Positions 1-48,145 of a stretch of 48,145 nt of DNA are shown one piece after another. The DNA lies in contig JAFUGY010000147.1 of assembly GCA_017469115.1 (NCBI GenBank), forward strand, positions 1-48,145, in the 5' to 3' direction. This DNA comes from Oscillospiraceae bacterium. GTDB taxonomy: Bacteria; Bacillota; Clostridia; Oscillospirales; Oscillospiraceae. Under the pieces are notes generated by a model. That model searched no databases, was not told the DNA's origin, and was given only the letters and a program-made list of their open reading frames with translations. Each line of letters begins with the position of its first letter. The first letter of the stretch is position 1. The position numbers and the translations under genes are program-made.

Positions 1-222
1 AGCGCCTCCGCGGAATTCGTCCGCAATCCTTACTATATTGGCGGAATAAAGCGCACATTGTTTGCGTTCTTAAATGACGCGCTTCCCAGCTCGCAGATCA
101 TGCAGTTGGAAAGCGGGCAGGTGATCGGACATACGGAGCGTTTTGTCATATATGACCTTGCTATCATGGCGTTTATGACGGCCGGCAGCATTTTCGTGTT
201 CCAACGAGAGGACTTGAAATAA
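1..222 (+). CDS. ABC-2 type transporter permease, C-terminal fragment
   Basis: The frame is open from the first base and ends at TAA 220-222, giving the last 73 residues of a protein that begins outside the window. It contains a hydrophobic segment (FVIYDLAIMAFMTAGSIFVF) followed at once by the ending QREDLK. A last membrane helix followed by F.REDLK is typical of ABC-2 type permeases of bacteriocin or multidrug exporters. The preceding stretch (LPSSQIMQLESG) would be the extracytoplasmic loop before that helix. The family call rests only on this tail. The partner ATPase is not in view. Confidence 0.6.
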   Translation, partial: SASAEFVRNPYYIGGIKRTLFAFLNDALPSSQIMQLESGQVIGHTERFVIYDLAIMAFMTAGSIFVFQREDLK

Positions 223-430
223 AAATATGTCTTGAGGGTAAAAATATCCTTGACAAATCTCTTCCCAAGATAGCATACTTTCGCCCATGCTTCAAGCGTT
301 TTATTCTCTCCCAACACTCAGGCCAAGCCTTTCGGAAGTTTTTCATCGGGCATGGGCATTCCTGCTTGCAACAAAAGCCACATTAGAGTAAAATAACCCA
401 CAGATAACATCATATACGGAGGATGATTCC

Positions 431-1510
431 ATGCATCAGACACGCGCAAACAGAATTCTTTCCGCATTAAAAGCACAGGGTGCGGAGCAGATGCTGATCA
501 CAGACCCGATGTCTATTTTCTATCTGACGGATGTTTACGTCCAGCCTTTTGAGCGCTTCTTTGGGCTGCTGCTTCGTGCTGGCGGACATCACGTTCTTTT
601 TCTGAATCGGTTGTTTTTTGTGCCGCAGGAAACCGGAACGGAAAAGGTTTGGTATTCCGACACGGATCCGGTGATGGATCTCGTTGCAAACTATGTGGAT
701 TCTGCCAAACCTCTTGCCGTTGACAAAGAGATGAAAGCGCGCCATCTTTTGCCCCTTATGGAGATGCACGCTGCGGCAGGGTTCGTGAACGGATCTCTCG
801 CTGTTGATAAAACCCGCGGAATCAAAGACGATGAAGAGCAGAAAAAAATGATCACTGCTTCCCGGATCAATGATCAGGCGATGGCACGGTTCAAAACACT
901 CGTAAAGGAAGGGATCACCGAGCTGGAAGTTGCCGGGCAGATGCTGGATATTTACCGGGAACTGGGCGCTGACGGATATTCCTTCTCACCGCTGGTTGCT
1001 TTCGGTGCGAATGCCGCTGATCCGCATCACGAACCGGACAACACCGCAGTGAAACCTGGTGACTGCGTGCTCTTTGACGTCGGGTGCATCAAAGACGGTT
1101 ATTGCTCCGACATGACGAGAACGTTTTTCTTCCGGGAAGCATCAGAACACTGCCGGAACATCTATAATATTGTCAGACGTGCCAATGAAGCGGCGGAGGC
1201 GCTGATCCGTCCGGGTGTCAAACTGTGTGAGCTTGACGCGGCAGCGCGCGATCTGATCACTGCAGAGGGATACGGCCCGCAGTTCAACCACAGGCTCGGG
1301 CACTTCATCGGGCTGAGCGAACATGAATACGGTGATGTCTCCTCCGGTTTTGACTGGCCGGTAGAGCCCGGCATGATTTTCTCCATTGAACCGGGCATCT
1401 ACCTCAGCGGTGACACCGGTGTGCGGCTGGAAGATCTGGTGCTGGTCACGGAAGACGGCGTGCAGCTTCTCAACCGCTATTCCCATGAGCTGGAGCTCAT
1501 TGAAGGCTGA
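431..1510 (+). CDS. M24 family metallopeptidase (Xaa-Pro peptidase type)
   Basis: A 359-residue cytosolic aminopeptidase/prolidase-like protein. Residues 1-130 form the creatinase N-terminal domain and 135-359 the pita-bread M24 domain. All five metal ligands are visible: D216 (LFDVG), D227 (YCSDMTR), H291 (GHFIGLSEHE), E320 (FSIEPG) and E334 (RLEDLV). The expected activity is cleavage of Xaa-Pro dipeptides or N-terminal Xaa-Pro bonds with two Mn or Co ions. The length matches the short Xaa-Pro peptidases of Bacillota. GGAGG lies about 9 bases before the ATG. The next gene follows after 21 bp, so the two are probably co-transcribed. Confidence 0.88.
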   Translation: MHQTRANRILSALKAQGAEQMLITDPMSIFYLTDVYVQPFERFFGLLLRAGGHHVLFLNRLFFVPQETGTEKVWYSDTDPVMDLVANYVDSAKPLAVDKEMKARHLLPLMEMHAAAGFVNGSLAVDKTRGIKDDEEQKKMITASRINDQAMARFKTLVKEGITELEVAGQMLDIYRELGADGYSFSPLVAFGANAADPHHEPDNTAVKPGDCVLFDVGCIKDGYCSDMTRTFFFREASEHCRNIYNIVRRANEAAEALIRPGVKLCELDAAARDLITAEGYGPQFNHRLGHFIGLSEHEYGDVSSGFDWPVEPGMIFSIEPGIYLSGDTGVRLEDLVLVTEDGVQLLNRYSHELELIEG

Positions 1511-1531
1511 GCAGAAGGGAGAGATCAGGCC

Positions 1532-1852
1532 ATGATTACCATCAATCTCTATTATACCGGAACCAACGGTTCTGCAAGAGCATTTGCTGAGGAAATGGAA
1601 CAAACCGGCATTGCGGATGCCATCCGGGCTGAAGAGGGCAATTTACGATATCAGTATTTTCAACCCATGAATGATGCGGAGACGATTTTGCTGATTGACA
1701 GCTGGCGCGATCAGACAGCAATTGATGCCCATCATGCAAGCCCAATGATGGCAAAGCTTGCCCAGCTGCGGGAAAAGTACGATCTCCATATGAAAGCAGA
1801 GCGGTTTGTGAGCGAAGAGCTCGGAAGCGACGACCAATTTATCCGAAAATAA
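1532..1852 (+). CDS. ABM-domain protein (putative quinol monooxygenase family)
   Basis: A 106-residue protein with the small ferredoxin-like fold of the antibiotic-biosynthesis-monooxygenase (ABM/YgiN) family: N-terminal strand ITINLYY, a long helix (SARAFAEEMEQ), the core strand RYQYFQPMNDAETILLIDSW, and the family-typical AIDAHHASPMM segment. Members act as dimeric cofactor-free monooxygenases or as small binding proteins; the substrate here is unknown. It follows the M24 peptidase closely and is followed by a strong terminator, so it ends that transcription unit. Confidence 0.75.
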   Translation: MITINLYYTGTNGSARAFAEEMEQTGIADAIRAEEGNLRYQYFQPMNDAETILLIDSWRDQTAIDAHHASPMMAKLAQLREKYDLHMKAERFVSEELGSDDQFIRK

Positions 1853-1867
1853 CGCCCGGAATTCTAT

Positions 1868-1914
1868 AGCAGCTCCCGATTGCTGTCGGACGGCAATCGG
1901 GAGCTGCTGTTTCT
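1868..1914 (+). terminator. Intrinsic terminator after the ABM gene
   Basis: A perfect 16-bp stem (1868-1883 with 1893-1908, left arm AGCAGCTCCCGATTGC) with a 9-base loop, followed by a T-rich stretch. It separates the peptidase/ABM unit from the sigma-factor unit. Confidence 0.85.
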
Positions 1915-2002
1915 GTTCGGTTTTTTGGAATTTTTATAATCAATGAGATATCCGCTTTGAAAACCGTAGAATAGAAGTGAGGCAGAAAGGATGTGACACG
2001 AT

Positions 2003-2560
2003 TTGGAAGATTTTGAAATCATCAATCTGTTTTGGAACCGCTCCGAACAAGCTATTACAGAGCTGGATCTCAAATACGGACATGCCGTCAAGAAAACCGC
2101 AGCCAATCTTTTACGAAATCAGCTGGATGTGGAAGAATGTGTAAACGACACTTACCTGGGGGCATGGAATACAATCCCGCCTCAAAAGCCGAACCCGTTG
2201 GTGAGCTATGTTTGCAGAATTGCCCGTAATCTGGCTGTAAAAAAATATGAAACCAACACGGCTTCCAAACGGGACAGCCGATATGACGCCACCCTGGACG
2301 AGCTGGCAGAGTGTATTCCGGCAACAATCGATGTAGAGGCAGAATATGCGGCAAAAGAGCTGTCCGCTGCGATCAGCCGCTTTCTCGACACACTTTGCTA
2401 TGAAGACCGATTCTGTTTCGTCCGCCGCTACTGGTTTGCCGATTCTATCTCTGACATCGCTGCAGCAACCCATCGAAAAGACCATTTCGTTTCGGTCAGG
2501 CTCTCCAGGGTCCGTGAAAAGCTGCTCCATTATTTGAAGAAGGAGGGTTTTGTGGAATGA
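2003..2560 (+). CDS. ECF-like RNA polymerase sigma factor
   Basis: A 185-residue sigma-70 family protein. The region-2 like segment spans about residues 15-85 (DVEECVNDTYLGAWNTIPP, then LVSYVCRIARNLAVKKYE). Region 4 covers about 125-180 (CYEDRFCFVRRYWFADSISDIAAATH, then VSVRLSRVREKLLHYL). It would direct polymerase to a small stress or envelope regulon. The start is a TTG at 2003 preceded by AAAGG at 1986-1990; no better ATG is available. The downstream membrane protein overlaps by 4 bp (ATGA), the usual sigma/membrane-partner arrangement of Clostridia. The signal is unknown. Confidence 0.85.
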   Translation: MEDFEIINLFWNRSEQAITELDLKYGHAVKKTAANLLRNQLDVEECVNDTYLGAWNTIPPQKPNPLVSYVCRIARNLAVKKYETNTASKRDSRYDATLDELAECIPATIDVEAEYAAKELSAAISRFLDTLCYEDRFCFVRRYWFADSISDIAAATHRKDHFVSVRLSRVREKLLHYLKKEGFVE

Positions 2561-3609
2561 CCCGGCAACAATTATCCGCAATCATCTGTAATATTGATGA
2601 CAGACACATTGCAGAAGCGATTGTTTATCAACCGGAGGAAGCATTTTCCTCCCGACAGAAGATATCACCCATCAGGAAAAAACGCATCGCCACGCTTGCG
2701 CTGGCTGCCGTACTGATCCTCTCGCTTGGGATTGTGGCCTATGCCGCCAATCTTTTCGGCCTGCGTGAGCTGTACTCCAATCCCAACCGCGGTGATATGC
2801 CCGATGAGGCTGCAGATCTGATTGTCAGCCAAAGTGCGAAAACAGAAGGCACCGGTTGGAGTGCCCGGGTGTTGGAAACCTTTTGTGACGAAGGAACGGT
2901 GTTGGTTACCGTGCAGGTAAGTGCTGATTCGCAATATCTCGTTGTCCCCATAGATGAAGATCCCAACAGCCCTCTGTGGACGATCGGCTTACCGGGCGAA
3001 GGAACGCTCGGAGACTATGCCCGGAGAGAAGGGAAGACGCTTCTGTTTGCTGAAGCAGTACTGGACGGAGAAGCACTGGGCCTCACTACTGCAGGCATGA
3101 ACTTTGAAAGCATTTCTCCCCGAGAGATGGTAATCTGCTTTGAAGGAACACGCAAAGGAGGAGCGTCAGCTCCTGTCGAAACGAACTGCACAGTCGTTGT
3201 TGTTACATGGTCGCCCGAAGCACAAAACGCCGACTCTGCCTTACCGGAACGGTGCGAGCTTCCCATCACGCTGGTAGAAGGCAAAAGCACTCCGCTGGGA
3301 ACTTATATTCCAACCGATCCCCACTCCCTTCCCGGTTTCGAACTGGGTAAACTGATTCTGACACAAACCCCGCTGGGAATCAGCCTGCAACTGCAGATGC
3401 ATGTCATCGACGAAGAGAAGGCAGAGACGCTCCTGACTTTACGTCTGGACGGTGTTGAGTTTCATGGCTCCGGTAGCATTGACCCGAATGGTTACGCTAT
3501 TTTCGGTCAGGGACAAGGTGACTTTGGAGAGAACCCAATCATCCGTTTCTATGACTGGGACAAGCAGCTGATCGGCGAGATTGTATTTCAAAAATCATCA
3601 GAACCATGA
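2557..3609 (+). CDS. Membrane-anchored sigma-factor partner (anti-sigma-like)
   Basis: 350 residues: a cytosolic N-terminal segment of about 42 residues, one membrane helix at about 44-65 (IATLALAAVLILSLGIVAYAA), then a large extracytoplasmic domain. The basic RKKR before the helix fits an N-in orientation. Its start overlaps the stop of the sigma gene by 4 bp, so the two are translationally coupled. By position and topology it is probably the regulator of that sigma factor, resembling the DUF4179-type proteins found in this arrangement. No zinc-binding anti-sigma motif (HxxxCxxC) is present, so the anti-sigma role is inferred. It converges on the thioesterase gene with only 19 bp between them and no clear terminator. 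Confidence 0.65.
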   Translation: MTRQQLSAIICNIDDRHIAEAIVYQPEEAFSSRQKISPIRKKRIATLALAAVLILSLGIVAYAANLFGLRELYSNPNRGDMPDEAADLIVSQSAKTEGTGWSARVLETFCDEGTVLVTVQVSADSQYLVVPIDEDPNSPLWTIGLPGEGTLGDYARREGKTLLFAEAVLDGEALGLTTAGMNFESISPREMVICFEGTRKGGASAPVETNCTVVVVTWSPEAQNADSALPERCELPITLVEGKSTPLGTYIPTDPHSLPGFELGKLILTQTPLGISLQLQMHVIDEEKAETLLTLRLDGVEFHGSGSIDPNGYAIFGQGQGDFGENPIIRFYDWDKQLIGEIVFQKSSEP

Positions 3610-3628
3610 AGCGATTTATGCTGTTATG

Positions 3629-4339
3629 TTATAACGTCATCTGGATGAGCGTACATACCTTATCTTCCACACAGATGGAGAAAAGCCAGCCGTTTTCCGT
3701 CGCTGTGCGCCGGATTTCCGGACGGGAGCCCGCTTCTACCGAGGAGCTGCAGATCACACGGAAAGAGGAGAATGCATCTGCCCGATAGGCATCTTCCGGC
3801 AATGCCTCTACCGCGAACTCAATATAGCGCGTGTTATGGACATGGCCGTTATAATCAATGTCTCTTCTGCGGAGGAATATGGGTTGTGCAAACTCATATT
3901 CCTCCGGTGCTTTCAGCTTTGGTGCATCTGCGGGGAAAGCGATCTCCTGCTCTACCCCATATGCGTCAAATAACTCTTCTCCGATGCGGGTAAGGCGTTT
4001 TGTTTTGAGATCAACAAGTGCATATCTCGCACTCGCACGGAACAATTCTTCTCCATTGTCATCAAATGCAAGAAAATCACGCGTCATAGCAGCCGATCTT
4101 GCTCTGCCATGAACCCAAGTTTTTACATGAATCTTTTGCCCGCGGCGAGGGCGGTTTGCGATGTCGACGCGCCAGTCCGCCAGCACCCAGGCCGCCTCTT
4201 CATTGACGAGTGCATCGTGCGCCAGCATGGTGTGGTGCAGGGCGGTGTTTTCCAGCATCTGCAGCATCACCTCAAAAGAGAGACAACCTGAGTTGTTATA
4301 ATCATAAAAACGCGGCTCATAGGCATCCGTGACAAACAT
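3629..4339 (-). CDS. Acyl-ACP thioesterase (FatA/FatB family)
   Basis: A 236-residue double-hotdog protein. The first hotdog covers about residues 1-130 (GCLSFEVMLQMLENTA, WVLADWRVDI) and the second about 145-236. The second hotdog carries the catalytic segment RRRDIDYNGHVHNTRYIEFA, with the Asp/Asn-x-His pattern expected for acyl-ACP hydrolysis. It should release free fatty acids from acyl carrier protein in the cytosol. A second member of the family lies at 30.3-31.0 kb. The gene is transcribed away from the papain-like gene; a near-perfect 17-bp palindrome lies in the shared 137-bp upstream region. Confidence 0.88.
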   Translation of the reverse strand: MFVTDAYEPRFYDYNNSGCLSFEVMLQMLENTALHHTMLAHDALVNEEAAWVLADWRVDIANRPRRGQKIHVKTWVHGRARSAAMTRDFLAFDDNGEELFRASARYALVDLKTKRLTRIGEELFDAYGVEQEIAFPADAPKLKAPEEYEFAQPIFLRRRDIDYNGHVHNTRYIEFAVEALPEDAYRADAFSSFRVICSSSVEAGSRPEIRRTATENGWLFSICVEDKVCTLIQMTL

Positions 4340-4362
4340 AGCAATTCTTACTCCTTTAATTT

Positions 4363-4379
4363 CCTATTGACTCGATAGG
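4363..4379. promoter_or_regulatory. 17-bp palindrome, candidate operator
   Basis: CCTATTGACTCGATAGG is an almost perfect inverted repeat centred on one base (CCTATyGAnTCrATAGG). It overlaps the -35 box of the rightward promoter and sits just upstream of the leftward thioesterase gene, so one bound protein could control both. The binding protein is not known. Confidence 0.45.
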
Positions 4380-4395
4380 TTAATTCGCTTATACT
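4367..4395 (+). promoter_or_regulatory. Sigma-A promoter for the 4477 gene
   Basis: TTGACT (4367-4372), 17-bp spacer, TATACT (4390-4395). Transcription would begin near 4402, so the GTG at 4396 cannot be the start of the downstream gene; this supports the ATG at 4477. Confidence 0.75.
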
Positions 4396-4476
4396 GTGAA
4401 GGAATCAGCGTCTTCGTTTTTTTGTTTGTTTATACTGCTTGTTACCTTTCTTGTCAAGATGGAGGACAACTGCAAA

Positions 4477-5097
4477 ATGAAAATTCCTCTTCGTTACCAA
4501 ACAACCGAATTTGACTGCGGCCCTACTTCTCTGCTCAACGGAATCAGTTATCTGTTTGAGCGTGAAGAGATCCCTCCGGAAATAGTCCGTAATGTTATGT
4601 TGTTTTGTCTGGATCAATATGACAGAGACGGAACGCCGGGGAAAAAAGGGACTTCGCATGCAGCAATGATGTTCCTCTCCCACTGGCTGGACGGCTTTGG
4701 CGGGACCGGGAAGCTCCCTTTGAAGAGCATTTATCTGACAGGCGGAGACGTTACACTGGAGCCGGGCAGCCGCTTGCGAAGTTCCATCAGCCGGGGCTGT
4801 GTTGCAGTAGCCCGCATTGATCTGGATGGCTGGCATTATGTGCTTCTGACGGGTGTAGAAAAAGACCGTGTTTATGTTTTCGATCCTTATTGGCTTCCGG
4901 AGCCTTTTCCGGTACCGGATGTAACGTGCGTACAGGACCAAATTTTCGCCTACAACAGGATCGTTCCTCTTGCAAGGTTTGAGCAGAGTGAGATCTGCCC
5001 TTACGCTTTCGGACCTTATGAGCAGAGAGAAGCGGTGCTGCTGTTTAACAAAAAAACCGTTATTCCAGAAGACCTTGCCGTAGAATACATCATATAA
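4477..5097 (+). CDS. Papain-like (C39-type) peptidase domain protein
   Basis: 206 residues from the ATG at 4477, which has GGAGG at 4461-4465. The N-terminal motif RYQTTEFDCGPTSLLNGISYL is the Cys-containing helix of C39/NlpC-like cysteine peptidases. A later GWHYVLLTGVEKDRVYVFDPY segment supplies the His and the D/N-P element of the catalytic triad. Proteins of this type are often annotated as peptidase C39 or papain-like. No signal peptide remains when the supported start is used, so the product looks cytosolic. The substrate is unknown. mnmA begins 5 bp downstream, so they share a transcript. Confidence 0.7.
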   Translation: MKIPLRYQTTEFDCGPTSLLNGISYLFEREEIPPEIVRNVMLFCLDQYDRDGTPGKKGTSHAAMMFLSHWLDGFGGTGKLPLKSIYLTGGDVTLEPGSRLRSSISRGCVAVARIDLDGWHYVLLTGVEKDRVYVFDPYWLPEPFPVPDVTCVQDQIFAYNRIVPLARFEQSEICPYAFGPYEQREAVLLFNKKTVIPEDLAVEYII

Positions 5098-5102
5098 AAC
5101 GT

Positions 5103-6185
5103 ATGGATCAGAAAAAAGTAATTGTAGGGATGTCCGGAGGAGTAGACAGCGCGGTGGCTGCTCTCCTCCTGAAAGAGGCAGGATACGAAGTCGTCGGGCT
5201 TACGTTGCGTACATGGGTCAGCAGCACGGGAGAAGAGAGCCGATGCTGTGAAATTGACAGTGCACGTGCGGTGTGCCGGAAGATCAAAATTCCGTATTAC
5301 ACTTTGAATTGCCTTCAGGACTTTGAGGAGAAAATTACGCAGCCCTTTGTCCGCTGTTATTGCAACGGCATGACGCCGAACCCATGCGTACTGTGCAACC
5401 GGCTGATCAAGTGGCAGCATCTGCTTCATATGGCCGATATTCTCGGTGCAGAATATGTAGCCACGGGACACTATGCCCGTATTCTGCCGGTTAAAAACGG
5501 GAGACTGACGGTGCAGCAGGCGGCTTTCGGGGAGAAAGACCAGTCGTACATGCTGTATCGGTTAACACAGGAACAGCTTGCAAGAACGCTGATGCCTCTC
5601 GGCAGGTTTTCCAAAAAGGAAGTGCGCGAGATTGCTTCACAGGCAGGGCTGCCGGATGCGCAGAAACCTGACTCACAGGAAATCTGTTTTGTAACAGGCG
5701 GCAGAAGTTATGCGGATTATATTCAGGAAAATGCCGATATCTCCCTGCCGGGAGAGGGGAATTTCATCGATGAAAACGGGAAGGTTCTTGGCAGGCATAA
5801 AGGCATTATCCATTATACCGTCGGGCAACGGAAAGGGCTCGGGCTTGCTCTCGGAACCCCGGCTTACGTTAAAAAGATCTGTGCGGAAACCAATGAGGTT
5901 ATGCTTGGGAAGGAAGAAGCTCTCTTCAGCCGGGTAGTTCTCTGTGAAGATTTGAATTACATGAGCATTCCGGAACTTCAGGAAGGAGAGGGCATTGACG
6001 CCACCGTCAAAATCCGCTATCACCATAAAGGTGAAAAAGCAACTGTCGTGAAAGATGGGAAAGATGGCGCCCGGATTCTGTTTGATATCCCTGTCAAGGC
6101 AGCTACGCCCGGACAATCCGCCGTTTTTTACGATGAAAACCGATGCATCATCGGCGGCGGGATCATTCGGGACGTCGTATTCTGA
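5103..6185 (+). CDS. mnmA: tRNA-specific 2-thiouridylase MnmA
   Basis: A 360-residue cytosolic enzyme that inserts sulfur at C2 of uridine 34 of tRNA Lys, Glu and Gln, using ATP and a sulfur relay. Visible features are the PP-loop SGGVDS (residues 11-16), the catalytic cysteines C98 (in CVLCNR) and C195 (in SQEICFV), and the C-terminal beta-barrel region (about 280-360). Length and motif spacing match the family. It lies 5 bp after the papain-like gene and is probably driven by the promoter at 4367-4395. Confidence 0.96.
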   Translation: MDQKKVIVGMSGGVDSAVAALLLKEAGYEVVGLTLRTWVSSTGEESRCCEIDSARAVCRKIKIPYYTLNCLQDFEEKITQPFVRCYCNGMTPNPCVLCNRLIKWQHLLHMADILGAEYVATGHYARILPVKNGRLTVQQAAFGEKDQSYMLYRLTQEQLARTLMPLGRFSKKEVREIASQAGLPDAQKPDSQEICFVTGGRSYADYIQENADISLPGEGNFIDENGKVLGRHKGIIHYTVGQRKGLGLALGTPAYVKKICAETNEVMLGKEEALFSRVVLCEDLNYMSIPELQEGEGIDATVKIRYHHKGEKATVVKDGKDGARILFDIPVKAATPGQSAVFYDENRCIIGGGIIRDVVF

Positions 6186-6194
6186 AAAATAAAT

Positions 6195-6223
6195 TTGCAT
6201 TCTTCGCAGCATCAGGGTAAAAT
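6195..6223 (+). promoter_or_regulatory. Sigma-A promoter for mtnN
   Basis: TTGCAT (6195-6200), 17-bp spacer, TAAAAT (6218-6223), 30 bp before the mtnN start codon. Confidence 0.6.
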
Positions 6224-6252
6224 GAGAAGAAATTACATGCGGAGGAAACAGG

Positions 6253-6972
6253 ATGAGTATATCAGGAGAAAAGACCGTTATCGGTATTATCGGAGCGATG
6301 GATGAAGAGGTTTCTCTTTTAAAAAAAGAAGCCTGCGATGTCCAGACAGAGATGATTGCCGGGATGGATTATTTTACCGGGAAACTGGGAGAAGTCCCCA
6401 TTGTAATTGTAAAATGCGGAATCGGAAAAGTGAACGCCGGAATCTGCACCCAGATTCTGATTCAGAAATTTCATGCCACCGCCGTCATCAACACCGGCGT
6501 TGCCGGCTCTCTGGACAGTAAAATCGATATCGGCGATATTGTCGTATCGACAGAAGCCATTCAGCACGACTTTGATTGCAGCCCGCTTGGGTTTGCAAAG
6601 GGAGAAATCCCGTATACTGGACTGGCAGCTTTCCCTGCCGACGAAGCGCTGCGGACATGCGCTGTGGCGGCTGTAAGAAAAACCGCCCCGGAAATCCACG
6701 TGTTTGAAGGAAGGATCTGTTCCGGCGACCAGTTTATCGCTTCACGCGGGCAAAAGGAAGCGATCGTAAACACTTTCGGCGGTCTCTGCTGTGAGATGGA
6801 AGGTTCCGCCGTTGCACAGGTATGCACACTCAACCAGGTTCCTTATGTAATTCTTCGTGCGATTTCAGACAAGGCAGACGATTCCGAAGAAATATCGTAC
6901 TCCGTATTTGTTGAATCTGCCGCCCACCGCTGTGCGGCGACGGTGATCAACATGGTCAAGTCTCTCATCTGA
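6253..6972 (+). CDS. mtnN: 5'-methylthioadenosine/S-adenosylhomocysteine nucleosidase
   Basis: A 239-residue nucleoside phosphorylase-fold enzyme that hydrolyses MTA and SAH to adenine plus the thioribose sugar, feeding methionine salvage and quorum-signal (LuxS) chemistry. Diagnostic segments: GIIGAMDEEVSLL near residue 13, IVIVKCGIGKVNAG near 55-70, INTGVAGSL near 80, CEMEGSAVAQVC near 180, and RAISDKAD (catalytic Asp) near 206. A GGAGG ribosome site lies upstream of the ATG. It has its own promoter and terminator and is monocistronic. Confidence 0.95.
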   Translation: MSISGEKTVIGIIGAMDEEVSLLKKEACDVQTEMIAGMDYFTGKLGEVPIVIVKCGIGKVNAGICTQILIQKFHATAVINTGVAGSLDSKIDIGDIVVSTEAIQHDFDCSPLGFAKGEIPYTGLAAFPADEALRTCAVAAVRKTAPEIHVFEGRICSGDQFIASRGQKEAIVNTFGGLCCEMEGSAVAQVCTLNQVPYVILRAISDKADDSEEISYSVFVESAAHRCAATVINMVKSLI

Positions 6973-6993
6973 CTGATCTCTCGCGAAACGGAA

Positions 6994-7048
6994 TCCGGCA
7001 TGGGAAAGGCTCTACTCTCACAGGGCTTCTCCCATGCCGGATCTTTTT
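6994..7048 (+). terminator. Intrinsic terminator after mtnN
   Basis: A 12-bp stem (TCCGGCATGGGA at 6994-7005 with its complement at 7030-7041), a 24-base loop, then TCTTTTTT. Confidence 0.8.
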
Positions 7049-7097
7049 TCCTTGGCTATATCCCCTTTCCCGCCCTCATTTTGCAGTTCATATCCGG

Positions 7098-7247
7098 TCA
7101 TACACCATTCACAATAACGCTACAATCATACACGGTCCGGGCATTACAATGCTTGGGGATTCGAACCCCGCGCCTGCCTCCGGCGCACCGCCATAAAGTG
7201 CAACTTCGGCAGTTGCCGCCTGATATGCGCACCTGCAAAATTACCAT
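7098..7247 (-). other. tRNA T-arm-like segment and possible 49-residue Cys-rich ORF
   Basis: This gap between mtnN and the DIP1984 gene holds two ambiguous signals on the minus strand. First, a perfect T-arm sequence (GGGGTTCGAATCCCC, 7155-7169) directly preceded by a 5-bp stem with 7-base loop (GCGCC/GGCGC, 7170-7186), which resembles the long variable arm of a class II tRNA. No acceptor, D or anticodon stem can be folded around it, so it is not a complete tRNA gene. Second, an ATG-to-TGA frame of 49 codons spans the same DNA and includes the run GGNCRSCTLWRC. It has no convincing ribosome site. Neither reading is secure. Confidence 0.25.
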
Positions 7248-7271
7248 CTTCAGGAACCGGAATAGTTCCTT

Positions 7272-7730
7272 TTAACTTTCAATCAGTTTTGTCTTCCAAT
7301 TTGTCTCCTGAAGCAAATTGTCAAGCTCCCTGACTTCTTTTGCCATCCGATCGGTATCTGCCTGCAGTTTGGCCGCTTTCAGGACAGACTTGATTTTAAT
7401 TTCAGTCCCCCGCGCACGGTTTGTATTCTGTCCGGCTGTATATACCAGATCACGATAGGTGGAAAGCTTCAAAAGAAGTGCATCCTTTCTGGCAATGATC
7501 TCTGTCAGCGTCATGCCGTTGACTTTTGCTTTGCAATTCGTCAGATTGATCTGTTTCATCAATACTTCCAGCCGAGCAATGGAATCGTTCAGTTCCTCCA
7601 GCAGTGCTGCCGGATCTTCCGCCGGTTCCTCCCCTTCCTGCACCAGGATACAATTTGCCAGTCTCCGCCGAAGTTCCTCAATTTTCCGGTTAAGATCGGC
7701 CCTTTCCTGCAAAGCTTCTGCTAATTTCAT
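7272..7730 (-). CDS. DIP1984-family protein
   Basis: 152 residues, almost entirely helical and charged, with predicted coiled coils at about 1-30 (LAEALQERADLNRKIEELRRRL) and 110-150. The pattern of N-terminal ALxxRADLxxKIxxLxxRL, central NxxxNxxT-type segment (INLTNCKAKVNG) and C-terminal VRELDxxLQExNWKTxLIE is that of the uncharacterised DIP1984 (septicolysin-like) family. The function is not known. It starts 26 bp after the YjbR-EVE gene and should share its promoter. Confidence 0.7.
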   Translation of the reverse strand: MKLAEALQERADLNRKIEELRRRLANCILVQEGEEPAEDPAALLEELNDSIARLEVLMKQINLTNCKAKVNGMTLTEIIARKDALLLKLSTYRDLVYTAGQNTNRARGTEIKIKSVLKAAKLQADTDRMAKEVRELDNLLQETNWKTKLIES

Positions 7731-7756
7731 CTTTTCACCCTTCTTTTCTGTCTTAT

Positions 7757-8497
7757 TTATTTCAATGCTTCGCTCAGATCCTCCGGGATCCCTCTCGGCC
7801 CTCTGACAGCGAAAATGCCGTAATCGCGTCCCAAACGGTCAAACGTGAACCGATCGCGAGGATATCGCTTTTGGAGTTTGATTTTCATCAGGGCTTTCAT
7901 CTGCACTTTTCCATCGTTATAACGGAACGGAATGTCTGTTTTCGTCACTTTGCATTGATAAAGGATGGCAGATACCGGTGCTGCCACATACATAAACACG
8001 GTATCCCCCTGTTTGATTCCTTTCCCCTGCTTCCAATCGATTTCATCGGCAGCTTCAAATGCCGCTTCAATATCATAGTACTTCGGATTGGCGGGGATAA
8101 TCCACTCTTTTGGCGAGCGGAGCTTTTGCTTTGTTGCTTTGGAAGCAGTTGTCAGATAGCTCTCATCTATCCATTTGCAGAGTTCAGCAAACGGAACAGA
8201 GCCATCCAGCAGGATCGAGACCCAATTGCCCCGGCTGATGTGATATCCCCGAAAATATCCGGGCTGCTGGGTGAGGAGATCGGCAAGCAGCGGGCTTGGT
8301 AACTTGACGTTGAGGATCTCCACAGCGTCTTCTCCCGCCAATCCCAGATTTTTCTTTTTGACTGTCATCACAAGGGCAAACCACTTTTCATTATCGGAAT
8401 GCCGGAATATGGCATAGTCCGGAAAACGCATCCACAGGTGCTCCGGTGAAGCCTTATATTTTTTCTTTACATACTCAAACACCTGATCACGCATCAT
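7757..8497 (-). CDS. MmcQ/YjbR-domain protein fused to an EVE-like domain
   Basis: 246 residues with two parts. Residues 1-115 form an MmcQ/YjbR (CyaY-like fold) domain: SPEHLWMRFPDYAIFRHSDNEKWFAL, then ISRGNWVSILLDGSVPF. Residues 128-246 resemble an EVE/PUA-like domain: EWIIPANPKYYDIEAAFE, DTVFMYVAAPVSAILYQCKV. EVE domains bind modified nucleotides, so a nucleic-acid related role is plausible but unproven. The ATG at 8497 lies after an AGAGG site, and a good promoter lies upstream. It is co-transcribed with the DIP1984 gene. Confidence 0.75.
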   Translation of the reverse strand: MMRDQVFEYVKKKYKASPEHLWMRFPDYAIFRHSDNEKWFALVMTVKKKNLGLAGEDAVEILNVKLPSPLLADLLTQQPGYFRGYHISRGNWVSILLDGSVPFAELCKWIDESYLTTASKATKQKLRSPKEWIIPANPKYYDIEAAFEAADEIDWKQGKGIKQGDTVFMYVAAPVSAILYQCKVTKTDIPFRYNDGKVQMKALMKIKLQKRYPRDRFTFDRLGRDYGIFAVRGPRGIPEDLSEALK

Positions 8498-8546
8498 CTT
8501 TGGAAACCTCTTTTATTCCTTTATCCAACGACTTCTTCTTTGTACT

Positions 8547-8575
8547 ATCATACTCCTGTCAGATGATTGTAGCAA
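8547..8575 (-). promoter_or_regulatory. Promoter for the YjbR-EVE/DIP1984 unit
   Basis: Read on the minus strand: TTGCTA (8575-8570), 17-bp spacer, TATGAT (8552-8547), about 50 bp before the start codon. Confidence 0.6.
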
Positions 8576-8591
8576 GATGATTTTTTTCTAT

Positions 8592-8754
8592 GTTACTCGC
8601 CCTGCTTGCCCTATTCGCCCCGGAAATGCACATGCATCAATGAGGGCAAATAGGGCAAGTAGGGCAACTTACTGATCAACTCGGTAACTTGCCTAAGTTG
8701 TCTAACTTGCCCCCTTTTCTGCATATGCACAGCGACGGGCAAGTTAGGCAAGTT
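8592..8754. repeat. Two adjacent palindromic repeats built from short GGGCAAGT units
   Basis: The 320-bp gap between divergent genes holds two long imperfect hairpins. In the first, 8592-8620 pairs with 8644-8672 (29 bases per arm, 5 non-identical positions, several of them wobbles in RNA). Each arm is itself a run of units about 10 bases long (GGGCAAATA, GGGCAAGTA, GGGCAACTT). In the second, 8695-8712 pairs with 8737-8754 (18 bases, 2 differences) and is built from TTGCCTAACTTGCCC units. Both loops contain a related TGCATATGCAC/TGCACATGCA segment, suggesting duplication of one element. No gene fits here. Confidence 0.7.
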
Positions 8755-8819
8755 GTTTCGTTTCAGTTTAGAATCACGTGATATCGTTTCTGAAAAACTG
8801 TCTGTAAAGGAGCTTCATG

Positions 8820-9758
8820 ATGGATGCAGAGCGCAAGCCGATTACCGTCGGAATCCCCCGGGCTATGCTTTACTATCAGTATGGGACAATCTGGAAAGCC
8901 TTTTTTGAAGCACTCGGTGTTAAAACTGTTTTAAGCCCACCAACCAACAGAGAAATATTAGAGGAAGGCATTCGTCTCTCCGTGGACGAAACCTGCCTCA
9001 GCGCGAAGGTATTTATGGGGCATGTTCACGCCCTGATCGGGAAGTGTGACTACATTTTCATTCCCAGATACAGCAGCTTCCGTCATGATGAAGTTTTCTG
9101 CACCCGATTTGAAGGGTTGTATGATCAGACGCGAAACATCTTTCGGACGAGCCCACAGCGTTTTCTCTCCTGCAACATTGACGCGAAGAATCATCAATCA
9201 GAGGGTGACGCTTTTCAGGCACTTGGTGTTTCCCTTGGGTTTTCTGCAAAAGAAAGCCGGCAGGCTTACAGACAGGCTTTGAAAAAACAGCAGGCGGAAC
9301 AGAAAGCAGCCGTACGCAACCAGGAAGCCGCTGCAAAGAAAGATGGCCTTAAAATTTTAATTGTAGGGCATCCTTATCTTCTTTCCGATCCGTATCTCGG
9401 CAAACCGATTCTTGATTTTTTCCGGGAATCGGGGACGATTCTCCTGAGAGCAGACCATACAAACCGTGATAGAGCAAAAACTGCCTGTATGGAGTTTTCT
9501 CCAACCTGCCGATGGATCATGAGCAAAGAGCTCGTCGGCGGTGCCATGCTCTGGAAGGACAGAGCGGACGGGATGATTCTGCTCAGTGCATTCCCGTGTG
9601 GGCCGGATTCCATGACCAATGAATTGATGACACGAAAGCTGAAAGACATTCCTGTTTTGAATCTCGTGCTAGATGCACAAAGCGGAACCGCGGGGATTGA
9701 AACCCGCCTGGAAAGTTTTCTGGATATCATCCGATTTAAGAAAGGGAGTCCGGTATGA
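8820..9758 (+). CDS. Acyl-CoA dehydratase activase-related protein (COG3580/DUF2229 type)
   Basis: 312 residues from the second ATG, which has AAAGGAG 7 bases upstream; the ATG at 8817 is the alternative. The opening KPITVGIPRAMLYYQYGTIWKAFFEALG and the following VDETCLSAKVFMGHV and DYIFIPRY segments mark the DUF2229 family, which is distantly related to HgdB-type iron-sulfur proteins. Cysteines in DETCLSAK and AFPCGPDS are candidate cluster ligands. In many anaerobes this domain is part of one long protein with the BadF ATPase and COG3581 domains; here they are three separate genes joined by 4-bp overlaps. The physiological role of the family is not established. Confidence 0.75.
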   Translation: MDAERKPITVGIPRAMLYYQYGTIWKAFFEALGVKTVLSPPTNREILEEGIRLSVDETCLSAKVFMGHVHALIGKCDYIFIPRYSSFRHDEVFCTRFEGLYDQTRNIFRTSPQRFLSCNIDAKNHQSEGDAFQALGVSLGFSAKESRQAYRQALKKQQAEQKAAVRNQEAAAKKDGLKILIVGHPYLLSDPYLGKPILDFFRESGTILLRADHTNRDRAKTACMEFSPTCRWIMSKELVGGAMLWKDRADGMILLSAFPCGPDSMTNELMTRKLKDIPVLNLVLDAQSGTAGIETRLESFLDIIRFKKGSPV

Positions 9759-10822
9759 AACAATCACGAAAAATAGCCCTGCCTCGCTATGCAGAATATA
9801 ACTGTGCGATGAAATATGTTGTCGAACAAGGATTTGAAAGCAAGTGCATTCTGCCACCTCCGCTCACCAAACGCACGGAAGAGCTCGGAGCAAAAAACAG
9901 CCCGGACTTTGTATGCACTCCGTTTAAAACAACCCTCGGAAGCATGATTGAAGCCCTCGAAGCAGGTGCCGATACGATTCTCATGGTGTATGGGATCTGC
10001 AGGCTGAATTATTTTGCCGAACTGCAGGAACAGATTCTACGGGATCTGGGCTATCAGTTTGATTTTATCAATCTGTCTCAATTCAACACCGGAAAGAAAA
10101 AGGATTTTCTTCGTGCCGTAAAGGCCATCAACCCCAACACGAACGCTGCAAAACTGACCAAAGCTTTTGCGGAAACCGTGAGAATGGTGGAACACCTTGA
10201 CGAGATCACCGGAAAATACTATCAGGTCTGCGGGTTTGACCCCACGCGGGAAAGCCGCCTGATTTACCGGAAGTTTCTCTCGGACATGTACGCCGCACAA
10301 ACCCTCGCTGACATTGAAGAAAGTTACCGCACTGCCCGGAGGAGTCTGGCCGGGCTTCCGCTGCAGAAACCCGCAGATCCGCTCCGTGTAGGAATCCTCG
10401 GTGAATTCTATACCGTCATGGACGCTTTTTCAAACCTTGAAGTGGAGCAAAAACTTGCCGACATGGGCGTAGAGGTACACCGCTGGATGAATGTGACAAA
10501 CAGCATGCTCCGCCCCGGCGGAAAAAATCATCAGATTCAGATCATGGAGAGGTGCGAATACTCCATGGGTGCTAATTCTACTACTGATATCTGGCAGGCA
10601 CAGACCTTTGCCCAGATGGGGTTTGACGGATTGATTCACATCAAATCCGCCAGCTGCACTCCCGAAACCGACATTATGCCGGTGCTGGCAAATCTCTCCC
10701 AGGACTACAAAATTCCGATCCTGTATCTCACTTATGATTCCCAGACCAGTGACGTCGGGTTGATGACCAGGTTGGAAGCATACTATGACATGATTGAAAT
10801 TCGAAAGAAGGCGGCAGTATGA
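9755..10822 (+). CDS. HgdB-related protein of COG3581 type
   Basis: A 355-residue cytosolic protein related to the second module of activase-type fusion proteins. Recognisable segments: PDFVCTPFKTTLGSMIEALEAGADTILM (with a Cys), YGICRLNYFAELQEQILRDLGY (Cys) and IHIKSASCTPETDIMPVL (Cys), the last being the conserved C-terminal cysteine region. These cysteines probably bind an Fe-S cluster, by analogy with 2-hydroxyacyl-CoA dehydratases. The gene overlaps both neighbours by 4 bp (ATGA), so the three products are likely made in equal amounts and act together. Confidence 0.72.
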   Translation: MKQSRKIALPRYAEYNCAMKYVVEQGFESKCILPPPLTKRTEELGAKNSPDFVCTPFKTTLGSMIEALEAGADTILMVYGICRLNYFAELQEQILRDLGYQFDFINLSQFNTGKKKDFLRAVKAINPNTNAAKLTKAFAETVRMVEHLDEITGKYYQVCGFDPTRESRLIYRKFLSDMYAAQTLADIEESYRTARRSLAGLPLQKPADPLRVGILGEFYTVMDAFSNLEVEQKLADMGVEVHRWMNVTNSMLRPGGKNHQIQIMERCEYSMGANSTTDIWQAQTFAQMGFDGLIHIKSASCTPETDIMPVLANLSQDYKIPILYLTYDSQTSDVGLMTRLEAYYDMIEIRKKAAV

Positions 10823-11793
10823 CAAAAGAAAATGCATTTCTTGGCATTGACGTTGGATCCATCTCCACCAAGGGCGTCATCATCAATGAGAATAATCAGA
10901 TCCTTTCCAGTGAATACATCTGGACAGAAGGCAGCCCCATTTCAGCGGTAAAAAGACTTGTTGGGCTGCTGGAAGATCAATTTGACAGAGGCTGCTATCA
11001 GATTGTCGGGACGGGTACGACAGGCAGCGCACGGAGGCTGGCCGGGGTGATCGTCGGGGCAACCGTCGTGAAAAATGAGATCACTGCACACGCCATCGGT
11101 ACCACCACGTTTTATCCGGACGTCCGCACCATTCTTGAAATCGGCGGGCAGGACTCCAAAATCATTCTGGTGGAAAACGGTGTGGCTGTCGACTATGCCA
11201 TGAATACCCTGTGTGCCGCCGGAACGGGAGCATTTCTCTCCAGCCAGGCGCGACGACTGGGGATCGAGGTAGATGAAATGGGAGAATACGCTCTGCGCTC
11301 CGGCCATCCAACCCCTATTGCTGCAAGATGCACAGTGTTTGCCGAATCAGACCTCGTGCACAAGATTCAAATGGGGCACCCACGGGAAGATATCATTGCA
11401 GGCGTCTGCCGTGCAGTTGCTTCCAACTATCTCAATAATGTGGGAAAAGGCAAGAAAATCACCTCCCCGGTTGTATTTCAGGGAGGCGTCAGCAAAAATA
11501 TCGGTGTTGTGAAAGCATTCGAGGATCTTCTGCACTGCCCTATCCTTGTGGATGAAAACGGACATCTGATGGGAGCGATGGGTGCAGCAATTCTGGCAAA
11601 AAGAAGTGTAAAACGGGATGTATTTGACTTTTCCGTAGAGAACACAGAGTTTGTGACACGGGAAGCCTCCTGCGGAAGATGTTCCAACAACTGTGAAATG
11701 ATCTGCGTGTACCGAAACGGTCAGCTGATCGATTCCTGGGGAAACCGCTGTGAACGAGGTGCCGTCAGTATTTCAAAATCGATTGCCGGATGA
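10819..11793 (+). CDS. BadF/BadG/HgdC-type ATPase (activator, COG1924)
   Basis: A 324-residue ASKHA-fold ATPase. The phosphate-1 motif is FLGIDVGSISTKGV at residues 8-21, and the IGGQDSK motif is at about 108-114. The two cysteines that bridge the dimer's [4Fe-4S] cluster in HgdC are present: C132 (LCAAGTGAFL) and C171 (RCTVFAES). A C-terminal extension has a further cysteine set (SCGRCSNNCEMIC ... GNRC, about 284-311) that the short HgdC activators lack and the long activase fusions have. Known relatives use ATP to push a low-potential electron into a partner Fe-S enzyme. The partner here is probably the product of one of the two preceding genes. It ends 14 bp from a convergent small gene. 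Confidence 0.85.
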   Translation: MTKENAFLGIDVGSISTKGVIINENNQILSSEYIWTEGSPISAVKRLVGLLEDQFDRGCYQIVGTGTTGSARRLAGVIVGATVVKNEITAHAIGTTTFYPDVRTILEIGGQDSKIILVENGVAVDYAMNTLCAAGTGAFLSSQARRLGIEVDEMGEYALRSGHPTPIAARCTVFAESDLVHKIQMGHPREDIIAGVCRAVASNYLNNVGKGKKITSPVVFQGGVSKNIGVVKAFEDLLHCPILVDENGHLMGAMGAAILAKRSVKRDVFDFSVENTEFVTREASCGRCSNNCEMICVYRNGQLIDSWGNRCERGAVSISKSIAG

Positions 11794-11807
11794 TTGCTGA
11801 CATACTA

Positions 11808-11999
11808 TTAGAGAATACTTCCAAAAATAAGACACAGGGCAAGTATTGCAGCTACAGCCGCAATGCCATAGCGCAGGAATGCAGCGATTTGAATTGGCTT
11901 CCAGATCAACATAATAGCAAACAATAAAAGGAGAATACCGGCACAAACAGACACTCCCGTTGCAATCTTAGCAATCATGGCAACGAACTTGTTAATCAC
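11808..11999 (-). CDS. Small two-helix membrane protein, unknown function
   Basis: 63 residues, almost all hydrophobic, with two predicted membrane helices (about 12-33 VSVCAGILLLLFAIML and 40-61 GIAAVAAILALCLIFG) and a short basic N terminus. No family was recognised. It starts 12 bp after the GT-B fragment gene and has a purine-rich ribosome site (AGGAGG) before the ATG, so it is probably expressed as the third gene of the alpha/beta hydrolase unit. Confidence 0.55.
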   Translation of the reverse strand: MINKFVAMIAKIATGVSVCAGILLLLFAIMLIWKPIQIAAFLRYGIAAVAAILALCLIFGSIL

Positions 12000-12011
12000 C
12001 GCTTCCTCCTA

Positions 12012-12557
12012 TTATTTTCCTTCAGTTGACTCTTCCCGGAGGAGGTGGCGCATAGAGTGTTTTATCTGAGCAATTATTTCAGGATTGTTCAGCATTTCAT
12101 CGCAGCACTTGCATGCGTCTATCTCATTTCCTTTCATAACAACACAACCTTTTTCTGACAGGAGATTTATATAATACGTCAAATGGCCAAACGTACTGAG
12201 AACTATCACCGGCAACTCTCTTGTTACGGCCTCTGTAATCACTCCCTGATCCATGTCTGTGAGAAGAAGATCTGCGTTATCCATCAGCGTCAATACATCT
12301 GCTGTATCATTAAACACATGAACATTCTCGACTCCCTGATAAGCACTTTCCATTCGAGAAAAGAGTTCACGATCGGTGCCACATACTATGGTGATTTCAA
12401 TATCTGAGTTTAGCACGACATATAGCATCTCTGTTATTTCCTCAAGTGGGTAGCCTTTTGTGTTTCTGCCCATAATAAGGAGATGCTGATGCAGCGGATA
12501 AGATCCCTGTATCAGCTTGTTCTCTATTTTTCCCTTCATAGCTATTGTTCTGTCCAT
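12012..12557 (-). CDS. Free-standing GT-B C-terminal domain (diacylglycerol glucosyltransferase-like)
   Basis: 181 residues that resemble only the C-terminal half of MGDG-synthase/UgtP type glycosyltransferases: a first strand and loop HLLIMGRNTKGY, then ITIVCGTDRELFSRM, NVHVFNDTADVLTLMDNADLLL, and a final TEAVTRELPVIVL segment. The whole N-terminal acceptor-binding domain is missing, and the usual KPGG nucleotide-sugar loop reads TDMDQG. The start has GAGAGG 9 bases upstream and lies inside the end of the hydrolase gene (16-bp overlap), so the missing half was not lost to a simple frameshift nearby. It is either a decayed transferase or a domain reused for another role. Confidence 0.55.
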   Translation of the reverse strand: MDRTIAMKGKIENKLIQGSYPLHQHLLIMGRNTKGYPLEEITEMLYVVLNSDIEITIVCGTDRELFSRMESAYQGVENVHVFNDTADVLTLMDNADLLLTDMDQGVITEAVTRELPVIVLSTFGHLTYYINLLSEKGCVVMKGNEIDACKCCDEMLNNPEIIAQIKHSMRHLLREESTEGK

Positions 12558-13486
12558 GCCAAAGAACCTCTCTCTTTCTTCACTCCTGAAAAGAACTGAT
12601 CCAGCTGGCCCTCATATACGCCAGGTGCTGTTAACCAGCACATGCCATGGCGAGCACCTCCTATGCTGGCATATTGCACCTGCCTTGCTTTGGTGAATCT
12701 TCCTGCCATGCCGGGTGGAACGGTATGGTCGTTGGTACCGTTGATCACCAAAACAGGTACATTACACTGTCCCACACAGGCAGATGCATGAAGGGAAGAA
12801 AAGCTCTTCCCAAACAGCAGAAAACCTGCCACAGAAATCAGTGCATCAAACGGGAAGGCCGGCAAATGATATTTTCTCTTTGCCTGATAAAGCAACAGCT
12901 CCCGCACATTGTCATAAGCGCTGTCAGCAATCACGCCGCGAATCGGATATCCTTTGCACTGCAGAAGTGCCATCATGAATGCAACCCCGCCCATGGAAAC
13001 ACCATGCAGGTACAATTCCTGCGGCAGGCTTTCCACTGCATAGGTAATCCAACCTGTCATATCCCAACGTTCGCGCAAGCCGAACGTAAGCTGCCTACCT
13101 TCACTCTTCCCATGCGCCCGCTGGTCAACTATCAGAATGGTAAAATTCTTTTTGCGATAATACTCGACCAGCCCGCAAAAATCATTTTCTCCGGACGATC
13201 GATATCCATGTGCAAGCAATACAGTGCTGTCTGACGTGCCATGCAATATCTGTCCATGCAGCCGCAATCCATCGTAGGAAGTAATCCATACATCTTCCCA
13301 GGGACATTCGCGAGTCTTCTTTATTCCTTCACTCAGGGTTTGGGCATATAATCCCCACCGTGTATCTTTGACAGACTCCTGATTAGATAAATCCGGCACA
13401 GGAGAACTACGAAGATTCAATAGCAACAGCACAAAACAGACTGCAAACAGCAACACAGCAACAATCAAAACTATCCACAGCGCCAT
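12542..13486 (-). CDS. Membrane-anchored alpha/beta hydrolase
   Basis: 314 residues: an N-terminal membrane anchor at about 4-25 (WIVLIVAVLLFAVCFVLLLL), then a serine hydrolase domain. Motifs: VLLAHGYRSSGEN (oxyanion region), VDQRAHGKSEG, nucleophile elbow HGVSMGG (Ser near 166), Asp in NGTNDHTVPP and His in GARHGMCW. It resembles the YqkD/peptidase S9-like alpha/beta hydrolases of Bacillota; the substrate is unknown. A candidate response-regulator box (13538-13555) precedes it. Confidence 0.8.
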   Translation of the reverse strand: MALWIVLIVAVLLFAVCFVLLLLNLRSSPVPDLSNQESVKDTRWGLYAQTLSEGIKKTRECPWEDVWITSYDGLRLHGQILHGTSDSTVLLAHGYRSSGENDFCGLVEYYRKKNFTILIVDQRAHGKSEGRQLTFGLRERWDMTGWITYAVESLPQELYLHGVSMGGVAFMMALLQCKGYPIRGVIADSAYDNVRELLLYQAKRKYHLPAFPFDALISVAGFLLFGKSFSSLHASACVGQCNVPVLVINGTNDHTVPPGMAGRFTKARQVQYASIGGARHGMCWLTAPGVYEGQLDQFFSGVKKERGSLAWTEQ

Positions 13487-13537
13487 AAATAACGCCTCGC
13501 TTCTTCAATTTCAACGGATAAACCGTATCATATAATC

Positions 13538-13555
13538 CTAAACAGAAGCTAAACT
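13538..13555 (-). promoter_or_regulatory. Candidate response-regulator box, leftward
   Basis: On the minus strand AGTTTAGCTTCTGTTTAG: two TTTAG half-sites 11 bp apart, the layout bound by OmpR-family dimers. It is followed by GATTATATGATAC, where TATGAT could be the -10 of the hydrolase gene. The same layout occurs upstream of the response regulator at 17198-17215. Confidence 0.5.
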
Positions 13556-13607
13556 GTCATTTATCAGGTTCTTGAGATCTCTTTTTACAGGGAAAAACAT
13601 TGTTCCA

Positions 13608-13625
13608 AGTTTAGACTCTGTTTAG
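13608..13625 (+). promoter_or_regulatory. Candidate response-regulator box, rightward
   Basis: AGTTTAGACTCTGTTTAG on the plus strand, matching the leftward box in 16 of 18 positions and lying 70 bp away in inverted orientation. A possible -10 (TATCCT, 13636-13641) lies 10 bp downstream, before the zinc-ribbon gene. Confidence 0.5.
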
Positions 13626-13673
13626 ATTTCTCCTGTATCCTTTCCGTAAAAGCAGACAAAAATGGGGTAAACA

Positions 13674-14090
13674 ATGAAAAAGTGGTTTGAAACCCTTGGC
13701 ATTAAAACACGTCAGTGGATGCAGGGCAGGTATGGGGCCGATGAGTTGACAAAAGCCCTCTATATTCTGAGTCTTGCGTTTTTAATACACTCTCTTTTCT
13801 CTCCGTTGCGACTTTTTTACATTCCGGCTCTGGCTCTTATGCTGTGGTCCTGCATCCGCTGTTATTCCAGGAACTACACAAAGAGGTTGCAAGAGCGGGA
13901 GATCTATCTCCGCTTTACCGGCAAAATAAGAGCATGGTTCCATCTTCAACGTGACAAGTGGAAGGATCGCAAAAATTTCCGTTATTTCCGTTGTAAACAG
14001 TGTAAAGCTACTCTTCGCGTTCCGAAAGGGAAGGGAAAAATCCGCATTCATTGCCCGAAATGTCACAGCGAACTGGAAGCGAAGACCTGA
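13674..14090 (+). CDS. Zinc-ribbon membrane protein, unknown function
   Basis: 138 residues: a cytosolic N terminus, a hydrophobic region at about 28-62 that can form two short membrane helices, a basic linker, and a C-terminal zinc ribbon FRCKQCKATLRVPKGKGKIRIHCPKCHSEL (two CxxC pairs, about 105-133). The ribbon with its LRVPKGKGKI loop is common in small Clostridial proteins of unknown role. The gene is divergent from the alpha/beta hydrolase and has its own putative response-regulator box, so it may belong to an envelope-stress response. Confidence 0.7.
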   Translation: MKKWFETLGIKTRQWMQGRYGADELTKALYILSLAFLIHSLFSPLRLFYIPALALMLWSCIRCYSRNYTKRLQEREIYLRFTGKIRAWFHLQRDKWKDRKNFRYFRCKQCKATLRVPKGKGKIRIHCPKCHSELEAKT

Positions 14091-14141
14091 CAATCCAACG
14101 CCTGCACGGTACTATTTTTGAAAGAGATTCCCTATGATCGA

Positions 14142-14187
14142 AAAGCAAAACAGCGGCAGATGTTCTCTTCTGCCGCTGTTTTGCTTT
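14142..14187. terminator. Bidirectional intrinsic terminator
   Basis: A perfect 19-bp stem (AAAGCAAAACAGCGGCAGA at 14142-14160 with 14169-14187) and 8-base loop, A-rich on the left and T-rich on the right. It serves the convergent zinc-ribbon gene and the 14.2-kb minus-strand gene. Confidence 0.85.
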
Positions 14188-14205
14188 CTCTTCCTGTTTA
14201 CCAGT

Positions 14206-14664
14206 TCACGGATTGACAACTGCATGAATATGCCTGCCGCAACATTCCAGCGTGACATCCGTCCCCGCTGTTGGGAATCCCTCTGTTTTAGAAGCATTCA
14301 GATAAACGATGTGGTCATCCTCATTCTCTTTCAGGCGAATATGAACCGGATATACCATTGCTCCGTCCCGGAGCTCTTCCTCTTCTGAGACAGAAAGAAT
14401 CGTGCCGCGAACTTCCTGCTTCAGCCGGCTTTCCAGGTCTTCCAAAAAACTGCGATACCGAAAATCAGGCATGAGAACCGCTGAAAATCCAAAGCATCCA
14501 GCCACGAACAGCATCACTGCGCTTACCATGGCAAGCCATTTGATTCTCTGAATGACCGCAACGACCAGCAGAAGCAAAAACAGAAGCAGAATGCTGCCCA
14601 ACACCATTTCCTTTTTTCTGATGCGGAGATTGATTTCTTTATAATCCCAATCTGAATACATCAT
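14206..14664 (-). CDS. Two-helix membrane protein with a C-terminal soluble domain
   Basis: 152 residues: a charged N terminus (NLRIRKKE), two membrane helices at about 20-38 (VLGSILLLFLLLLVVAV) and 44-66 (AMVSAVMLFVAGCFGFSAVLM), then an 85-residue soluble domain (RGTILSVSEEEEL, VHIRLKENEDDHIVYL). No family was recognised. It is the last gene of the unit that begins with the response regulator, and its start lies 15 bp after the preceding gene. Confidence 0.55.
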   Translation of the reverse strand: MMYSDWDYKEINLRIRKKEMVLGSILLLFLLLLVVAVIQRIKWLAMVSAVMLFVAGCFGFSAVLMPDFRYRSFLEDLESRLKQEVRGTILSVSEEEELRDGAMVYPVHIRLKENEDDHIVYLNASKTEGFPTAGTDVTLECCGRHIHAVVNP

Positions 14665-14679
14665 AACCCTCCTTGCAAT

Positions 14680-15342
14680 TCATGCCTCTTCGGAAGACAG
14701 AATGCCAGCCATAACCTCCAATGCAACCAATGTTGCTTCCTGATTTGTTCCATTTGCAGGAATTGCCAGATAAGCTCCCTGATTGTGGAATGCTTCCTTT
14801 TCAGAGAGCGATGTAAGAGAATCCAGTTTCAACCCTGCAAGGAAGGTTATCTGATCTCCGTTTTCGTCCTCATAATTCGCATAATATGGCTCCAAGCTAT
14901 AGGGTTCCATCCAACCGACGGCAACAAGATCGTCCAACGGAAGGAGCGCCCCGCCTCTGACCAAATCGTCTATTGCAAACTGATTTGCCAGGAAAGCATC
15001 ACATTCTCCGGTAGATAGTTTTGCCATCAGAACCATCGGCGCCGTATAGTCAACATCAGGATTGGAATAGGGAAGACTCTGAAATTCCACCTTTCGAATG
15101 GAAGGATCCTGCTTTTTGGTTTCCTCCAACATCTTCTCAGCAACTTCTTCCAATGCTTCCGGATTGGAGGAACCGTCCGCCAAATAAATCAGAATCATCT
15201 GATCGTCGGGAATCCGAGGCTCCGTCATCGTCCACAATAGCTCCAGTCCTCCCAGGCAGGCCACGATTTCAATGAGATAAACCATCCACATCTTTCGCAA
15301 ATGTTCCCGGATAGCGCTCCATGTTATTTTTGAATCCGGCAT
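14680..15342 (-). CDS. Membrane-anchored extracytoplasmic protein, unknown function
   Basis: 220 residues: a short cytosolic segment, one membrane helix at about 18-39 (MVYLIEIVACLGGLELLWTM), then an extracytoplasmic domain. The domain has an alternating alpha/beta pattern (QMILIYLADGSS, GECDAFLANQFAIDDLV, GGALLPLDDLV) reminiscent of solute-binding proteins, but no lipobox. It sits between the sensor kinase and the preceding membrane protein, so it could help sense or be a target of the two-component system. The family is not recognised. Confidence 0.55.
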   Translation of the reverse strand: MPDSKITWSAIREHLRKMWMVYLIEIVACLGGLELLWTMTEPRIPDDQMILIYLADGSSNPEALEEVAEKMLEETKKQDPSIRKVEFQSLPYSNPDVDYTAPMVLMAKLSTGECDAFLANQFAIDDLVRGGALLPLDDLVAVGWMEPYSLEPYYANYEDENGDQITFLAGLKLDSLTSLSEKEAFHNQGAYLAIPANGTNQEATLVALEVMAGILSSEEA

Positions 15343-15398
15343 TTCTATTCTCCTTGCAACACCGTTTTGTTATTCTCAAGGCGTTCGGACTCTACGCT

Positions 15399-16484
15399 CT
15401 ATTCATCCCGTACTTCGGCGACTTTTCGAGCCGGCAAAGTGACCGAAAAGGCAGTGCGACCGTTTTTACTCTCTACGGAAACCTCTCCCCCGTGCAGTTC
15501 AACAACTTTTTGCACAATGGCCAGCCCAATGCCGTTGCCTTCCGTGGCATGAGATTCATCTGCCTGATAAAATTTTTGAAAAATACGACTCGTGCTTTCT
15601 GCCGGGATTTCACTCCCTGAATTAATCACCGAAACCAGAATGTTTTCAGGTTCTTCTGTGACAGTAATCTCCATGCTTCCGCCGTCAGGCGTAAATTTGA
15701 TGGCATTGTCAATCAGATTGATCCAAACCTGCTTCATCAGCTCTTCATTGGCAGTAATGAAATGTTCATCAAAATCAAGGATCAGATCCAGATTTTTCCG
15801 ATCCCATTTCTTTTCCAACATCAGCACGCAAGTACGAATCTGTTCAGACAGGTTATAATCCACCAGATCTGTCAGAATAGACTGATTCTCGACTTTCGTC
15901 AGATTCAGAACATTGGTGGCCATGGCACTTAGCCGCAGTGATTCATCTTCAATAATATTCAGATATTCCGTCTGTTCTTCCGGTGTAAGGCAACCCTTTT
16001 TCAGCAGCTTGGCAAAGCCTGCAATTGAGACAATCGGTGTTTTGAATTCATGTGAAAAATTGTTGATAAAATCGGAGCGCAGCATCTCCGTGCTCTCCAA
16101 CTCTTCAGCCATTTTATTAAAGCTTTCTGTCAATTCCTTTGCCAGCGGATATTTTGCCATTGGGTTCGGAAAGCTCAGGCGGGTTTTAAAGTCACCGGCT
16201 GCGAGGCGATTCAATGCATTGATTATTCCGTTGACCGGGCGAAGCGGAAGCCGGCCGACTGTGCCTGCCAACACTGTACCCGCAAAAATGCTGATCAACG
16301 CCAGAATCAGCAGGAAACTGCTGGTAACGGGCCTGTTCTCGCCAAGCTCCAGAAACCCATGCCGCATCAGGATCAGGATCACCCCGACGATCAGAATCAT
16401 CGTAAGAAGAAGGAAAAGAAAAACCAGACCGGCAAAAAGCAATGTCAAAGAAAGGCGCTGCCTGCGTTCTTCCAGATTTTTCAC
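15399..16484 (-). CDS. Sensor histidine kinase
   Basis: A 361-residue membrane kinase. Two membrane helices at about 10-36 and 53-75 enclose a very short external loop (about 16 residues), so the signal is probably sensed in or at the membrane. A HAMP segment follows (about 76-130), then the HisKA box with phospho-acceptor His in NFSHEFKTPIVS (about 146), and the ATPase domain with N box (WINLIDNAIKF), G1 (PAESTSRIFQKFY region) and G2 (GNGIGLAIV). Its start overlaps the response-regulator stop by 4 bp. Confidence 0.92.
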   Translation of the reverse strand: MKNLEERRQRLSLTLLFAGLVFLFLLLTMILIVGVILILMRHGFLELGENRPVTSSFLLILALISIFAGTVLAGTVGRLPLRPVNGIINALNRLAAGDFKTRLSFPNPMAKYPLAKELTESFNKMAEELESTEMLRSDFINNFSHEFKTPIVSIAGFAKLLKKGCLTPEEQTEYLNIIEDESLRLSAMATNVLNLTKVENQSILTDLVDYNLSEQIRTCVLMLEKKWDRKNLDLILDFDEHFITANEELMKQVWINLIDNAIKFTPDGGSMEITVTEEPENILVSVINSGSEIPAESTSRIFQKFYQADESHATEGNGIGLAIVQKVVELHGGEVSVESKNGRTAFSVTLPARKVAEVRDE

Positions 16485-17155
16485 TCGTTCTTCACCGCCC
16501 TGTATCCCAAACCTCGAACAGACTGGATTTCAAATTCCTTCCATCCTTCAAAGCGTTTGCGAAGACGGCCAATGTGCACGGTCACCGTCTCCCAGCCGGA
16601 TTCACTCTCTGCTCCCCAGATTTCATCCATCAACTGGATGCGTGTAAACGTCTTACCGGGATAACTGAGCAGTTTATAAAGCAAAAGGAACTCTTTTTGC
16701 GGCAGAATCTGTGTCTCACCGTTTTTTGTGACAGACATCGCGTTGTAGTCCAGCACCACATCCCCGATTTCCATTTTTTGCTCACTGGCAATTTTCGCAC
16801 GACGCAAAAGCGCCTTGATGCGAAGGAGCATCTCCTCTTCATCGACGGGCTTGGTCATGTAATCATCCGTCCCAACAAGGAACCCCTGCTTTTTGTCTTC
16901 CGGGAGCTGGCGAGCTGTTACCATGAGGATCGGAAGATCGTTATTGGTGGATCGAAGAAGAGCAGTAAACTCATAGCCATCCATCCGAGGCATCATGATA
17001 TCCAACACCACGAGATCGATATGCTCCCGGTCCATTACGGCAAGTGCTTCTTCCCCATCTCCGGCGACGGAAACCGTATAATGCTCTGCCTCCAGAATTG
17101 CTTTGAAAAGCCTGCGAGTATTTTTATCGTCCTCCACAACCAAAATATGAAACAT
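16481..17155 (-). CDS. OmpR-family response regulator
   Basis: 224 residues from the ATG at 17155, chosen because a GGGGGGAAG ribosome site lies just before it; an in-frame start at 17191 would add 12 residues without support. The receiver domain spans 1-118: acidic pair VVEDD, phospho-Asp in LVVLDIMMPRMDG, Thr in ILMVTAR, Lys in MTKPVD. The winged-helix effector spans about 130-224 (LLSYPGKTFTRIQLMDEIWG, TVHIGRLRKRF). It works with the kinase that overlaps its 3' end. A TTTAG-type tandem box upstream suggests autoregulation. Confidence 0.93.
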   Translation of the reverse strand: MFHILVVEDDKNTRRLFKAILEAEHYTVSVAGDGEEALAVMDREHIDLVVLDIMMPRMDGYEFTALLRSTNNDLPILMVTARQLPEDKKQGFLVGTDDYMTKPVDEEEMLLRIKALLRRAKIASEQKMEIGDVVLDYNAMSVTKNGETQILPQKEFLLLYKLLSYPGKTFTRIQLMDEIWGAESESGWETVTVHIGRLRKRFEGWKEFEIQSVRGLGYRAVKNE

Positions 17156-17197
17156 GCAGCACTTCCCCCCTTCTCTTTCTGAGGGTATCACAGAATT

Positions 17198-17215
17198 CTA
17201 AACACAGAATAAATT
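17198..17215 (-). promoter_or_regulatory. Candidate autoregulatory box of the response regulator
   Basis: Minus strand AATTTATTCTGTGTTTAG, followed by AATTCTGTGATAC. It aligns without gaps to the box and downstream bases before the 13.5-kb hydrolase gene (TTTAG-N8-GATAC in both). Confidence 0.45.
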
Positions 17216-17222
17216 GAACTTG

Positions 17223-18209
17223 CTATCTTGCTTTCCTCGTCTGCCTGTCGGACGAAATTGGAAGGCGTGCCAAGCGATCATCCAGCCGCTCTCTGTTTTT
17301 ATCGATGTTTTCTTTGAGCGACCGCATTTCATCTGTGGCAGACGCATCGTCGTACAGCATGGTAATCAATTGATCCTGATCGTGAATCAGAGAATTTTTA
17401 ATGGATCCCGTGGGCTCCAGCCGATAGGTGATATATTCTTTCCGCTCTTCCAGGCGCTGCTCCATCTTTTCAACACGGTGCTCTGCCACCTTCCGCAGGC
17501 GCTCTGTCTCTGCTTTGATCTCATTCATTCTTGCCAGAATCCGATCGGTTCTATAAAGCACTTCCGGATAGGCATCCGCAAAACGACGGGCAAAAACGGA
17601 GCGGTCCCGGAGGAGCAGCCTCACTTCGCGGCTGATCTCTTCGGTATTGTCTGCTTCGCTGTTCTCGACCCCTGTCTTCACCAGTTTCAAGACAAAGTGA
17701 GAGACAATATAGTCCGCGATAAAAACGGTTGAAAGGGCTCCTGCCGTAATTTCTCTTACGAGTAACGTTATTTTGCCAAACAGCTGAAACAGGAGAGGAT
17801 TGATGACATGAACAATCAGGACTCCACCCAGCCCGAAAAGCACGAGGTTGCCAATCCAGATTCTGCCGTGCAGATTCATCGGCTTCTGGCTGTAATCCCA
17901 CCATCGGGCATGAAAACGTTTTTCCATAAAAAAGCTGGCAAGATATTCCAGAAGACCGCAAAGGACAAAGGAGACGGCAAACGTCGTCCCGAATCCAAAT
18001 TCGATGGGCAAAAGACCTTTTACTACAACGGTAATCAGTGCAGCACCGGAACCGTAAATCGGCAGCCAGGGGCCGGTTAAAAAGCCCCTGTTGATAAAGC
18101 GATGAAACTGAAAATATTTCAGAGTAACCTCAATGCACCAGCCCAAAAACGCATAGGCAAAGAATAACAGAATCAGGTTCAGAATTTCTTCCAAAAGAAT
18201 CTCTTTCAC
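17223..18209 (-). CDS. CmpB-type putative ABC transporter permease family protein
   Basis: 328 residues. The N-terminal 190 residues carry the CmpB (ABC_trans_CmpB) domain with about five membrane helices; typical segments are FAYAFLGWCIEVTLKYF, FINRGFLTGPWLPIYGSGA and RWWDYSQKPMNLHGRI. The C-terminal 130 residues are a charged, helical cytosolic region (EVLYRTDRILARMNEIKAETERLRKV). Despite the family name no transport partner is known, and no ABC ATPase is nearby. It ends 67 bp before the response-regulator start. Confidence 0.8.
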   Translation of the reverse strand: MKEILLEEILNLILLFFAYAFLGWCIEVTLKYFQFHRFINRGFLTGPWLPIYGSGAALITVVVKGLLPIEFGFGTTFAVSFVLCGLLEYLASFFMEKRFHARWWDYSQKPMNLHGRIWIGNLVLFGLGGVLIVHVINPLLFQLFGKITLLVREITAGALSTVFIADYIVSHFVLKLVKTGVENSEADNTEEISREVRLLLRDRSVFARRFADAYPEVLYRTDRILARMNEIKAETERLRKVAEHRVEKMEQRLEERKEYITYRLEPTGSIKNSLIHDQDQLITMLYDDASATDEMRSLKENIDKNRERLDDRLARLPISSDRQTRKAR

Positions 18210-18283
18210 GGGAATCCTCCTTCTCTCCCGAACAAAACGTATACTCTCCTCTGATTTTACCTCAGATCCGAAAATCAGGCAAA

Positions 18284-18829
18284 TTACAGATCAGAAGAAA
18301 TGCTTAAAATCTGCCGGATTTCGGCAAGATTCTGTGCGAAATAGATCCCTTGCTGTTTTTCTGCGGTAGAAAGCCCTTTGGCTATCATGTGATTCAAAAG
18401 GCTCTTCAGCCCTTCATAATATCCGTGCAGATTGTAAAGAATGCAGGGGGCTTTCAGATCTTTCAGCGCAACACCGGACATGACTTCGGCAATCTCCTCA
18501 AGCGTTCCGGTGCCTCCCGGAAAGGCGATAAAAGCCTCCCCCAGCTCCATCATTTTTCTCTTCCGCTCGGGAATATCCGCCGTCACGATCAGCTCCGTAA
18601 TATCATCATACAGGAAGCCTTCATCAATGAACCGCTGCGGCTCCACGCCGATGACGGTTCCGCCCGCCAGGAGAACGCTCTCTGCCAGTTCTCCCATCAG
18701 GCCGGATTTGGAGCCACCGTAGACGAGGGAGCTGCCGCTCTCTCCAATCCACGTGCCAAGTTCCCGGACAGCAGCTTTCAGCGCAGGGTCATTGCCTTCA
18801 TTTGCTCCGAGATAGACTGTTATTCTCAT
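18284..18829 (-). CDS. LOG family protein (TIGR00730)
   Basis: 181 residues from the ATG at 18829, supported by AGGAGA 5 bases upstream; a longer frame reaches 18865. Rossmann-like fold with the family signatures LVYGGSKSGLMGELAESVL (about 36-55) and the nucleotide-binding PGGTGTLEEI (about 104-113), preceded by RKRKMMELGEAFIAFP. Relatives cleave ribose-5-phosphate from nucleoside monophosphates (LONELY GUY activity). The role in this bacterium is not known. Confidence 0.9.
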   Translation of the reverse strand: MRITVYLGANEGNDPALKAAVRELGTWIGESGSSLVYGGSKSGLMGELAESVLLAGGTVIGVEPQRFIDEGFLYDDITELIVTADIPERKRKMMELGEAFIAFPGGTGTLEEIAEVMSGVALKDLKAPCILYNLHGYYEGLKSLLNHMIAKGLSTAEKQQGIYFAQNLAEIRQILSISSDL

Positions 18830-18944
18830 ACCGTTCTCCTGTCTCCTGTTTTTTCCAATTTTCATGTTGCTTTATTATAGGAGATTTCCTCAAACCCGTC
18901 AACACCGGAGCAGATAACCCTCCACGGCAAGCCTCTTTTTTCTC

Positions 18945-18973
18945 TTGCGACATTTTCCCGCTTGCTGTATAGT
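18945..18973 (+). promoter_or_regulatory. Sigma-A promoter for the 19.0-kb esterase
   Basis: TTGCGA (18945-18950), 17-bp spacer, TATAGT (18968-18973), 31 bp before the ATG, which is preceded by GAGGAGG. Confidence 0.7.
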
Positions 18974-19003
18974 AGGATCAAATGATTTGCGAGGAGGTAT
19001 CCC

Positions 19004-19885
19004 ATGTCGATTACAAGTATGTTTCTCCGTGCAAGCTTCAAACGCGGTGATGACAAACGCGACGCCGGCCTGACGACACCGAATGACATCGTCCGGTATG
19101 ACAACATTTCATACGGACCTTACGGGGATTGGAATCTGCTGGATGTTTATCGCCCGAGAAACGTGAAGGAAGAGTTGCCGGTCATCGTCAGCGTACACGG
19201 CGGGGGCTGGGTATATGGGGATAAGGAGCGATATCAATACTACTGCATGAGCCTTGCCCAACAAGGATTCGCCGTTGTCAATTACACCTATCGGCTCGCA
19301 CCAAAATATAAATTCCCGGCTTCTCTGGAGGATACAAACAACGTATTCCGCTGGGTGCTGGACAACCGCGCCGCTTATGGATTCGACTGCAGGCATGTGT
19401 TTGCCGTCGGTGACAGCGCCGGCGCGCATAACCTCGGATTATATAGCTGCATCTGCACCAACGAGGCCTATGCCGGAACTTTTCCCTTTTCTCCGCCGGA
19501 AGGATTTGTACCCACCGCAATTGCCCTGAACTGCGGAATTTATGAGATGAAAAAAGGAAAGAAAAAAGACCTGACTGCCCGCCTGATGGCAGACTTTATG
19601 CCGAATAAAGGCTCGGAAGATGAAATGAAGCAGATCAGCGTAACCGACCACCTGTTACCGGGTTTCCCTCCCTGCTTTCTCATGACATGTGAAGGAGACT
19701 TTCTCGCCGCAGCAGCCCCGCCCATGGAAGAGGCACTGAAGAAAAACAGTGTGCCGGTCCGTTACCAATATTACGGGGATCCGGATCATGTGCTCGGGCA
19801 TGTATTTCACTGCAATATCCGTCTGCCGGATGCACAACAGTGCAACCGGGATGAATGTGAATGGTTTAAGACTTTTCTTACCTGA
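19004..19885 (+). CDS. Alpha/beta hydrolase (hormone-sensitive-lipase-like esterase)
   Basis: A 293-residue cytosolic esterase. The oxyanion-hole motif VHGGGWVYGDKERYQYY lies near residue 64, and the nucleophile elbow is GDSAG (about 138-142). The later Asp/His candidates are in MTCEGDFLA and DPDHVLGHVF. The HGGGW plus GDSAG pair places it in the HSL/BD-FAE esterase group. No signal peptide is seen. It is monocistronic, with its own promoter and terminator. Confidence 0.87.
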   Translation: MSITSMFLRASFKRGDDKRDAGLTTPNDIVRYDNISYGPYGDWNLLDVYRPRNVKEELPVIVSVHGGGWVYGDKERYQYYCMSLAQQGFAVVNYTYRLAPKYKFPASLEDTNNVFRWVLDNRAAYGFDCRHVFAVGDSAGAHNLGLYSCICTNEAYAGTFPFSPPEGFVPTAIALNCGIYEMKKGKKKDLTARLMADFMPNKGSEDEMKQISVTDHLLPGFPPCFLMTCEGDFLAAAAPPMEEALKKNSVPVRYQYYGDPDHVLGHVFHCNIRLPDAQQCNRDECEWFKTFLT

Positions 19886-19899
19886 AAAGCCCATGTATG

Positions 19900-19939
19900 A
19901 CAAAGCCGCTTCTCACACCGGATGTGGAAGCGGTTTTGT
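19900..19939 (+). terminator. Intrinsic terminator after the esterase
   Basis: Stem ACAAAGCCGCTTC...CACA pairing with TGTGGAAGCGGTTTTGT across a short loop, with a T run in the 3' arm. Confidence 0.7.
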
Positions 19940-19967
19940 ATTATAATAAGATTCTTTGACGAAAATT

Positions 19968-20750
19968 TCAGTCAATATGGATGATCTGTTTGGTCAAATC
20001 CATTGCTTTTACATTGGGATTCGGGAAGCGTTCCCGCTTCTCTGTGATTTTTCCCACATTGATCGCCTGCTTTGGGCAATACTGCACACAGCTCAGGCAT
20101 CCGATACAGTCAGACCCGAAAACAGGCTTCGTATCGATCAGATAAATGTTGTGCATCGGGCAGATTTTTGCGCAAGTCCCGCATCCGATACAATCACTGT
20201 TTGCCTGGAATTTCTTTGCCCGTTTGGAGTGCATTCCGGAGAATGCTTTGCTTTCCGCTGCAAAGAATGCTTTTTTCGGTGGCTTTTTCTCACTGCGCTT
20301 TCCTTCTCTGACGGCAAGCCCTACCTCAACAGCTTTCCGATTCACCCGCTCCTGTGCTTTCTCCGGAGATGTTGGAGGTAGGCAAAGGGAATGAGGCATC
20401 AGCCAGATGCAGGTGGAATGGTTGGAAATCATATTCCAGTAATCCAGCCCGACGATCTCATCAATCTTATGCAGGCCGCAGCCCATGTACCCGGCAAACT
20501 GTTCCACGGCAAACTTATAGGCATCCGGTGCTATCCGGATTGCCTTGATGTATTCTTCCACATGGCCGGGCAGCCCGCCGCCGTAGCAGGGGAACACAAA
20601 CCCTACTCGCTTCGCTTCGGTTGCATCCGTTTTTACCGGGAAACTGCGCATCATGACGATATCCGTATCGCCGAGATAAGAGGCGATCGTTTTTGCCATA
20701 TTCAGGCAATGCCCGGATCCGGAGTAACAGTAGATGATATTTTCACTCAT
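19968..20750 (-). CDS. EFR1-family flavodoxin/ferredoxin protein
   Basis: 260 residues. A flavodoxin-like domain (residues 1-150, FMN loop YCYSGSGHCLNMAK and GFVFPCYGGGLP) is followed by a basic linker and two [4Fe-4S] ferredoxin motifs: CIGCGTCAKICP (about 188-199) and CIGCLSCVQYCP (about 217-228). It should shuttle electrons in the cytosol of an anaerobe; the partner is unknown. It starts 43 bp after the hybrid kinase stop and may be co-transcribed with it. Confidence 0.9.
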   Translation of the reverse strand: MSENIIYCYSGSGHCLNMAKTIASYLGDTDIVMMRSFPVKTDATEAKRVGFVFPCYGGGLPGHVEEYIKAIRIAPDAYKFAVEQFAGYMGCGLHKIDEIVGLDYWNMISNHSTCIWLMPHSLCLPPTSPEKAQERVNRKAVEVGLAVREGKRSEKKPPKKAFFAAESKAFSGMHSKRAKKFQANSDCIGCGTCAKICPMHNIYLIDTKPVFGSDCIGCLSCVQYCPKQAINVGKITEKRERFPNPNVKAMDLTKQIIHID

Positions 20751-20793
20751 TGTCTTTCCTTTCCATCTCTTGAATATTTTTTTATCTCATCTC

Positions 20794-23700
20794 TTATTTG
20801 ATCAGGCTCTCCAGCGTTTCAAACAGGTTTTCAGGCTCTACCGGTTTGCTCAGATGTGCATCCAACCCTGCCTGCATGCTGCGCTGGACGTCTTCGTCAA
20901 AAGCATTGGCCGTCAGCGCAATGATGGGAATCGACCTTGCATCGCTCCGGTCAAGCCCGCGAATGGTTCGGGTTGCTTCCAGCCCATCCATCTCCGGCAT
21001 CCGCATATCCATGAGGATCGCGTCATAATATCCTTTCTCATGGCTGCGGAACATCTCCACCGCAACAGCACCATTTTCAGCGTGTTCTACTTCCATCTCC
21101 CGCATGGAAAGAACCATCATCATGATTTCTGCATTGACCAGAACATCCTCGGCAAGCAAGATGCGGCGACCCTTCAGATCGACGGTATCCCGCACCAGTT
21201 TTTCATTTTTCTTTTTGAACGCTTCCCGGAATTCATCCATCACCGTGCCGGCGAAAAGCGGTTTTGCAGCAAAGGTATCAACCCCGGCTTCGCGCGCCTC
21301 CTCTTCGACGTCTTCCCAATTATAGGAAGTGAGAATGATGATGGGCGTATCCGACCCGACAATGGCACGAATCTGCCTTGTTGTTTCTACCCCGTCCATC
21401 TCCGGCATTTTCCAGTCAACCAGAATCAGGTTATAATCCTCTCTGCGGGCATGGCGCATTTTCACCATCTCTACAGCTTCTCTGCCGGAGGTTACCATTT
21501 CACAGCTGATGCCGACCTGCCCGAGAATGACTTCTGCATGCTCACAGGCGATTCGGTCATCATCAACGACAAGGACACTCATCTCATGGGGGCGAAGCTC
21601 AAAATCATTCTCCTTTGCCGTCTGATGATCCGCCTGTGTCAGTGTAATCGTCACGACGAAGGTAGTACCCTTCCCCTTTTCGCTTTCCACTTCGATGGTG
21701 CCGTTCATCAGCTCCACAATACTTTTGGTGATGGGCATACCCAGCCCTGTGCTGCCATATTTATTTGTGGTAGAGGAATCTTCCTGGCTGAAAGCATCAA
21801 ACAGCTTTGGGAGATATTCCCGGCTCATGCCGATGCCCGTATCGCGAATGGTAAAGCGGAGCGTTGCCTTTTTGTCCATCCGGACAACATCTTCGATCTC
21901 AAAGGACACTGTACCGCCCTCCGGAGTAAACTTTACAGCATTGCCCAGAATATTGATCATCACCTGGCGCAGTTTCATATCGTCACCGATATAATACTCG
22001 TCAATTTGTCCTTTTGTCCGGCATTCGTAATGCAGGCCTTTATCCCGGCACTGGCCGCTGATGATGGTATTCACCTGCTCCAATGCTTTGGAGAAAGAGA
22101 ACTCCTCGTTTTTAATCGTCAACCGGCCGGACTCAATGCGGCTCATATCCAGAATGTCGTTAATAATGTTGAGCAGGTGATGGGCAGAAGTGCCGATTTT
22201 TTCCAGATACTCCCGGGTTTGCGCGGAAATAGCAGAGTCGTTCAGCGCAATATTGTCCAGCCCGATGATTGCGTTCATCGGTGTGCGGATTTCATGGCTC
22301 ATGTTACTGAGAAAAGCTGTTTTTGCCTTGTTTGCCGCTTCCGCTTCCCGCAAAGCCTCTTGCAGAGCCTGATTCTGCTCCATGCTCTTTCTGGTCTCCA
22401 GATCCACATCCACAAAACAGGCACCCACCGCATGAACAAGATAGTCTTTGCGGTCTTCCGGATGTCTCACGCCGGCGAAGCGAACTTCTTCCCACGTATC
22501 CCTGTCATGGCGATGCACCATATACCGATAGGCGATGACTCTCTGTTCTTTCAGCTTTGCTTTGATGATTTCCGGCTGAATGAATTTTAAGAACTCCTCC
22601 AGATACTCTTCTTTGATGTATTCTCTGGCATAAGTTGTTACGGCGGAGAGATAATTGAATCGTTCTCCGACTTTGAAGCCATTCTCTACATCTTCATGTG
22701 CCTGATAGCAAACACCGTGGTCTTTGTCCAGATCAAGGTAATAAACACTCCAATAATCGGAAGCCAGCGCCGTAATCATACGGTTCTGTTCTTCCTGTTG
22801 CTGCTTCTGAGCCAGCAGTTCATTCTGCAGCGCCAGCTGGCGCTCCATCTCTTCCCGCTTGACGCGGTTTTCCGCATCAGTGGTTTCCTTTTCGATTGTT
22901 AACTTCGCATTTCGGCGTGCCTGACGAAGAATATAAGTAAACAATCCGAGCAGGATAACAATTGTCGCTACCGTCTGGTTCATACTCCTCCGAATAATCC
23001 CGTTGGAGATTGTGCTGATATTCCTGCTGATCACGCTTTCCCGAATCAGGTAAGTAAGAAACCAGTCCGTCCCTGTTACGGGGACATAGGAAATCGTTTC
23101 GCGAATTCCGTTATAGGTAAAGGACGTAACCCCCCGATTGCCTTCTTCAAAATCCCGCACAATGGTTTCATGGGAGTATCCCGGCTCGTAAACCGCATGC
23201 GCCAGAGCCTCCAGGAGATTATCCTCTTCGGCGAGGCCACCCAGAACGGTATTGCTGAGAGCGACGCCGCTGCTTGTATAGATGTTGCAGAATGTTGCGC
23301 CATCTTCCTGTGCATTCATAGAGACGCCGGAGAGCATTTCCTCCATATCAATCTCCATGAAGCAAACCACAAGGTCTTTCCCCTGAAAAGACATGTGGAC
23401 CGGCACTGCAATAATGACTTTCTTATCTTCACTCTCCAGATTTTTGAGGGAGATTTCCGGCCCCTCCAGCTTCAAATAGTCAAACTGATACTGCTCAATG
23501 TCCGTCTGGTAACCCTGCGAGGTATAAATCAGGCCATCTGTATCCACAAAGGCAAACTTCTCCAGCACAAAAAGCCGTTTCATTTTCGCCTGATATGCCT
23601 GAAGGTGTTCCAGGTCACTCAGATCATCCTCCGTCATCAGCTCCAGGGCAGTATTTATGACGTCAATCTTATCCTGCAAATTTACCGCTACAACCTGCTC

Positions 23701-23871
23701 CCGCCGGCCTGCCAGTTCATCCAGGTACAGAAGGCTGACAGAACGGACGGCAGACTCCGTATCCATTTTTGCTCTGTGACCCACCCATAACGTGCCGAAG
23801 ACGAGGATGGCCACCAGGGCGATCCCCCCGATGGCAGCTATGAGAGTAGTCCGGCTCTTTCTGTTTTCCAT
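20794..23871 (-). CDS. Hybrid sensor histidine kinase with two receiver domains
   Basis: 1025 residues from the ATG at 23871 (MENRKS); the frame stays open to a TTG at 23901. Order: membrane helix at about 9-29, extracytoplasmic sensor of about 260 residues (Cache-like), second helix (TVATIVILLGLFTYIL), coiled coil, a PAS-like region, HisKA with FLSNMSHEIRTPMNAI, HATPase with DTGIGMSREYLPKLFDAFSQED, receiver 1 (VLVVDDD, LVDWKMPEMDG) and receiver 2 (ILLAEDV, LMDMRMPEMDG). No HPt domain is present, so the phosphorelay must use another protein or the second receiver acts directly. It follows a truncated SARP-like gene. Confidence 0.92.
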   Translation of the reverse strand: MENRKSRTTLIAAIGGIALVAILVFGTLWVGHRAKMDTESAVRSVSLLYLDELAGRREQVVAVNLQDKIDVINTALELMTEDDLSDLEHLQAYQAKMKRLFVLEKFAFVDTDGLIYTSQGYQTDIEQYQFDYLKLEGPEISLKNLESEDKKVIIAVPVHMSFQGKDLVVCFMEIDMEEMLSGVSMNAQEDGATFCNIYTSSGVALSNTVLGGLAEEDNLLEALAHAVYEPGYSHETIVRDFEEGNRGVTSFTYNGIRETISYVPVTGTDWFLTYLIRESVISRNISTISNGIIRRSMNQTVATIVILLGLFTYILRQARRNAKLTIEKETTDAENRVKREEMERQLALQNELLAQKQQQEEQNRMITALASDYWSVYYLDLDKDHGVCYQAHEDVENGFKVGERFNYLSAVTTYAREYIKEEYLEEFLKFIQPEIIKAKLKEQRVIAYRYMVHRHDRDTWEEVRFAGVRHPEDRKDYLVHAVGACFVDVDLETRKSMEQNQALQEALREAEAANKAKTAFLSNMSHEIRTPMNAIIGLDNIALNDSAISAQTREYLEKIGTSAHHLLNIINDILDMSRIESGRLTIKNEEFSFSKALEQVNTIISGQCRDKGLHYECRTKGQIDEYYIGDDMKLRQVMINILGNAVKFTPEGGTVSFEIEDVVRMDKKATLRFTIRDTGIGMSREYLPKLFDAFSQEDSSTTNKYGSTGLGMPITKSIVELMNGTIEVESEKGKGTTFVVTITLTQADHQTAKENDFELRPHEMSVLVVDDDRIACEHAEVILGQVGISCEMVTSGREAVEMVKMRHARREDYNLILVDWKMPEMDGVETTRQIRAIVGSDTPIIILTSYNWEDVEEEAREAGVDTFAAKPLFAGTVMDEFREAFKKKNEKLVRDTVDLKGRRILLAEDVLVNAEIMMMVLSMREMEVEHAENGAVAVEMFRSHEKGYYDAILMDMRMPEMDGLEATRTIRGLDRSDARSIPIIALTANAFDEDVQRSMQAGLDAHLSKPVEPENLFETLESLIK

Positions 23872-23943
23872 AACTTCGTACCAACCCTGTGATTTCAGCA
23901 AATATTTCTTAATATTCTATGATAATCCGAACATAATTTCAAG

Positions 23944-24423
23944 TCAGAAATGAAACAATGTTCCTTTATTTCTGTGGAAACGGATTCTATCAATGTGTAA
24001 CAAAATAAAGATTCTATGAGCCTTTGTGAGAGTAGTACAGATTGTCTTTATTTCCTCTACATCAATAGAAAGATCTGGGAAACTCTTCCAGGAATAAGCC
24101 CCACGCTCAGAAGCAATACACTCTCCGAGTCCCGGAGAAAGCATATTCAGATATTGCCGTGTCCGACAAACGAGAGTTTTCAGCCTGATCTTCTCCCGTT
24201 GTTTTCTATTTTTTTCTTCCTCCGGATCCATACCGACTGTATCATGATGCCACAGTTCTTCTCTCAGAACATCTGTTTGAACCGTCTGACCTTCCGCCAG
24301 GATCAACAATTCCAAAAGGCTGACACCTTTGGGCGAAAGCGTCATCAGCTCTTCATGAATCTTCCCATCTATTTCGATTACGAAGTGCCCCATCAAACGG
24401 ATCTCTACCTTTTTCTGTTCCAT
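23944..24423 (-). CDS. Truncated SARP/BTAD-type winged-helix regulator
   Basis: 159 residues. Residues 5-130 are a winged-helix DNA-binding domain of the SARP type (RLMGHFVIEIDGK, LSPKGVSLLELLIL, VQTDVLREELW, LKTLVCRTRQYLNML, IASERGAYSW). Such proteins normally continue into a long BTAD tetratricopeptide domain. Here the family-like sequence stops at DVEEIKTICTTL and is followed by about 27 residues of unrelated basic sequence. No other frame continues the homology, so the 3' part has been lost rather than frameshifted. It may still bind DNA or may be a decaying gene. It lies 43-73 bp before the hybrid kinase. Confidence 0.5.
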   Translation of the reverse strand: MEQKKVEIRLMGHFVIEIDGKIHEELMTLSPKGVSLLELLILAEGQTVQTDVLREELWHHDTVGMDPEEEKNRKQREKIRLKTLVCRTRQYLNMLSPGLGECIASERGAYSWKSFPDLSIDVEEIKTICTTLTKAHRIFILLHIDRIRFHRNKGTLFHF

Positions 24424-24726
24424 CTGGTATGATCTCCCCTCTGCATGAAGTTATTCTTCTATCAACTGGTTATAGGAATTTTAACAACTCACGTCCAACA
24501 AATGTCCAGCAGTTTCTATTCCCAGACCGGGGGATAAAGTGACACTCGTTCCACTCGTATCAGGAACTTCGCATAAGGAAAAATTTTTTGCCTATAGAGA
24601 ACTTTTGGAAATGACCGGAATGAGTGTCATCCATACAATATTTTCGAATATCATGAAATAATACTCAGCCGGGAGAGCAGATTATCTGTCCTCCCGGCTG
24701 TAATTATGATGATATCCCTTCAGATC
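24424..24726. other. 303-bp intergenic region with an inverted repeat
   Basis: No gene fits. GTGACACTCGTTCC (24539-24552) is repeated in inverted form at 24617-24630 with two differences, 64 bp apart. This could be a two-site operator or the arms of a small lost element. The terminator of the downstream minus-strand unit occupies 24667-24699. Confidence 0.4.
24667..24699 (-). terminator. Terminator of the MMPL/coiled-coil unit
   Basis: A perfect 9-bp GC-rich stem (AGCCGGGAG with CTCCCGGCT) with a 15-base loop that itself contains CAG/CTG pairing. The following minus-strand bases are only moderately T-rich. Confidence 0.6.
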
Positions 24727-26901
24727 TTACTTTAAGTCTGTGCGAATGATATAAGCGGTAGTGGTGTCAACGCCTTCCGTGCGAAGGTCATAGCCTGCAT
24801 CGGCAGTATTGTCTCTCGTCTCCTCGAAAATTCGGAGGGCATTTTCCAGATCATCTTCCAGATAGGGAAGGAGCTTCTCTGCGGCTTCCTTCTCTGCATT
24901 CATAATCTGATCCATCAGCTTCTGCGTCCCTTCCTTCTGAAGGTCGAAAGCACCGTCTGCAAGTTCAACAGAACCGTTATACAGCTTTTCAGCGCCATCG
25001 GAAAGCTGCACCGTTCCGTCTTTCAAAGCGGAAACGCCATCAACCAGCCTGCCTGCGCCATCTGCCAGAGATTCCGTACCCGCAGAGAGTTCAGAGGCTC
25101 CGGAAGAGAGGGATACAGAACCTTCTTCAAGCTGCTGCATTCCGTTTTGCAGTTCGGATGCCCCTACAGCCGCCTGATCAACCCCTTCGGTATACTGCGC
25201 CAGCCCGGTGACAAATGCATTCACCTGGTCCAACTCCTCTTTCAATGCGCTCAGACTTTCATAAGCTGTCTGGGCAACTGTGAGTTGTGCCGTTGCGTTG
25301 GGATCAGAGGCAAGTACCTTTTCCACATTCTCGGCAACCAGACTGTCAATCTGCTCCTGCACAGCCTTCTCCGTCTTTGCAAGTATCTCATCCGAGAGAA
25401 GCTGTTCCTGCACAGCTGCCTGAATTGCAGCATTCTGCTCTGGCTGGATCTGCCCGCTCTGCAGTGCCAGCTGATTTTCTTCAGCCGTCAGGCCGGTCTG
25501 TGCCGCCTGCAGAACACCTTCCAGCACGGCAGTTTTCACCTGTGCCTCTACCGCTGCCTGAATCTGAGCTTTCTGTGCTTCTATCTGCTGGCGGACAAGA
25601 GGCTCTGCCTGAGAGGTGGCCAAGGCTTTTACTGTCTCCGGGTTCACCTGGTCCATAACCTGCTCCAGCACAACGGCGTAGTTTTCTGCCGTCAGTTCCG
25701 GCAGGCTGATCCCTGCAACATCCAGGCCGGAAGATGCCAGCTGTTCATTTGCTGTATCCAGAATTGCGGAAAAGATCATTTGTGCTCCCTGATTTAACGC
25801 ATCACTGTTGGCACTGATTGTTTCAAGACCTGCTGCCAGCTGGGCAGAACCTTCTGCTGCTGAAGAAATCCCCTTAGAAAGCGTGTCTGCGCCGGAAGCA
25901 AGCTGTTGCGCACCGGAATCTGCGTCTTTTGCACCATCCGCAAGCGTTACAGCCCCATCGAGCAACTCCTGCGCCCCGTCGGCAAGCTCTTTTGTGCCGT
26001 CGCTCAGCTCCAAAGTTCCGTCTGAAAGTTCTGCCGCACCCTCTGCAAGTTTCGTTGCTCCGTTGTTCAGTTCCTTAAGGCCGTCATTGAGTTCGTTGAT
26101 TTTGGGGCCTAAACCATTTGTTTTCCCGGTGGTTGCCGGAATCGGATCACCGTTTTGCATGGCATGGAGGACACTCTGTGCTTCATCAAGCTCCAGATGA
26201 ACATCTGTCTCGACCCTTTCTTCCACTTCTGTGCAAAGCATATGAATCGGGTCAGAGGTCACAATCGTCATCATCCAGGAGAGCTCCGGTTGTTCCGCCT
26301 GAAAGTCAGCCCGGAATGATACCGGGAGCCCCAGATCTCCATTTGCCCCGGGTACCGCCCACCCGACCAACATCCGGCGGCCGGCTTCGGTCATAACGGC
26401 TGCATTCTCGGTGTGAATGTCCGTCACTCCCTCTTCGGGGAGCATGATTGCCGTGATCGTCAAGGCAGGAGCAGCCCCTTCTGCAAGATAGGAAACTTCA
26501 ATCGTTGCCTTTCCCTGTTTATCAGAAAGATCAGAAGCAGAAACTTCTTCCCCGTCAAGTGTCAGGTGAACAACCGGCATAACTGCCGGTGCTTTTTCCG
26601 AAGTCCCCTGGTAAGTAATGTCAGAACCGGCAGCTTTCCAGATAACCGTTTGCCCGTCGCGGATAAAAGCTTCCTCTCCGCTGACATTCTGAAGATCATC
26701 CAGCATGGAGAGAATAGCAAGTTCTTCCAGCTTATCTGTGTTTTCCAGATGGATGGTATCCGTAAGGCTAAGGACAGAACCGTCAGGGTCGGCTACTACA
26801 TAAACTCGTTCCTGTCCGGTTGTTTCAGCATAAACACCTGTGCACCCCAAAATTAACAGCAGAGAGACTGTAAGGAGCATCGCAATGATTCTTTTTTTCA
26901 T
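24727..26901 (-). CDS. Secreted coiled-coil repeat protein, YhgE-like partner of an MMPL exporter
   Basis: 724 residues with an N-terminal signal sequence (KKRIIAMLLTVSLLLILG, cleavage likely after VYA; a Cys follows LILG but the lipobox is poor). The middle and end contain many heptad-type DGxxxLxxG and SGAxxLxxG units (about 265-350 and 580-670), as in YhgE/Pip and related proteins of Bacillota. Between them is a Gln-rich helical stretch. It lacks the membrane helices of full YhgE proteins, ending shortly after the repeats. It starts 23 bp after the MMPL gene, so it is probably an extracytoplasmic partner of that exporter. Confidence 0.75.
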   Translation of the reverse strand: MKKRIIAMLLTVSLLLILGCTGVYAETTGQERVYVVADPDGSVLSLTDTIHLENTDKLEELAILSMLDDLQNVSGEEAFIRDGQTVIWKAAGSDITYQGTSEKAPAVMPVVHLTLDGEEVSASDLSDKQGKATIEVSYLAEGAAPALTITAIMLPEEGVTDIHTENAAVMTEAGRRMLVGWAVPGANGDLGLPVSFRADFQAEQPELSWMMTIVTSDPIHMLCTEVEERVETDVHLELDEAQSVLHAMQNGDPIPATTGKTNGLGPKINELNDGLKELNNGATKLAEGAAELSDGTLELSDGTKELADGAQELLDGAVTLADGAKDADSGAQQLASGADTLSKGISSAAEGSAQLAAGLETISANSDALNQGAQMIFSAILDTANEQLASSGLDVAGISLPELTAENYAVVLEQVMDQVNPETVKALATSQAEPLVRQQIEAQKAQIQAAVEAQVKTAVLEGVLQAAQTGLTAEENQLALQSGQIQPEQNAAIQAAVQEQLLSDEILAKTEKAVQEQIDSLVAENVEKVLASDPNATAQLTVAQTAYESLSALKEELDQVNAFVTGLAQYTEGVDQAAVGASELQNGMQQLEEGSVSLSSGASELSAGTESLADGAGRLVDGVSALKDGTVQLSDGAEKLYNGSVELADGAFDLQKEGTQKLMDQIMNAEKEAAEKLLPYLEDDLENALRIFEETRDNTADAGYDLRTEGVDTTTAYIIRTDLK

Positions 26902-26924
26902 TTTCTTTTCTTTCCTTTCTCCGC

Positions 26925-28991
26925 TTAACGGGCGGCTTTCATATCAAAGGTTGTGTGAACAATGATTTTATCCAGAAGCAAAAGCAGCGCCGGCAGCAGG
27001 AAGAGCACCACCGCGACAGACCACAATGCACCACGGGCAATCAGACGGCACATGCTGGAAATAATGTCGATATCCGAGTAAAGCCCTACGCCGTAAGTTG
27101 CCGCGAAAAAGCCCATACCGCTGACCAACACACTTTGTGCTGCGGATGCAACTGCATTCTGAATCGCCTGAGTTCTGTCTTTTCCGGAGAGACGATTTTG
27201 TTTGTAGCGGGTCGTCATCAGGATTGCATAGTCGACTGTCGCTCCAAGCTGAATGGTTGAGATCAGGATCGGCCCGACAAAGGCAAGTTCCTGATGGGTA
27301 TAATAGGGAATGCATAAGTTCGCAGCAATAGCCAGCTCAATCGCAGCCACCAGAAGGATTGGCAGAGAAACCGACTTCTCAACAATCATGATAATCACAA
27401 AGATAGCAGCCATCGAAATCGCAGTAACCACTTTAAAATCATGATCGGTACAGGTGATCAGATCTTTGGTGCATGGCGCTTCTCCAATCAGCATGCCGCC
27501 TTCATCGTATTTCTTCAGAATCCTGTTCAGCTCATCAATCTGAGCATTGACTTCATCTGTTGAAATAACATAGATGCTGTTGATCAGCATCAACTGATAC
27601 CGTTCTCCTTTCACTGCAGAAAGGATTTCCTCCGGAAGGATATTTTCAGGAATCCCCGCGCCGAGCAGGTTGTCGATGCCGATCACATTCTTTACGCCGT
27701 CCACCTTCTCCATAGCTTCCACCATAGCTCGGACATCTTTTTGAGGGACATTGGCGTCAACCAGCAGCAAATGAGTGGTAGCTGTATCAAAAGTAGCTTC
27801 CAATTTTTTATTTGCGATAACAGATGGGAGTTCCTGCGGCATCACCTTACTCATATCATAGTAAACATCCACATGGTTATATCCGTAAAAAGCCGGCACA
27901 CACAGCAAAACCGCAATCAGGCACATCAATCTGTAGTGCTTTGCTACAAAGCGACCGATTCCTCCAACATCAGGCAGAAGCGGTTTATGGCTTGTTTTCT
28001 CAATCGGGTTATCCAGCAAACGAATGACACAGGGAAGCAAAACCAATGTGCCAAGCAAGCCCATCACAACACCTTTGCTCATTACAATCCCCAGATCGCG
28101 GCCGAGGGTAAAACTCATGAAGCAGATGGAAATAAATCCTGCCATAGTTGTCAGGCTGGACCCGATTATGGATGAGAACGTCAGGCTGACAGCGTTTGCC
28201 ATTGCTTCGTCTCTGTCCTCTGTGAGCGTCTTCTGTTCACGATAACTGTGCCAAAGGAAGATGGAATAATCGAGTGTCACACCAAGCTGAAGCACTGCAG
28301 CCACTGCCTTTGTAATATAGCTGATTTCGCCGAGAAAATAATTGCTGCCAAAGTTCCACAGCACAGCCACTGCAATACAAAGCAGGAAAATGATCGGCAG
28401 AAGGAAACTGTCCATTGTAATCATTAGTACCACCGTGCAAAGTGCAACGGCAATTGCAACATAAGTTGCTTCCTGATCCTCGACAAGCTGCTTGGTATCC
28501 GTAACCACAGCAGAAAGCCCGGACACGAAACACTTTTCCCCTGCAAGGGAACGAATCTCAGAAATTGCCTCCATCGTTTCTTCGGCGGAAGAAGAAGTGT
28601 CGAAGAAAACAGCCGTCAGCATACAATCTCCATTCTGAAAAATACTGCGCACCTTCTCCGGCAAGATCTCTGTCGGGAAAGAGCCTTTCGTAAGAGATGC
28701 ATATCCAAGAACGGTGTCGACATGCGGCACAACTTTTATCGTATCTTCCAGCTCTGCCTGTTGAACGGGATTCAACCCTTCTGTCACCAGCAGAGAGAAT
28801 GCACCTTTCCCAAAATCCTGCAACAGGATTTCCTGCCCCTTTACCGTTTCCAAATCTTGCGGTAAATAATACAACAGGTCATATTTCGTTTTGGTCGCAG
28901 ACATCCCTATAACAGCGGGTACCAGCAACAGCAGGCAAAGAATGATCACCAGAACACGGTGACGCACCAGCCATTTTGCAAATCCTTTCAA
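26925..28991 (-). CDS. MMPL/RND superfamily exporter
   Basis: 688 residues in two matching halves, each with one membrane helix, an external loop and a bundle of about five helices. The first helix is VLVIILCLLLLVPAVIGM. In half 1 the conserved stretch is GVTLDYSIFLWHSYREQ; in half 2 it is GATVDYAILMTTRYKQN. The paired D-Y motifs are the proton-relay elements of MmpL/HAE3-type transporters. Length is at the short end, as in Bacillota YdfJ-like members. The likely substrate is a lipid or drug-like molecule. It is divergent from a TetR-family gene, which probably represses it. Confidence 0.88.
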   Translation of the reverse strand: MKGFAKWLVRHRVLVIILCLLLLVPAVIGMSATKTKYDLLYYLPQDLETVKGQEILLQDFGKGAFSLLVTEGLNPVQQAELEDTIKVVPHVDTVLGYASLTKGSFPTEILPEKVRSIFQNGDCMLTAVFFDTSSSAEETMEAISEIRSLAGEKCFVSGLSAVVTDTKQLVEDQEATYVAIAVALCTVVLMITMDSFLLPIIFLLCIAVAVLWNFGSNYFLGEISYITKAVAAVLQLGVTLDYSIFLWHSYREQKTLTEDRDEAMANAVSLTFSSIIGSSLTTMAGFISICFMSFTLGRDLGIVMSKGVVMGLLGTLVLLPCVIRLLDNPIEKTSHKPLLPDVGGIGRFVAKHYRLMCLIAVLLCVPAFYGYNHVDVYYDMSKVMPQELPSVIANKKLEATFDTATTHLLLVDANVPQKDVRAMVEAMEKVDGVKNVIGIDNLLGAGIPENILPEEILSAVKGERYQLMLINSIYVISTDEVNAQIDELNRILKKYDEGGMLIGEAPCTKDLITCTDHDFKVVTAISMAAIFVIIMIVEKSVSLPILLVAAIELAIAANLCIPYYTHQELAFVGPILISTIQLGATVDYAILMTTRYKQNRLSGKDRTQAIQNAVASAAQSVLVSGMGFFAATYGVGLYSDIDIISSMCRLIARGALWSVAVVLFLLPALLLLLDKIIVHTTFDMKAAR

Positions 28992-29024
28992 GGATCATTC
29001 CTCCTCATTCGTTATGTTATCCAA

Positions 29025-29034
29025 CAACATGTTG
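29025..29034. promoter_or_regulatory. Candidate TetR operator
   Basis: Palindrome CAACATGTTG (flanked by further CAAC/GTTG-like bases) overlaps the -35 box of the rightward promoter and lies within the leftward promoter region of the MMPL gene. This position is expected for an autoregulating TetR repressor. Confidence 0.45.
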
Positions 29035-29060
29035 ACTTTTTCAACGCAACGAATTATAAT
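29032..29060 (+). promoter_or_regulatory. Sigma-A promoter for the TetR gene
   Basis: TTGACT (29032-29037), 17-bp spacer, TATAAT (29055-29060). The leader is about 115 bases long. Confidence 0.75.
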
Positions 29061-29182
29061 AGCACGCGTGGTCAAAATCAATAATCACATTTTCGTCTAA
29101 ATGTGCAAAATACATCAAAAACTGGTTTCCACGTGAGATAATGAACAAAAAAAGTTGAAATTGTTGGGAAGAGAGGACTTGT

Positions 29183-29764
29183 ATGGAGAAGGAGAACAAA
29201 AAAGAAGACCGCCGTGTCCGGCGGACAAGAAAGCTGCTCACTCAGGCACTGACGGAATTGATGCAGCAGAAGCAGATTAAAGATATCACTGTAACGGAGC
29301 TAACTGAAAAAGCCGATATGAACCGCGGCACCTTTTATCTCTATTACCGGGATGTTTTTGATATGATCGATAAAATAGAAGATGAGATGTTCAATGGGCT
29401 GGACAGGATTTTCGCTCAGCACAGTGAAGATGTTGCAAGTAATCAGACCGAACCCATCCTGATCGACCTTTTTTCGCTGATTGAAGAGAATCAGGAGATG
29501 TGCCGGGTCTTGCTGAGTCCTCACGGAGATATGAACTTCCTACACCGTCTGAATGAAGTCATGCACGACAAATTTCTCAACACATGGGTTGAACTCAGGG
29601 GTCCATTGAAAGATAACGCTTTCGATTATTATTACAGTTTTGCCGTTTTCGGCTGTGCCGGGTTGATCCATGCCTGGGTTAACCGCTCGTGCAAAGAATC
29701 CACAGAAGAAATGGCTAAACTGGCTGACAGAATGCTTCGGCGCGGCAGCCTAAGCGTAATATAA
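29183..29764 (+). CDS. TetR/AcrR-family regulator of the MMPL unit
   Basis: 193 residues: an N-terminal TetR helix-turn-helix at about 10-60 (RRTRKLLTQALTELMQQK, ITVTELTEKADMNRGTFYLYYRD) and a C-terminal ligand domain of the DhaS-like type (LLSPHGDMNFLHRL, YSFAVFGCAGLIHAWVNR). It is transcribed divergently from the MMPL exporter operon and is best read as its local repressor. The inducing ligand is not known. Confidence 0.87.
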   Translation: MEKENKKEDRRVRRTRKLLTQALTELMQQKQIKDITVTELTEKADMNRGTFYLYYRDVFDMIDKIEDEMFNGLDRIFAQHSEDVASNQTEPILIDLFSLIEENQEMCRVLLSPHGDMNFLHRLNEVMHDKFLNTWVELRGPLKDNAFDYYYSFAVFGCAGLIHAWVNRSCKESTEEMAKLADRMLRRGSLSVI

Positions 29765-29850
29765 ACCTGCCCTTCTGAATACATCTCCATTTTGCTCTAT
29801 CTTTTTCGCTATTATTATTTCTTTGACTATTGTTTTTTCCGGCACACATA

Positions 29851-29859
29851 TGCTATAAT
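29851..29859 (+). promoter_or_regulatory. Extended -10 promoter of the ATP-cone gene
   Basis: TGCTATAAT: a perfect -10 with an upstream TGn, 34 bp before the ATG. No good -35 lies at 16-18 bp. Confidence 0.55.
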
Positions 29860-29892
29860 ACATTAAAAAAATAACAGAAGGAGGCTATCATA

Positions 29893-30171
29893 ATGTACGT
29901 TACCAAGCGAAACGGACGAGTTGTCGTTTACGACACAGAAAAAATCGTAAAGAGCATTTTAAAAGCAAACGTGGATTCACAGGATGAAGAACTATCGCGG
30001 CATATGGCTTCGTATATCGCCGACGAGGTTCTCGAAAAACTTACCGGCGAAAAAGAAATGATTACTACACAGGATATACGGGAATGTGTGTATTCCAAAC
30101 TGTGGGAAATGAATCTTCCCCACACTGCAGAACAATACATGAAATACGAAAAGAACAAAGCTTCCAAATAA
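29893..30171 (+). CDS. Free-standing ATP-cone domain protein
   Basis: 92 residues consisting of a single ATP-cone domain: MYVTKRNGRVVVYDTEKIVKSILKA, VLEKLTGEKEMITTQDI, CVYSKLWEMNLPHTAEQYMKYE. ATP cones sense ATP/dATP in ribonucleotide reductases and in NrdR; here the domain stands alone with no zinc ribbon and no reductase nearby. Single-domain members occur in Clostridia, with no established role. The gene is monocistronic, with an extended -10 promoter (TGCTATAAT, 29851-29859), GGAGG ribosome site and a strong terminator. Confidence 0.85.
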   Translation: MYVTKRNGRVVVYDTEKIVKSILKANVDSQDEELSRHMASYIADEVLEKLTGEKEMITTQDIRECVYSKLWEMNLPHTAEQYMKYEKNKASK

Positions 30172-30175
30172 CAGT

Positions 30176-30214
30176 AAAGCCAGTCTGTTCCTCTCGACAG
30201 GCTGGCTTTTTATA
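30176..30214 (+). terminator. Intrinsic terminator after the ATP-cone gene
   Basis: AAAGCCAGTCTG (30176-30187) pairs with CAGGCTGGCTTT (30198-30209) with one mismatch, followed by T-rich bases. Confidence 0.8.
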
Positions 30215-30236
30215 ATCCCCAAACTTATCAAACAAT

Positions 30237-30274
30237 GCCCGCAGAACGCTCTTTTTAGAGGAGATTCTGCGGGC
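30237..30274 (-). terminator. Terminator of the second thioesterase unit
   Basis: GCCCGCAGAA (30237-30246) pairs with TTCTGCGGGC (30265-30274), extended internally by GCTC/GAG pairing. It lies just past the stop of the minus-strand gene. Confidence 0.65.
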
Positions 30275-30289
30275 ACAGTTCTGCGCTCT

Positions 30290-31003
30290 TTATTCTCTTG
30301 TTATGATGCAATTTACGGCCGGTTTGCCGTCAAACTGAATGGTAAAGATATCCTTTCCAGTGCAACGCCAGATAGAAAGTTCGTCTCCTTCATGTGTTTG
30401 ATTTACATACTGCACCTCAATCGCCTGCAACGGATGCTCAGCAAGCTCCGTAACAGAATACTGATTGATCAGATAGCAGATATAGGAAATATTATTGGTG
30501 TGGTGGCAATAGTCGATATCAGAGGAACGGGAAATCACTTTTTCGACCTCTTCTGTTGGCTGGAATTTTTCACGCGTAAAAGCGATGTCAATCTCCGGCT
30601 CTTCCGGCTGTGTATTTTCTCCGAGGCCGACGGTTGCGCTTTTCCGGATTTTCCCGGTTTCCAGGTCGACCGCACAGAGTTCCAGGCGGGAAGCGAGAGC
30701 AATTGACCCATCCTGCTTCTTCAAAACCGTGTCGATAAACAGCTTCACATTGGAAAAGGAACTGATATACCTTTCCGCAATATACTCTTCCATCCAGAAA
30801 AGCGACTGACGGAACTCAATCTTGTTGCGGACGAACACCCACATGGCTCCATACTCCCGCATGCAGGTGACACCGTCAATTTTCATATTCCCCATCAGCT
30901 CGGTCACCATGTCCTCAACGAGCCGGAATGCGCCGACAGGAGAGAGCTTTACCTCTGCATCGCAAAGACTCGCCGCCAGGTTTTGCACTTTTTTCATCTT
31001 CAT
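30290..31003 (-). CDS. Acyl-ACP thioesterase-like protein
   Basis: 237 residues with a double-hotdog layout like the enzyme at 3.6-4.3 kb: the first half has SPVGAFRLVEDMVTELMG and the second SRSSDIDYCHHTNNISYICYL. In the catalytic segment the usual D-x-N-x-H reads DYCHH, so the Asn is replaced by Cys while a His remains; activity or specificity may differ from the paralogue. It starts 2 bp after the TetR gene stop, so regulator and enzyme are co-expressed. Confidence 0.78.
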   Translation of the reverse strand: MKMKKVQNLAASLCDAEVKLSPVGAFRLVEDMVTELMGNMKIDGVTCMREYGAMWVFVRNKIEFRQSLFWMEEYIAERYISSFSNVKLFIDTVLKKQDGSIALASRLELCAVDLETGKIRKSATVGLGENTQPEEPEIDIAFTREKFQPTEEVEKVISRSSDIDYCHHTNNISYICYLINQYSVTELAEHPLQAIEVQYVNQTHEGDELSIWRCTGKDIFTIQFDGKPAVNCIITRE

Positions 31004-31005
31004 GA

Positions 31006-31581
31006 TCAGGTTCTGCCCTCCGATTCTTTCAGTCTGCTGATTAATTCCTCCGCCAGACCCTTTCTCAATAAAGCATACCGGAGAATGCCCTGTGTATATT
31101 CATCTTTCATACCGTTGGTAATCCAGTCTATAATCAAACCAAATAACTCACATTTATAAAAAGTAATAAACAGCGCCATATCTTCTTCCGTAAGCCCTAC
31201 ATCAAAAAACGCTGATTTCGCATAGGCAGACACTGTATACTCGCAGATGCGCCACAGAGATGCCATATAGGTATCACGATTATCTGAATTATAGATGTGC
31301 AGAATCATTCGTTTGTTCTGAAGTACATTGTCTATTGCGGCACGGAGACATGCTTCCACGGAGTCGAACGTCGGATGATCCTGAATAAGCCGGTCGACTT
31401 CGTTGGCGCAGACTTCTTCCAGAAGGGCAGGGATATCCTGATAATGATAATAAAAAGTATTTCGGTTGATGCCGCACCGATCTGTAATATCCTTGACGGT
31501 GATTTTTCCGAGTTTTTTCTCATTCAGCAACTCCCGAAAGGCTGACTGAATAGCACGCTTTGTAATATTTGTGTTTGCCAT
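31006..31581 (-). CDS. TetR/AcrR-family regulator
   Basis: 191 residues from the ATG at 31581 (MANTNITKRA), which has AGGAGG upstream; the frame extends to 31671 without a ribosome site. The helix-turn-helix is at about 5-50 (ITVKDITDRCGINRNTFYYHYQDI), and the C-terminal domain has helical segments FITFYKCELFGLIIDWITNGM. It is translationally adjacent to the thioesterase gene and is probably its regulator; a lipid-related ligand is plausible but unproven. Confidence 0.86.
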   Translation of the reverse strand: MANTNITKRAIQSAFRELLNEKKLGKITVKDITDRCGINRNTFYYHYQDIPALLEEVCANEVDRLIQDHPTFDSVEACLRAAIDNVLQNKRMILHIYNSDNRDTYMASLWRICEYTVSAYAKSAFFDVGLTEEDMALFITFYKCELFGLIIDWITNGMKDEYTQGILRYALLRKGLAEELISRLKESEGRT

Positions 31582-31851
31582 ATCCAACCTCCTGTGAATC
31601 AAAATCGCCATTATATTATTATATACCAAATCCGGATGTTCCACCATGGACAATTTGTGGGGGATGTTCAAATTTCGTTAAGAGCTTTCTTCCTTTTCCT
31701 TGCAGCTGTCCTTCACAAGGCATCTTCTGCCCAAAAAACAAACAGATCTGTACGAACTCCTGACTTTTGTGAGAAACTGCATGTTTGCATATAGCATCTT
31801 ATAGAGAAACCCTGATACAATCTGCCCATCATCTGAAAGGAGATTTTGACT

Positions 31852-33222
31852 ATGACTGTTTCTACCACCATGAAAAAATATGGGCTTGAGAAAGCATTCC
31901 AATACCTTTACAAAGATCCTGAAAGCAACCTGATCAAGCTAATGGACTGGGCAGATAAATTCGCCGGTGACCAGTTTGTGCCGCAAAGAGCAACCGTACG
32001 GGCGGCAATAGAGGATCCAACCCATGCTTATTATCCTTTTATTCGCCACATGATCCACGATGTGGATCCGGAAGTACTGACGACTATCACAGTAAACTTT
32101 TTTATCAACGCCAATCTGGACGGATGGAAGAAGCAGGAGGAACTTCGGAATCAATACAACTGCAACATCCCCTGGGCAATTCTGCTTGATCCCACCTCGG
32201 CATGCAATCTCCACTGCGTCGGCTGCTGGGCTGCTGAATACGGCAATAAGCTGAATCTCACTTTTGAAGAGATCGACAATATTATACTGCAAGGCAAAGA
32301 AATGGGCATCTACATGTACATCTATACAGGTGGAGAACCGTTGGTCCGCAAAAAAGACATCATCCGTCTTTGCGAAAAGCACGATGATTGCATCTTCCTT
32401 TGCTTTACCAATGGGACTTTGATCGATGAAGCTTTCGCCGATGAGATGCTGAGAGTGAAGAACTTCGTCCCCGCTATTTCTCTGGAAGGCTTCGGAGAAG
32501 CGACCGACAGCCGCCGGGGTGACGGTGTTTATGACAAAGTTCTGCATGCGATGGAACTGCTTCATGACAGAAAGCTGCTCTATGGGATTTCCTCCTGTTA
32601 CACCAGTGCCAACTGGGATTCCATCATTTCGGAAGAATATTATGATATGCTGATTGAAAAAGGCGCTTATTTTATCTGGTACTTCCATTATATGCCGGTT
32701 GGCAATGATGCAAGCCCCGCGCTCCTGCCGACGCCGGAGCAGCGGGAGCAGGTCTATCAGCGTATCCGTGATTACAGGACCCGCAAGCCCCTTTTCTGTA
32801 TGGATTTCCAGAACGATGCGGAATTTGTCGGCGGTTGCATCGCCGGCGGACGGCGGTATCTGCACATCAATGCAAACGGGGATATCGATCCCTGTGTATT
32901 TGTCCATTACTCCGATTCCAACATCCGAAACAAAACACTTCTCGAAGCGATGCGCTCTCCGCTCTTCCAGGCTTATCACGACGGACAGCCGTTTAATGAA
33001 AACATGATGCAGCCTTGCCCGATGCTGGAAAACCCGACTAAACTGCGCGCCATCGTAGAAAAAACCGGCGCTGTATCTACTGATTTGCAGTCACCTGAAA
33101 CAGCAGATCACCTGTGCGCCAAGTGTGACGGCTACGCCGCCTGCTGGGCCCCAAAAGCAGAAGAGATCTGGGAAGCCAGAAAAGAGCAGAAAGCCCGGGA
33201 ATGTGCATCCGGAGAACAATAA
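31852..33222 (+). CDS. Radical SAM protein with C-terminal cysteine-rich (SPASM-like) region
   Basis: 456 residues from the ATG at 31852, with AAAGGAG at 31836-31842. An N-terminal helical region of about 110 residues precedes the radical SAM core, whose cluster motif is SACNLHCVGCWA (C-x3-C-x2-C, about 118-125). The SAM-binding GGEP is at about 163 (YTGGEPLV). The C-terminal third has more cysteines (FCMDF, GGCIAGG, DPCVF, PCPML, CAKCDGYAACW), compatible with auxiliary Fe-S clusters. The same layout occurs in uncharacterised Clostridial proteins. The substrate is unknown. metK lies 44 bp downstream, so the SAM-making enzyme and this SAM user may be co-transcribed. Confidence 0.85.
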   Translation: MTVSTTMKKYGLEKAFQYLYKDPESNLIKLMDWADKFAGDQFVPQRATVRAAIEDPTHAYYPFIRHMIHDVDPEVLTTITVNFFINANLDGWKKQEELRNQYNCNIPWAILLDPTSACNLHCVGCWAAEYGNKLNLTFEEIDNIILQGKEMGIYMYIYTGGEPLVRKKDIIRLCEKHDDCIFLCFTNGTLIDEAFADEMLRVKNFVPAISLEGFGEATDSRRGDGVYDKVLHAMELLHDRKLLYGISSCYTSANWDSIISEEYYDMLIEKGAYFIWYFHYMPVGNDASPALLPTPEQREQVYQRIRDYRTRKPLFCMDFQNDAEFVGGCIAGGRRYLHINANGDIDPCVFVHYSDSNIRNKTLLEAMRSPLFQAYHDGQPFNENMMQPCPMLENPTKLRAIVEKTGAVSTDLQSPETADHLCAKCDGYAACWAPKAEEIWEARKEQKARECASGEQ

Positions 33223-33266
33223 GCAAAGTTGCATACTGAGCCGAGTGAAGAGGGGGATCTCAAATC

Positions 33267-34415
33267 ATGGCAAAAAGCTATTTTACTTCAGAATCCGTCA
33301 CGAGAGGACATCCTGATAAAGTCTGCGACCAGATTGCTGACCGCATCCTCGATGAACACATCCGGCAAGACCCGGAATCCCACGTTGCCTGTGAAGTTAC
33401 CTGTGCGACCAACAGCGTCCATATCTTCGGAGAAATCACTTCCAACGCAACCGTGGATTATGAAAAAATTGCGAGAGAAGTCATCGCTGAGATAGGATAT
33501 ACCGAAAAGGGCCGCGGATTTGACGCGGAAAACTGCAGGATTACCGTTGATCTTCACCGGCAATCTTCGGATATAGCGCGTGGCGTCAACCGACAGCGCA
33601 AAACAGAACGGTTGGACAGCGGAGCGGGTGATCAGGGAATGATGTTCGGCTATGCATGCCGACAGACAGCGGCTTTTATGCCTCTTCCCATTGAACTTGC
33701 ACATACACTTGCCTGCTCCCTGGAAGATGCCAGAAGATCCGAGCGTCTCCCCTATCTCTTTCCGGACGGGAAAACACAGGTTACCATAGAATATGAAGAC
33801 GGTGTCCCTGTGCGGATTGCAACAGTTGTCGTATCTGCTCAGCATCGTGCAGAGATTCCGATTGAAGCGCTGCGTGAGGATATTACATCTCATGTTATTC
33901 TGCCGAGTTTGCCCGCGCCTCTGATAGACCGAAACACAGAAATCTATATTAACCCGACCGGACGTTTTGTGGAAGGCGGCCCGGCTGCAGACTCCGGCCT
34001 GACAGGGAGAAAAATCATTGTTGATACTTACGGTGGCTATTCCCGGCATGGCGGTGGGGCTTTTTCGGGAAAGGATGCCTCAAAAGTTGACCGCAGCGGT
34101 GCTTATCTCGCAAGGTATCTGGCTAAAAACATCGTCGCTGCCGGGCTTGCAGAACGGTGCGAAATTCAGCTCAGCTATGCCATTGGTCTTGCGGAACCAA
34201 CATCTGTTATGATTGACACATTCGGAACTTCAAAAATGGATGAGCAGGAAATGCTGGCATTGATTTACTCTCAGGTTGATCTGCGCCCTGCCGCTATTAT
34301 TGACCGCTTTGCCCTGAAAACGCCTTTATTCTCCAATGTTTCCTGTTACGGGCACTTTGGAAAGAACGCTTTGAGAATGCCCTGGGAACAGCTGAACCTT
34401 GTATTGAACACTTAG
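33267..34415 (+). CDS. metK: S-adenosylmethionine synthetase
   Basis: 382 residues; makes SAM from methionine and ATP. Motifs: SESVTRGHPDKVCDQIADRILD at residues 8-29 (ATP-binding His and Asp), GAGDQGMMFGYA at about 118-129, and the P-loop-like GGGAFSGKDASKVDRSGAY at about 263-281. Length matches the family. A GGGGGATCT-type purine run precedes the ATG. It is followed by a terminator shared with a small convergent gene. Confidence 0.96.
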   Translation: MAKSYFTSESVTRGHPDKVCDQIADRILDEHIRQDPESHVACEVTCATNSVHIFGEITSNATVDYEKIAREVIAEIGYTEKGRGFDAENCRITVDLHRQSSDIARGVNRQRKTERLDSGAGDQGMMFGYACRQTAAFMPLPIELAHTLACSLEDARRSERLPYLFPDGKTQVTIEYEDGVPVRIATVVVSAQHRAEIPIEALREDITSHVILPSLPAPLIDRNTEIYINPTGRFVEGGPAADSGLTGRKIIVDTYGGYSRHGGGAFSGKDASKVDRSGAYLARYLAKNIVAAGLAERCEIQLSYAIGLAEPTSVMIDTFGTSKMDEQEMLALIYSQVDLRPAAIIDRFALKTPLFSNVSCYGHFGKNALRMPWEQLNLVLNT

Positions 34416-34511
34416 GGAAACGCTGATTCATTCGCTGCACGCATTCCGGCAGAAAATTTTCCTTAGAAACTGTTTCGAAATACTCGCTTTACCCGGAAAC
34501 CTACCGGTGAT

Positions 34512-34549
34512 AAAACCCTTGATCGAGTTTTCTTTCGATCAAGGGTTTT
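34512..34549. terminator. Bidirectional terminator between metK and the small membrane gene
   Basis: A perfect 15-bp stem (AAAACCCTTGATCGA at 34512-34526 with 34535-34549), 8-base loop, A-rich and T-rich ends. The stop codon of the minus-strand gene lies inside the stem. Confidence 0.85.
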
Positions 34550-34727
34550 CTGTTTCGTCTGCAGGCTGTTCAATTTCCGGAGCTGCCTCCGCCGGTTTTC
34601 GTTCTGCCGCTTTTTTCTCTTTCAGCATGAGAACAATGTTTGCCGTGGCGAGGCATAAATAGACAATGGTGAGCGCAAGGCGAAGCCTTTGCTCAAATAT
34701 GACTTCCTGACGTGTCATCACGTACAC
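34539..34727 (-). CDS. Small single-helix membrane protein, unknown function
   Basis: 62 residues: a basic N terminus (TRQEVIFEQRLRLA), one membrane helix at about 17-35 (LALTIVYLCLATANIVLML), then a charged, Pro/Glu-rich tail. No family was recognised. The reading frame ends inside a perfect terminator stem, which supports it being a real short gene with its own termination signal. Confidence 0.45.
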   Translation of the reverse strand: MYVMTRQEVIFEQRLRLALTIVYLCLATANIVLMLKEKKAAERKPAEAAPEIEQPADETENP

Positions 34728-34811
34728 CCTCTTTATCCGTTGCTTCTGAAAATTCTGCTTCCTGTATTATAACGGGATGCCGGTTTTCCGTCAACCTCTC
34801 CTCCAAACATT

Positions 34812-34898
34812 TTACCCCAGTTCACCCGGGATGCCGAAGGTGAAGAGGTGAAGTGGCCGATTTCAGGCTTCTCCACCCTCTTCACCTCCGCAAGGTAA
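34812..34898. repeat. Palindromic repeat built from AGGTGAAG units
   Basis: TTTTACC/GGTAAAA arms enclose a long imperfect stem in which GGTGAAGAGGTGAAGTGG (34839-34856) faces CCACCCTCTTCACC (34873-34886). As in the 8.6-kb element, each arm is a run of short tandem units. It lies between a small membrane gene and the LacI-family gene. Confidence 0.6.
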
Positions 34899-35004
34899 AA
34901 GTTGTGCTCTGTTTACAGTTTATTTTCTTGAAATTCAGATCTATTACAGGTATGATAACAGCAGATGTTTTGTGATTCACTGAGAAGAAAGGACATTCCA
35001 GATC

Positions 35005-36021
35005 ATGGCAACTGTGAAGGATATTGCAGAAAAAGTCGGCGTGTCAGCCACAACGGTTTCCATCGTTTTAAACGGGAAGTCAGAGCAGCGCGGCATTACA
35101 AAAGCCACGCAGGAAAAAATCTACCAAGCAATGAGGGAATTGGGTTATCAGCCAAACCTGAGTGCACGGCGGCTGCGCGCGGGTGAGAATGCTTCGGCAG
35201 TTGTGGCGTTTTTCTGGCCGTCAGACTTCCGCCTGTCTATCCTTGCTTCCTTCCTGAACGCATATTCCAAAAGAATCCGGGAGACCGGATTTCATTGTGA
35301 GCTTGTTGTACAAACCTATGAAAACGACCACCTGGACAAGTATGATCAGACCTTATTGAGAAATAACTACAATGCCGTGATGATCGGCGCATGTTCGCAA
35401 AAAGACCGGGAGCATCTGGAGACACTTCCTTTACAGATTCCTGTCGTCTTAATCAACCGTGAATCTTCGGTCTTCTCGACCGTTTGCGTAGACAACAGTG
35501 CCATCGGGAGGCTTGCTGCCGAACAGTTCTCGAAAGCCGGAATAAAAGAAATTGCAGTTTTTTCTTCGAGAAAAACCTTTATTGCAAGCAATCAACGAAC
35601 AAGAGCTTTTCTATCCGCCTGTAAGGAAATGGAAATCTCTATCCGGCCGGAACATATTTATCAGGATAACAGCACGGCAGACGGTGGATACCGCATGGCA
35701 AAGAAGTTCTGTGCGCAGGGGCATCCCGCAGAAGCTGTTTTTTGTGATTACGACGCCATTGCTTTCGGAGCTCTCAAATGCTTCCGGGAGGAAGGCATCC
35801 GAATTCCGCAGGATCTGAAAATACTAACCATCGATATCACAGGCTCTGAACTGACCTCTCACGCCTCCCCCGCATTAAGTGTCATAGAAATGCCAAACGA
35901 AGCTTCCGCCTCTTCCGCAATCGATCTGATTCGGGAAAAGCTGAAAGAAGGAAGTTTAAAAGCAAGCCACATTGAACTGCAGCCAAAACTTATTCTGCGT
36001 GAGAGTTTTGTGCTCGAATAA
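35005..36021 (+). CDS. LacI-family transcriptional regulator
   Basis: 338 residues. The N-terminal helix-turn-helix and hinge helix are TVKDIAEKVGVSATTVSIVL (residues 3-22) and YQPNLSARRLRAG; the rest is a periplasmic-binding-protein-like sensor domain (about 60-338; AVFCDYDAIAFGALKCFREEGIRIPQDLKILTID). LacI proteins bind palindromes with a central CG, and three such palindromes lie in the 46.0-46.2-kb control region. It is the nearest candidate regulator of the 36.6-48.1-kb cluster, but binding is inferred only. It is monocistronic with its own terminator. Confidence 0.9.
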   Translation: MATVKDIAEKVGVSATTVSIVLNGKSEQRGITKATQEKIYQAMRELGYQPNLSARRLRAGENASAVVAFFWPSDFRLSILASFLNAYSKRIRETGFHCELVVQTYENDHLDKYDQTLLRNNYNAVMIGACSQKDREHLETLPLQIPVVLINRESSVFSTVCVDNSAIGRLAAEQFSKAGIKEIAVFSSRKTFIASNQRTRAFLSACKEMEISIRPEHIYQDNSTADGGYRMAKKFCAQGHPAEAVFCDYDAIAFGALKCFREEGIRIPQDLKILTIDITGSELTSHASPALSVIEMPNEASASSAIDLIREKLKEGSLKASHIELQPKLILRESFVLE

Positions 36022-36027
36022 AAATCC

Positions 36028-36073
36028 AAATGCCTCTGCAATGGATGGCTTCCCATCTGTTGCAGAGGCATTT
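36028..36073 (+). terminator. Intrinsic terminator after the LacI-family gene
   Basis: AAATGCCTCTGCAA (36028-36041) pairs with TTGCAGAGGCATTT (36060-36073), followed by a T-rich run. It also faces the end of the convergent hotdog gene. Confidence 0.8.
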
Positions 36074-36086
36074 CTTTGATATACTG

Positions 36087-36521
36087 TTATTGATCTTTTT
36101 CTTTTGTCTTCGACAGGTTTGTAAACACGAACGAATATTCCGAAAGAACTGTTCCGAAATTATCCATTACCTCTGCAGAAAGGAAGAACAGATTTCTTCC
36201 CGCTTTTTTTACGGAAGCATGGCAAACCAGCTTATCTGCTTCCGGACTGGCTCCGCGTAAATAATTCACGTTTCCGCTTACGGTGATCCCATTTCCGCCT
36301 GCACTCAAAAATGCCATCCCTGATGTAATATCCGCCAGGTGAAACATCATTCCGCCATAAGGAATCCCATAAAAGTTTCTGCGTTCATCAGACAGCGGAA
36401 ACTCCCCACACGCGAAACCGTTTTCTACTGTGGGAAAAACGATTCCATACTTTTTCTCAATATCCTGTCTGGCAATTTCAATAGCTTCTTCACTTGTATT
36501 TGGGATCACACGATTCTGCAT
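36087..36521 (-). CDS. PaaI-type hotdog thioesterase
   Basis: 144 residues with one hotdog domain. The catalytic-helix signature of PaaI proteins reads NFYGIPYGGMMFHLADITSGMAF; the usual HGG is YGG here. The core strands follow (ITVSGNVNYLRGA, LVCHASVKKAGRNLFFLSAEV). Expected to hydrolyse acyl-CoA or aryl-CoA thioesters in the cytosol. It is the third thioesterase-fold gene of the window. It is convergent with the LacI gene and upstream of nothing on its own strand. Confidence 0.82.
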   Translation of the reverse strand: MQNRVIPNTSEEAIEIARQDIEKKYGIVFPTVENGFACGEFPLSDERRNFYGIPYGGMMFHLADITSGMAFLSAGGNGITVSGNVNYLRGASPEADKLVCHASVKKAGRNLFFLSAEVMDNFGTVLSEYSFVFTNLSKTKEKDQ

Positions 36522-36596
36522 AGCCAGTCTCCTGAACAGTTTTTCTGTATTATAGCTACAGGGTAGTTTTCCGTCAATTCTTTTTATATTTTGAAA

Positions 36597-36623
36597 GTAA
36601 GCCGCTGCGATGCAGCGGCTTAC
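36597..36623 (-). terminator. Terminator of the five-gene operon
   Basis: A perfect 12-bp stem (GTAAGCCGCTGC with GCAGCGGCTTAC) and 3-base loop, 35 bp past the transporter stop on the minus strand, followed by a weakly T-rich tract. Confidence 0.7.
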
Positions 36624-36657
36624 CCTGTAAAAAGGAGTGAGATATTTGTAGAGGCGC

Positions 36658-37983
36658 TTAATGGAGCAAACGATAGAGGATACCGATCCAAATGACCATC
36701 AAGGCGCCGCCGATACGGGTGGAGATGGAAGCGAAGGCCAGGAGGTTCATGCGGTTTGCAGCAGAGAGAACTGCAAGGTCGCCCGAGCCGCCGATGTTGC
36801 AGCAGCAGAGACCTGCCGTAACACCTGCTTCATAGCCGAACAGGCCGGTGAGGTGACCGAAGAGCAGAGCGCCGAGGAATGCGCCGAGCACTGCAATGAT
36901 GATGACGATGAATGCTCCGATGGAGAAATACTCTGTAAGAGAAGAGAACTTGAGGGAGTTGATACCTATACCGGCAATCAGCATCGGCAGGAGAGCACGA
37001 AGAGCAAAGTTCATGGAGTAGACGCAGTGATCTTCATATTTTGCAGGCAGAATGCCGGTGCACTTGATGATGATGCCGAGAACGATCGTCCATGCAAGGC
37101 CCGGGATCACCTTGAGACCAGGGATATTGCCTAAAATGTTGCCCAGCAGATACAGAGCGAATGCCATGAAAATACCGCCGCCGAGTGCCTTGTAATCAGC
37201 CGTCGTTGCAGGGCGTTTTTCTGCAGTGAGGTCTTCCTGCACACCCTTACGGAGGATCTGTCCGCCGCCGTTGATCACCTTGCTGTTCTTGGTGATGCCG
37301 CCGAAGGTTGCTGCCATCACGATAGCCACAACGTTTGCGATGGATGCATAGCAGAGGAACTTGCCGGCTTCCGTCATCATATCGGTTCCGGAGAGGTCGC
37401 TGTAGAGTTTCGGCAGCGTGGTAATCGCGCCGCCCGAGCCGCCGGACATGCAGGGTGCTGCGATGTCAAAGAGAGCTTTCACAGGGCCGAAGCCTGTGAT
37501 CAGACCGGCGATCATGGCGAAGGCAATGGCAAAAATCTGAGAGCCGATGACCGTGGGGATGTAACGTGCCGTTGCATTGAGAAGAATTTTGCGGTCCATT
37601 ACAAGGATGGAGCCGACCAGAAGCATTGCAATGTAGGCATCCTGGAAGCCGCCGGACATCAGGACTTTTACGCCGGAGACCATCGTAGCCGGAACAAGCC
37701 CGACATAGTTCAGGAACGAAGCGCCGAGCAGCGGGAGCAGGCAGGCACCGCCGAGGTAGTTATTCACGAAGGGGATGGTATTGCCGAGCCAGAAGAAGAG
37801 GCCGCCGATTGCCATCAGATAGGCACTGGTTGCAACGAAAGATGATGCCGTGAGCCCGTCAGCAAGCTTGCTGGTGGGGATGAAGCCGAGGTAGACCGCT
37901 GCCATTACCATCACAAAGAACGGCACAAAATACTTGAAGGGCAGGCCGCACACATCAAAATTGATTTTTGATTTGTTTTCCAT
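36658..37983 (-). CDS. 2-hydroxycarboxylate transporter (2HCT/CitS family)
   Basis: A 441-residue membrane protein with about 11-12 helices. The two re-entrant loop motifs of the family are present: CMSGGSGGAITTLP (about 181-194) and CCCNIGGSGDLAV (about 400-412). The C-terminal substrate-binding signature ISTRIGGALM also matches CitS-type carriers, where the Arg contacts the substrate carboxylate. Relatives move citrate, malate or related hydroxy acids, with Na+ or H+ or by exchange. Last gene of the five-gene operon, 87 bp after the CoA-transferase, so it is the likely uptake system for the substrate of the pathway. Confidence 0.9.
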   Translation of the reverse strand: MENKSKINFDVCGLPFKYFVPFFVMVMAAVYLGFIPTSKLADGLTASSFVATSAYLMAIGGLFFWLGNTIPFVNNYLGGACLLPLLGASFLNYVGLVPATMVSGVKVLMSGGFQDAYIAMLLVGSILVMDRKILLNATARYIPTVIGSQIFAIAFAMIAGLITGFGPVKALFDIAAPCMSGGSGGAITTLPKLYSDLSGTDMMTEAGKFLCYASIANVVAIVMAATFGGITKNSKVINGGGQILRKGVQEDLTAEKRPATTADYKALGGGIFMAFALYLLGNILGNIPGLKVIPGLAWTIVLGIIIKCTGILPAKYEDHCVYSMNFALRALLPMLIAGIGINSLKFSSLTEYFSIGAFIVIIIAVLGAFLGALLFGHLTGLFGYEAGVTAGLCCCNIGGSGDLAVLSAANRMNLLAFASISTRIGGALMVIWIGILYRLLH

Positions 37984-38070
37984 TTCATAACTCCTTAAAA
38001 TGTTTATTAGAATCCGCTTTCTGCAGGAATTCCCATAAGTTTTTTCATGTTATCTGATTGTTGTTTTCAC

Positions 38071-39369
38071 TCAGACCCACATTAGTTTTTTCGCTTCGTC
38101 AGCCAATTCAGTTCTGAAATCAGGATGGGCAATGGCAATCAGAGCATTGGCACGTTCTTTCAGTGTTTTTCCCCTCAGATGGGCAATGCCGTATTCGGTA
38201 ACGATATAGTCTGCATAATTTCGGGGAATGGTAACGGTAGACCCTGCGCCGAGCGTTGCACGAATTTTTGAGAAGCCTTTTGCGGATTTGGAAGAGAAGG
38301 CCATGATTGCCCGCCCGCCTTTGGAACGAAGCGCACCGTAGGTAAAGCAGAATGCGCCGCCCGAACCGGAGAACTGCCTTGTACCAATGGCTTCCGAAGC
38401 AATCTGCCCCATCAGATCCATTTCCACGCAGGTATTAATGGAGACGAGGTTATCGTTTTTTGCAATGATAAACGGGTCACAGCCCCAACTACCCGGCGTG
38501 ATGCGGAACTGATTGTTTGTCTTCAACGTCTCAAACAGGGCTTCATCACCACCTGCGAAGGTGAAGATATGTTCCTTCGGAAGAAAGTTTTTCTTCTTGC
38601 CGGTGATAACTCCTTCGCGCACCATTTTTGCCATGGAACTGGTAAGCATTTCGGTGTGCATCCCAAGATCATTCAAATCCATGCAAAGTTCCGCAATAGC
38701 ATTTGGAAGTGCTCCGATGCCAAACTGCACACAATCGCCGTCATGAACGAGAGACCGGACATTTCTGGCAACCTCTGCCTCCTCCGGAGAGGCTGCTTTG
38801 GGAGGAATGAGAGTAATCGGTGTATCGGTTTCTACGAGAGCCGCCACATCCGACACATGAACTTCTATTCCGCCATTCACTCTCGGAAGATTTGGGTTTA
38901 CCTCCAAGAGGATTCTGCCCCCATTGCTGCGAACAGCATTCAGGCTGCCGGGTTCAAACATATTGGAAAGGCCAATCTGGAAATTGCCGTTCTCATCCAT
39001 TTCCGTAGCAGAAGAGATAAACACAGTAGGGTGGTTTTCTGCAATAAAGCCGGCATTCATGCTCATATCTGCCGGGAAAAAGGAGGAATTCCCTTTCGGA
39101 AGGCCTTCACGCATGTCTCTGCCAAAGAAGAAACCCTGTGTGAAGATATGCCCTTCCATTCCATCCATTGTCGGGAAAGGATAGTAGTTGGTAAAATCCT
39201 TGAAAACCTTTACATTCTGTACCCGTGGGGCAATGGTATGAAACTGTGCACCAAAGGAAAGCGGAGCATTTCCGTCACAGGCAAAAACCACTACATCCCC
39301 GGATTGTATCAGGTTGAGACACTCTTCTACCGAGCCTTTCTTTTTTGCATATTCTGCTTTGTAATCCAT
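38071..39369 (-). CDS. Acetyl-CoA hydrolase/CoA-transferase family enzyme (4-hydroxybutyrate CoA-transferase type)
   Basis: 432 residues from the second ATG (MDYKAEYAKK); an ATG two codons upstream is possible. The family-I CoA-transferase fold is shown by VQFGIGALPNAIAELC, LGMHTEMLTSSMAKMV, VITGKKKNFLP, the catalytic-Glu segment INTCVEMDLMGQ, the glycine loop FSGSGGAF and VTEYGIAHLRGK...AHPDFR near the end. It moves CoA between a carboxylate (often acetate) and an acyl-CoA. In the glycine loop region the usual DF.RGA reads CFTYGA, so specificity may differ from classic AbfT. It lies 17 bp after the fused aconitase-like gene. Confidence 0.87.
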   Translation of the reverse strand: MDYKAEYAKKKGSVEECLNLIQSGDVVVFACDGNAPLSFGAQFHTIAPRVQNVKVFKDFTNYYPFPTMDGMEGHIFTQGFFFGRDMREGLPKGNSSFFPADMSMNAGFIAENHPTVFISSATEMDENGNFQIGLSNMFEPGSLNAVRSNGGRILLEVNPNLPRVNGGIEVHVSDVAALVETDTPITLIPPKAASPEEAEVARNVRSLVHDGDCVQFGIGALPNAIAELCMDLNDLGMHTEMLTSSMAKMVREGVITGKKKNFLPKEHIFTFAGGDEALFETLKTNNQFRITPGSWGCDPFIIAKNDNLVSINTCVEMDLMGQIASEAIGTRQFSGSGGAFCFTYGALRSKGGRAIMAFSSKSAKGFSKIRATLGAGSTVTIPRNYADYIVTEYGIAHLRGKTLKERANALIAIAHPDFRTELADEAKKLMWV

Positions 39370-39386
39370 ATGCATCTCTTTTCCCG

Positions 39387-41180
39387 TCAGGCTCTCGGGT
39401 CGGTGATCACGCCGGCAATCGCCGTAGCTGCCGCAACAGCCGGGCTGCTGAGATAACTGAGCGTCTTTTTGGTGCCCTGTCTGCCGATGAAGTTGCGATT
39501 GGCAGTGAGGAGGATCCGTTCATCATCCGTCATAAGGCCGTATGGCATCCCACAGCAAAGACCGCAGCAGGGATGGGAGATGACTGCACCGGCTTCGATA
39601 AAGGTTTTGATATAACCTCTTTCAATCGCCTGCTTGAACACAGTGTTGGTTGCCGGCACCACCACAAAGCGCATACCAGGTGCAACCTGCTTGCCCTTGA
39701 CGATGTTTGCGGCAACTTCCAGATCTTCAATGCTGCCGTTGGTGCAGCTGCCGAGATAGACCTCATCAATCTTTGTGCCGAGCACTTCATGGATCGGATG
39801 GACGTTATCAACCCCCTGCGGGCAAGAGAGCTGTGGTTCCAGCTCACTGACATCATAAGTCAGGACTCTTTCATAGTGGGCGTCTTCGTCCACACGGATC
39901 CAATCGATTTCGCTGAGGGGAATGCCGTAATATTCGGCTGTCTTCTCATCGGCTTCAAAAAGACCGCACTTTGCACCGGCTTCCAGCGCCATATTAGCAA
40001 CTGTAAAGCGCTGCTCCATGCTCATCTCATGGGCTGCCGGACCGGTGAACTCCATAGACTTGTACTGGCCGCCGTCTGCCTTGATATCACCAAGGACACG
40101 CAGAATGACATCCTTGGACATGATTCCGTTTTTAAAATGACCGTTCAGGACAATTTTGATTGCCGTCGGCACTTTGAACCAGAGTTCGCCGGTGATGAGA
40201 GCCGCAGCCATTTCTGCCGTGCCGATGCCGGAGCAGAAGTTCCCGGCCCCGCCGTAGGTGGTGGTATGGGAGTCAGTTGCGGTAGAAATCTCACCAGGTT
40301 TGGCATAGCCTGCTTCATGCATGATGGTATGGCAGATGCCTTCGCCGATGTGCAGCTTTTTCACACCATAGCGTCTTGCAATTTCAAGACCTGCATCATA
40401 ATGAGCGGAGTCATTTTTGGCAACTGCCGTGGGCATGCAGTGGTCAAAGATAATGGTGACTTTGTCCGGATCGTCAATTTCCGTCGCACCCATCTTCTCC
40501 AACGTATCCAGAAGATACGGGGTATAGATATCATGGATCATGAACATATCCGGCTTTGTGATGACGATATCCCCGGGCTGCACATGCTCTTTCCCCGCAT
40601 TGCGCTTCAGGAGCTTTTCTGCAAGGGTATACCCGCTCTTATAGCACTGCTCTTTTGTGAGGGGTGTGATTTCAGTCTTCTTGAGACCGGCTGCCATACG
40701 AGCTTTGGTATCCTCAATCAAACCGCCGTTGGAGACAATATTGAAGAGATTCTCCGGCACAGCACCCACCTTGAAGCTTTTGCCGTTGACGGAAACCGTC
40801 TGTGCATCCACGTCGACTGTGACAATATCGCCGCCTTCACAGACATCCTGAATACCGTCGCAGGTCAGGAGAAGGATGCCGCTGTTAAATGCATTGCGGA
40901 AGAAGATGCGGGCAAAGCTTTTTGCAATAATGCATCTTACGCCGTTATGGGAAAGCACCGTGGCAGCCTGCTCACGGGAAGAGCCGCAGCCAAAGTTCGT
41001 GCCGGCTACCAGAATATCGCCCGGCTGAACCGTGGAACCGAATTCCGGCTTGAGAAGTTCAAAAGCGTACTTTTTCATCTCCTCAATGGTAGGGATTGTG
41101 CCGCGTTTACCGGGAATGATGGTATCAGTGTCGATATCGTTCCCGAATTTCCAGATTTTTCCGTTAAAAACTTTATCCAT
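39387..41180 (-). CDS. Aconitase/isopropylmalate-isomerase family enzyme, swivel domain fused N-terminally
   Basis: A 597-residue hydro-lyase. Residues 1-165 are a LeuD-type swivel domain (WKFGNDIDTDTIIPGK, VAGTNFGCGSSREQAA, AKSFARIFFRNA). Residues 190-597 are a LeuC-type catalytic domain (TIIFDHCMPTA, TATDSHTTTYGGAG). All three [4Fe-4S] ligands are present: C479 in GSCTNG and two of the cysteines in PCCGLCC (about 538-543), followed by ANRNFIGRQG. Small-subunit-first order is the reverse of AcnA and recalls AcnB. It should isomerise a hydroxy di- or tricarboxylate through a dehydrated intermediate; which one is not decided by the sequence. It lies 11 bp from the genes on both sides of it. 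Confidence 0.87.
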   Translation of the reverse strand: MDKVFNGKIWKFGNDIDTDTIIPGKRGTIPTIEEMKKYAFELLKPEFGSTVQPGDILVAGTNFGCGSSREQAATVLSHNGVRCIIAKSFARIFFRNAFNSGILLLTCDGIQDVCEGGDIVTVDVDAQTVSVNGKSFKVGAVPENLFNIVSNGGLIEDTKARMAAGLKKTEITPLTKEQCYKSGYTLAEKLLKRNAGKEHVQPGDIVITKPDMFMIHDIYTPYLLDTLEKMGATEIDDPDKVTIIFDHCMPTAVAKNDSAHYDAGLEIARRYGVKKLHIGEGICHTIMHEAGYAKPGEISTATDSHTTTYGGAGNFCSGIGTAEMAAALITGELWFKVPTAIKIVLNGHFKNGIMSKDVILRVLGDIKADGGQYKSMEFTGPAAHEMSMEQRFTVANMALEAGAKCGLFEADEKTAEYYGIPLSEIDWIRVDEDAHYERVLTYDVSELEPQLSCPQGVDNVHPIHEVLGTKIDEVYLGSCTNGSIEDLEVAANIVKGKQVAPGMRFVVVPATNTVFKQAIERGYIKTFIEAGAVISHPCCGLCCGMPYGLMTDDERILLTANRNFIGRQGTKKTLSYLSSPAVAAATAIAGVITDPRA

Positions 41181-41191
41181 GGGGCACCTCC

Positions 41192-42316
41192 TTAAATTTC
41201 TTTGCTGACTGACGCCAGTGCTACCGACTGCACAGATGCAGAATAGATCGTTGCGCTGGGAACGCCCATAGCGCCTGTATAGGTATAGAGCCCGGTCGTG
41301 AGAAGCACTTCATTTGCTCCCATAGCGCCTGCCCCCTGAACGATCTCACTGTGGTCACCCGCAGCATTGATCTGTGCACCGTAATCGATAAACTGTGTGA
41401 TCAGGCCTTCTTCACAAGCCTGAATATAATCTGCCGAAGTTGCCGGGCAAATGCTCAGCCGGAAACCGAGGGCAAGTTTCTTTCCTTTCAGAAGAGAGGC
41501 TGCGAGACGGAGATCCTCAATGGTGCCGCCTGTATATCCGCCGATCTGACCTGCATGGAGCACCGTGCCGGCAACGGTTGCCTTTTCGGCAAAGGAGGCA
41601 TTTTTCTGATTCTTTCTCTCATCACAGGGCAGCATCACCATCGGGACGACGGATGAAAGATCGAAGGACAAGGCATCGTCTGCTGCGGTGCTTCGGATGC
41701 TGGCAGTGTATGCCCCGGTGCTGCCGACAATGCTGAGGAAGACTTCTTTTTCATGTTGGGTAAGGGAAGGTGCATAAACTTCCAAAGCTTTTTTCTGAAG
41801 TGCTTCACGGTTTTTGCGCAGGAAAGCAAATGCCGCATCCATCGCACTGGCGCTTTCGGGAAGGGCACCTTTAAGATTCACACACACGGTCTCGGGAACT
41901 ACCGTGCTGAACCGCCCTGTTTCGACAAGGCGGGCAAGCTCCGGAACGCTGACATTGATACCAAGCACTCCGTTTGCGCCGAAAATGGAAGCATGGCTTC
42001 CTCCCCCGACGACAATCTGCCCCGGTTTTACCACTTCATGCAGGAGATAAAGATAACCGATCCCTTTTGCCTGCACATAATGGCAGCCGTACTTCTGTGC
42101 AAAGAGGAGATTTTTTCGAAGAATTGCAGCTGCTTCCGGGCGGCCTGTCGGCACGTCATGATCGTAGACAACATAAACTTTCTCCGGATAGGCGACACTG
42201 CCGATTTCATCCACTGCTGCATGGGAAACGCCGTCGTTCATCACGACAACATCGGGCTCAATGGTGACAACGCTTCCTGCTGCACCGCCAAGCACTGCCT
42301 CGATAAATGTACTCAT
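41192..42316 (-). CDS. Aconitase-like large-subunit paralogue lacking all Fe-S cluster ligands
   Basis: 374 residues that follow the LeuC/aconitase catalytic domain from end to end: IEPDVVVMNDGVSHAAV, VVYDHDVPTG, HEVVKPGQIVVGGGSHASIFGANG, FSTVVPETVCVNLKG, GGTIEDLRLAASLLKGKK, FRLSICPATSADYIQACEEG. The cluster ligands are gone: GSCTNG reads GGYTGG (about 259-264), the PGCxxC region reads AAGDHSEIVQ (about 318-327), and the substrate-binding NRNFEGR region reads TGLYTYTGAMG. The Asp of the DSH motif is Gly, but DHDVPT and Ser-His remain. It cannot be a normal [4Fe-4S] hydro-lyase. It may be a cluster-free enzyme or a partner of the next gene product, which is complete and lies 11 bp away. Confidence 0.8.
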   Translation of the reverse strand: MSTFIEAVLGGAAGSVVTIEPDVVVMNDGVSHAAVDEIGSVAYPEKVYVVYDHDVPTGRPEAAAILRKNLLFAQKYGCHYVQAKGIGYLYLLHEVVKPGQIVVGGGSHASIFGANGVLGINVSVPELARLVETGRFSTVVPETVCVNLKGALPESASAMDAAFAFLRKNREALQKKALEVYAPSLTQHEKEVFLSIVGSTGAYTASIRSTAADDALSFDLSSVVPMVMLPCDERKNQKNASFAEKATVAGTVLHAGQIGGYTGGTIEDLRLAASLLKGKKLALGFRLSICPATSADYIQACEEGLITQFIDYGAQINAAGDHSEIVQGAGAMGANEVLLTTGLYTYTGAMGVPSATIYSASVQSVALASVSKEI

Positions 42317-42404
42317 AGATCGCTCCTTGTATTTTTAAAAATTAAGGTTAGACTGCTTTCTGTTGCGCGCTGCCTGCCTTTTGTGACAGACAGCGCAATA
42401 TCCA

Positions 42405-42833
42405 TTACTTTGCCAGTGCTTCGTATTTTGCGTAACGAGCCATTGCTTCTGCTTCCGTGCGGGCAAAGAGCTCTTCTGCCACTTCGGGGAAGGTACGTGT
42501 GAGGGAAGCGTAACGGGTTTCACCCATGAGGTAATCGCGGAAGTTACCTTCAGGCTTTTTGGAATCGAGCTGGAAGGGGTTCTTACCTTCTTCTGCGAGT
42601 TTCGGATTGTTGCGATAAAGCTGCCAATATCCGACGTCAACCGCACGTTTGATCTCGCCCTGTACATCTGCCATACCGCAGCGGAGGCCGTGGTTGATGC
42701 AGGGTGCGTAAGCAATAATCAGCGAGGGGCCATCATAGGCTTCCGCTTCCAGAACTGCTTTGAGGAACTGATTCGGGTTGGCACCGAGAGCCACCTGGGC
42801 AACATATACATCACCATAGCTCATGGCCATCAT
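42405..42833 (-). CDS. nifJ: Pyruvate:ferredoxin oxidoreductase, C-terminal part after a frameshift
   Basis: 142 residues that continue the PFOR sequence where the upstream frame breaks: MMAMSYGDVYVAQVALGANPNQFLKA, GPSLIIAYAPCINHGLRCGM (Cys-containing TPP-domain segment) and the C-terminal extension YWQLYRNNPKLAEEGKNPF. The first ATG overlaps the TGA of the upstream frame by 4 bp, and AAAAGGA lies 7 bases before it, so reinitiation is conceivable. In homologues this segment is internal to one chain. The simplest reading is one gene, 42405-45928, with a one-base deletion. Confidence 0.85.
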   Translation of the reverse strand: MMAMSYGDVYVAQVALGANPNQFLKAVLEAEAYDGPSLIIAYAPCINHGLRCGMADVQGEIKRAVDVGYWQLYRNNPKLAEEGKNPFQLDSKKPEGNFRDYLMGETRYASLTRTFPEVAEELFARTEAEAMARYAKYEALAK

Positions 42834-45800
42834 GCCAAGGTCCTTTTCTTGCGGCGTTTGCCGGCTGCCGCAAACTGAGCAACTGCACCCGTCGGTGTGG
42901 ATTTGGAAGCCTGTCCGCCGGTGTTGGAATAAACTTCAGTATCGAACACCAACACATTCACGTTAACCCCGGATGCCAGCACATGGTCCAGCCCACCGTA
43001 TCCGATATCGTACGCCCATCCGTCTCCGCCGAAGAACCAGATGGATTTTTTCGCCAGGTGATCATAGTTTTCTTTTACAACAGCTACTGCTGCTTTTTCT
43101 TCTTCCGAAACAGGAATATAGGCATTCACTGCTGCTTTGAGCTTTTCACCGGCAAGGCGGGAACCATCTTTATCATTGAACTGTGCAAGCCACTCACTGC
43201 CGGCTTCACGGATCCGGTCGTTATTAGTCAGATCGATCAGCTTCTGCAGGTTATCTGCCAACTTCTGACGCTGCTGTTCCACAGACAGCCAGATGCCCAT
43301 GCCGTATTCGGCGTTGTTTTCAAACAGAGATCCGCCCACTGCCGGCCCCTGCCCTTTTGCATTTTTGGTGTAGGGGAAGGATGGGAAAGAAGTTGCCCAG
43401 ACCTGAGAGCAACCGGTTGCGGTGGCAACATACATTCTGTCACCAAAGAGCTGGGTAATCAGCTTTGCATACGGTGTTTCACCGCAGCCGGGGCATGCAC
43501 CTGGGAACTCGAGCAACGGCTGCTGGAACTGGCTGCCCTTTACCGTGTTCACACCGAGAGGGTTCTTGACCGGGAGGTTGATGGCATATTCAAAGTTTTC
43601 CGCATCCTTCTTGTGTTCATCCAAAGGCTGCATGGAAATGGCCTTTTCTTTTGCCGGGCAGCAGTTGACGCAGGAGCCGCAGCCGGTGCAGTCGAGTGTA
43701 GCGACCTGAATGCTGAACTGCAGGCCCTCCAACCCCTTGCCTCTTGCCGGCATCATCTGGAAGCCTTCAGGTGCATTGGCTGCTTCCTGCTCATCCAGCA
43801 GGAAGGGACGAATCACTGCGTGCGGGCAAACATAAGAGCACATGTTGCACTGGAGGCACTTGCTGCTGTCCCACACAGGGACTTTGAAAGCAATCCCGCG
43901 CTTCTCATATTTGGAAGTGCCCTGAGGCATGGTGCCGTCCGGCAGGTCGATAAATGCGCTGACAGGAATGCTGTCACCCGTCATGGAGTTAACGGGAATC
44001 TGAATCTTCTTAATCCAATCCGGGAGAGAAGGATCGACCGTTGCAGGCTTCACCTCGATATCTGCCCAGGCAGAAGGAACTTTCACTTCCCGAACCTGCT
44101 CCATGCCGCTGTCAACTGCAGCATAGTTCATGTTAACGACGCGCTCACCCTTTTTGCCGTAGGTCTTCAGGATAGCGGCCTTCATATATTCAACGGCTTT
44201 GTCTTCCGGGAGAATTCCAGTGATTTTAAAGAATGCTGCCTGCAGGATGGTGTTGGAACGGCTGCCGAGACCCAGTTTTTCGGCAATGCCTGCAGCATCG
44301 ATGGTGTAAAGGCGGATTTTCTTTACCGCTGCATCATGCTTGAAAGCATCCGTGAGATTCTTTTCCAGCTCTTCGCCCTGCCAGTCACACGCGATGAGAA
44401 CGCTGCCACCTTCTTTGACGTCTTTCAGAATGTCATATCTGTCAAGGTAGGATTTATTATGGCAAGCTACAAAATCAGCATGATTGACGAGGTAAGTGGA
44501 AAGAATAGGCTTATGGCCGAAACGCAGATGGGAGCGCGTTACGCCACCGGATTTCTTGCCGTCATACTGGAAATATGCCTGAACAAACATATCGGAGTGG
44601 TCACCAATAATCTTAATGCTGTTCTTGTTCGCGCCGACCGTGCCGTCTGACCCGAGACCCCAGAACTTGCAGCTCACCGTGCCTTCGGGAACCGTATTCA
44701 CTTCCGGGCCGACGGGCAGAGAATAATGGGTCACGTCATCATTGATGCCGACGGTGTAGTGGTTCATCGGGGATTCAGCCTTCATGTTGTCAAACTGGGC
44801 AATGACCTGGGCAGGCGTATAGTCCTTGGTGCCGAGACCGAAGCGGCAGGCGAGAACGCAGATGTCTTTTCCATTCTCGTGAATGACGGAAGCAACGTCT
44901 TCATAAAGAGGTTCGCCGACAGCACCGGGCTCTTTGGTGCGGTCACCGACGGTGATGACTTTCACCGTCTCCGGTAATACCTGCAGGAAGTGCTTTGCAG
45001 AGAAAGGCCGATAGAGATGCACATCGACAAAGCCGACTTTTTCACCCTTGGCGGTGAGATAATCCACCGTTTCACGGATGCAGCCTGCAGAAGAGCCCAT
45101 TGTGATGATGACGCGCTCTGCATCCGGTGCGCCGTAATAATTATAAGGAAGATAATTGCGGTCTGTGAGCTTGTTGATCTCTTCCATGTATCCGGCGACG
45201 ACATCAGGCAGGGCATCATAAAAGCTGTTGCAGGCTTCGCGGCTCTGGAAATATGTATCGTCATACTGGCCGGTGGTGCGGAGAACCGGATGCTCGGGGT
45301 TCAGTGCATTTTCACGGAACTTGCGGAGTTCTTCCCAATCCACCAGGTTTTTCAGATCGTCATAATCAAGGCATTCCACATTCTGAATTTCATGGGAGGT
45401 ACGGAAGCCATCAAAGAAGTGGAGGAATGGCACATGCCCGCGAATGGCAGAAAGATGTGCAACTGCGCCCAAATCCATGCAACTCTGCACATCGGACGAA
45501 GCCAGAAGCGCAAACCCAGTCTGCCGACAGGCCAGCACGTCGGACTGCTCTGCATTAATGGTAACTGCATGCGTTGCGACATTGCGGGAAGCAACGTGGA
45601 TCACGCCCGGCTTCAGCTGGCCGGCAATACGGTACATGGTCGGGATCATCAGCATCAAGCCCTGAGAGGCTGTGTAGGATGTGCCGAGGACGCCGCCATC
45701 GAGCGCACCGTGCATCGCGGAAACAGCACCGCATTCCGACTGCATCTCAACCAGCTTCACTCTCTGCCCGAAAATGTTGAGCTTGCCGTTTGCTGACCAG

Positions 45801-45928
45801 GAATCGACATGCTCCGCCATCGGGGAGGACGGAGTGATCGGATAAATTGCTGCTACTTCTGTAAACGCATAGGATGCATATGCGGCAGCTTCATTACCGT
45901 CCATCGCTTTAACAATCTTTTTTGCCAT
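42830..45928 (-). CDS. nifJ: Pyruvate:ferredoxin (flavodoxin) oxidoreductase, N-terminal 1032 residues before a frameshift
   Basis: Oxidises pyruvate with CoA to acetyl-CoA and CO2, reducing ferredoxin, using TPP and Fe-S clusters. Domains in order: N-terminal pyrimidine-binding domain (MDGNEAAAYASYAFTEVAAIYPITPSSPMAEH, with the TYAFTE-type segment), domain II/III, ferredoxin-like clusters CLQCNMCSYVCP (about 690) and CTGCGSCVNCCP (about 745), then the TPP domain (CPGCGETPYAKL, FFGGDGWAYDIGYGGLDHV, EVYSNTGGQASKSTPTGA). The frame then ends in KRRKKRTLA; adding one A in a run of four restores the homologous KRRKKKDLGMMAMSYG into the next frame. First gene of the five-gene operon, with AAGGAGG before the ATG. 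Confidence 0.93.
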   Translation of the reverse strand: MAKKIVKAMDGNEAAAYASYAFTEVAAIYPITPSSPMAEHVDSWSANGKLNIFGQRVKLVEMQSECGAVSAMHGALDGGVLGTSYTASQGLMLMIPTMYRIAGQLKPGVIHVASRNVATHAVTINAEQSDVLACRQTGFALLASSDVQSCMDLGAVAHLSAIRGHVPFLHFFDGFRTSHEIQNVECLDYDDLKNLVDWEELRKFRENALNPEHPVLRTTGQYDDTYFQSREACNSFYDALPDVVAGYMEEINKLTDRNYLPYNYYGAPDAERVIITMGSSAGCIRETVDYLTAKGEKVGFVDVHLYRPFSAKHFLQVLPETVKVITVGDRTKEPGAVGEPLYEDVASVIHENGKDICVLACRFGLGTKDYTPAQVIAQFDNMKAESPMNHYTVGINDDVTHYSLPVGPEVNTVPEGTVSCKFWGLGSDGTVGANKNSIKIIGDHSDMFVQAYFQYDGKKSGGVTRSHLRFGHKPILSTYLVNHADFVACHNKSYLDRYDILKDVKEGGSVLIACDWQGEELEKNLTDAFKHDAAVKKIRLYTIDAAGIAEKLGLGSRSNTILQAAFFKITGILPEDKAVEYMKAAILKTYGKKGERVVNMNYAAVDSGMEQVREVKVPSAWADIEVKPATVDPSLPDWIKKIQIPVNSMTGDSIPVSAFIDLPDGTMPQGTSKYEKRGIAFKVPVWDSSKCLQCNMCSYVCPHAVIRPFLLDEQEAANAPEGFQMMPARGKGLEGLQFSIQVATLDCTGCGSCVNCCPAKEKAISMQPLDEHKKDAENFEYAINLPVKNPLGVNTVKGSQFQQPLLEFPGACPGCGETPYAKLITQLFGDRMYVATATGCSQVWATSFPSFPYTKNAKGQGPAVGGSLFENNAEYGMGIWLSVEQQRQKLADNLQKLIDLTNNDRIREAGSEWLAQFNDKDGSRLAGEKLKAAVNAYIPVSEEEKAAVAVVKENYDHLAKKSIWFFGGDGWAYDIGYGGLDHVLASGVNVNVLVFDTEVYSNTGGQASKSTPTGAVAQFAAAGKRRKKRTLA

Positions 45929-46002
45929 AACAGTTCCTCCTTACCGGCCTGCTCCATCTCCGCCGGCTTTTATTTGTTGTTTCATGATTGATGCAAAAGC
46001 AT

Positions 46003-46018
46003 AGTTTAACGTAAAACT
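46003..46018. promoter_or_regulatory. Palindromic operator copy 1
   Basis: AGTTTAACGTAAAACT, palindromic except for one base pair; it lies downstream of the leftward PFOR promoter. Confidence 0.6.
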
Positions 46019-46030
46019 TGAACTGATTGC

Positions 46031-46059
46031 AGTTTACTACAACGTTAAACTGAAGTCAA
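46031..46059 (-). promoter_or_regulatory. PFOR operon promoter with embedded operator copy 2
   Basis: Minus strand: TTGACT (46059-46054), 17-bp spacer, TAAACT (46036-46031). The spacer contains AGTTTAACGTTG, a half-conserved copy of the palindrome (46040-46051), so bound protein would block the polymerase. Confidence 0.65.
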
Positions 46060-46159
46060 CACTTCTTTTTTGTTTTTCCGTTTTTCAGCGTTTTGCATAA
46101 AAAAGGATCTCCAAATTTGTGCAACATTACCAATCATGAAACAAAGCGAAAAAGTTTTT

Positions 46160-46175
46160 AGTTTAGCGTTAAACA
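46160..46175. promoter_or_regulatory. Palindromic operator copy 3
   Basis: AGTTTAGCGTTAAACA: a GTTTA-n-CG-n-TAAAC palindrome ending 6 bp before the -35 of the rightward promoter. Confidence 0.6.
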
Positions 46176-46181
46176 AAAGTG

Positions 46182-46211
46182 TTGACAAACCATTTTGCCT
46201 TGTGCTAAGCT
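46182..46211 (+). promoter_or_regulatory. Promoter of the decarboxylase-like operon
   Basis: TTGACA (46182-46187), 18-bp spacer, TAAGCT (46206-46211). The leader to the ATG at 46296 is about 80 bases and contains a GC-rich GCCGCGGATCC...AGCAGCGGC inverted segment. Confidence 0.65.
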
Positions 46212-46295
46212 ATGAGCAGAAAAATAAAAGCCGCGGATCCTGCCCCTCCGAGAAAAGGGCAAAAGCAGCGGCTAAAAGAAAGGTGTGTACCCATT

Positions 46296-47702
46296 ATGTC
46301 TTACGGTGTTTTTGCAACCAATACCCCTGTTCGCTTTACCAGCCTGGAATTCAGAGACGGGCAGCAGTCGAAGCTGGCAACAAGAGTAAAAACAAAAGAT
46401 ATGCTCCCCTTTCTGGAGCGTATGGACAAGATCGGTTTCGATAACATGGAAATGTGGGGCGGTGCTACTTTTGATGTATGCATCCGCTATCTGAACGATG
46501 ACCCGTGGGAACGCCTGCGCAAATTTAAATCCGTGATGAAAAACACACCTCTGAAAATGGTGTGCCGTGGGCAGAACCTTGTGGGTTACAGAGCGTATCC
46601 GGATGATATCGTCCGCCGTTTCATTACCGCCGCCGCCCGCAACGGGATTGACATCTTCCTGATTTTTGATGCGCTGGATGATCTGCGCAACTGTGAGACG
46701 GCTTTTGACGCTGCGCTTCAAGCCGGCAAACGGGTGGAAGGCTCTACGCAGTACAACATCAGCCCTTACCATACGGATAAGATGCGCGTTGAGAATGCTT
46801 TGGAACAGCAGAAAATGGGCGCCTCAGGCCTGCATATTGAAGACATGGCCGGCCTCATGACACCGAGCGGTGCCTACTCTCTGGTTTCTGAAATGAAGGC
46901 TGCCCTGGATATCCCCGTATTTCTGCACTGCCACTGCACCGGCGGCATGGCAGAGATGTGCTATTGGGAAGCCATTCGTGCCGGGGTTGACGGCGTGGAT
47001 GTAACCACTTCTCCCCTCGGCCTCGGGCCATCCCTCCCGGCTGTAGAAAGCTTGATTGCAGCCCTGCGCGGCACACCGAGGGACCCGAAGATTGATCTTT
47101 CCCTCTTTAATTCCCTGAACAACGATTTCAAAGCTCTGCGGAAAAAATATGCCGAAAACGCCTCGGAGCTGATCGGCGTTGATATCGGCTGCCTGCAGCA
47201 CCAGATTCCGGGCGGAATGCTCACCAACCTGGAGAGCCAGCTCAAAGCGATGAACGCCTTTGACCGCCTGCCGGAAGTGCTGGAAGAAGCGATTCAGGTT
47301 CGTGCCGATATGGGCTATCCTCCGCTTGCCACACCGTCCAGCCAGATGTGCGGCCAGCAGGCGACCACCAACGTGCTCTCCGGAAAGCGTTACGGCACAA
47401 TTTCCAAGGAAATGAAGGAATACTGCCGCGGCATGTACGGGAAAGCACCCGGCCCTCTGAACCCGGATCTTGTGAAGAAAGCATTGGGAGACGAAGCTCC
47501 CATTACCTGCCGCCCTGCCGATCTGATTCCCAACGGATGGGAACAGGCGGAAAAAGAAGCCGGCGATCTTGCCACCTGTGAAGAAGACGTTCTCACCTAT
47601 GCGCTGTTCCCGACCGTCGCTCCGGCCTTCCTGGAAGAGAAGAAAAAGCGCCTCGAGAACATCCACAAATACAAAGTAGAAAGGATCGACCGGAAGAAAT
47701 GA
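46296..47702 (+). CDS. Oxaloacetate-decarboxylase-alpha/5S-type carboxyltransferase with altered active site
   Basis: 468 residues from the ATG at 46296 (GAAAGG upstream; the frame extends further without a ribosome site). TIM-barrel carboxyltransferase: EFRDGQQSKLATR (metal Asp D21), MEMWGGATFDVCIRYLNDDPWER, CRGQNLVGY, metal His pair in LHCHCTGGMAEM (H211, H213), and a C-terminal helical part with HQIPGGMLTNLESQL. There is no biotin domain; the carrier is a separate gene. Two hallmark residues differ. The metal-binding carbamylated Lys (IKDMAG) is Glu at E182 (IEDMAG), and the Arg of FRIFDALND that holds the 2-oxoacid carboxylate is Leu at L122 (FLIFDALDD). The fold is certain; the substrate may not be oxaloacetate. 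Confidence 0.85.
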   Translation: MSYGVFATNTPVRFTSLEFRDGQQSKLATRVKTKDMLPFLERMDKIGFDNMEMWGGATFDVCIRYLNDDPWERLRKFKSVMKNTPLKMVCRGQNLVGYRAYPDDIVRRFITAAARNGIDIFLIFDALDDLRNCETAFDAALQAGKRVEGSTQYNISPYHTDKMRVENALEQQKMGASGLHIEDMAGLMTPSGAYSLVSEMKAALDIPVFLHCHCTGGMAEMCYWEAIRAGVDGVDVTTSPLGLGPSLPAVESLIAALRGTPRDPKIDLSLFNSLNNDFKALRKKYAENASELIGVDIGCLQHQIPGGMLTNLESQLKAMNAFDRLPEVLEEAIQVRADMGYPPLATPSSQMCGQQATTNVLSGKRYGTISKEMKEYCRGMYGKAPGPLNPDLVKKALGDEAPITCRPADLIPNGWEQAEKEAGDLATCEEDVLTYALFPTVAPAFLEEKKKRLENIHKYKVERIDRKK

Positions 47703-48064
47703 AAACAGAGCTTATCAACCTTGGCATAGGCCAGGCGGGCGCGATTGCAATTCTGGGTTATCTGGTTGTGTTTCTCGGATTGGTGCTGCTGATGCTGGTT
47801 GTGCTGGCAATGGCAAGCTATTTCATCGGGAAAGCTAAGAAACCGGCTGCAGCCGCAGGCCCTGCAGATAAACCTGTGACGAAAGCTCCTGCCCCGGCAG
47901 CAGAGCCTGTAAAGGCTCCTCCCGCACCGGGCACAGCAGGTGAGTTTAAGCTTTACAACACCGATCCCAGAGATGCGGCGATGGTGATGGCCATTGTGGC
48001 AGACGCCACCGGAATTCCGCTCAACGAGCTGCGCTTCAAGTCCATCAAGGAGGTAAAGGAATAA
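47699..48064 (+). CDS. OadG-type gamma subunit of a sodium-pump decarboxylase
   Basis: 121 residues: one N-terminal membrane helix at about 17-43 (AIAILGYLVVFLGLVLLMLVVLAMAS), an Ala/Pro-rich linker (about 53-80), and a C-terminal segment (YNTDPRDAAMVMAIVADATG). This is the layout of OadG/MmdD-like subunits, which tie the transferase to the membrane beta subunit of Na+-pumping decarboxylases. The start overlaps the alpha-like gene by 4 bp. The beta subunit is not in the window. Confidence 0.8.
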   Translation: MKTELINLGIGQAGAIAILGYLVVFLGLVLLMLVVLAMASYFIGKAKKPAAAAGPADKPVTKAPAPAAEPVKAPPAPGTAGEFKLYNTDPRDAAMVMAIVADATGIPLNELRFKSIKEVKE

Positions 48065-48065
48065 G

Positions 48066-48145
48066 ATGAAATACAAAGTAACACTGAACAAGAGAGTATA
48101 TGAAGTAGAAGTAGAGCAGGGCGAGGCGATGCTCGTGGATGAGTA
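48066..48145 (+). CDS. Biotin carrier subunit, N-terminal fragment
   Basis: The frame starts at ATG 48066 with AAGGAGG at 48047-48053, and it runs off the window after 26 codons (MKYKVTLNKRVYEVEVEQGE...). This opening is typical of the small biotin carriers of methylmalonyl-CoA, glutaconyl-CoA and oxaloacetate decarboxylases. The biotin Lys (MKM motif) lies outside the window. It follows the gamma subunit by 1 bp. Confidence 0.75.
   Translation, partial: MKYKVTLNKRVYEVEVEQGEAMLVDE

Follow-up and report, generated by a model that had tools for sequence, protein, structure and literature searches.

Which acid is fermented by the genes at one end of an Oscillospiraceae contig, and by what route, is the question that this locus raises. 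The stretch analysed (the window, 48,145 nucleotides) is the entire contig G000:C15 of a draft Oscillospiraceae-type genome that is 89% complete. Its minus strand carries genes for a PFOR, a cluster-less LeuC-like protein, a fused LeuD-LeuC protein, a CoA-transferase and a 2HCT carrier, and its plus strand carries genes for an OadA-like protein, OadG and a biotin carrier, of which the first 26 codons precede the contig end (Table 1). The two operons diverge across shared LacI-type operator-like sites. Gene and profile analysis bore out the gene identities, gene order and short spacings given in a sequence-only reading of this DNA. That reading started the OadA-like protein at 46212, and the likely start is instead 46296, as in relative L041; a decarboxylase beta subunit was invisible to it because the window ends with the contig. 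It is tentatively proposed from these sequences that the genes form a catabolic module under LacI control, acting on a 2-alkylmalate that is most likely citramalate (2-methylmalate). The 4HBT thioesterase-like gene probably also belongs to the module.

Table 1. Features of the module and its probable regulator in the window.
Feature	Position	Strand	Basis or remark
LacI-family regulator	35005..36021	+	PF00356, PF13377
4HBT thioesterase-like protein	36087..36521	-	PF03061; similar gene adjoins module in L041
2HCT-family carrier, divergent from CitS	36658..37983	-	PF03390 425 bits
Acyl-CoA:acetate CoA-transferase-like protein, butyryl-CoA:acetate family	38071..39375	-	PF13336 184 bits
Fused LeuD-LeuC hydro-lyase/isomerase, cluster cysteines intact	39387..41180	-	PF00330, PF00694
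Cluster-less LeuC-like paralogue	41192..42316	-	PF00330 80 bits, sole Pfam family listed
PFOR C-terminal part, out of frame with the rest	42405..42833	-	TIGR02176 positions 1026-1166
PFOR N-terminal part, 1032 aa, specialised paralogue	42830..45928	-	TIGR02176 1531.8 bits; module-specific residues
Divergent promoter region, three LacI-type operator-like sites (46004, 46043, 46167)	45929..46295	.	Motif CGWTAAAC
OadA-like carboxyltransferase-barrel protein, Glu182 for OAD Lys178	46296..47702	+	Alignments
OadG-like subunit	47699..48064	+	97.8% DNA identity with contig C16 copy
Biotin carrier protein start, truncated by contig end	48067..48145	+	Full protein in L041

The 8-mer CGWTAAAC occurs three times in the 367-base intergenic region, against four times in the remaining 47,778 window bases, and over 13 loci the counts are 23 in 4,415 intergenic bases and 27 in 266,052 bases elsewhere; the motif was chosen by eye from those same regions, so these counts are no independent test. 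With that qualification, the enrichment upholds the earlier claim of shared operators. Of 12 testable relatives, 11 have a clear LacI homologue close to the module, and the LacI-family gene of the window probably regulates the module.

Fourteen genomes besides that of the window encode the cluster-less protein, and most of them also have the other genes of the set where the contig extends far enough. The gene order is kept in relatives, which is the conserved neighbourhood that the sequence-only reading had named as its check. Carriers of the module include Gemmiger sp. An120 and Clostridium sp. Marseille-P2415, and yak and goat gut samples are named in the records of module genomes. In L053 the flanks lack the OadA-like gene and PFOR, the genome lacks OadB, and other enzymes are present.

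The fused LeuD-LeuC protein exceeds the cut-offs of TIGR01343, TIGR02086 and TIGR02087 without reaching the LeuC equivalogs, and its C479, C539 and C542 are invariant in an alignment of 11 rows, as in isomerases of the isopropylmalate/homoaconitase type. The nearest solved relative of its LeuD domain, 3vba, is the small subunit of an isopropylmalate/citramalate isomerase. All cluster cysteines are absent from the LeuC-like protein in the window and 14 relatives, and in each of the 13 testable relatives this protein adjoins the cluster-bearing one. Sixteen distant matches (L054-L069) were rejected as members of the cluster-less family, as cluster cysteines are present in them; in L069 the first such site falls within an alignment gap. 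The LeuC-like protein resembles aconitase X (AcnX) as a divergent member of the aconitase superfamily with a changed cluster site. However, AcnX is described in passages of PMC8184944 as binding an Fe-S cluster through three cysteines, whereas the LeuC-like protein has no cluster cysteines and is listed by Pfam solely under PF00330.

An isopropylmalate-dehydrogenase-like gene adjoins the module in eight relatives; none was found in the window genome, in the genome of L043 or in G020 (72% complete). The best 32 solved sequences for the L048 dehydrogenase are all named 3-isopropylmalate dehydrogenase, and its LeuB score of 339.5 is below the cut-off of 353.2. The substrate helix ExxLMxLR is present in five of the eight module dehydrogenases and deviates in L041 (VYTLTAAR), L049 (ARALLELR) and L052 (EQALMKMR). 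L041 is the nearest relative of the window with a dehydrogenase, and the argument from the pocket is therefore weakest in the window's own clade. The catalytic tyrosine that LeuB carries in GGIYFG is replaced by Leu, Ile or Phe in all eight, as is the LeuB NAD loop EPxHGSAPD by YTxNQLH. A literature search on the pockets of such dehydrogenases gave no hits. The sequence-only reading noted neither the dehydrogenase step of the relatives nor the CMD partner, nor the replacement of Lys by Glu in the OadA-like protein.

In the OadA-like protein, D21, H211 and H213 align with the metal-ligand positions of 2nx9, which we take to be Asp17, His207 and His209 of OAD alpha (V. cholerae numbering). The position of OAD Lys178 is occupied by glutamate (Glu182) in the window and 10 relatives and by valine in L047; lysine is kept there in five of five housekeeping copies and in three solved relatives among the matches listed. 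Passages of PMC2881705 propose Lys178 as the carboxyl-transferring residue of OAD, and carboxyl transfer as set out in those passages cannot run in a protein that lacks it. A literature search for Lys-to-Glu variants at the OAD site was without gain. The OadA-like protein (Lys178 replaced) and the LeuC-like protein (no cluster cysteines) are the two really unusual proteins, and the earlier claim of one module with atypical enzymes is supported. The tree of OadA-like proteins contained 17 of 18 rows, an L050 fragment being excluded.

Among close relatives of the window, the operon of the OadA-like gene contains the sodium-pump genes as a cassette. The module operon of L041 has OadG, biotin carrier and OadB, and that of G020 has them up to the contig end; in the window genome, contig C68 holds an OadB tail and CMD. 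No OadG or OadB adjoins the glutamate-type OadA-like gene in eight relatives. The OadG region of the window is 97.8% identical in DNA to the contig C16 copy over 447 bases up to the contig end. The OadG-biotin carrier-OadB genes of the module and housekeeping operons of L041 are 91.6% identical over 2,016 bases, and the alignable part of the alpha genes of these operons is limited to a 221-base patch of about 71% identity. The near-identity of the pump copies is as if both alphas must be served by one pump. The module pump copies of the window and L041 are 83.3% alike, compared with 97.8% for the two copies within the window genome; the L041 module copy is 90.9% like its own housekeeping copy and 89.1% like the G020 module copy. 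Gene conversion, as read from these identities, appears clear for the window only, since the L041 copy is nearly as like that of G020 as it is its own second copy. The presence of the OadA-like protein and OadB in the same genome was rejected as evidence: of 147 genomes from the order, 115 have OadB, and its co-occurrence therefore says little.

An unlikely alternative to decarboxylation is that the OadA-like protein is a biotin-independent DRE-TIM metal lyase or aldolase giving pyruvate to PFOR, the pump serving an ordinary alpha. Lys178 is lost in all 12 module copies covering the site (valine in one), and other DRE-TIM lyases are not known to have an equivalent lysine; most OadA-like copies have a CMD-family protein as partner and lack a pump, and in L053 an HMG-CoA-lyase-like gene adjoins a 2-oxoacid oxidoreductase. 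However, the OadA-like protein retains R91, Q24 and T346 (residues 89 and 345 are smaller), presumably the pyruvate carboxylase residues that bind the 2-oxoacid and shuttle a proton, and the pump cassette lies inside its operon and, in the window genome, is nearly identical to the housekeeping copy.

The N-terminal part of the window PFOR scores 1531.8 against a TIGR02176 cut-off of 911.35. The earlier identification of PFOR stands, but the gene is not intact: it lies in two ORFs because one base is missing, a frameshift that the sequence-only reading overlooked. Relative L035 is intact at this site and nine others have a single PFOR frame of 1,169-1,200 aa. As relatives read through in one frame, programmed frameshifting was rejected as the cause, and the module copy in the window may be decaying. 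Two sites are Ala in nine of nine module PFOR rows and Gly in 11 of 11 usable housekeeping PFORs (15 loci taken, with L080, L086, L095 and L096 dropped and partial loci left out).

The window carrier is above the PF03390 gathering score, and its nearest solved structures are those of CitS. It scores 245.4 against the 600 required by the CitS equivalog model, and has a different sequence where it aligns with CitS GGGNG. The CoA-transferase scores 254.6 with TIGR03948, under the cut-off of 674.8. Phosphotransacylase and butyrate kinase are present in nine of the 14 relatives with the cluster-less protein, and the L048 butyrate kinase (421.5) exceeds the curated cut-off of 289.1, which suggests a C3-C5 acyl group. 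The disposal of acyl-CoA foreseen by the earlier reading is retained, with an end group that is probably C3-C5 and not acetyl.

These genes bear on a second alternative, a citrate or aconitate module in which the fusion works as aconitase, oxidation of isocitrate gives oxalosuccinate, and the OadA-like protein decarboxylates this to 2-oxoglutarate. Known fermentations speak for it: in Klebsiella, citrate is fermented with the aid of OAD (PMC8473912), and the trans-aconitate fermentation of Acidaminococcus proceeds through citrate and oxaloacetate (PMC3035267). LeuC on contig C105 is the sole other aconitase-like match in the window genome, and an aconitase and a MatC/CitMHS-type carrier are encoded downstream in L053. 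Near an HMGL-family synthase-like gene, presumably a Re-citrate synthase, the window genome also encodes an NADP isocitrate dehydrogenase. This alternative is nevertheless rather improbable, as the carrier falls far under the CitS models, the dehydrogenase of relatives is of the IPMDH type, the kinase is a butyrate kinase and not a succinate- or acetate-type enzyme, and citrate lyase is also kept in four module genomes. No match to its alpha subunit, CitF (PF04223), was found in the window genome, consistent with the earlier report that no citrate lyase was visible; the same search was positive in three of 14 control genomes. CitF was not found in seven of 11 module genomes and lies outside the module genes in the other four. 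The module contig of G432 ends in a CitF fragment, which is separated by about 12 kb from the dehydrogenase. Of the substrates named earlier, a citramalate-like acid fits best, given the IPMDH-type dehydrogenase of relatives, the nearest solved relative of the LeuD domain and the butyrate-type kinase; citrate and aconitate fit less well.

For the 2-alkylmalate module, we infer the substrate, the reaction of each enzyme and the role of the CMD-family partner. The acid would be imported by the 2HCT carrier and converted to 3-alkylmalate by the LeuD-LeuC fusion, aided by its cluster-less paralogue. The isopropylmalate-dehydrogenase-like enzyme would form alkyl-oxaloacetate, from which the OadA-like protein would release a 2-oxoacid (2-oxobutyrate if the substrate is citramalate); in the window's clade this step would be coupled to the sodium pump made up of OadG, biotin carrier and OadB. 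From the 2-oxoacid, the dedicated PFOR would then yield propionyl-CoA (or a C4-C5 acyl-CoA), and energy would be recovered by phosphotransacylase and butyrate kinase or, in the window, by the CoA-transferase. The general scheme of the earlier reading (uptake, isomerisation, decarboxylation, PFOR and acyl-CoA disposal) is supported. That the module naturally serves another 2-hydroxyacid (a lactone- or ester-linked acid, or a 2-alkylmalate of larger size), with the scheme otherwise unchanged, is likewise rather improbable, since single-chain PFOR suits a small 2-oxoacid, although an MBL-fold gene lies near the module in seven of 14 loci, two esterase-family genes and a sodium/solute symporter gene lie upstream in both L044 and L053, and bulkier groups would fit an IPMDH-type pocket.

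The citramalate route of isoleucine synthesis comprises CimA, LeuCD and LeuB. The module resembles it in pairing a LeuCD-type isomerase with a LeuB-type dehydrogenase to give 2-oxobutyrate, but would run as catabolism, with a fused LeuD-LeuC, an extra cluster-less protein, a separate decarboxylase-like protein, a dehydrogenase (in relatives) lacking the catalytic Tyr, PFOR and an energy-conserving end. It shares with the Na+-pumping OAD the carboxyltransferase barrel and metal ligands and, in the window's clade, OadG, biotin carrier and OadB, but differs in the change of Lys178 to Glu or Val, the CMD partner and, in eight relatives, the lack of an adjacent pump. Klebsiella citrate fermentation and Acidaminococcus trans-aconitate/citrate fermentation likewise combine a tricarboxylate-type carrier, OAD-type subunits and pyruvate oxidation, whereas the module has no citrate lyase (none was found in the window genome) and has a LeuD-LeuC isomerase and a butyrate-type kinase. 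The methylaspartate/(S)-citramalate lyase pathway of glutamate fermentation also has a citramalate-type intermediate and PFOR, but no citramalate-lyase-type gene was seen among the module genes. Listings of open-licence PMC papers yielded no published account of a module like this one or of a different route of citramalate catabolism. It is possible, if somewhat doubtful, that this is an undescribed 2-alkylmalate fermentation of gut Clostridia, in which a new pump alpha with Glu or Val for Lys178 acts on alkyl-oxaloacetate, a new substrate, and the cluster-less protein is a new obligate partner or a new enzyme. If true, this would add a way for bacteria of animal guts to gain energy from citramalate-type acids. 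Its biotin-pump alpha subunit would challenge the lysine-carbamate step that has been put forward for OAD, and its cluster-free protein would be a member of the aconitase superfamily standing beside a cluster-bearing one.

The window is the whole of contig C15 of a 2.64-Mb draft genome (148 contigs, 89% complete) whose closest named relatives are MAGs of Oscillospiraceae recovered from yak and goat duodenum. The sequence-only reading had described a divergent, co-regulated acid-fermentation module with atypical enzymes; the module (features listed below) proved to be real and conserved, with operator-like sites common to both operons and two unusual proteins.

Features of the module and of a variant
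Feature	Position	Strand	Remarks
Minus-strand run	45928 to 36658	-	order: PFOR, LeuC-like protein, LeuD-LeuC fusion, CoA-transferase, 2HCT carrier
LeuC-like (cluster-less) protein	in 45928-36658, after PFOR	-	374 aa
LeuD-LeuC fusion	in 45928-36658, after LeuC-like protein	-	597 aa
4HBT thioesterase-like gene	beyond 2HCT carrier end of minus-strand run
LacI regulator	35005-36021		convergent to minus-strand run
OadA-like gene	likely start 46296	+	followed by OadG, then biotin carrier start
L053 variant cluster around isomerase pair	L053 243-17387

The family was sought in a collection of 84,980 species genomes using a pair of short peptide patterns from the LeuC-like protein, a search that distant members could escape. 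It returned 30 loci, 14 of which belong to the cluster-less family (L040-L053, 46-89% identity; L040, L042 and L044 on short contigs). The family is rare: one of 393 other genomes of the order carries it at E 1e-30, and among 59 sampled relatives only G020, a genus mate of the window genome that appears to be the same record as L040, has a close match. The gene order recurs in relatives, with PFOR immediately ahead of the cluster-less gene in 12 of the 14 loci (exceptions L044 and L053) and the LeuD-LeuC fusion after it in all 13 where the contig reaches. Where testable, a clear LacI homologue lies nearby in 11/12 loci (L050 has just a 23% match 8 kb off), a CMD-family gene is present in 11/12, and a 2HCT carrier in 9/11 (absent from L050 and L053). 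Phosphotransacylase and butyrate kinase genes each occur in nine of the 14 loci, an isopropylmalate-dehydrogenase-like gene in eight (L053 has a canonical LeuB-like one instead), and a CoA-transferase, as in the window, in L040 and L041. The Gemmiger MAG module (L050 12958-14887) has no 2HCT gene in its sequenced flank and gives phosphotransacylase, MBL and kinase matches, some partial. In L048 (13860-16914), a 2HCT frame of 776 aa is followed by a second, partial copy, apparently an internal duplication or an assembly fault.

The window's PFOR is split into two ORFs by a single-base frameshift beside an A run (42820-42860), which is due either to an error in the assembly or to a recent mutation; the site is unbroken in relative L035, and PFOR is a single frame of 1,169-1,200 aa in nine other loci. 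Three other PFORs and a partial fourth are encoded in the window genome. The isopropylmalate-dehydrogenase-like module gene was not found in this 89% complete genome, where the dehydrogenase family comprises LeuB and isocitrate dehydrogenase only; the genomes of L043 and G020 likewise show no third member. Given the frameshift and the failure to find the dehydrogenase, the window's own module copy may be impaired.

None of the three cluster cysteines is present in any of the 15 rows of the cluster-less protein. The window protein retains H108 and an Asp-His pair (D52, H53), all invariant across rows, and has lost the counterparts of the fusion's H284, D303, R562 and R567; we take both sets of positions to have catalytic meaning. 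As 91 of 382 alignment columns are invariant, the protein looks constrained rather than decaying. It may act as the fusion's partner, or may itself be an isomerase or epimerase.

The absence of a visible citrate lyase, also reported by the sequence-only reading, held for the window genome (89% complete), in which a search for CitF gave no match. CitF was likewise not found in six of the other ten module-bearing genomes searched; in the remaining four it is mostly on other contigs or distant, and in G432 a CitF fragment closes the module contig, with the dehydrogenase gene about 12 kb away. Acidaminococcus ferments trans-aconitate by way of citrate, oxaloacetate and pyruvate, a route for which citrate lyase genes are listed (PMC3035267). 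The earlier pathway picture appears sound in its broad lines, and the range of substrates it offered can probably be narrowed. Among solved structures, the LeuD domain is best matched by an isopropylmalate/citramalate isomerase small subunit, and where homoaconitase has its YLRT loop the domain reads RGTI. The L048 dehydrogenase scores highest against isopropylmalate dehydrogenases; its substrate helix motif, ExxLMxLR, is matched in five of eight copies and nearly so in L052, with departures in L049 and L041. All eight have Leu, Ile or Phe in place of the catalytic Tyr, along with a rebuilt NAD loop, changes that would fit an enzyme releasing its beta-oxo acid undecarboxylated. The module kinase scores over the butyrate kinase cut-off, two PFOR sites are Ala in 9/9 module rows versus Gly in 11/11 usable housekeeping PFORs, and the 2HCT carrier is no CitS by score. 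Taken together, these features of sequence favour a 2-alkylmalate over citrate. Citramalate is our choice among these because it is the best known acid of this kind; 2-ethylmalate or larger homologues are possible substrates. Citramalate is a known intermediate, cleaved to acetate and pyruvate (PMC8473912). No printed account of the module, or of other citramalate catabolism, was found among the listed open-licence papers. An ordinary aconitase gave no match in the 89% complete window draft. On another of its contigs (L157, G000:C148, 5399-8699), an HMGL-family synthase-like gene, presumably Re-citrate synthase-like, a GntR-like gene (identified by eye) and an NADP isocitrate dehydrogenase gene are consecutive.

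The OadA-like protein retains metal ligands D21, H211 and H213, as well as R91, Q24 and T346, which we take to be the 2-oxoacid-binding and proton-shuttle positions of pyruvate carboxylase. Its residue 182 aligns, with no gaps before that point, with residue 178 of V. cholerae OAD (2nx9); PMC2881705 proposes Lys178 as acceptor of the carboxyl group ahead of biotin. This site is Glu in all 11 E-type rows covering it, Val in L047 (16535-17866, at the operon's far end) and Lys in 5/5 housekeeping copies. Twenty-four columns divide the 11 E-type from the five K-type rows, including V89 for Leu, L122 for Arg and A345 for Val. In a midpoint-rooted tree the E type forms one group (support 100/99), with L047 beside it on a long branch. 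A search of 390 genomes sampled from the class, at E 1e-155, found no further copy.

The OadA-like gene adjoins the small CMD-family gene, without OadG or OadB, in L043-L046, L048, L049, L051 and L052; in L050 a fragment of it lies beside CMD; L047 retains CMD, with the OadA-like gene at the opposite end of the operon. The order in L041 is OadA-like, OadG, biotin carrier, OadB, CMD, and in G020 the same as far as OadB, where the contig ends. Contig C68 of the window genome carries an OadB tail followed by CMD. Beside the L041 genome's housekeeping OAD operon no CMD gene was found. In this genome, module and housekeeping OadG-biotin carrier-OadB share 91.6% DNA identity over 2,016 bases, beginning where the alpha gene ends and finishing with OadB. 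The window's two OadG-biotin carrier copies are 97.8% alike over 447 bases; in this stretch their identity to L041 and G020 is far lower (83.0-84.2%), and the L041 module copy is 90.9% like its own housekeeping copy and 89.1% like the G020 module copy. The simplest reading is that a pump cassette was copied in between OadA-like and CMD and that, at least in the window genome, gene conversion would have kept the copies alike. A draft assembly fault is less likely, since L041 and G020 carry the same gene order on their own contigs. Contigs C15 and C16 both terminate in one and the same OadG-biotin carrier sequence (window 47694-48145, L034 4830-5281), so the assembly probably broke at the duplicated operon.

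The 367-base divergent region contains three LacI-type sites around TTTAACGTTAAAC. Counts of their core, CGWTAAAC, are 23 in the 4,415 bases that make up this region across 13 loci and 27 in the other 266,052 bases; as the motif was picked by eye from those regions, the comparison is no independent test. At least one core is present in 12 of the 13 regions; that of L053 has none.

L053 (strain CE91-St43), whose genome has no OadB, retains LacI, the cluster-less protein and the fusion. Downstream are LeuB, a MatC/CitMHS-type carrier and aconitase; upstream are a CaiB-type CoA-transferase, an HMG-CoA-lyase-like gene, a VorABC-type oxidoreductase, two esterase-family genes and a sodium symporter. 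The upstream part of L044 likewise includes a pair of esterase-family genes and a similar symporter. Such variants point to the isomerase pair as the module's core, with entry and exit steps exchanged around it, perhaps with the acid in ester- or lactone-linked form.
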